From a virus, in the IMG/VR virus record IMGVR_UViG_3300035701_000342, positions 1-21,451 of that record: a stretch of DNA of 21,451 nucleotides, one strand, 5' to 3'. Shown here one piece after another: positions 1 to 21,451 of the stretch (position 1 is its first letter; every line of letters starts with the position of its first letter). The position numbers and the translations under genes were made by a program. A model generated the notes under the pieces. That model was not told where the DNA came from and searched no databases. It saw only the letters and a list, made by a program, of their open reading frames with translations.

Positions 1-121
1 CCCTATCTTGCTCTCCGGCCTCGAAGGCGGCCTCACATTCTTTCAGCTTCTCCTCCAGCTCGGTGACGCGTGAGGCGAGCCCGCCGCCCAGGCCGGCCAT
101 TGCCTTGTCGCGCAGGATCAC
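1..121 (-). CDS. Partial coiled-coil protein (3' end beyond left edge)
   Basis: This reading frame is open from a GTG at 121-119 to the left edge, about 40 residues. The GTG overlaps the TGA stop of the upstream gene (GTGA) and has GGAG a few bases before it. An in-frame ATG at 100-98 has no comparable ribosome binding site, so the GTG is preferred. After a Gly/Ala-rich start the peptide becomes Glu/Lys/Leu-rich (VTELEEKLKECEAAFEAGEQ) with heptad-like spacing, which suggests a coiled coil. It is the last visible gene of the leftward small-gene operon. No family is recognised and the C-terminus is missing. Confidence 0.5.
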   Translation of the reverse strand, partial: MILRDKAMAGLGGGLASRVTELEEKLKECEAAFEAGEQDR

Positions 122-459
122 CGTTTCTCCAGCTCCTTGACCCGCCTCTCGGCGATGCGGGCCCGTTCCCGCTGGGCCATGACCTCGTCGTAGAGGAACG
201 CCCTGTCGTTGGGCGGGATCGGTGGGTCTGGGTCTTTTGAGCCCTGGAGGGGGAGCTCGATGACGTCGAGGACCAGGACCCGCCAGCGCCTCTTGCCGAA
301 GCCGTAGGTGATGACCTTGGGCACCGAGATGGTCCCGTTGGGCGTCACCTTGTCCCCGTAGGATTCGCCCCGTATCCTGAGCCTGTCCATCGAGAGATGC
401 TGTGTCGGGCGGAGGGGGTCATATCCGAAGACCGTGGGCTGCGTGGGGATGTCGGCCAT
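118..459 (-). CDS. Hypothetical protein, 113 aa
   Basis: The gene encodes 113 residues. Its ATG directly follows the TAG stop of the upstream gene (TAGATG), and an AAGGAG lies about 11 bases upstream. The first 70 residues look like a small beta-rich domain (PNGTISVPKVITYGFGKRRW and a following VLVLDVIELPL strand). A Pro/Asp linker (DPDPPIPPND) comes next, then a charged C-terminal helix (VMAQRERARIAERRVKELEK) that could be a coiled coil. I do not recognise the family. Its tight spacing places it in the accessory/early operon. Confidence 0.6.
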   Translation of the reverse strand: MADIPTQPTVFGYDPLRPTQHLSMDRLRIRGESYGDKVTPNGTISVPKVITYGFGKRRWRVLVLDVIELPLQGSKDPDPPIPPNDRAFLYDEVMAQRERARIAERRVKELEKR

Positions 460-774
460 CTACGCACGCTCCTTGGGCTCCCAATATTCCTCGTCGCACA
501 TCGCCTTCGCGGGAGCGGATGGTTTTATGCCAGCGCCCTCCATTCCTTCCGGCATCTCGAAATCCACCTGGTTGCAGAGATGGCCCGAGAAGTTGGCGCA
601 GTTCCCGCAGGTCTTTCCTTCCCGGTCGAGTCTTGCCCTGGCCCTTGCCGCCTTCGCCCGTTCCTGGTACTCCTGGAGCTCGATGTGGCGCTTCTGGACG
701 CGGGAAGCCCCCAACTGCTCCTTCAAAGCGATCCTCCGGGCCTTCCGCGCCTCCTTGGAAATGAATAAAGACAA
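460..774 (-). CDS. Small four-cysteine (zinc-ribbon-like) protein, 104 aa
   Basis: The gene starts with TTG at 774-772, just after the TAA of the upstream gene, with GAGAGG about 6 bases before it. No in-frame ATG lies near, so TTG is the best start. Residues 1-52 are a basic, Arg/Lys/Ala-rich helix. A cysteine motif follows: C56-x2-C59 (CGNCANF), C67 (HLCN) and C93 (AMCDEEYW). Many phage proteins carry such CxNC...C...C knuckles, which probably bind zinc. The specific role is unknown. A nucleic-acid or protein-binding accessory function is inferred only from the basic helix and the metal motif. Confidence 0.6.
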   Translation of the reverse strand: MSLFISKEARKARRIALKEQLGASRVQKRHIELQEYQERAKAARARARLDREGKTCGNCANFSGHLCNQVDFEMPEGMEGAGIKPSAPAKAMCDEEYWEPKERA

Positions 775-1434
775 TTACATCCTCTCCTTGCAGTAGTCCT
801 TGGGTCCCGTTCCTATCTTCTTGGGGCAGAACCACCAGGTCCCGTCCTTGCCGGGGGCCTTGGACTTGCGCATGGCGGTTCCGTGGGTGGGGCAGATGGG
901 GGCTCCCTGGCCCTGTTCCTTGGGCTGTGGCTTGTCCTGGGCCTTTTGTAGGTCGCCTATGGGGGTGAAGTAGCTCTTTGTCCCTGAGGCCCCGTTTGAG
1001 GCCCCCTGGTTGGGCACCTGGATGCCACCAGAGGGCTGGTTGTTCTCCTGGGATGTCGGATGACCTACTCCTTCCCCCTTTTGGGCCGGCGGGGTCGGAT
1101 TCGCCTCGCCTAATGGCTTGGGAGACACAGGGGGCTTGTCCGGCCCCGCCAGATGTAGTTCTTCCTTGTGAGGGTTCCTTATCCGGTCTTCCTCGAGGTC
1201 CGCCTGCCTCGCAACGAAGGCCTGGAGTAAGATGGAGATGGTGGTGGGATCCGCTTGTCTTGGGACCGTGGCCTTGGCCGAGAAGAAGACACCTACGGAT
1301 TCATAGTTCCCGATGTTTATCTTCCTCTCCGCCGAGGCCACCACCTCGATTATATCGAGGACGTTCTCCACGCCTTGCCTTGCCTCGCCGGGCCCCGCCG
1401 CGCCAGGCCGTGCCATGCCTTGAGAGTCAGTCAT
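775..1434 (-). CDS. Conserved phage-type protein with C-terminal zinc ribbon, 219 aa
   Basis: The ATG at 1434-1432 overlaps the upstream TGA (ATGA). The frame is open further upstream, but that stretch is Pro/Gly/Arg/Gln-rich and lies inside the next gene, so it is a shadow. Residues 22-88 form an alpha/beta core (VLDIIEVVASAERKINIGNY, then ESVGVFFSAKATV and a helix). Residues 95-178 are a disordered Pro/Gly/Gln linker. The C-terminus is a zinc ribbon with C181, H184, C203 and C215 (CPTHG, WWFCPKK, YC). From memory, phage proteins with a KINxGNYES core sit in early or DNA-metabolism operons. A single-stranded nucleic acid-binding role is plausible but unproven. Confidence 0.65.
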   Translation of the reverse strand: MTDSQGMARPGAAGPGEARQGVENVLDIIEVVASAERKINIGNYESVGVFFSAKATVPRQADPTTISILLQAFVARQADLEEDRIRNPHKEELHLAGPDKPPVSPKPLGEANPTPPAQKGEGVGHPTSQENNQPSGGIQVPNQGASNGASGTKSYFTPIGDLQKAQDKPQPKEQGQGAPICPTHGTAMRKSKAPGKDGTWWFCPKKIGTGPKDYCKERM

Positions 1435-1916
1435 TGGGATGCCCCCTGAGGTGGGACGGCCGAGGTTGGCTCCTTGGGCTCCTCCAGGACTATCTTGGTG
1501 GGGAGGAGAGCCTTGGGGGTCTTCACGACCTCGACCAGGCCCGGGATGATCTGGGCCTTGGCGTAGGCCTCGAAGGAACGCTTGTTGAGCTTCTTGTCTA
1601 TGGCGACCTGGAAGTTGGCGTTGCACCAATCCAGGGCCTTGGCCTCATCGTAGGTCAGTGTCTCGTAGACCTTGATCTCGGTGCCCAGGGGGAACTTCTT
1701 CTGGCCGCTGAGTTTGTACTCGTCGAGGACCAGGGACCTGAGAGAGGTCTCGGCGACGCTGAGGGATTCCCGCCTCTGGTTCATGAGATCGGCGATGGGG
1801 GCGAGTTCGGTGCGGGCCTTGGTCATGCCGGCCTCGTAGGCGCCCTCGGTGTCCTGGAGTTCGCGGCGCGCCTTGGCGATCTGGGCGAGGAGCCTGAGGT
1901 AGAGTTCGGAGTCCAT
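1431..1916 (-). CDS. Conserved phage accessory protein, 161 aa
   Basis: The ATG at 1916 abuts the TGA of the upstream gene, and the stop overlaps the next start (ATGA), so the genes are probably translationally coupled. Residues 1-66 are helical and likely coiled coil. The C-terminal half holds a strand (EIKVYETLTYDEAKALDW) and helices (KLNKRSFEAYAKAQII), then a strand-rich end and a Pro-rich tail. This layout, with YDEAKALDW followed by FEAYAK, recalls a common uncharacterised phage protein found beside recombination and ssDNA-binding genes. That resemblance is from memory. No catalytic motif is visible. Confidence 0.65.
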   Translation of the reverse strand: MDSELYLRLLAQIAKARRELQDTEGAYEAGMTKARTELAPIADLMNQRRESLSVAETSLRSLVLDEYKLSGQKKFPLGTEIKVYETLTYDEAKALDWCNANFQVAIDKKLNKRSFEAYAKAQIIPGLVEVVKTPKALLPTKIVLEEPKEPTSAVPPQGASQ

Positions 1917-2123
1917 TCACCCCACCCCCTTGTGCTTCCTGCGCTTCTGAGGTTCTTGAATCTTCCAGATGACCTTCCTATCGCAGTCATAGAGGCACTC
2001 GCCTTGGAGGTTCCAGAAGTCGGTGGGTAGCCTTGTGGTGATGACGCAGGGCTCGTACTCGGGTTCGGACTTGCGGGCATAGACGCAGATTCCGTCGCCC
2101 TGGCAGACGCGGGTTGTGGACAT
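1917..2123 (-). CDS. Small Cys-rich protein, 68 aa
   Basis: The ATG at 2123-2121 has a strong ribosome binding site (GGGGTGATCTC before ATG; GGTGATC complements the conserved 3' end of 16S rRNA). It lies 4 bases after the upstream stop. The frame extends upstream to 2222, but that part overlaps the neighbouring gene and is not supported. The 68-residue product has cysteines at CQGDGIC, EPC and GECLYDC, which may form a small metal-binding knuckle, and a basic C-terminus (KIQEPQKRRKHKG). The family is unknown. Confidence 0.6.
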   Translation of the reverse strand: MSTTRVCQGDGICVYARKSEPEYEPCVITTRLPTDFWNLQGECLYDCDRKVIWKIQEPQKRRKHKGVG

Positions 2124-2127
2124 GAGA

Positions 2128-2502
2128 TCACCCCGTCCGTTCCCAGATTCTTTGGTCTTCGTATGCGCGTTCCTGCCTCTCTCGGCGACGCTCCACGGCT
2201 TCCTGTTGCACCGTCTCGTCATCCTTCTCGGGCAGAATGTTGACGGCCATCGGAACCAAAGCCCTGCGGATAGTCAGGAGGTCTTCTCTGTCTTTGCTGA
2301 GGGCCTTGAGGACCGCCACAGCCTTCTCCTGGCTATTGCGGATGTCCTCTCGCCAGACGAAATCACCGTCAATGAAGATGCTGCCGGTATTCGCCTCTGC
2401 CATCGCCCTGAGAGCGAGGCGCTGCTCGTTCGAAAGTTCTGAGGCGATTCCTTCTCGGGCGCTCGGCCCGTTGCTGTCGTTCGTCATGCTTGTGTCCCCC
2501 AT
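2128..2502 (-). CDS. Hypothetical protein, first gene of leftward operon, 124 aa
   Basis: This is the promoter-proximal gene of the leftward small-gene operon, divergent from the AbrB-like gene. ATG 2502-2500 has AAGGGG just upstream. A second ATG at 2487-2485 preceded by GGGGGA is also possible and would remove five residues. The protein is acidic and helical, with a charged C-terminal helix (EAVERRRERQERAYEDQRIW). No family is recognised. Confidence 0.6.
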   Translation of the reverse strand: MGDTSMTNDSNGPSAREGIASELSNEQRLALRAMAEANTGSIFIDGDFVWREDIRNSQEKAVAVLKALSKDREDLLTIRRALVPMAVNILPEKDDETVQQEAVERRRERQERAYEDQRIWERTG

Positions 2503-2533
2503 TCCCCTTGCGGGTGAACCTCCATCATCTCGC

Positions 2534-2547
2534 AGGTATTAGTACCT
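2534..2547. promoter_or_regulatory. Inverted repeat, candidate operator
   Basis: AGGTATTAGTACCT is a perfect 5-4-5 inverted repeat in the 131-base divergent intergenic region, about 31-45 bases before the leftward operon's start codon. Its position fits a repressor or activator site. The ligand is unknown; the adjacent AbrB-like protein is a candidate. Confidence 0.35.
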
Positions 2548-2552
2548 TTGTA

Positions 2553-2564
2553 TGTGCATTCACA
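2553..2564. promoter_or_regulatory. Second inverted repeat (TGTG-N4-CACA)
   Basis: TGTGCATTCACA is a 4-4-4 inverted repeat 5 bases from the first one, and a further CACA follows at 2567-2570. It lies between the leftward operon start and the rightward TATA element, where a dimeric regulator could control both directions. Short repeats like this occur by chance, so confidence is low. Confidence 0.25.
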
Positions 2565-2604
2565 GGCACATTGTCAAGCGCAATCACTGATATTGTAACA
2601 AAGA

Positions 2605-2613
2605 CTATATATC
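2605..2613 (+). promoter_or_regulatory. Archaeal TATA box for the AbrB-like gene (leaderless mRNA)
   Basis: CTATATATC is centred about 25 bases before the ATG at 2634. Archaeal transcription starts roughly 25 bases after the TATA centre, so the mRNA would begin at or near the start codon. No ribosome binding site precedes the ATG, which agrees with a leaderless transcript. TATATA is symmetric, so it might also serve a leftward promoter with a leader of about 80 bases for the operon at 2502. Confidence 0.55.
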
Positions 2614-2633
2614 GTCAGAACATTTCCTAAATC

Positions 2634-2903
2634 ATGAAACGAATGGCGCCCGACAACATCATAACCAGGAGTTGGGGTAATTCCAAGGGTAGAGGTAAGC
2701 ATAGTGTTTCTGCGACCATTCCAACCCGGGCGGCTGGAGCGTTGGGGGTGGATCCGGGCAATTATCTAATGTGGCATATCGAATATGAACCCGGTATCCA
2801 TGTATCTGTACGAAAGGCCACGGCTGCCGAGATTAAGAAGTATCTCGATGAGCAGGCTGAGAATAGAAAGAATCGCCTTAAAGGGAAAAAGGAAATTCAG
2901 TAG
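2634..2903 (+). CDS. AbrB/SpoVT-like DNA-binding protein, 89 aa
   Basis: This is the only convincing plus-strand gene. Residues 20-62 fit the swapped-hairpin AbrB fold: strand (KHSVSATIP), then RAAGALGVDPGNYLMWHIE and a closing strand (IHVSVRKA). A basic C-terminal tail follows (KNRLKGKKEIQ). Such proteins are homodimeric DNA-binding regulators, or antitoxins when paired with a toxin; no toxin gene is adjacent. Its divergent position and the inverted repeats upstream suggest control of the leftward operon and of itself. ATG 2634 is chosen from the TATA spacing; ATG 2643 is an alternative. It ends 11 bases from the convergent FN3 gene. Confidence 0.75.
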   Translation: MKRMAPDNIITRSWGNSKGRGKHSVSATIPTRAAGALGVDPGNYLMWHIEYEPGIHVSVRKATAAEIKKYLDEQAENRKNRLKGKKEIQ

Positions 2904-2914
2904 TTCGATAGAAT

Positions 2915-3865
2915 TCAAAATGAATGTGAAACCATTGCCAATCCATATTCCGCTGTCGTACTTTGGCTCTCCACTGGAATATTGCCTTCGAGAATTTGGA
3001 CTGTCAATGTATCTGAACTATCATCATGTTTCTGGAAGTTGGCAACAATAATTCCGCCCACCATGGTGAATGATTTAGCCCCGGTGCCATCCACGGATCT
3101 GCTTCCTGTGTCATCGAGTATTGAACCGGTCCAATTACCATCATAATCGATTTTGACGGTGATGATAGGGGTCGTAGAATCAACTTTATTAGAATCGAGA
3201 TATGAACCATATCCATCACGGGTGCGAATTTTGAAATAATATGTAGTGTTGGATGAAAGACCGGTAATAGTATAACTCGTCTTTTCTTGGTCATTGATTG
3301 TGGTAAAGGTGTCTTCTGAGGTGATTTTAAAATTCGGATCTGTTGAACCGGCGACATCATATTCTCTGAAATCCTCATCATTACTCACGGACCATATTAG
3401 GGAGATCGAAGTTGCTTTAACATCCGATGGAGATGAGAGAAAGACTGGTTTAGGTTGTGGTGGGGTCGTTCCATCAACTTGATTGGAATCGGAATAAAGG
3501 CCGCCAATATCGAATGTTCGGACCTTAAAGAAATATTTAGTGGATGAAGTAAGATTCTCAACGAAACTATAGGCATGCTCTTGTTCAATTATGGAATCCA
3601 TTCGTGTTGTTGTACCAATGAAGAAACCATTAATTGTGCCCATGTGCAATTCATATCTAAAGAAATCCTTATCCAAATTTGGGGACCATTCGAGCCAGAA
3701 ACCATTTTTCAGGAACTTCGTGGGTTGAGATAAAATGACTGGTATCGGTGGTTCATTAATCTTGGGTGTTTGTTGATGAGGCGCAAACAAAAAGAAAGTT
3801 GATAATATTGAAACCAACATCAATGAACCGACAATAACCACCAGTATCTCTTTTGGGATCTTCAT
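2915..3865 (-). CDS. Membrane-anchored protein with two fibronectin III domains
   Basis: The product has 316 residues. Residues 8-28 are a hydrophobic anchor (ILVVIVGSLMLVSILSTFFL). Two FN3 domains follow at about 40-135 and 137-233; each has the closing pattern of Tyr-Phe-Phe/Phe-Lys-x-Arg (YFFKVRTFD, YYFKIRTRD) and ends in a DSNxVD-x-TTP linker. The C-terminal domain (235-316, with WTGSI, DGTG, TTAEYG and SHSF) aligns without gaps to the C-terminus of the gene at 4044-4445, with 43 of 82 residues identical. The body is likely extracytoplasmic. The gene is clearly AT-richer than the virion genes, consistent with a host-derived accessory gene (moron). Adhesion or superinfection exclusion are possible roles. 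Confidence 0.75.
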   Translation of the reverse strand: MKIPKEILVVIVGSLMLVSILSTFFLFAPHQQTPKINEPPIPVILSQPTKFLKNGFWLEWSPNLDKDFFRYELHMGTINGFFIGTTTRMDSIIEQEHAYSFVENLTSSTKYFFKVRTFDIGGLYSDSNQVDGTTPPQPKPVFLSSPSDVKATSISLIWSVSNDEDFREYDVAGSTDPNFKITSEDTFTTINDQEKTSYTITGLSSNTTYYFKIRTRDGYGSYLDSNKVDSTTPIITVKIDYDGNWTGSILDDTGSRSVDGTGAKSFTMVGGIIVANFQKHDDSSDTLTVQILEGNIPVESQSTTAEYGLAMVSHSF

Positions 3866-3945
3866 AATCCATCACAGCCCGTTTCTTCAAACTTCATTGA
3901 CCCGAGCATAATTAACCTTTGTCTTTCGAGTTTCGACCTATAAGT

Positions 3946-3953
3946 TATTTATA
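3946..3953 (-). promoter_or_regulatory. TATA box upstream of the FN3 membrane gene
   Basis: On the minus strand the sequence reads TATAAATA, a canonical archaeal TATA element, inside AATATAAATAA. A start about 25 bases downstream would give a leader of roughly 55-60 bases before ATG 3865. A second AT-rich element (ATATATATT, 3961-3971) lies just upstream. The accessory gene therefore probably has its own promoter, as expected of a moron. Confidence 0.5.
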
Positions 3954-3980
3954 TTCTGAACAATATATATTAATCTACCA

Positions 3981-4018
3981 CGGCGGCGCTTCCCGCCGGG
4001 GAGGAAGGGCGCCCTTCC
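3981..4018. repeat. Two GC-rich perfect hairpins between accessory genes
   Basis: Two palindromes lie in tandem: CGGCGG-6-CCGCCG (3981-3998) and the 16-base perfect palindrome GGAAGGGCGCCCTTCC (4003-4018). They form a GC-rich island in AT-rich sequence, downstream of the leftward gene at 4044 and upstream of the next TATA box. They may act as a terminator or processing hairpin, though no oligo-T follows, or be a small mobile or REP-like repeat. The 178-base region 3866-4043 holds nothing else apparent besides the TATA elements. Confidence 0.5.
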
Positions 4019-4043
4019 GGAGCCGACCCTTCTCCCAACATTC

Positions 4044-4445
4044 TCAGAACGAATGTGAGACCGATACCACACCATATTCCGCTGTGGTGGTTTGAGTCTC
4101 AACGATATTATCGCCTTCGAGGATGTTCACCGTTAAGGGAGTGGTTCCATTATCGGATTTCTGGATGACGGCGGTAACAATCCCGCTCTTAACATCATAG
4201 GAATGCGACCCCGTTCCCTGAATCGACCTCTGGCCATTTGAATCGCCTATTGAGCCCGTCCAAGGTCCACTGTACTTGATTTCGATTGAGACGGATTTTG
4301 TGGAACCGTTCCCGAAAAATCCGGCGATGGCGCACCCGAATAACACGACCACGACCAAGACGATTCCGCCGATGATCATCAGTTTCTTATTCGGCATCTT
4401 GGGTTTTGTCTGTTCCTGTCCTGTATTGGAATTTTCATTTTTCAT
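4044..4445 (-). CDS. Single-TM protein with duplicated C-terminal surface domain, 133 aa
   Basis: ATG 4445 is preceded by GGTGGTGA at ideal spacing, so it is preferred over GTG codons at 4457 and 4454. Residues 1-20 are a polar, Lys/Asn/Gln-rich tail, 21-44 a transmembrane segment, and 51-133 a beta-rich domain (YSGPWTGSI, IQGTGSHSY, TTAEYGVVSVSHSF). That domain is 52% identical, without gaps, to the end of the FN3 protein at 2915-3865. From memory, similar short domains occur on archaeal membrane proteins; their function is unknown. The gene lies just after the tail genes, is AT-rich, and may be a moron that modifies the host surface. Confidence 0.7.
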   Translation of the reverse strand: MKNENSNTGQEQTKPKMPNKKLMIIGGIVLVVVVLFGCAIAGFFGNGSTKSVSIEIKYSGPWTGSIGDSNGQRSIQGTGSHSYDVKSGIVTAVIQKSDNGTTPLTVNILEGDNIVETQTTTAEYGVVSVSHSF

Positions 4446-4477
4446 TAAGTTCACCACCTGAGTATTGCAACAGCTTT

Positions 4478-4490
4478 ACAAGTAACTTGT
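4478..4490. promoter_or_regulatory. Perfect inverted repeat ACAAGT-A-ACTTGT
   Basis: This 6-1-6 perfect inverted repeat lies in the 51-base gap between the hub-like gene stop and the 133-aa membrane gene start. Its one-base spacer makes it a better operator candidate than RNA hairpin. It could bind a regulator of the accessory island. Confidence 0.35.
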
Positions 4491-4496
4491 GGTCCC

Positions 4497-7052
4497 TCAA
4501 TTGTGCGTGACCTGTATGGCTACCGTAACACGTCGCCCAGGTATCAAATCCGGCTGGATGCCGAAGGTGCTCTTTCCGGCTCCTGGAGATCCAACGGTGT
4601 AGGCGCCGACCTGGACCTTGTTCGCACCGAAGTTGTCATCACTGTAGGCCAGTGCGAACTCCGTGATGGTCTGGGGCCAGGTCGATGAGAGAAGCAGGTC
4701 CTCGACCCTGAACTTTGCCTGAATGACCACATATCCAGTAGGTAATCCTACTGCTTGGGCGAGGACCTCGGCGACCTTGTGCCCCAGATTGCCGCCACCT
4801 GGGGCTCCCGTTCCAATCTGGATGCTGTAGACCTTTGCGGGGAGATAGGTGTGCGTCCCGTCCCTGTGCATGATTGGCATATCGGCCCGAGTGCTGATGC
4901 CCGAACCGCTGATGTCCTCAATCCCGGAGGTGGGGCAATCGCTCACACCAGCGGGATAGAGTTTGCTGGTAGACTTGCCATCAACACCATTGCGACTGAC
5001 GCCAGCCTTGATTACGCCCAGTTGGAAAGTTGACCCACCCGGCAAGTCCTTGGTCTTGACCAAAGACAGGCCGCTGCCCATCAACCCAACGGCTTTGTCA
5101 GTCGTGACGAATGAAGTCGTGTATATCTGGTTGATGAACGCCAATTCGAGCTTGGTCGGCTTCCCTGTTCCACCGGACCATTTGATGCCGGAGACGGCAT
5201 AGTAACCATCGATGCCTTTCCGGCTGATCTTGACATAGCAGAGTTCATTGCACCAGCGGAATGGCCCTTGGAGGATGGATTGGTCGATTCCTTCGAGTTG
5301 GATACTTCCACCGACATCTGCGACTACTGCGGTTTCGATGCAGGTGGAAGCGGCCAGGGTGTTGGATGGATTGAATACCGAACCTGCACCGCCGATGATG
5401 GTTGTTCCGGAGAGTAGGGTGCTCTTGCCACTCCCACCTATGCTTCCAACGGCCGAGATGATATTCCCGCCGCTGTCCTTGACGATGAGCGACTCCTTCT
5501 TGCTGGTGAGGTTGTGGAAGACCTTGCCGTCCACGATACGGACGTAGGCTTGGCTTGCCGGCGAGTCTCGGCCATCGTAGAAGGTACGGAGCCCTTTCTG
5601 TGTGGCGTTGTAGGTGGCGTTCCAGACGGCCGCCGTGGGGGCCAGGGCGTCCTTGATGTCCATGATGATGTTGCCGGCGGCGTTCTTGTAGATGCGGACC
5701 ACCACGGGACAATACTGGAGCATGGACTTGAGCGCGTCCATGCCAGTGGTGTTCTCCAACTGGAGGCAGAACTGCTTGAGGCTAGGTTCGGTGAGGGTGA
5801 TGTTCAATGTGAGGTAGATGTCGGATGCGACCGCCTCGGCCCATTTCTGCAAGGCGGTGGCGTAGGTGATCGTTCCCTTCCAGTATGTGGCGCGGATTAT
5901 CGGCTGGCCCGAGAAGACCATTGGCGCATCCTTCTTCCAGTCGAACTTCCCACCGACATCCCAGGCCGTGACATCCTGACGTAGAAGGAAGAGTGTCTGG
6001 TTGCCATTCTTGAGCTGCTCGACCCAGTATTCCCGCTTGGTGTAATCGAGGTCGATCCATTCACTCTCGAAATCGAGTCCGAAGATGACGGCCGCCTTGT
6101 TGGCGTTGAGGGCGTAGGCCGCGGCATTGACGCTCTCCTTGGCCCTGGTGTTGTTGGGGCCAAAGGTCGAATCGGTGCATTCGATTGTGAATGAGTTGTT
6201 TGCGCCTTGGGCCGAGACGCGCATAACGATCCAGTATGTGCCCCCAGCCCATAGGCGGAGGGTTGTCGGGTCCGCGACATTGGCGAGGAAGTTCACTTCC
6301 ATCCAGGCCTCGTTCCCGACGCCGGCGCCCCAGGTGGCCCTGGACATTGTGTAGGTTGCGACCACTGTACCACTTGGGACGCCCTGGTTGTCGGTCTGGA
6401 TCTCGAAGATGAGGTCGGCGTTGTTGGCGGCGTCCTGGTATCCTTTGAGCCACATCTTGCGGAGTTCACTGGCATGGCCGATGAAGGATTGGGCGACCTT
6501 TCTCGAGGCGGCGCCGGTGTCGTAGATAATGAATGTGGATGGGATGCCGTTGAAGCCCCAGATCCCTTCCTCCATTTTCAGATACCGGAGCCTTTCGAGC
6601 GGGACCTGGGGGGCGAGATCGTTATCGAGTTCGCCGGAAATACGGGAGACTTTTCCGTTGGCTATGGCAAAGGTGATGGGGATGGCCTCGTCCACGATAT
6701 GCGTGTTACCCCAACTCGCATGGGGAATGTTCTTCTCCAGGCACCGGCCGAGTAATCCGATGCCCCGCACGATGACCGTGTCGGCACGGAGGGGTTTCTC
6801 CACTGACCGGACTTCTCCGATGAAGAAGGAATCTCCCCAACTACCTTCGCCGTATTCCCTACGGTAGAACTCGACGGTCTGCCCCTCGATGATCGTCTCG
6901 GCATCTGTGGTATCAACGAGCGTGAACTCGAATTGCGGAATGTCGTTGCGAGCATCGCTGGTTATCCATTCCTTGAGATAAATCTTATCCGTCTCCGAGG
7001 ATTTGGCCCCGATGAGGACCTTGTACTCGAACTTATAGCCCTGCCTCGTCAC
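4497..7052 (-). CDS. Baseplate hub/tail-tip protein with inserted jelly-roll domain, 851 aa
   Basis: The start is GTG at 7052 with GAGGTGA 4 bases upstream, overlapping the preceding stop region; no ATG is near. Residues 1-110 resemble the first domain of hub proteins of the gpD/gp27 type (strands, DIPQFEFTLVDTTDAETIIE, GQTVEFYRREY, FIGEVRSVEKP). Residues about 183-300 look like an inserted carbohydrate-binding-type jelly roll (VAQSFIGHASELRKMWLKGY, DNQGVPSGTVVATYTM, LWAGGTYWIVMRVS). Hub-like sequence resumes at about 325-520. The remaining residues are Gly/Ser-rich and beta-rich, like tail-tip or fibre modules. Position after the tape measure and Dit-like gene supports a tail-tip role. Host-surface binding by the jelly roll is inferred. 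Confidence 0.65.
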   Translation of the reverse strand: MTRQGYKFEYKVLIGAKSSETDKIYLKEWITSDARNDIPQFEFTLVDTTDAETIIEGQTVEFYRREYGEGSWGDSFFIGEVRSVEKPLRADTVIVRGIGLLGRCLEKNIPHASWGNTHIVDEAIPITFAIANGKVSRISGELDNDLAPQVPLERLRYLKMEEGIWGFNGIPSTFIIYDTGAASRKVAQSFIGHASELRKMWLKGYQDAANNADLIFEIQTDNQGVPSGTVVATYTMSRATWGAGVGNEAWMEVNFLANVADPTTLRLWAGGTYWIVMRVSAQGANNSFTIECTDSTFGPNNTRAKESVNAAAYALNANKAAVIFGLDFESEWIDLDYTKREYWVEQLKNGNQTLFLLRQDVTAWDVGGKFDWKKDAPMVFSGQPIIRATYWKGTITYATALQKWAEAVASDIYLTLNITLTEPSLKQFCLQLENTTGMDALKSMLQYCPVVVRIYKNAAGNIIMDIKDALAPTAAVWNATYNATQKGLRTFYDGRDSPASQAYVRIVDGKVFHNLTSKKESLIVKDSGGNIISAVGSIGGSGKSTLLSGTTIIGGAGSVFNPSNTLAASTCIETAVVADVGGSIQLEGIDQSILQGPFRWCNELCYVKISRKGIDGYYAVSGIKWSGGTGKPTKLELAFINQIYTTSFVTTDKAVGLMGSGLSLVKTKDLPGGSTFQLGVIKAGVSRNGVDGKSTSKLYPAGVSDCPTSGIEDISGSGISTRADMPIMHRDGTHTYLPAKVYSIQIGTGAPGGGNLGHKVAEVLAQAVGLPTGYVVIQAKFRVEDLLLSSTWPQTITEFALAYSDDNFGANKVQVGAYTVGSPGAGKSTFGIQPDLIPGRRVTVAIQVTHN

Positions 7053-7061
7053 TTGCTCACC

Positions 7062-8192
7062 TCAGTTGTAAGGAGCCTCGATCACATTGAACTGGAAATC
7101 GTACTTTCCTGTGTAGAAGTCCATTCCAGGATCGATGTTGTCGTCGTGTTCCCGGAGGAATGCTTTGGGGAAATGCCCTTCATGCCAGGTGAACTTGACG
7201 AGCTCGCCGGCGGCTGCTTTAAGGTCCATGAGCTGGGCAAGGAACTTTCGCTGAGCAAGGGGATGGTCCCACCAGGTCGAATAACGTGCCGAGCCCTGGA
7301 CGATGACATATGATGATTTGTGGCCGGTAATCTCGATATAGGAGCCGTCGCTTCCGAGGAATGAATCATCTATGATTTCGAGGGCTCGGAACTTGACCTG
7401 GCATTTGGTGGTCCGATTCAGGAGGACGACATAGTATGATGCCGAGTAGAACGTCGGGAGGAGATTGTCGAACCAGCCGCGGGTGACCGAGAGCGCCCCG
7501 GTCGGCTTGATGTAGTAGACCTTGGCGAGGTAACTGCCAATGACGGAGCGGACCATGGTGAGAGTTCCGGCGATTATCTCCTCCTCCGGCTCGGTCACAA
7601 CGTTGAAGATGAGGGCCGAATCCGTGAGGACGAGAGTCTCGTTGGCGTTCCGGCCGTGGAGGTGGTCGCCGCCGAGAATGTAGGTGTAGGTCGCATCGAT
7701 GATGCCGGCGTTGCCGGTGATGACCCCATAGGTGTAACCGATGAGGGTTGGGAGATGATTCGTCCCGCCGATCATGCCGGTCTCGTACATCAGGATGCGG
7801 TATGCGGCCGTCCCGACGAGCTGGATCTTGGCGCCGATGACAGAGACGATTCCTACGACCGTCGCGACGCTTTGCCAATTGAGAAGACAATCCGCCGCGG
7901 CGATGCTGGCGTCACACTTGATGATACTCGTTCCGGTCAGCCATATCTTCCAGAGGTTCGTCCAATTGCCGTTGATGTTGACCGTTCCGTTGTTGGTGGC
8001 CTTTATCGTGATTTTCTTCGCGGCCTGAACGGTGATTCCACCACAGGAGACGGCGGCCGTATCGAGAACGAAAGTTCCGTTATCATTCCCGCCGGTCTGT
8101 TCCAAAGACACGATGTCGGTCGAGCCTATTGCTCCTGCGCCGGACCAATTGACGGTTCCTGCATCTGGTATAACGACATGAACGGTTGCCAT
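7062..8192 (-). CDS. Distal tail (Dit-like) protein with N-terminal beta-helix, 376 aa
   Basis: The ATG at 8192 follows AGGTGGGAAC, within the stop region of the tape measure gene. Residues 1-200 are repetitive short strands with Gly/Asn turns (VNINGNWTNLWKIWLTGTS), consistent with a parallel beta-helix. Residues 265-376 form a different globular domain (YIEITGHKSSYVIVQGSARY, RKFLAQLMDLKAAAGELVKF, FYTGKYDFQFNVIEAPYN) that looks like a tail structural domain. The position between tape measure and hub is where siphoviruses encode the distal tail protein. The assignment rests mostly on synteny. Confidence 0.55.
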   Translation of the reverse strand: MATVHVVIPDAGTVNWSGAGAIGSTDIVSLEQTGGNDNGTFVLDTAAVSCGGITVQAAKKITIKATNNGTVNINGNWTNLWKIWLTGTSIIKCDASIAAADCLLNWQSVATVVGIVSVIGAKIQLVGTAAYRILMYETGMIGGTNHLPTLIGYTYGVITGNAGIIDATYTYILGGDHLHGRNANETLVLTDSALIFNVVTEPEEEIIAGTLTMVRSVIGSYLAKVYYIKPTGALSVTRGWFDNLLPTFYSASYYVVLLNRTTKCQVKFRALEIIDDSFLGSDGSYIEITGHKSSYVIVQGSARYSTWWDHPLAQRKFLAQLMDLKAAAGELVKFTWHEGHFPKAFLREHDDNIDPGMDFYTGKYDFQFNVIEAPYN

Positions 8193-8200
8193 GTTCCCAC

Positions 8201-9442
8201 CTATGTAAGTAATCCTTTGAGCGCGTCGATGACCTTCTGTGCGATTGTGTCCTCATCGGCATGATAGATGTGCTGGTTCACGACCATCCCGTTGCCCCCG
8301 TATGCGAATGAACCCGCACCCTCGGGCTTCACGGACATGTTATTCAGGCTTGAGGCAATGGATGGGACGCTGGCGCTGATGCCTTTTGCGTAGGTTTCGC
8401 CGAGGGTCTTGCCCCACTTATCGATGTCGTGGAGGGGGCCCTGAGGAGGCGGTGAAAGTCCTTTGAAGAAATTGCCGATGGTGTCGCCAATGTTCTTGCA
8501 TTGATCCTCGAGCCATTTCTTCGCCTTGGCCATTCCATCGGCGAAGGCCTTAACCAGGTTCGAACCCCACTCGCCGGCCTTGTCGGCTATTCCCTTGAAC
8601 TGGTTCCCGATCCAGGCGACGGCATCGCCCGCGCCCTTCTTCATTCCATCCCAGGCATTGCCCATCGCCTTGCTGACATTGGAGCACCATTCGGTAATGC
8701 CCTTCCAGGCGTCTCCTAGCCCTTTCTTTGCCCAGTTCCCAAAGTCGCCGAATGCTTTCGTGACCTTGTCCCAGTTCGTGATAAGAAGATAGATGACGGC
8801 TATGAGGGCGATGATGATGGCAATGATCCAGACTATGGGGCAGGCGTACATGGCGGCGTTGACGGCCCACTGCGCGGCCGCGTGGCCCCACCCGACGATG
8901 GTCGCCCATATCTCAGCGGCGCTCTTGCCGGTGATGGCGAGAAGGAGCTTCCCGAGGGCTAATGAGGATTGAAGATATGAGGCGTACATGGTCGCCATGG
9001 TCCCGATAAGTTGGAGCCCTGTCCCGAGCATACCTGAGAGAGCCGGATTCACCTTGCCGAGCCAGTCGTACATTCCCTTGAGCCCGTTCCCGATGAGATC
9101 GGTAGAGCCCTTGAAATTGGCTCCCCAGGACTTCATCTGCCCGCCGACATGGGCCAGGTTCTGGGCCATCAGAATCTGCTCCATGTTTGCGAGCTTGTAT
9201 TCCTTGTTCATGGTCTTGACTTCGCGGCCGTGCTCTATTGCAGCTTTGTTGGCGGTGGCGAAGGAGTTGGCGACCTTACCCGATGACGATGAGACCGCAT
9301 TGCCCATCCCTGTCGCGTCGCCGGCGGCTTCGTTGGCCTTATCCCCGAGGGACTTTATGCTGTCGCCGGCGCTCTTGAGCGTGTCGCTGGCCTCATCTAC
9401 GGCCTTGAGGAGTATTCCGACCTCAACCTGGTCTCCTGCCAT
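8201..9442 (-). CDS. Tail tape measure protein, 413 aa
   Basis: The sequence shows typical tape-measure features. The N-terminus is Ala/Ser/Lys-rich and helical (GDSIKSLGDKANEAAGDATG). Hydrophobic segments follow at 138-171 and 199-222 (CPIVWIIAIIIALIAVIYLL). Trp-containing amphipathic repeats come next (FGNWAKKGLGDAWKGI, AWIGNQFKGIADKAGEW), then the characteristic SPPPQGPLHDID and a Gly-rich tail. It sets tail length and is ejected during infection. At about 1.5 angstrom per residue, 413 residues would give a tail near 60 nm, which is short. Its start overlaps the end of the downstream chaperone frame by 20 bases, as in other tailed phages. Confidence 0.85.
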   Translation of the reverse strand: MAGDQVEVGILLKAVDEASDTLKSAGDSIKSLGDKANEAAGDATGMGNAVSSSSGKVANSFATANKAAIEHGREVKTMNKEYKLANMEQILMAQNLAHVGGQMKSWGANFKGSTDLIGNGLKGMYDWLGKVNPALSGMLGTGLQLIGTMATMYASYLQSSLALGKLLLAITGKSAAEIWATIVGWGHAAAQWAVNAAMYACPIVWIIAIIIALIAVIYLLITNWDKVTKAFGDFGNWAKKGLGDAWKGITEWCSNVSKAMGNAWDGMKKGAGDAVAWIGNQFKGIADKAGEWGSNLVKAFADGMAKAKKWLEDQCKNIGDTIGNFFKGLSPPPQGPLHDIDKWGKTLGETYAKGISASVPSIASSLNNMSVKPEGAGSFAYGGNGMVVNQHIYHADEDTIAQKVIDALKGLLT

Positions 9443-9716
9443 CTTGCCTCATCTGCTCCTTGAGCTTCTCCAGCTCGTCATATTCCGTATTGTCTATCTG
9501 AGCCAGTTCGTGCTGCGCCCTGGTTGCCGCGGGAAGGTCCTTGTCATCCCCCGAGGCCAGTTTCTCCTCTTCTGCGCCTTTGCCGACCAGGATGCCGTCG
9601 AACATGAGCCTGTCGAGCCCCGAGAGGTGGATACCTTCGGGGTCGAGGATCTGAGAGGGGAGCATCCCGAGTTTAACGGACATCAGGCCCGCCAGTTTGC
9701 CGTGAGGCGTCTGGGC
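9423..9716 (-). CDS. Tail assembly chaperone, second (T-like) frame read by frameshift
   Basis: This frame (stop at 9423-9425) overlaps the end of the first chaperone gene and lacks a convincing start. It is open upstream only to a TGA at 9818-9816. From AKPWANPFAQTPHGKLAG onward it reads as a real protein; upstream of that it is Arg/Ser-rich shadow. Lambda-like phages make a G-GT fusion here. Fusion at 9735-9713 would give about 230 residues. The chaperone coats the tape measure during tail assembly and is absent from the mature virion. Internal initiation at ATG 9683 is an alternative. The start coordinate marks the proposed shift, not an initiation codon. Confidence 0.6.
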   Translation of the reverse strand, partial: AQTPHGKLAGLMSVKLGMLPSQILDPEGIHLSGLDRLMFDGILVGKGAEEEKLASGDDKDLPAATRAQHELAQIDNTEYDELEKLKEQMRQDGRRPG

Positions 9717-10119
9717 GAAAGGATTCGCCCAGGGCTTTGCCCTCCGCACCCTGCGAGGCATCGACGAGCTTCTGGATGAGTTCGGACTTCTCAATCGCTT
9801 CCAGGTCGTCGACACTCAGATCGTCCTCGCCGGTGGCTACGGTCCCGCTTGGCATCAGGCGCGGCGAGACGGACATCGGGCGGACGACCTTGTCGAGTAT
9901 CTCGTCCAGATGCGCGAGCATCTTGGCGCCCAAGACCTCGCTCTTTGACGTGGCGATCTCGTCCATGCTGACGCCCAGGATGTCGAACACCTTCACGACT
10001 TCTACGGCATCGAGTTTTCTCAGTATGAAATCGGTGCCCATCTTCGTCGTGATGGTTATCCTCGGTCGGCTCTCGTTGTAAGCCTTTATCTTTTCTGCGT
10101 GCTTGTCCCTTGCGTTCAT
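9673..10119 (-). CDS. Tail assembly chaperone, first (G-like) frame, 148 aa
   Basis: The ATG at 10119 follows GGAGGAAGGGAA. The protein is acidic and helical, with a short beta start (PRITITTKMGTDFILRKLDA) and helices (MLAHLDEILDKVV, LSVDDLEAIEKSELIQKLV). This fits the G-type chaperones between tail tube and tape measure. It is followed by an overlapping frame that probably supplies a C-terminal extension by frameshift. Its leader contains the twin kink-turn-like hairpins, so its level relative to the abundant tail tube protein may be set post-transcriptionally. Confidence 0.75.
   Translation of the reverse strand: MNARDKHAEKIKAYNESRPRITITTKMGTDFILRKLDAVEVVKVFDILGVSMDEIATSKSEVLGAKMLAHLDEILDKVVRPMSVSPRLMPSGTVATGEDDLSVDDLEAIEKSELIQKLVDASQGAEGKALGESFRPDASRQTGGPDVR
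9713..9735 (-). other. Candidate programmed frameshift site (+1 or -2)
   Basis: On the minus strand the zero frame reads CTG GGC GAA TCC TTT CGC. Moving from the first chaperone frame to the second needs a +1 or -2 shift. Two candidates are visible: TTT-C at 9720-9717, where a Phe tRNA could re-pair with TTC after a +1 slip, and GGGCGAA (9730-9724), which recalls from memory the GGGGCGA site of phage Mu (-2). No heptamer of the common -1 type is needed or seen. Confidence 0.45.
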
Positions 10120-10162
10120 TTCCCTTCCTCCCTTCCTGCTATTGTCCTCGGTGGACTGTGAT

Positions 10163-10243
10163 GGGCTCGGGCTTTCGCCTTCATCGCCCTCGTGGGAAAG
10201 GCTACGAGCTTGATGGGCCTCGGGCTTTTGCCGTCATCGACCC
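10163..10243 (-). ncRNA. Twin kink-turn-like RNA hairpins in the chaperone leader
   Basis: The 163-base gap 10120-10282 has two copies, 52 bases apart, of a hairpin readable only on the minus strand. Copy A (10243-10215): GGGTC stem, GAT bulge, GA, C, GGC-AAAA-GCC, C, GA, GGCCC stem. Copy B (10189-10163): GGGC, GAT, GA, A, GGC-GAAA-GCC, C, GA, GCCC. This is kink-turn order: canonical stem, three-base bulge, tandem G.A pairs, one non-canonical pair, second stem, GNRA-type tetraloop in B. The copies differ by a tetraloop base, the non-canonical position and one inserted U-G pair, all structure-neutral. Archaeal L7Ae binds such motifs. Function is inferred; short frames here (11 and 22 codons) are not convincing genes. 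Confidence 0.55.
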
Positions 10244-10282
10244 CTCCGGGAAGGGATTTCCGAGGCCAATGTCGGAGCGTGA

Positions 10283-11251
10283 TCAGTTGTACGCGGGAGT
10301 CACGGTATTCTGGTAGAGTATGGTGAACGGATTCGTGCCCGCCACCGGGAGGACCATCTCATACTCGATGTTCTCGATGGTCCTGTCGCGCTTGTTGATG
10401 TTCGCCTTGTGTGTGTTGTAGATTGCTTCCACGATCTGGAACTTGAGGAATGGATACGCCGTTGCTCCGGCCAGCTCGTTGTGGATGAGCTCGATTGCGA
10501 TCGCCTGCGGGGTCAGGTAGACGTCCGGCGCGAGTGCGGTCGATTTGCCCATGAACATCTTCCACTGATCTATTGCATCGAAGAACAGGTCGATGGTGCC
10601 CTTCACGGTCAGCTCCTGGAAGTTGCAGGAGTAGAGAGTCCTGTTGCCGTGGGCGAAGTCGTCCTCCGTGACCTTGTTCTCAATCTCCATCGTCATGCCC
10701 TTGATGCGGGCGATTGTTGCGCCTCCTATCTTGCAGAGGGCGTGGACGTTGTGATAGGGCTTCTTGATGGAGAAGGTGGGGGTCGCCAAAGAGTCTATGA
10801 GCATCGTCTTGCCGACGGTTTCCCACTCGCAGAGGACCTTTCCCTTGGGGCTCAGCGTGACCTTGAGCTTCTTGGCGATGGAGCCCGGCATGGACTTCTG
10901 TCCTGCGGTTACATCGCCTCCTACGGCGAGCGTGAGAGGCTGGGAGGTCTGCGAGGGGATCATAGTATGCAGGTAGACGCCTGCCTCGGTGGTGGTGATG
11001 GTGTCAGAGGCGGAACCCATGAGAGCGTGGAGGAGCCTTCCGATGTTCTCGGTCTCGGCGTAGCACTTGAAGCCGCCCTTGACCTTTGCCGGGCCGGGTA
11101 CGGGCTTCTCCTTGTATCTCGTCCCCATCAAAGGCTCAGCATCGACGCTGTTGTCGATGCTGTAGCTCTCGTCGAGTGCGTTGATGTAGTCCGTGAGCGA
11201 GACCTGCGTTCCGTATACCGATTCCTTTCCTACCCCGATAAATCGTGCCAT
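10283..11251 (-). CDS. Major tail tube protein, 322 aa
   Basis: The ATG at 11251 follows a very strong AAGGAGGGATG site, consistent with high expression. The opening (ARFIGVGKESVYGTQVSLTD) matches the GxESxYGT pattern of siphovirus tail tube proteins. Residues 45-300 are beta-rich with strands ending in Lys/Glu, and the C-terminus is strand-rich (NIEYEMVLPVAGTNPFTILY). The position between the terminator-like gene and the chaperones is the classic slot. Subunits stack as hexameric rings around the tape measure. Confidence 0.8.
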   Translation of the reverse strand: MARFIGVGKESVYGTQVSLTDYINALDESYSIDNSVDAEPLMGTRYKEKPVPGPAKVKGGFKCYAETENIGRLLHALMGSASDTITTTEAGVYLHTMIPSQTSQPLTLAVGGDVTAGQKSMPGSIAKKLKVTLSPKGKVLCEWETVGKTMLIDSLATPTFSIKKPYHNVHALCKIGGATIARIKGMTMEIENKVTEDDFAHGNRTLYSCNFQELTVKGTIDLFFDAIDQWKMFMGKSTALAPDVYLTPQAIAIELIHNELAGATAYPFLKFQIVEAIYNTHKANINKRDRTIENIEYEMVLPVAGTNPFTILYQNTVTPAYN

Positions 11252-11252
11252 G

Positions 11253-11597
11253 TCATCCCTCCTTGAATTCGTCTTCCATTACGGCCGGCGCGGCCCTCCG
11301 GTAAGTCTCCAGCGACGCGACGAACTGCGCTTCCTTCTCGGCCCTTGCGGGCTTGAGCCCCTCGACCGCCTTTATCTTCGCGTCTGCGGCCGCTCCGGGA
11401 TCCTTGCCCGCTGCATCGAGCGTGTCCTGGATCGCTTTTGCGTCCTTGAGCTTGACCTCGATGTAGATGGGGTCGTCCACGAACAGGTCGTCGAAGATGT
11501 CCTCGACCATGAACGGAACACCCCACTTGATCGGGTGCGGGAATTGGACCTTCATGCATTCTGTTGCTCCTCCGACATAGACATATATTTTCGGCAT
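11253..11597 (-). CDS. Small virion-module protein, 114 aa
   Basis: The ATG at 11597 follows AGGAGGAAGA. Residues 1-50 are beta-rich (KIYVYVGGATECMKVQFPHP, WGVPFMVEDIFDDLFVDDP). The pattern of a hydrophobic GVPFxVxD strand followed by a helix occurs, from memory, in small proteins of phage head-tail modules. Residues 52-114 are Ala/Lys/Glu-rich helix. It is placed between tail terminator and tail tube, only one base before the latter, which suggests coupled translation. The function is unknown. Confidence 0.6.
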   Translation of the reverse strand: MPKIYVYVGGATECMKVQFPHPIKWGVPFMVEDIFDDLFVDDPIYIEVKLKDAKAIQDTLDAAGKDPGAAADAKIKAVEGLKPARAEKEAQFVASLETYRRAAPAVMEDEFKEG

Positions 11598-11609
11598 TCT
11601 TCTTCCTCC

Positions 11610-13907
11610 TCAGATTGTCGTTGACTTCCTGTATTGGCATTCGAGCAATACGAAATGGAGCGTGACATCGCCGTGGCCGATCGGCGGGCCTTTGATGAAC
11701 TCGGAGAAGGTGATGATGGTGCCGCCGTTGACGAGAACCTTGTGGTTGTCGGCGAGCAATTCAGCTTCGATTTCTTCCGCGAGGTCCACGGCGAGCTTCT
11801 GGTCCTTGCTCGGCGAATGGCCCATGACATAGACCTGGAACTCGATACCGATAAGAGCGTCCTGGAAGTCGCCGCTCATCCCATCGACATCCAAGGGAGC
11901 GCGGGAGATGCCGACGAAGACGCCGGCCTTGTACTGGGACGCGAAGAACTCGGGGAAGGTTCTTGTTCCGTACTCGATGGCGTTGTCGAAGAGAGCGGAG
12001 AGGTTCGTTTTGGTGGAGGCCGCCAGGATAGTGATAATATCCGTGGCGACGGTGTTCCTTCCGACCGCTACGGATGCGCCCGAGGTGTCGAAGACGAGAA
12101 CGGCATTGATGCAATCGATGTGGGCTCCTACAGCCATGTTGGTGAAGTAGAGGTACGGTACTGAGGTTCCTACGCCTTGGATGGCTCCCGTTCCGGTTAT
12201 CGTACCTGAATGGGCTCCGGGGGTGTTCACGGTCGCGGAGTTGTCGAGTAAGAGCGAGCCGTAGACGATGAGGGTTCCGGAGCAGGTGGAGTTTGATACG
12301 AATATCACGTGACCGTTGAGGTTGACCTGGAGGTTGGCGTTCGCGGCGACGGCGAAACCCGCGGAGGAGACGCAGTAATCGGAGAAGGTGATGGTGTCGA
12401 GGGCAACGACGGAGACGCCATCCACGGTGACATTGTTCAGAGCGATGGTCTTGCCGGTGCCGGGAGTCGTGATGGTGAACTGAATGTCCACCTTGGAGAA
12501 GGTGCAGGAGGACCAGGTCCAGGTCCCGGTGTTGGCGAGCACCGTGGTCGTGGCGGACCCGCCGCTGATGACGGTGCCCGCGCCCATCGTGAAGGTGCTG
12601 CCGTTGCTGAATGTCTTACTGGCGGCCAGGTTCAGCGTCACGGCCGCCGAGGTCGTGCAGGTGAATGTATGGGTGGCGCTGATGGTGAAGTTCTGGAGGT
12701 TACAGTCTCCCGTGATATTCAAGGCACCCGCATAATGGCCACCGTAGTCAGTCGTGAGATTGTACTGTATGTCGAGCCATTTCAGATTTGCTACGGCATT
12801 GGTGCCCGCCCATTGAAATCCAGTATTCCCCGAACTTGTCACGACGCATTTGTATGACACACTTGCGCTCTGAAATGTCACGCCACCAGTAATTTTGAAA
12901 TCGATATAACCGCTGTTCATTACTATCGTGGCAGCAGCGGAAGTCGTGCCCATCGTGACTGTACAGACTCCTTGTGCTTCCCAATAATTAGGCCCGTTGA
13001 TTGTTAGGTTGTGTTCTATGGTTATGTTCTCATCATAATAGCAGCTTACCGTCAGAATATCATAGAATACGGCACCACCCGGATGAATGCTCCCGACACC
13101 GGATATTACATTTAACTTTCCATTGTCGTGATGATAGTCACCGTTAATATCCATAAGGCAAGCGCCAGCATTCCCAAATTTGAATTCCCCTGCTCCATTT
13201 GGAGCGTATACTGCTCCTCCGACCGCCAAAACAAAAGTGTTAGTTTGTATCCAGGTCCATGCCACATTTACACCCAATGTCCCGCCGTTGTTGATGGTGT
13301 TGGCGCCGTCGAACTGAAACACGCTCGTCGCCGACGGTATGACTGACCCGCTGATTGAAGACGCTCCCCCGACCAAGATGTCCCCGCCGGCGTCCATCGT
13401 CAGAACGCAGGAAGCGTTCGATGTGAAGGTCCCCGCCGTTATCGTTATGCTCCCGCTCCCAACTGATTTGTCGATGATGAGGGATTTCGTGGCCAGCGAA
13501 ACCGTGTCCCCGCTCGCGAGGTCCGTCCCGCCTCCGTCCATGTTGTCGGCGGTGGGCGCGGCCTTGGTGTTGCCGTCCACCCAGGCGGTCATGCCGGCGA
13601 CGAATGGGATGAGGTGATGCTGGCCCAGGACCTGGACGAGGACCATGAGGGCCACGATGCCGGCCACGGCGCAGGCCGTCCGCCTCCGCAAGTACCAGGG
13701 CGTGTAGATTTTAAGTCCGCCGCCCTCGGTCTGGACCTTCCGTTGGTTCCATCTCATTTTGAAAGGCCTGGTCCGGTCAATGCGCCTGAGTTCGAGCCGG
13801 AGTTTGATGGCGTCCAGGACCGGGAGCTCAAGCCGGCGGGTCGGCGCCTTCGAGACCGTGGTGGATACCTGCTGGCAGAGGAATAGGAGGAGCAGGATGG
13901 GTATCAT
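11610..13907 (-). CDS. Membrane-anchored beta-helix fused to tail-terminator-like domain, 765 aa
   Basis: The ATG at 13907 overlaps the upstream TGA (ATGA) and follows GGAGGGCAA; the open frame beyond is Gly/Arg-rich shadow. Hydrophobic segments lie at 1-10 (MIPILLLLFL) and about 77-95 (CAVAGIVALMVLVQVLG), separated by a basic stretch. Residues 130-630 are short Gly/Ser/Thr/Asn-rich strand repeats typical of a right-handed beta-helix. Residues 635-765 (11613-12005) are globular (ALIGIEFQVYVMG, KLAVDLAEEIEAELL, DVTLHFVLLECQYRK) and resemble tail terminator proteins, whose syntenic slot this is. A terminator is normally about 130-200 residues, so the 630-residue extension is exceptional. The part at 12750-13260 is AT-richer than its flanks. 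Confidence 0.6.
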   Translation of the reverse strand: MIPILLLLFLCQQVSTTVSKAPTRRLELPVLDAIKLRLELRRIDRTRPFKMRWNQRKVQTEGGGLKIYTPWYLRRRTACAVAGIVALMVLVQVLGQHHLIPFVAGMTAWVDGNTKAAPTADNMDGGGTDLASGDTVSLATKSLIIDKSVGSGSITITAGTFTSNASCVLTMDAGGDILVGGASSISGSVIPSATSVFQFDGANTINNGGTLGVNVAWTWIQTNTFVLAVGGAVYAPNGAGEFKFGNAGACLMDINGDYHHDNGKLNVISGVGSIHPGGAVFYDILTVSCYYDENITIEHNLTINGPNYWEAQGVCTVTMGTTSAAATIVMNSGYIDFKITGGVTFQSASVSYKCVVTSSGNTGFQWAGTNAVANLKWLDIQYNLTTDYGGHYAGALNITGDCNLQNFTISATHTFTCTTSAAVTLNLAASKTFSNGSTFTMGAGTVISGGSATTTVLANTGTWTWSSCTFSKVDIQFTITTPGTGKTIALNNVTVDGVSVVALDTITFSDYCVSSAGFAVAANANLQVNLNGHVIFVSNSTCSGTLIVYGSLLLDNSATVNTPGAHSGTITGTGAIQGVGTSVPYLYFTNMAVGAHIDCINAVLVFDTSGASVAVGRNTVATDIITILAASTKTNLSALFDNAIEYGTRTFPEFFASQYKAGVFVGISRAPLDVDGMSGDFQDALIGIEFQVYVMGHSPSKDQKLAVDLAEEIEAELLADNHKVLVNGGTIITFSEFIKGPPIGHGDVTLHFVLLECQYRKSTTI

Positions 13908-14338
13908 TTGCCCTCCTTGAGCGCGGCCTCGGCGCAGGCCATGACAATGCCCGGCTGCCGGGCCAGGAGCATCGTCTTGGCCCAGATGTGCGCCGGCCGG
14001 GCCCGGACCCTTCTGCCGGTGTCGTGGCCCCAGGCGATATTCCTGTGGCCCCCGTAGACCCACTTGGCGTAGTAGACGGTGGGGCCGACTATGAAACCAT
14101 CGGGGAGTTTGAAGATGTCGATGCCTGTGACCAGGTCCCCGGACTGGCGTTCAATATACGGCGAAGACGAGAACTGCACCATGAGCGTTCTCGCCTGGAG
14201 CGCCATGGTCTGGTTGTAGAGTTCGAGGAACCGGGGGATGCGCTCGGCCCTGATCGATGTGATCACCCGCATGGCCTCGTCGATGTCCACCTTCATGACG
14301 AACAGCGGATTTGTTGCTGAAGGTGGAGCGGTCGTCAT
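13904..14338 (-). CDS. HK97 gp10-like neck/head-closure protein, 144 aa
   Basis: The ATG at 14338 abuts the TAG of the upstream gene. A helix (AERIPRFLELYNQTMALQAR) is followed by GDLVTGIDIF, IVGPTVYYAKWVYGGHRNIA and RARPAHIW. The pattern of a G-P-x-x-Y-A-x-x-x-x-x-G turn followed by R-x-R-P is that of HK97 gp10-type neck proteins, which usually read G-x-x-Y-A-x-x-x-E-x-G and P-x-x-P. It would lie at the head-tail interface. Its end overlaps the next gene by four bases. Confidence 0.7.
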   Translation of the reverse strand: MTTAPPSATNPLFVMKVDIDEAMRVITSIRAERIPRFLELYNQTMALQARTLMVQFSSSPYIERQSGDLVTGIDIFKLPDGFIVGPTVYYAKWVYGGHRNIAWGHDTGRRVRARPAHIWAKTMLLARQPGIVMACAEAALKEGK

Positions 14339-14530
14339 CTATCTCCTCGAGGGGCAGTTCTTGTTCGTGATGACCACGGGCTGCCCGTCCCTGGCCCCAC
14401 ACTGTTCCTTGAGTTCGTCGTCCCACTTGACCCCGCCCGGGAAGCGCTGGCGGCCGCCGATGTGCCGGACCTGGCGCTGCATGAACTGGCCGAAGTCCAT
14501 GCCTATCTTTCTCCCACGGAACATGACCAC
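14339..14530 (-). CDS. Small head-tail module protein, 63 aa
   Basis: The GTG at 14530 lies directly after the upstream TGA with GAGGTGGA about 6 bases before it; an ATG two codons later is a less well-spaced alternative. The product is basic, with MDFGQFMQRQVRHIGGRQRF, two cysteines (QCGARD, NKNCPSRR) and no recognised fold. It sits exactly between two connector-type genes, so it may take part in head closure, but this is inferred from position. Confidence 0.55.
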   Translation of the reverse strand: MVMFRGRKIGMDFGQFMQRQVRHIGGRQRFPGGVKWDDELKEQCGARDGQPVVITNKNCPSRR

Positions 14531-14959
14531 TCAGTCCACCTCGTTGAAAGTGTCGGGTTCGCTGGCGTCGATTTCGAGTCTCCTGGCGGTGCGGGTGTTG
14601 CGGAAGAAGCTTGAGCGGCGGGAACCTGTGGCCCCGTAATGCGAGCCGATGAATGATTGGAGCATCTGCTCGGCCCTTTCTCGTAGGATGTGCTTCTTGG
14701 TCCGTTCGCCCTCAACGGGTTGCGTAGTCTGCTCCTTGAAGAACCCCGCGGCCATGTCCGCCTCTATCTGGCAGATGAGGTTCGTGTCTCCCGTGCTGAG
14801 GCCGGTGAGCGGAATAGCAGGGGCCGTGACGACAAGAATGTTGTTCATGAAGTTGTAGGCCTTGTCGCGGGCCTCGGTAAGTTCGGTATCGAAATCGCTG
14901 TTCGTGGTGGCGATGTTGGCGGCCTGCTTGACCCGGACGAGGTCGGCGTTGTAGGCCAT
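14531..14959 (-). CDS. Head-tail connector (gp6/gp15-like adaptor), 142 aa
   Basis: The ATG at 14959 shares a base with the upstream TGA (TGATG) and follows GGGGTGCGACCTG; a GTG at 14974 inside the previous gene is less likely. Residues 1-100 are helical (YNADLVRVKQAANIATTNSD, LTEARDKAYNFMNNIL, NLICQIEADMAAGFFKEQ, HILRERAEQMLQSFI) in the four-helix arrangement of HK97 gp6 / SPP1 gp15 adaptors that dock under the portal. The C-terminal tail (residues 110-142) is polar and basic, then acidic. Its position after the capsid genes agrees. Confidence 0.65.
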   Translation of the reverse strand: MAYNADLVRVKQAANIATTNSDFDTELTEARDKAYNFMNNILVVTAPAIPLTGLSTGDTNLICQIEADMAAGFFKEQTTQPVEGERTKKHILRERAEQMLQSFIGSHYGATGSRRSSFFRNTRTARRLEIDASEPDTFNEVD

Positions 14960-15708
14960 CAGGTCGCACCCCACTGTTTCAGTAGTTCGAGCGCCTTATC
15001 GAGGTAGGCACTATCGCCGAGGAGTTTCTCTATCTCCGCATCCAGGGCCGGCTTGATGGTTTTATCCCATTCCTGGTCTATCCAGGCCTTGGCGGTGGGA
15101 TTGGCGTAGAGGGCGTCGAGGCTATGGATGAGCCCTTTCAAGAATGCCGTTGGGCTCTCCTTTCGATAATATTTGTCCCAGAACCAAGCAGTGAGAATTA
15201 TGGCCATCCCAGACCAACCAATTACGATGAGCAGGTGATCCACTGGTGCCGGATGCCAGGATGCCTCGTTCGCTTCCTCCGCGGTCTGGTTGTGGGTCGT
15301 GTTGTTGGTCGATTCCGCACCTGCGACTATGACGAATCCGCCGGTGGTGGCGTATTTGACGATGCTTCCCCCCGCGGCGGCGATCACGAGGATTATAGCG
15401 ATGAAAGTGAGGAACTTGAAGAACTTGTCCCAGGGGATTCTACCCTGGACTTCGAGACCCGAGATGTCCCCTTCACCGTTCGAGCTGGAGAGGCATGCGG
15501 TGCCCTTGCTCCCTGTCGCCGGCGTTGGGTGGGCCTGAGCTATGGGTGAGGAGCAGTGCGTCTGGAAGAGCTTGGCCTGGTGCTCCTGAGCGATTGCGAC
15601 CAGGTCCACTTTCCTGGCGACGAGCGCCAGGACCCGCGGCTGGTCTTGCTTCGCCTTCTCGTAGTAGGCCTGGAACTTCGTATCCTCGTCTATGATTGTG
15701 TCTGACAT
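14959..15708 (-). CDS. Two-TM membrane protein inside the head module, 249 aa
   Basis: The ATG at 15708 has AAGGAGA upstream. Residues 97-117 (FFKFLTFIAIILVIAAAGGS) and about 157-177 (DHLLIVIGWSGMAIILTAWF) are transmembrane segments. The loop between them has two N-glycosylation sequons (N136-T-T and N140-Q-T), which would suit an extracytoplasmic loop. The N-terminus is charged and soluble; the C-terminus (190-249) is helical and acidic (DAEIEKLLGDSAYLDKALEL). Membrane proteins are unusual between capsid and connector genes. It might be a holin-like, entry or exclusion protein, or a virion component. No family is recognised. Confidence 0.65.
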   Translation of the reverse strand: MSDTIIDEDTKFQAYYEKAKQDQPRVLALVARKVDLVAIAQEHQAKLFQTHCSSPIAQAHPTPATGSKGTACLSSSNGEGDISGLEVQGRIPWDKFFKFLTFIAIILVIAAAGGSIVKYATTGGFVIVAGAESTNNTTHNQTAEEANEASWHPAPVDHLLIVIGWSGMAIILTAWFWDKYYRKESPTAFLKGLIHSLDALYANPTAKAWIDQEWDKTIKPALDAEIEKLLGDSAYLDKALELLKQWGAT

Positions 15709-15746
15709 TTATCCGGTCTCCTTTCCTTGACGGCCCATTCGGGTCG

Positions 15747-15752
15747 AAAAAA
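15747..15752 (-). terminator. Oligo-T tract, possible archaeal terminator
   Basis: On the minus strand TTTATCTTTTTTCG lies in the 61-base gap after the 104-aa gene and before the membrane-protein gene. Archaeal RNA polymerase terminates at oligo-T runs, so this could lower expression of genes downstream of the capsid gene. A weak promoter element is the alternative. Confidence 0.3.
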
Positions 15753-15769
15753 GATAAAGGTCGCCCGCG

Positions 15770-16084
15770 TTAGCGGACGACACGCTTTGCGACTTTCCCG
15801 GGCGGGATGTGCCTCACCTGGTTCTGGGCGAGCAAGGCTTGGACTTCCGGCGTGATTTCGGCATTGACATCGTAGACATTCGGGAATGGGCATTCCATGT
15901 TCGCCCGCACCTGTGCCTCGGCTTCCGGGGGAACATTATTTTCCATTGCATCCCGGTTGAACCGCAGGTTCACCGTGTTTCCCTTGCCGTCCTTGTAGGT
16001 CGCCTGGAACTCTTTCGCCTCGTCGATGAGACGCACCCTGAGCGGGTTCTTCTCCGCCTGTATATTTTTCTTTTCCTCCTGCAT
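15770..16084 (-). CDS. Small head-module protein, 104 aa
   Basis: The ATG at 16084 follows GGAGGTCA, a strong ribosome binding site. The frame stays open to 16576, but that part lies inside the capsid gene and is a shadow. The product starts with a Lys/Glu-rich helix (MQEEKKNIQAEKNPLRV), then a strand pair (KEFQATYKDGKGNTVNLRF) and a Pro-rich acidic part ending in a basic tail (GKVAKRVVR). No family is recognised. Location directly after the major capsid gene suggests a minor head or packaging role. Confidence 0.6.
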   Translation of the reverse strand: MQEEKKNIQAEKNPLRVRLIDEAKEFQATYKDGKGNTVNLRFNRDAMENNVPPEAEAQVRANMECPFPNVYDVNAEITPEVQALLAQNQVRHIPPGKVAKRVVR

Positions 16085-16167
16085 TGACCTCCTACCTGTC
16101 CCTTCGGACTGTGAAAGAGGAGAGGGTGGTTTCCCGCCCCCTCCGGATGGTGGTGTCTTGTCCTCCT

Positions 16168-17055
16168 CTATGCGCCCGTGATCTTGCCGACGGAGTTCGC
16201 CTGGAACACTGCCGGGGCCACGCGCTCGTAGACCTGGCCCTGTATCCAGTGGTCGATGTTCATGTCGAAGAACTCGACCGTGATGTCCTCCGCGACGACG
16301 AGGCAGGAGTTCTGGTCGCCCGGTTGCATGATGATGGGAGTCCCATGGGTCATGCTCGGGTCCCCGATGACCTTCTGGATCGGAAGGCCTGCGAGGATGA
16401 GTTCGAGCTGGCTCCGTGCGCTGCCGCCCGCGACGACTTCGCGCTTCCTCATCTCGCCGAGGTTTATCGGGTCCACGGCCATGATGTATGGCCCCATGAA
16501 TCCGTCCGCCTCGTTGAGGGCGATGAGGTTGTTGGAGTCCTCGTAGGGTATCGCGGTGCCCGGAACTGCGGACCACACGGACGACGCGGCTTGGCTGTTG
16601 CCCGCTGCGCCCAGAAGTCCGTTGACGACCGGGTAGGTCGCGCCGTTGTAGATGAGGTCGTTCTCACCCTCGCTGACCTGCCTGGCGGCGCTCTTGGCGC
16701 TCCGCTCCTTGGCGTTGGACTTTGCGAAGAGGTCCGTGGTGTATATCTCGAAGGGGCGCCGCAACATCGGGATGGGCACCAGGGTCTGGAGGGTCTCCTT
16801 CAGCTCGTCCTTGGTGAGGGCGCTCGTGCGCCGTCCGCCGATGATGGCGTCCTGCATCTGGGTCTCCAGCCAGAACCCGAAGAACTCCGCGTTCTTCTCG
16901 ACGAGGTTGATGGGCAGGAACTCCCTGCCGCGAAGGTTCGGGAGAACCGTCTCGGTGATGTCCTGCTTGAGGGCGCGGATGTCGTCCTGGGTCATGATGC
17001 TGTTGAGACCGCTCCGGATGGCGCGGTCCGAGAACACATGGCGTATGTCTTTCAT
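16168..17055 (-). CDS. Major capsid protein, encapsulin-like HK97 fold, 295 aa
   Basis: The ATG at 17055 follows GGTGAGACC. The N-arm and spine helix (LKETLQTLVPIPMLRRPFEI) precede the P-domain helices. Residues about 195-290 have the order of encapsulin/linocin-like capsids: IMAVDPINLGEMRKREV, ARSQLELILAGLPIQKVIGD, a strand pair (TPIIMQPGDQNSCLVVAEDI), VEFFDMNIDHWIQGQVYERV and a closing AVFQANSVGKI. Such proteins form the icosahedral shell. Decoration gene, protease-scaffold and portal lie upstream in normal order. Confidence 0.8.
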   Translation of the reverse strand: MKDIRHVFSDRAIRSGLNSIMTQDDIRALKQDITETVLPNLRGREFLPINLVEKNAEFFGFWLETQMQDAIIGGRRTSALTKDELKETLQTLVPIPMLRRPFEIYTTDLFAKSNAKERSAKSAARQVSEGENDLIYNGATYPVVNGLLGAAGNSQAASSVWSAVPGTAIPYEDSNNLIALNEADGFMGPYIMAVDPINLGEMRKREVVAGGSARSQLELILAGLPIQKVIGDPSMTHGTPIIMQPGDQNSCLVVAEDITVEFFDMNIDHWIQGQVYERVAPAVFQANSVGKITGA

Positions 17056-17059
17056 GGTC

Positions 17060-17506
17060 TCACCACAACCTGACGACGACCTTGTCGCCCGAAGCGCCTG
17101 CCGTTGTCAGGCACCTGCCCACGCCCGCCTGGATGCCGGCAAACGAGGCGGCTTCCGTCAGGACGTAGTACACCGTGGTCGTGCCCACGGACACACGCGT
17201 TCCCGCCGTGATGGCGGCGTCTGCCTTGACGCAGACGAGCCCATCCATGATCACGGGGACCCGGTCCCCGCTCGCGAAGGCGGTCGTTTCGGGCGAGCCG
17301 ACTGCAAGGGCGCTGTAGTTGAGGTCTGCAACGCCTATGCAGAGGGTATCACCGGAAGCGGTCACGATGACGCGCTCCACGCCGGCGCCGTACTTCACCA
17401 GGTTGCCCGGTGTGATGGCGCCTGCCGCGACGAACTCCGCGACTATGAGGTTGGCCCCGCACCGGATGGCGGTGGTGGGGACAACTATCGAAGTCTTTTG
17501 TGCCAT
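17060..17506 (-). CDS. Head decoration-type protein, 148 aa
   Basis: The ATG at 17506 has GGAG about 15 bases upstream, a weak site; coupling to the protease gene is possible. The protein is small, beta-rich and Ala/Gly/Val/Thr-rich (GAITPGNLVKYGAGVERVIV, TASGDTLCIGVADLNY, ALAVGSPETTAFASGDRVPV, AGTRVSV). This composition and location immediately before the capsid gene match decoration proteins of the DUF2190/gpD sort, which bind and stabilise the expanded shell. The exact family is not certain. Confidence 0.7.
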   Translation of the reverse strand: MAQKTSIVVPTTAIRCGANLIVAEFVAAGAITPGNLVKYGAGVERVIVTASGDTLCIGVADLNYSALAVGSPETTAFASGDRVPVIMDGLVCVKADAAITAGTRVSVGTTTVYYVLTEAASFAGIQAGVGRCLTTAGASGDKVVVRLW

Positions 17507-17532
17507 GACGTTCTGGTCTCCGTTGTGCCCCT

Positions 17533-19035
17533 CTACTGATGGGGGCTGTCCGCCGTGATCGGCTTGAAGCTCAGGGGCTTGTAGAGCTTCTGCGTCGCGG
17601 GGATGTCGTCCTCGGCGTTGGCGCCGGGGGCGGGTGCGGTCTTTCCGGCCGGGACCTTCAACTCTTTCGAGCTGTGGGCCATGGGCGGGGCGGGGGCGTC
17701 GGCGGGCGCTGCGTCCTCCGAGCCCAGGGTGTCCACCAGCGCCAGTGAGCGGTCGATCTCCGCATCGCTGACGCCGGCGAGCTGGTCCTCGGGGAAGATG
17801 GCCTTGAAGGTCTCCTCCCCGTAGGACTCCTTGAGCCTGGCGAGCTTCGCCTGCCGTTCCTCGGCCTTCATCTTCTCTATCTTGGCGATGGCCTCGTCGC
17901 CGTCCTTGACCTTCTTGTTGAGGGCCAGGGCGGCGGTCTCCAGGTCCGTCACCTTCTTCTCGGCGGCGGCCTTGGCGTCCACCAGGGCCTTGACCTCAGC
18001 GTTGAGGCCGGCGATGGTGGCGAGGTTCATCTCCTTGACAGAGGGGGCGTTGGATTCCGGTGTCTTCTTGTCGTCGTTTCCCAAATCTGTAACCTCCTCT
18101 TGAGTTGGATGAGAATGAGAGCAGCCGGCGCAGTTGCAGCCGACCTTGTCTTTCGTATTGCATCCGATGCCGCAAATCGGGGGGGCGCACTGGGGCTCGA
18201 AACCGTCCAGGAGCGCGAGGTGGTAGGGGTTCACATCGAGCTCGAGGTGGTCGTAGTTCTCGCCCAGCGCTTCGCCGACCTGGTCCTGGTGAGCGTAGAA
18301 GTAGCCGATGGAGAGGCACTTGAGCTGGCCGTTCTTCATCTGCTCGATGAGGCGGGTCTGGTCGTTGCCGGCGCGGTCCTGCTTGAGGACTACGATGTCG
18401 GCATTGGCCCTGGCAAGGCCGGCCTTCTCGTCGCCGAAGGCGTTCTCGGTATAGCCGATGACCGGGAAATTCTCATCGGCGAGATTGGCGGCGGTCACGC
18501 CGACTGTGGTCGGGTCCGGATGGTTGACGACGACGCGCAAGCCGTTGCAGAACGGGACCATCTTGCGGACCTCGTCGGCACTCCGGAAGCCCTTGCTCTT
18601 GCCGTCGGGCGTGGTGAAGATGCCCTCGGCGGCGATGGGCACCTTGGGGAACCGGACCCGGTCGCCCTCGTCGACGGCCTCGACATCGTTCAATTTGGCA
18701 TTTATGCAGACATTACGAGTCTCGAAATCCAAGGCATTCAGGCTCAAATCGTCGATTGAAGGGAGGGAATCCTTTCCAGAGGCTGGCTCGATCTTTTGAT
18801 AATCCTCGACACCATATTCCTTGAGCCAGGCCTTGACTTCCGCGATTGTATAGAGCTGCCTGGGGAACCAGTAGGAATGCGCCTCCATGGTGTCTTTGCC
18901 CCGGGGGCGGCCGAGATTAATGATGACGCCGCCTTTCCCACCCTTCGATTTCGGGAGAAGCTTCCTCCGGATGCTATCTTTCTCGAATGCGCTCTCGGGT
19001 CGGACAATGACGACATGATAATTATCGTATGGCAT
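17533..19035 (-). CDS. Prohead protease fused to scaffold domain, 500 aa
   Basis: The ATG at 19035 overlaps the portal stop (TAATG). Residues 1-80 are a small alpha/beta domain often found ahead of phage proteases (RPRGKDTMEAHSYWFPRQLY, IAEVKAWLKEYGV). Residues 105-280 carry the DUF2213-type protease: H172 in VVVNHPDPTTVG and S242 in LKCLSIGYFY are the probable catalytic pair, followed by YHLALL. A cysteine/histidine cluster at 283-309 (C283, C288, C292, C300, C302, C305, H307, H309) may bind metal. Residues 335-415 are a scaffold-like coiled coil (LDAK-type repeats). It would guide shell assembly, then cleave itself and its partners. Confidence 0.7.
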   Translation of the reverse strand: MPYDNYHVVIVRPESAFEKDSIRRKLLPKSKGGKGGVIINLGRPRGKDTMEAHSYWFPRQLYTIAEVKAWLKEYGVEDYQKIEPASGKDSLPSIDDLSLNALDFETRNVCINAKLNDVEAVDEGDRVRFPKVPIAAEGIFTTPDGKSKGFRSADEVRKMVPFCNGLRVVVNHPDPTTVGVTAANLADENFPVIGYTENAFGDEKAGLARANADIVVLKQDRAGNDQTRLIEQMKNGQLKCLSIGYFYAHQDQVGEALGENYDHLELDVNPYHLALLDGFEPQCAPPICGIGCNTKDKVGCNCAGCSHSHPTQEEVTDLGNDDKKTPESNAPSVKEMNLATIAGLNAEVKALVDAKAAAEKKVTDLETAALALNKKVKDGDEAIAKIEKMKAEERQAKLARLKESYGEETFKAIFPEDQLAGVSDAEIDRSLALVDTLGSEDAAPADAPAPPMAHSSKELKVPAGKTAPAPGANAEDDIPATQKLYKPLSFKPITADSPHQ

Positions 19036-21451
19036 TATTCGCCACCTCCGCTGGCCTGGGCTTCTGCGACCCACTGATCATAGATGGAGAGCGGGACGAT
19101 GGTGCACCGGCAGCCGTAGTCGCTGAGGTACGGCATCGCCTCGTCCCGGGTCACGACCATGCCCTCCATGGCGGCGTGCTCGGGCCTGACCCGGTCATCC
19201 CGGGCGGTGGTGAAGACGCCCTTGTCCACGCCGAGCTCCTTCATCGTGTCCCAGCGGGCCTGGCTCGCGGCCTCGTGGACGACCTTCTGGACCGTGGCGG
19301 GGATGCCGTCGCCGAACTCGGTGAACTTCTTGGCGATGCGGTCGTTTATCTGGGCGTAGGATTCGCCGTTCTTGAGGCCCTCGGCGATCTCCATCATGGC
19401 GTCCTTGTGGGTGTCGAGGTAGGTGTTCTTGCCCAGGGTCTCGCTCGACGCCTGGATGAGCTTGATGGTGTTCGTGTCGCGGAGCTTGCTGATGTCGAAC
19501 TGCTCCCCGATGTTCTGCGCGGTGGATTCCGCGCCGGAATCATAGGCCGACCGAACGAAGGCGTCGAAGGCCTTCTGGAACGAGGTCCAGCCGGACGGCT
19601 TCCAGCTCCCCATTTCCTGCAGGACGGCGGCGAAGTCGGGGATGGCTGTGTTGGCGTTCGCGCCCGGGGCGGAGGCCTTGCCGGCCGGCGGTGTGTGGCC
19701 AACGGGCCCGGCGTGCTTCTCCCAGGCCTTCTTGAGGTCGGCGAGGATCTGCGCCTCGAGGACCGTGGTCAAGTTGCGCCAGGCGTCGCCGAAGGCGCTT
19801 TCCAGGGCCTCGGTCTTCTCGTACCACTCGCCGTAGAGCTGGGCGTGGACGGCGTCGTTGAGGAGCGGCCGGCGGTTCTCTATGGGCTTCTGGGAGATCG
19901 CGGCCTTGGGCGGTTCCTGGGCCTGCTGCCGGCCCGGAGGCTGGGGCGGGCCCGTTGGGGCGGGCGGGGCCCCGGGCGGGGCGCCTGGCGCAAACGGCGG
20001 GGCTCCTGGAACTGGAGGCGCTGCGGCCGGCGCCGCCGGCGGCTTGACCTCGACGGGGGCTTTGACATCCGGTGCGGCCTCGAGGAGGTCTGCGCCCGCC
20101 TTGAACTTGATGACGATGTCGCCCTTGACCCAGTAGAGATGCTCCTCGATGTTGAAGAGCCGCCACCCGGCGGTCTGCATCAACGAGATCGTGGAGGCGA
20201 TCGAGGCGAGAGCCTGTGCCTTGGAGGCCTCGATGAGACCCTTTTCCTTGTCGTCCATTTCGTAGAGCGCGGCCCATTCGAACTTGTCCTTCCCGGGCGG
20301 GATGATTTTCATGTCCTCGAGGCGCTTGTTGAACTCCCGGAGCATGGGTTCGACGACATTCTTCTGCTCGTCGGCGACCGACACATACCACTCGCCGATG
20401 TTCACCTGGCTTCCGGTGAGGGCGCCCGCTTCTGCGCCCAGGAGAGCGACCTTGCTGCCGAGGCTGCCGGCCGCAAGGGTCTGGAGCATGTAATCCGTGT
20501 AGGGCTTGGGGTTGAGGACATTGGTGGGGCCCTCGAACTTGAGATCATATCCGGTTGGCATGATGAAATGTGATTTAATGTCGATGTTGTCGAGTTCTCC
20601 ATCTGCGGCGTCCATTTCATCGTCGTCGGCATCGTCGGGGAGCGTGAGAACGGGGAAGGGCTTGGCCGTGGAAATCATGACCTCGCCGATTGCGTAGTCC
20701 ATGTTTTTCTTGACGGTGAACTTGTCATAGAGCGTCTCGAATATCGAGATGCCTTTTGGATCGTCGTCGATGAAGTCGTTGCGCCAGTGGAGGAACCTTG
20801 AGGCCGGGAAAATCTTTTCTGTCGGCTGGCCCATGCTGGTCTGGTCCTTGCTGCCGACGGGTTGCTTGATGGTGTAGGCAGTGATCTCGCCGTAACTATC
20901 GGAGAGCGGGTCGAGGTCCTCGTGGATGAGGGAGACGGCCGTGGACGGTATCGCGTGGAGGTAGTCGATGCCTGAGACGGTGGTGGGCTCCTTGGTGGCG
21001 TCGGGGTTCGGCTCGATCCAGCCGAGGGCAATGAGCCCGAACCCGTCTGCTTTCGATAGCATATAGGCGCGCTTGAAAATGCCCTTGACATTTAGATCGG
21101 CGTAGATTTCCTCAACCTTTTTCTGGCGTTCGATGTTGTCGGATGTGTAACTGAGCCATCGGTTGAACACGGCGCCGGTCCACCTCATCAATGTGCGGTA
21201 GGCGAGCTCGTCGCGGCGGATGAGATAACGGATGTCTTCCTGCGTGATGTTCTGCTCGAAAGGGCTGCCCCATTTCTGGGGCCTTTCCCGGGAAGCGCTC
21301 TCTTCCTGGTTGGGGAAGAAACGACGACTTCGGCCGCTATTGAATTTCAAGGTGGTCCGGCGTATTCGAGAAGAAGGCGTGGGTGGGCGGCCGGACCGAT
21401 TCGCCCTGGCGGAATTGCCTGGGGCCTTGATTATCGGTGACCCTGCCCCGG
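19035..21451 (-). CDS. Portal protein fused to MuF-like head domain (5' end at or beyond right edge)
   Basis: The frame is open to the right edge. The only in-frame start codon inside the window is TTG 21350 with no ribosome binding site, so the true start is probably outside. Counting from the TTG, residues 30-425 match the portal (RDELAYRTLMRWTGAVFNRW, ADGFGLIALG, DYLHAIPSTAVSLIHEDLDP, SRFLHWRNDFIDDDPKGISI, GALTGSQVNIGEWY). Residues 436-505 are a Pro/Ala linker. Residues 510-771 are a MuF/SPP1 gp7-type domain (ARDDRVRPEHAAMEGMVV, YGCRCTIVPLS). Portals are dodecameric DNA gates; the fused MuF domain is usually a separate minor head protein. Confidence 0.75.
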   Translation of the reverse strand, partial: GAGSPIIKAPGNSARANRSGRPPTPSSRIRRTTLKFNSGRSRRFFPNQEESASRERPQKWGSPFEQNITQEDIRYLIRRDELAYRTLMRWTGAVFNRWLSYTSDNIERQKKVEEIYADLNVKGIFKRAYMLSKADGFGLIALGWIEPNPDATKEPTTVSGIDYLHAIPSTAVSLIHEDLDPLSDSYGEITAYTIKQPVGSKDQTSMGQPTEKIFPASRFLHWRNDFIDDDPKGISIFETLYDKFTVKKNMDYAIGEVMISTAKPFPVLTLPDDADDDEMDAADGELDNIDIKSHFIMPTGYDLKFEGPTNVLNPKPYTDYMLQTLAAGSLGSKVALLGAEAGALTGSQVNIGEWYVSVADEQKNVVEPMLREFNKRLEDMKIIPPGKDKFEWAALYEMDDKEKGLIEASKAQALASIASTISLMQTAGWRLFNIEEHLYWVKGDIVIKFKAGADLLEAAPDVKAPVEVKPPAAPAAAPPVPGAPPFAPGAPPGAPPAPTGPPQPPGRQQAQEPPKAAISQKPIENRRPLLNDAVHAQLYGEWYEKTEALESAFGDAWRNLTTVLEAQILADLKKAWEKHAGPVGHTPPAGKASAPGANANTAIPDFAAVLQEMGSWKPSGWTSFQKAFDAFVRSAYDSGAESTAQNIGEQFDISKLRDTNTIKLIQASSETLGKNTYLDTHKDAMMEIAEGLKNGESYAQINDRIAKKFTEFGDGIPATVQKVVHEAASQARWDTMKELGVDKGVFTTARDDRVRPEHAAMEGMVVTRDEAMPYLSDYGCRCTIVPLSIYDQWVAEAQASGGGE

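Follow-up and report, generated by a model that had tools for sequence, protein, structure and literature searches.

L7Ae is known to control the translation of archaeal host genes through k-turns in their leaders, and it represses its own mRNA by folding a GAU-bulge leader k-turn over the SD (PMC5539422, PMC6298567). The GAU bulge is present in all published l7ae leaders, and by the published rules a C:G pair at −1b:−1n, a C at 3b or a G at 3n favours folding without L7Ae (PMC5539422, PMC6298567). In Sulfolobus infected with STIV an increase of L7Ae protein has been reported (PMC3518317), and some connection of L7Ae with infection is therefore not implausible. A search of the literature, open papers only, gave no viral mRNA k-turn controlled by L7Ae. 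The locus described here could be one, a lineage-specific L7Ae-type cis-regulatory k-turn that directly follows the tail tube cistron in a late polycistronic mRNA of the virus, an assignment which seems evenly poised and in which binding and regulation are inferred.

The window, by which is meant the whole stretch of DNA analysed, is a 21.4-kb IMG/VR contig (21,451 nucleotides) with the minus-strand order tail tube, a 163-nt gap (10120-10282), a chaperone-like gene and tape measure (Table 1). Read as minus-strand RNA the gap holds two tandem k-turn hairpins. An earlier note on this DNA had proposed two hairpins of kink-turn order here, and the sequence is as it described, a full descriptor matching twice, save that the GATGA cores lie 53 nt and not 52 bases apart; the U-G pair inserted in one copy and the loss of a shared reading frame between the copies are both real. 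The simple kink-turn sequence features are all present in both copies, with C-stems of 4-5 bp and the terminal loop on the NC helix. When relatives are included, all five distinct elements place a 3-nt bulge between a Watson-Crick C-stem and the tandem G.A/A.G, and the GGC/GCC NC-stem follows a non-Watson-Crick 3b.3n position. Invariant across elements are the GAU bulge, GA/GA and C:G at −1b:−1n, and it is 3b.3n that varies (C.C, A.C, U.U, A.G). Before k-turn 2, CUCGU...ACGAG (10189-10208) takes the same position as CUCCG...CGGAG before k-turn 1, and the hairpin downstream of the k-turns has the counterpart GUCC-UCGAC-GGAC in the relatives.

Table 1. Features of the tail gene region of the window, in window coordinates.
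Feature	Coordinates	Strand	Basis or remark
Tape measure protein	8201-9442	-	PHROG tail families
Tail assembly chaperone	9673..10119	-	downstream neighbour in window only; position and conserved frameshift extension
Possible mini-ORF, 22 codons	10116..10184	-	AUG inside k-turn 2; UGA overlaps chaperone AUG (AUGA)
Downstream hairpin GUCC-ACCGA-GGAC	10144..10156	-	predicted probability 0.99
AUCA directly 3' of k-turn 2	10159..10162	-	
K-turn hairpin 2	10163..10189	-	GGGC GAU GA A GGC GAAA GCC C GA GCCC
K-turn 2 parts			C-stem GGGC/GCCC, bulge GAU, tandem GA/GA, 3b.3n A.C, NC-stem GGC/GCC, loop GAAA
Possible mini-ORF, 11 codons	10202..10237	-	AUG inside k-turn 1; GGAGG 5 nt upstream
AUCA directly 3' of k-turn 1	10211..10214	-	invariant in 5/5 elements
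K-turn hairpin 1	10215..10243	-	GGGUC GAU GA C GGC AAAA GCC C GA GGCCC
K-turn 1 parts			C-stem GGGUC/GGCCC, bulge GAU, tandem GA/GA, 3b.3n C.C, NC-stem GGC/GCC, loop AAAA
Possible upstream hairpin CUCCG...CGGAG	10244..10277	-	by eye; free energy not in favour, probability near 0
GGCCUCGG	10260..10267	-	can pair with CCGAGGCC (10216-10223), displacing k-turn 1
Tail tube protein gene	10283..11251	-	constant upstream neighbour; Pfam Phage_tube_2, E 1.4e-17

With a strict k-turn descriptor (C-stem at least 4, NC-stem at least 3) the gap gives 2 matches against a mean of 0.008 per dinucleotide shuffle, and since none of 4000 shuffles held two or more, an origin by chance is unlikely. In 1.77 Mb of DNA, both strands, a GAU-bulge descriptor matched 9 times; six of these matches are the window element and its homologues, and among the remaining 3 one comes from a locus chosen by its k-turn-like pattern. 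The exact core pattern gave a single match in IMG/VR (L002), inside coding sequence and without a C-stem. A looser core pattern gave 33 stretches there, of which the real ones are four relatives of the window and the others lack a proper C-stem or lie on unrelated contigs; in the other IMG/VR core-pattern matches (n=29) a 4-bp C-stem occurs in 3, the stem being mostly 1 bp. The looser pattern is absent from 390 Thermoplasmatota genomes, BLASTN of the leader against phage records gave no match, and an Rfam search of the gap gave none at the gathering level. Free folding of the whole leader yields a stability that is not unusual (z −1.0 and −1.1), and so leader stability is no argument for the element.

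One window copy probably arose from the other by duplication; the pair is then not independent, and the relatives are better evidence. Four IMG/VR contigs with tail tubes 71-87% identical each carry one k-turn directly after the tail tube stop, and so the description "two tandem" holds in the window, where the duplication is private, and not in these viruses. Their k-turn is of the window's class with a different C-stem, reading GGAGCC GAU GA U GGC..GCC U GA GGCUCC in L003/L006 and L004, and in L005 the same except for A and G at 3b and 3n. Pairing was counted loop-free over the 4 distinct sequences, a descriptor scan and pair counts standing in place of a covariance model. The cells of the C-stem and NC-stem are 100% paired across these forms as against 33-55% in slid controls, and double compensatory changes are found at two of the six C-stem pairs (UG, GC and CG at one, GC and AU at the other), none being broken. 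A C-stem compensation score equally high arose in 24 of 500 shuffles, and since the sequences are few and this control is only moderate, the compensatory changes are support and not proof. It nevertheless seems probable that a k-turn-forming element is real here and under selection.

The 60-nt block holding the element shows 96% identity when L003 is compared with L004 and 91-95% in comparisons with L005, with about 61-90% identity in the tail tube gene on one flank and 46-75% in the gene behind the block. Between L004 and L005 the block together with the small gene behind it is 91-100% identical versus 46-76% in the flanks; judged by these identities the two are a recent joint exchange, and so this pair is weaker evidence. 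The small gene, which lies between tail tube and chaperone (L004:7084-7359, L005:3959 onward), has 98-100% DNA identity with flanking genes only about 70% identical, and the window lacks it. A DNA-level hot spot, an exchange point or DNA motif at which conservation reflects recent recombination and not selection on RNA, would account for the G002 versus G003 comparison (block and small gene 91-100%, flanks about 46-76%) and for the point inside the tail tube gene at which the window, until there nearly identical to G001/G004, becomes divergent. A k-turn in the window copies, diverged as they are, would not be expected from it, and it is the block alone that L003 and L004 have in common, not the gene behind, which leaves such a hot spot distinctly improbable.

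Beyond these viruses the element stops: L142 (tail tube 39% identical, 143-nt gap) and L188 (38%, 58-nt gap) have no such k-turn, and four further relatives with tail tubes 25-27% identical have hardly any gap. The element is, by these comparisons, confined to one virus clade, and its absence from L142, L188 and more distant viruses indicates that the k-turn is not essential for tailed archaeal viruses. At L142:14480-14500 the k-turn-less gap carries AUCACGGUC and then a hairpin ending in GAC, a site which corresponds to the place of AUCAC(R)GUCC-N5-GGAC in the window and relatives.

The hairpins had been described as the leader of the tail chaperone gene, which the relatives contradict, for in all four another small gene follows the element (79-92 aa, without a family match) and the chaperone comes further downstream. 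With a different gene following in the relatives, the neighbour that stays constant is the tail tube on the upstream side. This arrangement brings in the main rival explanation, mRNA punctuation, by which an L7Ae-bound k-turn, through processing or as a barrier to exonucleases, would mark or protect the tail tube transcript at its 3' end without a direct effect on initiation, and would give abundant tail tube RNA and less downstream RNA. It accords with the tail tube stop codon being constant while the gene downstream varies between viruses, and with a gap sitting between a high-copy and a low-copy product. On the other hand no processing site or terminator signal was identified, and conservation in the relatives runs beyond the k-turn as far as the SD of the next gene; punctuation seems rather unlikely, if still the reading to set against regulation. 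As to the neighbourhood itself, in the window the chaperone and an overlapping second frame (9423-10119, minus strand) seem to be linked through a frameshift of +1 (or −2) at CC-UUU-C near 9720, and the second frame, of 93-97 aa, is similar in the window, L004, L005 and the distant L142, with TTT C at each shift. A small frame opposite the virion genes (2634-2903, plus strand) resembles by eye a short DNA-binding regulator, its Pfam match being sub-threshold only (HTH_Tnp_1, E 0.054).

Within the k-turns a GGAGG-N5-AUG overlaps the structure in 4 of the 5 elements, and so the k-turn may gate an upstream mini-ORF. Because GAU-GA forces an AUG, only the GGAGG spacing and the AUGA overlap are informative here, and not much so. 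Were these the starts of a real short protein, a small conserved or leader peptide, the well spaced SD-like GGAGG in four of five elements, the beginnings MTAKAR/MKAKAR in the window copies and the ending of the second mini-ORF in AUGA at the chaperone start would all be expected of it. The mini-frames of the relatives however continue beyond the next start and would encode peptides with no relation to one another, the AUG is unavoidable in GAU-GA, and a one-base indel between L004 and L005 shifts the frame with RNA pairing kept. A conserved peptide was rejected on the unrelated sequences and the shifted frame, and a real short protein from this AUG is very improbable. The expectation that pairing and not a peptide is conserved is thereby upheld, since in the relatives the stems and GA pairs persist even though the frame begun by the AUG is shifted. 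As for the annotated gene downstream, its SD is outside the k-turn, about 30 nt beyond it.

Predictions of secondary structure complicate the picture in a way that the earlier note did not foresee, in that the core alone folds to both stems and upstream sequence competes. In the window k-turn 2 is predicted 96% formed, and k-turn 1 and the competing helix GGCCUCGG/CCGAGGCC have about equal predicted probability (0.47 for the k-turn, 0.48 for the competitor). With 45 nt of upstream sequence included, the predicted cost of the k-turn is 9.0-11.5 kcal/mol in L003-L005 and 2.7-5.3 in the window, and in L004 the competing hairpin is formed by CGACAUUGGCC with GGCCAUGUCG. As the protein-free RNA is predicted to prefer the competing helix, the k-turn of the relatives probably needs L7Ae. 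A protein-driven switch is possible on these models, and it is also possible that the other helix is what matters. If it were, the functional structure would be the alternative hairpin (CGACAUUGGCC/GGCCAUGUCG in L004, GGCCUCGG/CCGAGGCC in the window) or an ordinary GC-rich fold, and the k-turn incidental. The lower free energy of that hairpin for naked RNA in L003-L005, where by inspection substitutions also preserve the helix, speaks for it, as does its strength against shuffled upstream sequence, unusual in L004 (0.006) and L003 (0.034). The same control is not significant in L005 (0.11), k1 (0.18) or k2 (0.22), and the helix differs between the window and the relatives; moreover an incidental k-turn leaves unexplained both the invariant GAU, GA and GA with a variable 3b.3n and a window k-turn with different stems. 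Such an account is improbable.

If the k-turn is the functional structure, a partner for it would be expected from the host. The G004 provirus is flanked by a tRNA-Val gene without encoded CCA and a host gene whose best matches lie throughout Thermoplasmatota (80% identical to VGTL01000055), and from this flank the host lineage would be Thermoplasmatota. The inference extends to the window because its head genes are 97-100% identical to those of G004. The reference genome of Thermoplasmatota type giving the VGTL01000055 match encodes L7Ae and Nop5, and so the earlier expectation of an archaeal host lineage with L7Ae is supported by the provirus flank and this genome; of the six viral records, some of which are incomplete, none encodes either protein. 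Among the l7ae leaders examined from the presumed host class, 4 of 4 carry a GAU-GA k-turn immediately ahead of the start codon (7% of background windows), for example GAU GA C GGCCCC..GGGGCC U GA GGGAGG. The viral and host-lineage l7ae hairpins have in common the GAU bulge, the GA pairs, the polarity and partly the GGC/GCC start of the NC-stem, and this likeness makes L7Ae the natural partner of the viral k-turn. Binding of the viral k-turn by host L7Ae in the cell is thus somewhat favoured. A tail tube profile search of the 390 Thermoplasmatota genomes and GTDB contigs gave no provirus.

Some observations on the integration and mosaicism of these viruses stand beside this. The integration of G004 at tRNA-Val (L027:17946-18020) is next to a host gene resembling coaBC, and G002 and G003 have a tRNA-Val 3' end beside the integrase (L022:60-160, L024:15900-16000) that is probably attP. 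Three places share the 12-mer TTTCCCACGGAG, one near attP, one opposite the integrase start and one immediately ahead of the k-turn (L022:72 on the minus, L022:1174 on the plus and L022:15032 on the minus strand, with equivalents in L024, L026 and L027), a recurrence which may be chance or may mark a shared protein site. The near-identity of the window to G001/G004 (97-100%) covers the head genes (11253-21350) and falls to only about 45-55% in the tail genes, which on sequence comparison looks clearly like a mosaic joint with its breakpoint inside the tail tube gene.

Overall the best single reading is that occlusion or coupling controls the cistron downstream, a reading which we would accept or doubt with equal readiness and of which the details are less certain. 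Host L7Ae would bind and lock the k-turn, displacing the competing helix preferred by the naked leader; the bound hairpin would hide the GGAGG and AUG within it and act as a roadblock at the boundary of tail tube and downstream cistron, and the downstream cistron would then be translated less relative to the tail tube. A possible route is that a short upstream ORF coupled to the downstream cistron would be stopped, the UGA overlapping the chaperone AUG in the window. More tentatively, the leader might toggle between competing helix and L7Ae-bound k-turn, so that the host L7Ae level would set downstream expression, possibly via the mini-ORF. Counted against control of the downstream cistron are the strong viral C-stems with C:G at −1b:−1n, unlike switch-type l7ae leaders, the few independent sequences and a downstream SD that is outside the k-turn. 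If true, this would be the first viral mRNA element known to us that draws on the L7Ae control circuit of the host. A virus would then be seen to tap that circuit, L7Ae would have a natural target besides the sRNP and ribosome genes, and the tuning of late genes in archaeal viruses could be tested in a simple way.

Among known systems box C/D sRNAs are alike in that L003/L004 read GAUGAUGG...CUGA, close to RUGAUGA/CUGA, and in that the weak sub-threshold Rfam matches are C/D families (E 0.18 and 0.78). They were rejected because there is one C-like/D-like pair per unit with no C'/D' pair, and because the Rfam scores are far below gathering (18.4 versus 40, 12.3 versus 42). TIGR-Tas arrays, the Nop-domain systems of phages and archaeal viruses (PMC12045711), likewise have short tandem C/D-like units in a virus; here PF01798 is found in 0 of 6 viral records, some incomplete, with no Nop/Tas protein, and there is no dual-repeat array with 9-nt spacers but one or two units only, and so these too were rejected. 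From the l7ae leader k-turn (Daume et al. 2017, PMC5539422; Huang et al. 2019, PMC6298567) the viral k-turn differs in belonging to a late mRNA and not to the l7ae gene, in being tandem in the window, and in a C-stem of 4-6 bp with C:G at −1b:−1n where l7ae leaders have 1-2 bp. Its SD-like motif is on the 5' side and is not the SD of the downstream gene, so that the overlap is with the GGAGG of the mini-ORF only and not, as in the l7ae type, with the SD of the regulated gene. Nor does an inability to fold without L7Ae apply, since C:G is at −1b:−1n in all, and some copies with C at 3b (k1) or G at 3n (L005) are predicted to fold in metal ions alone; a competing helix may, on the folding models, be another route to L7Ae dependence. 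What the viral and l7ae elements have in common is an archaeal mRNA hairpin with a GAU bulge and tandem G.A/A.G, a short NC-stem (GGC/GCC in several), an SD-like sequence beside or within the k-turn and, for the host-lineage leaders, the same polarity.
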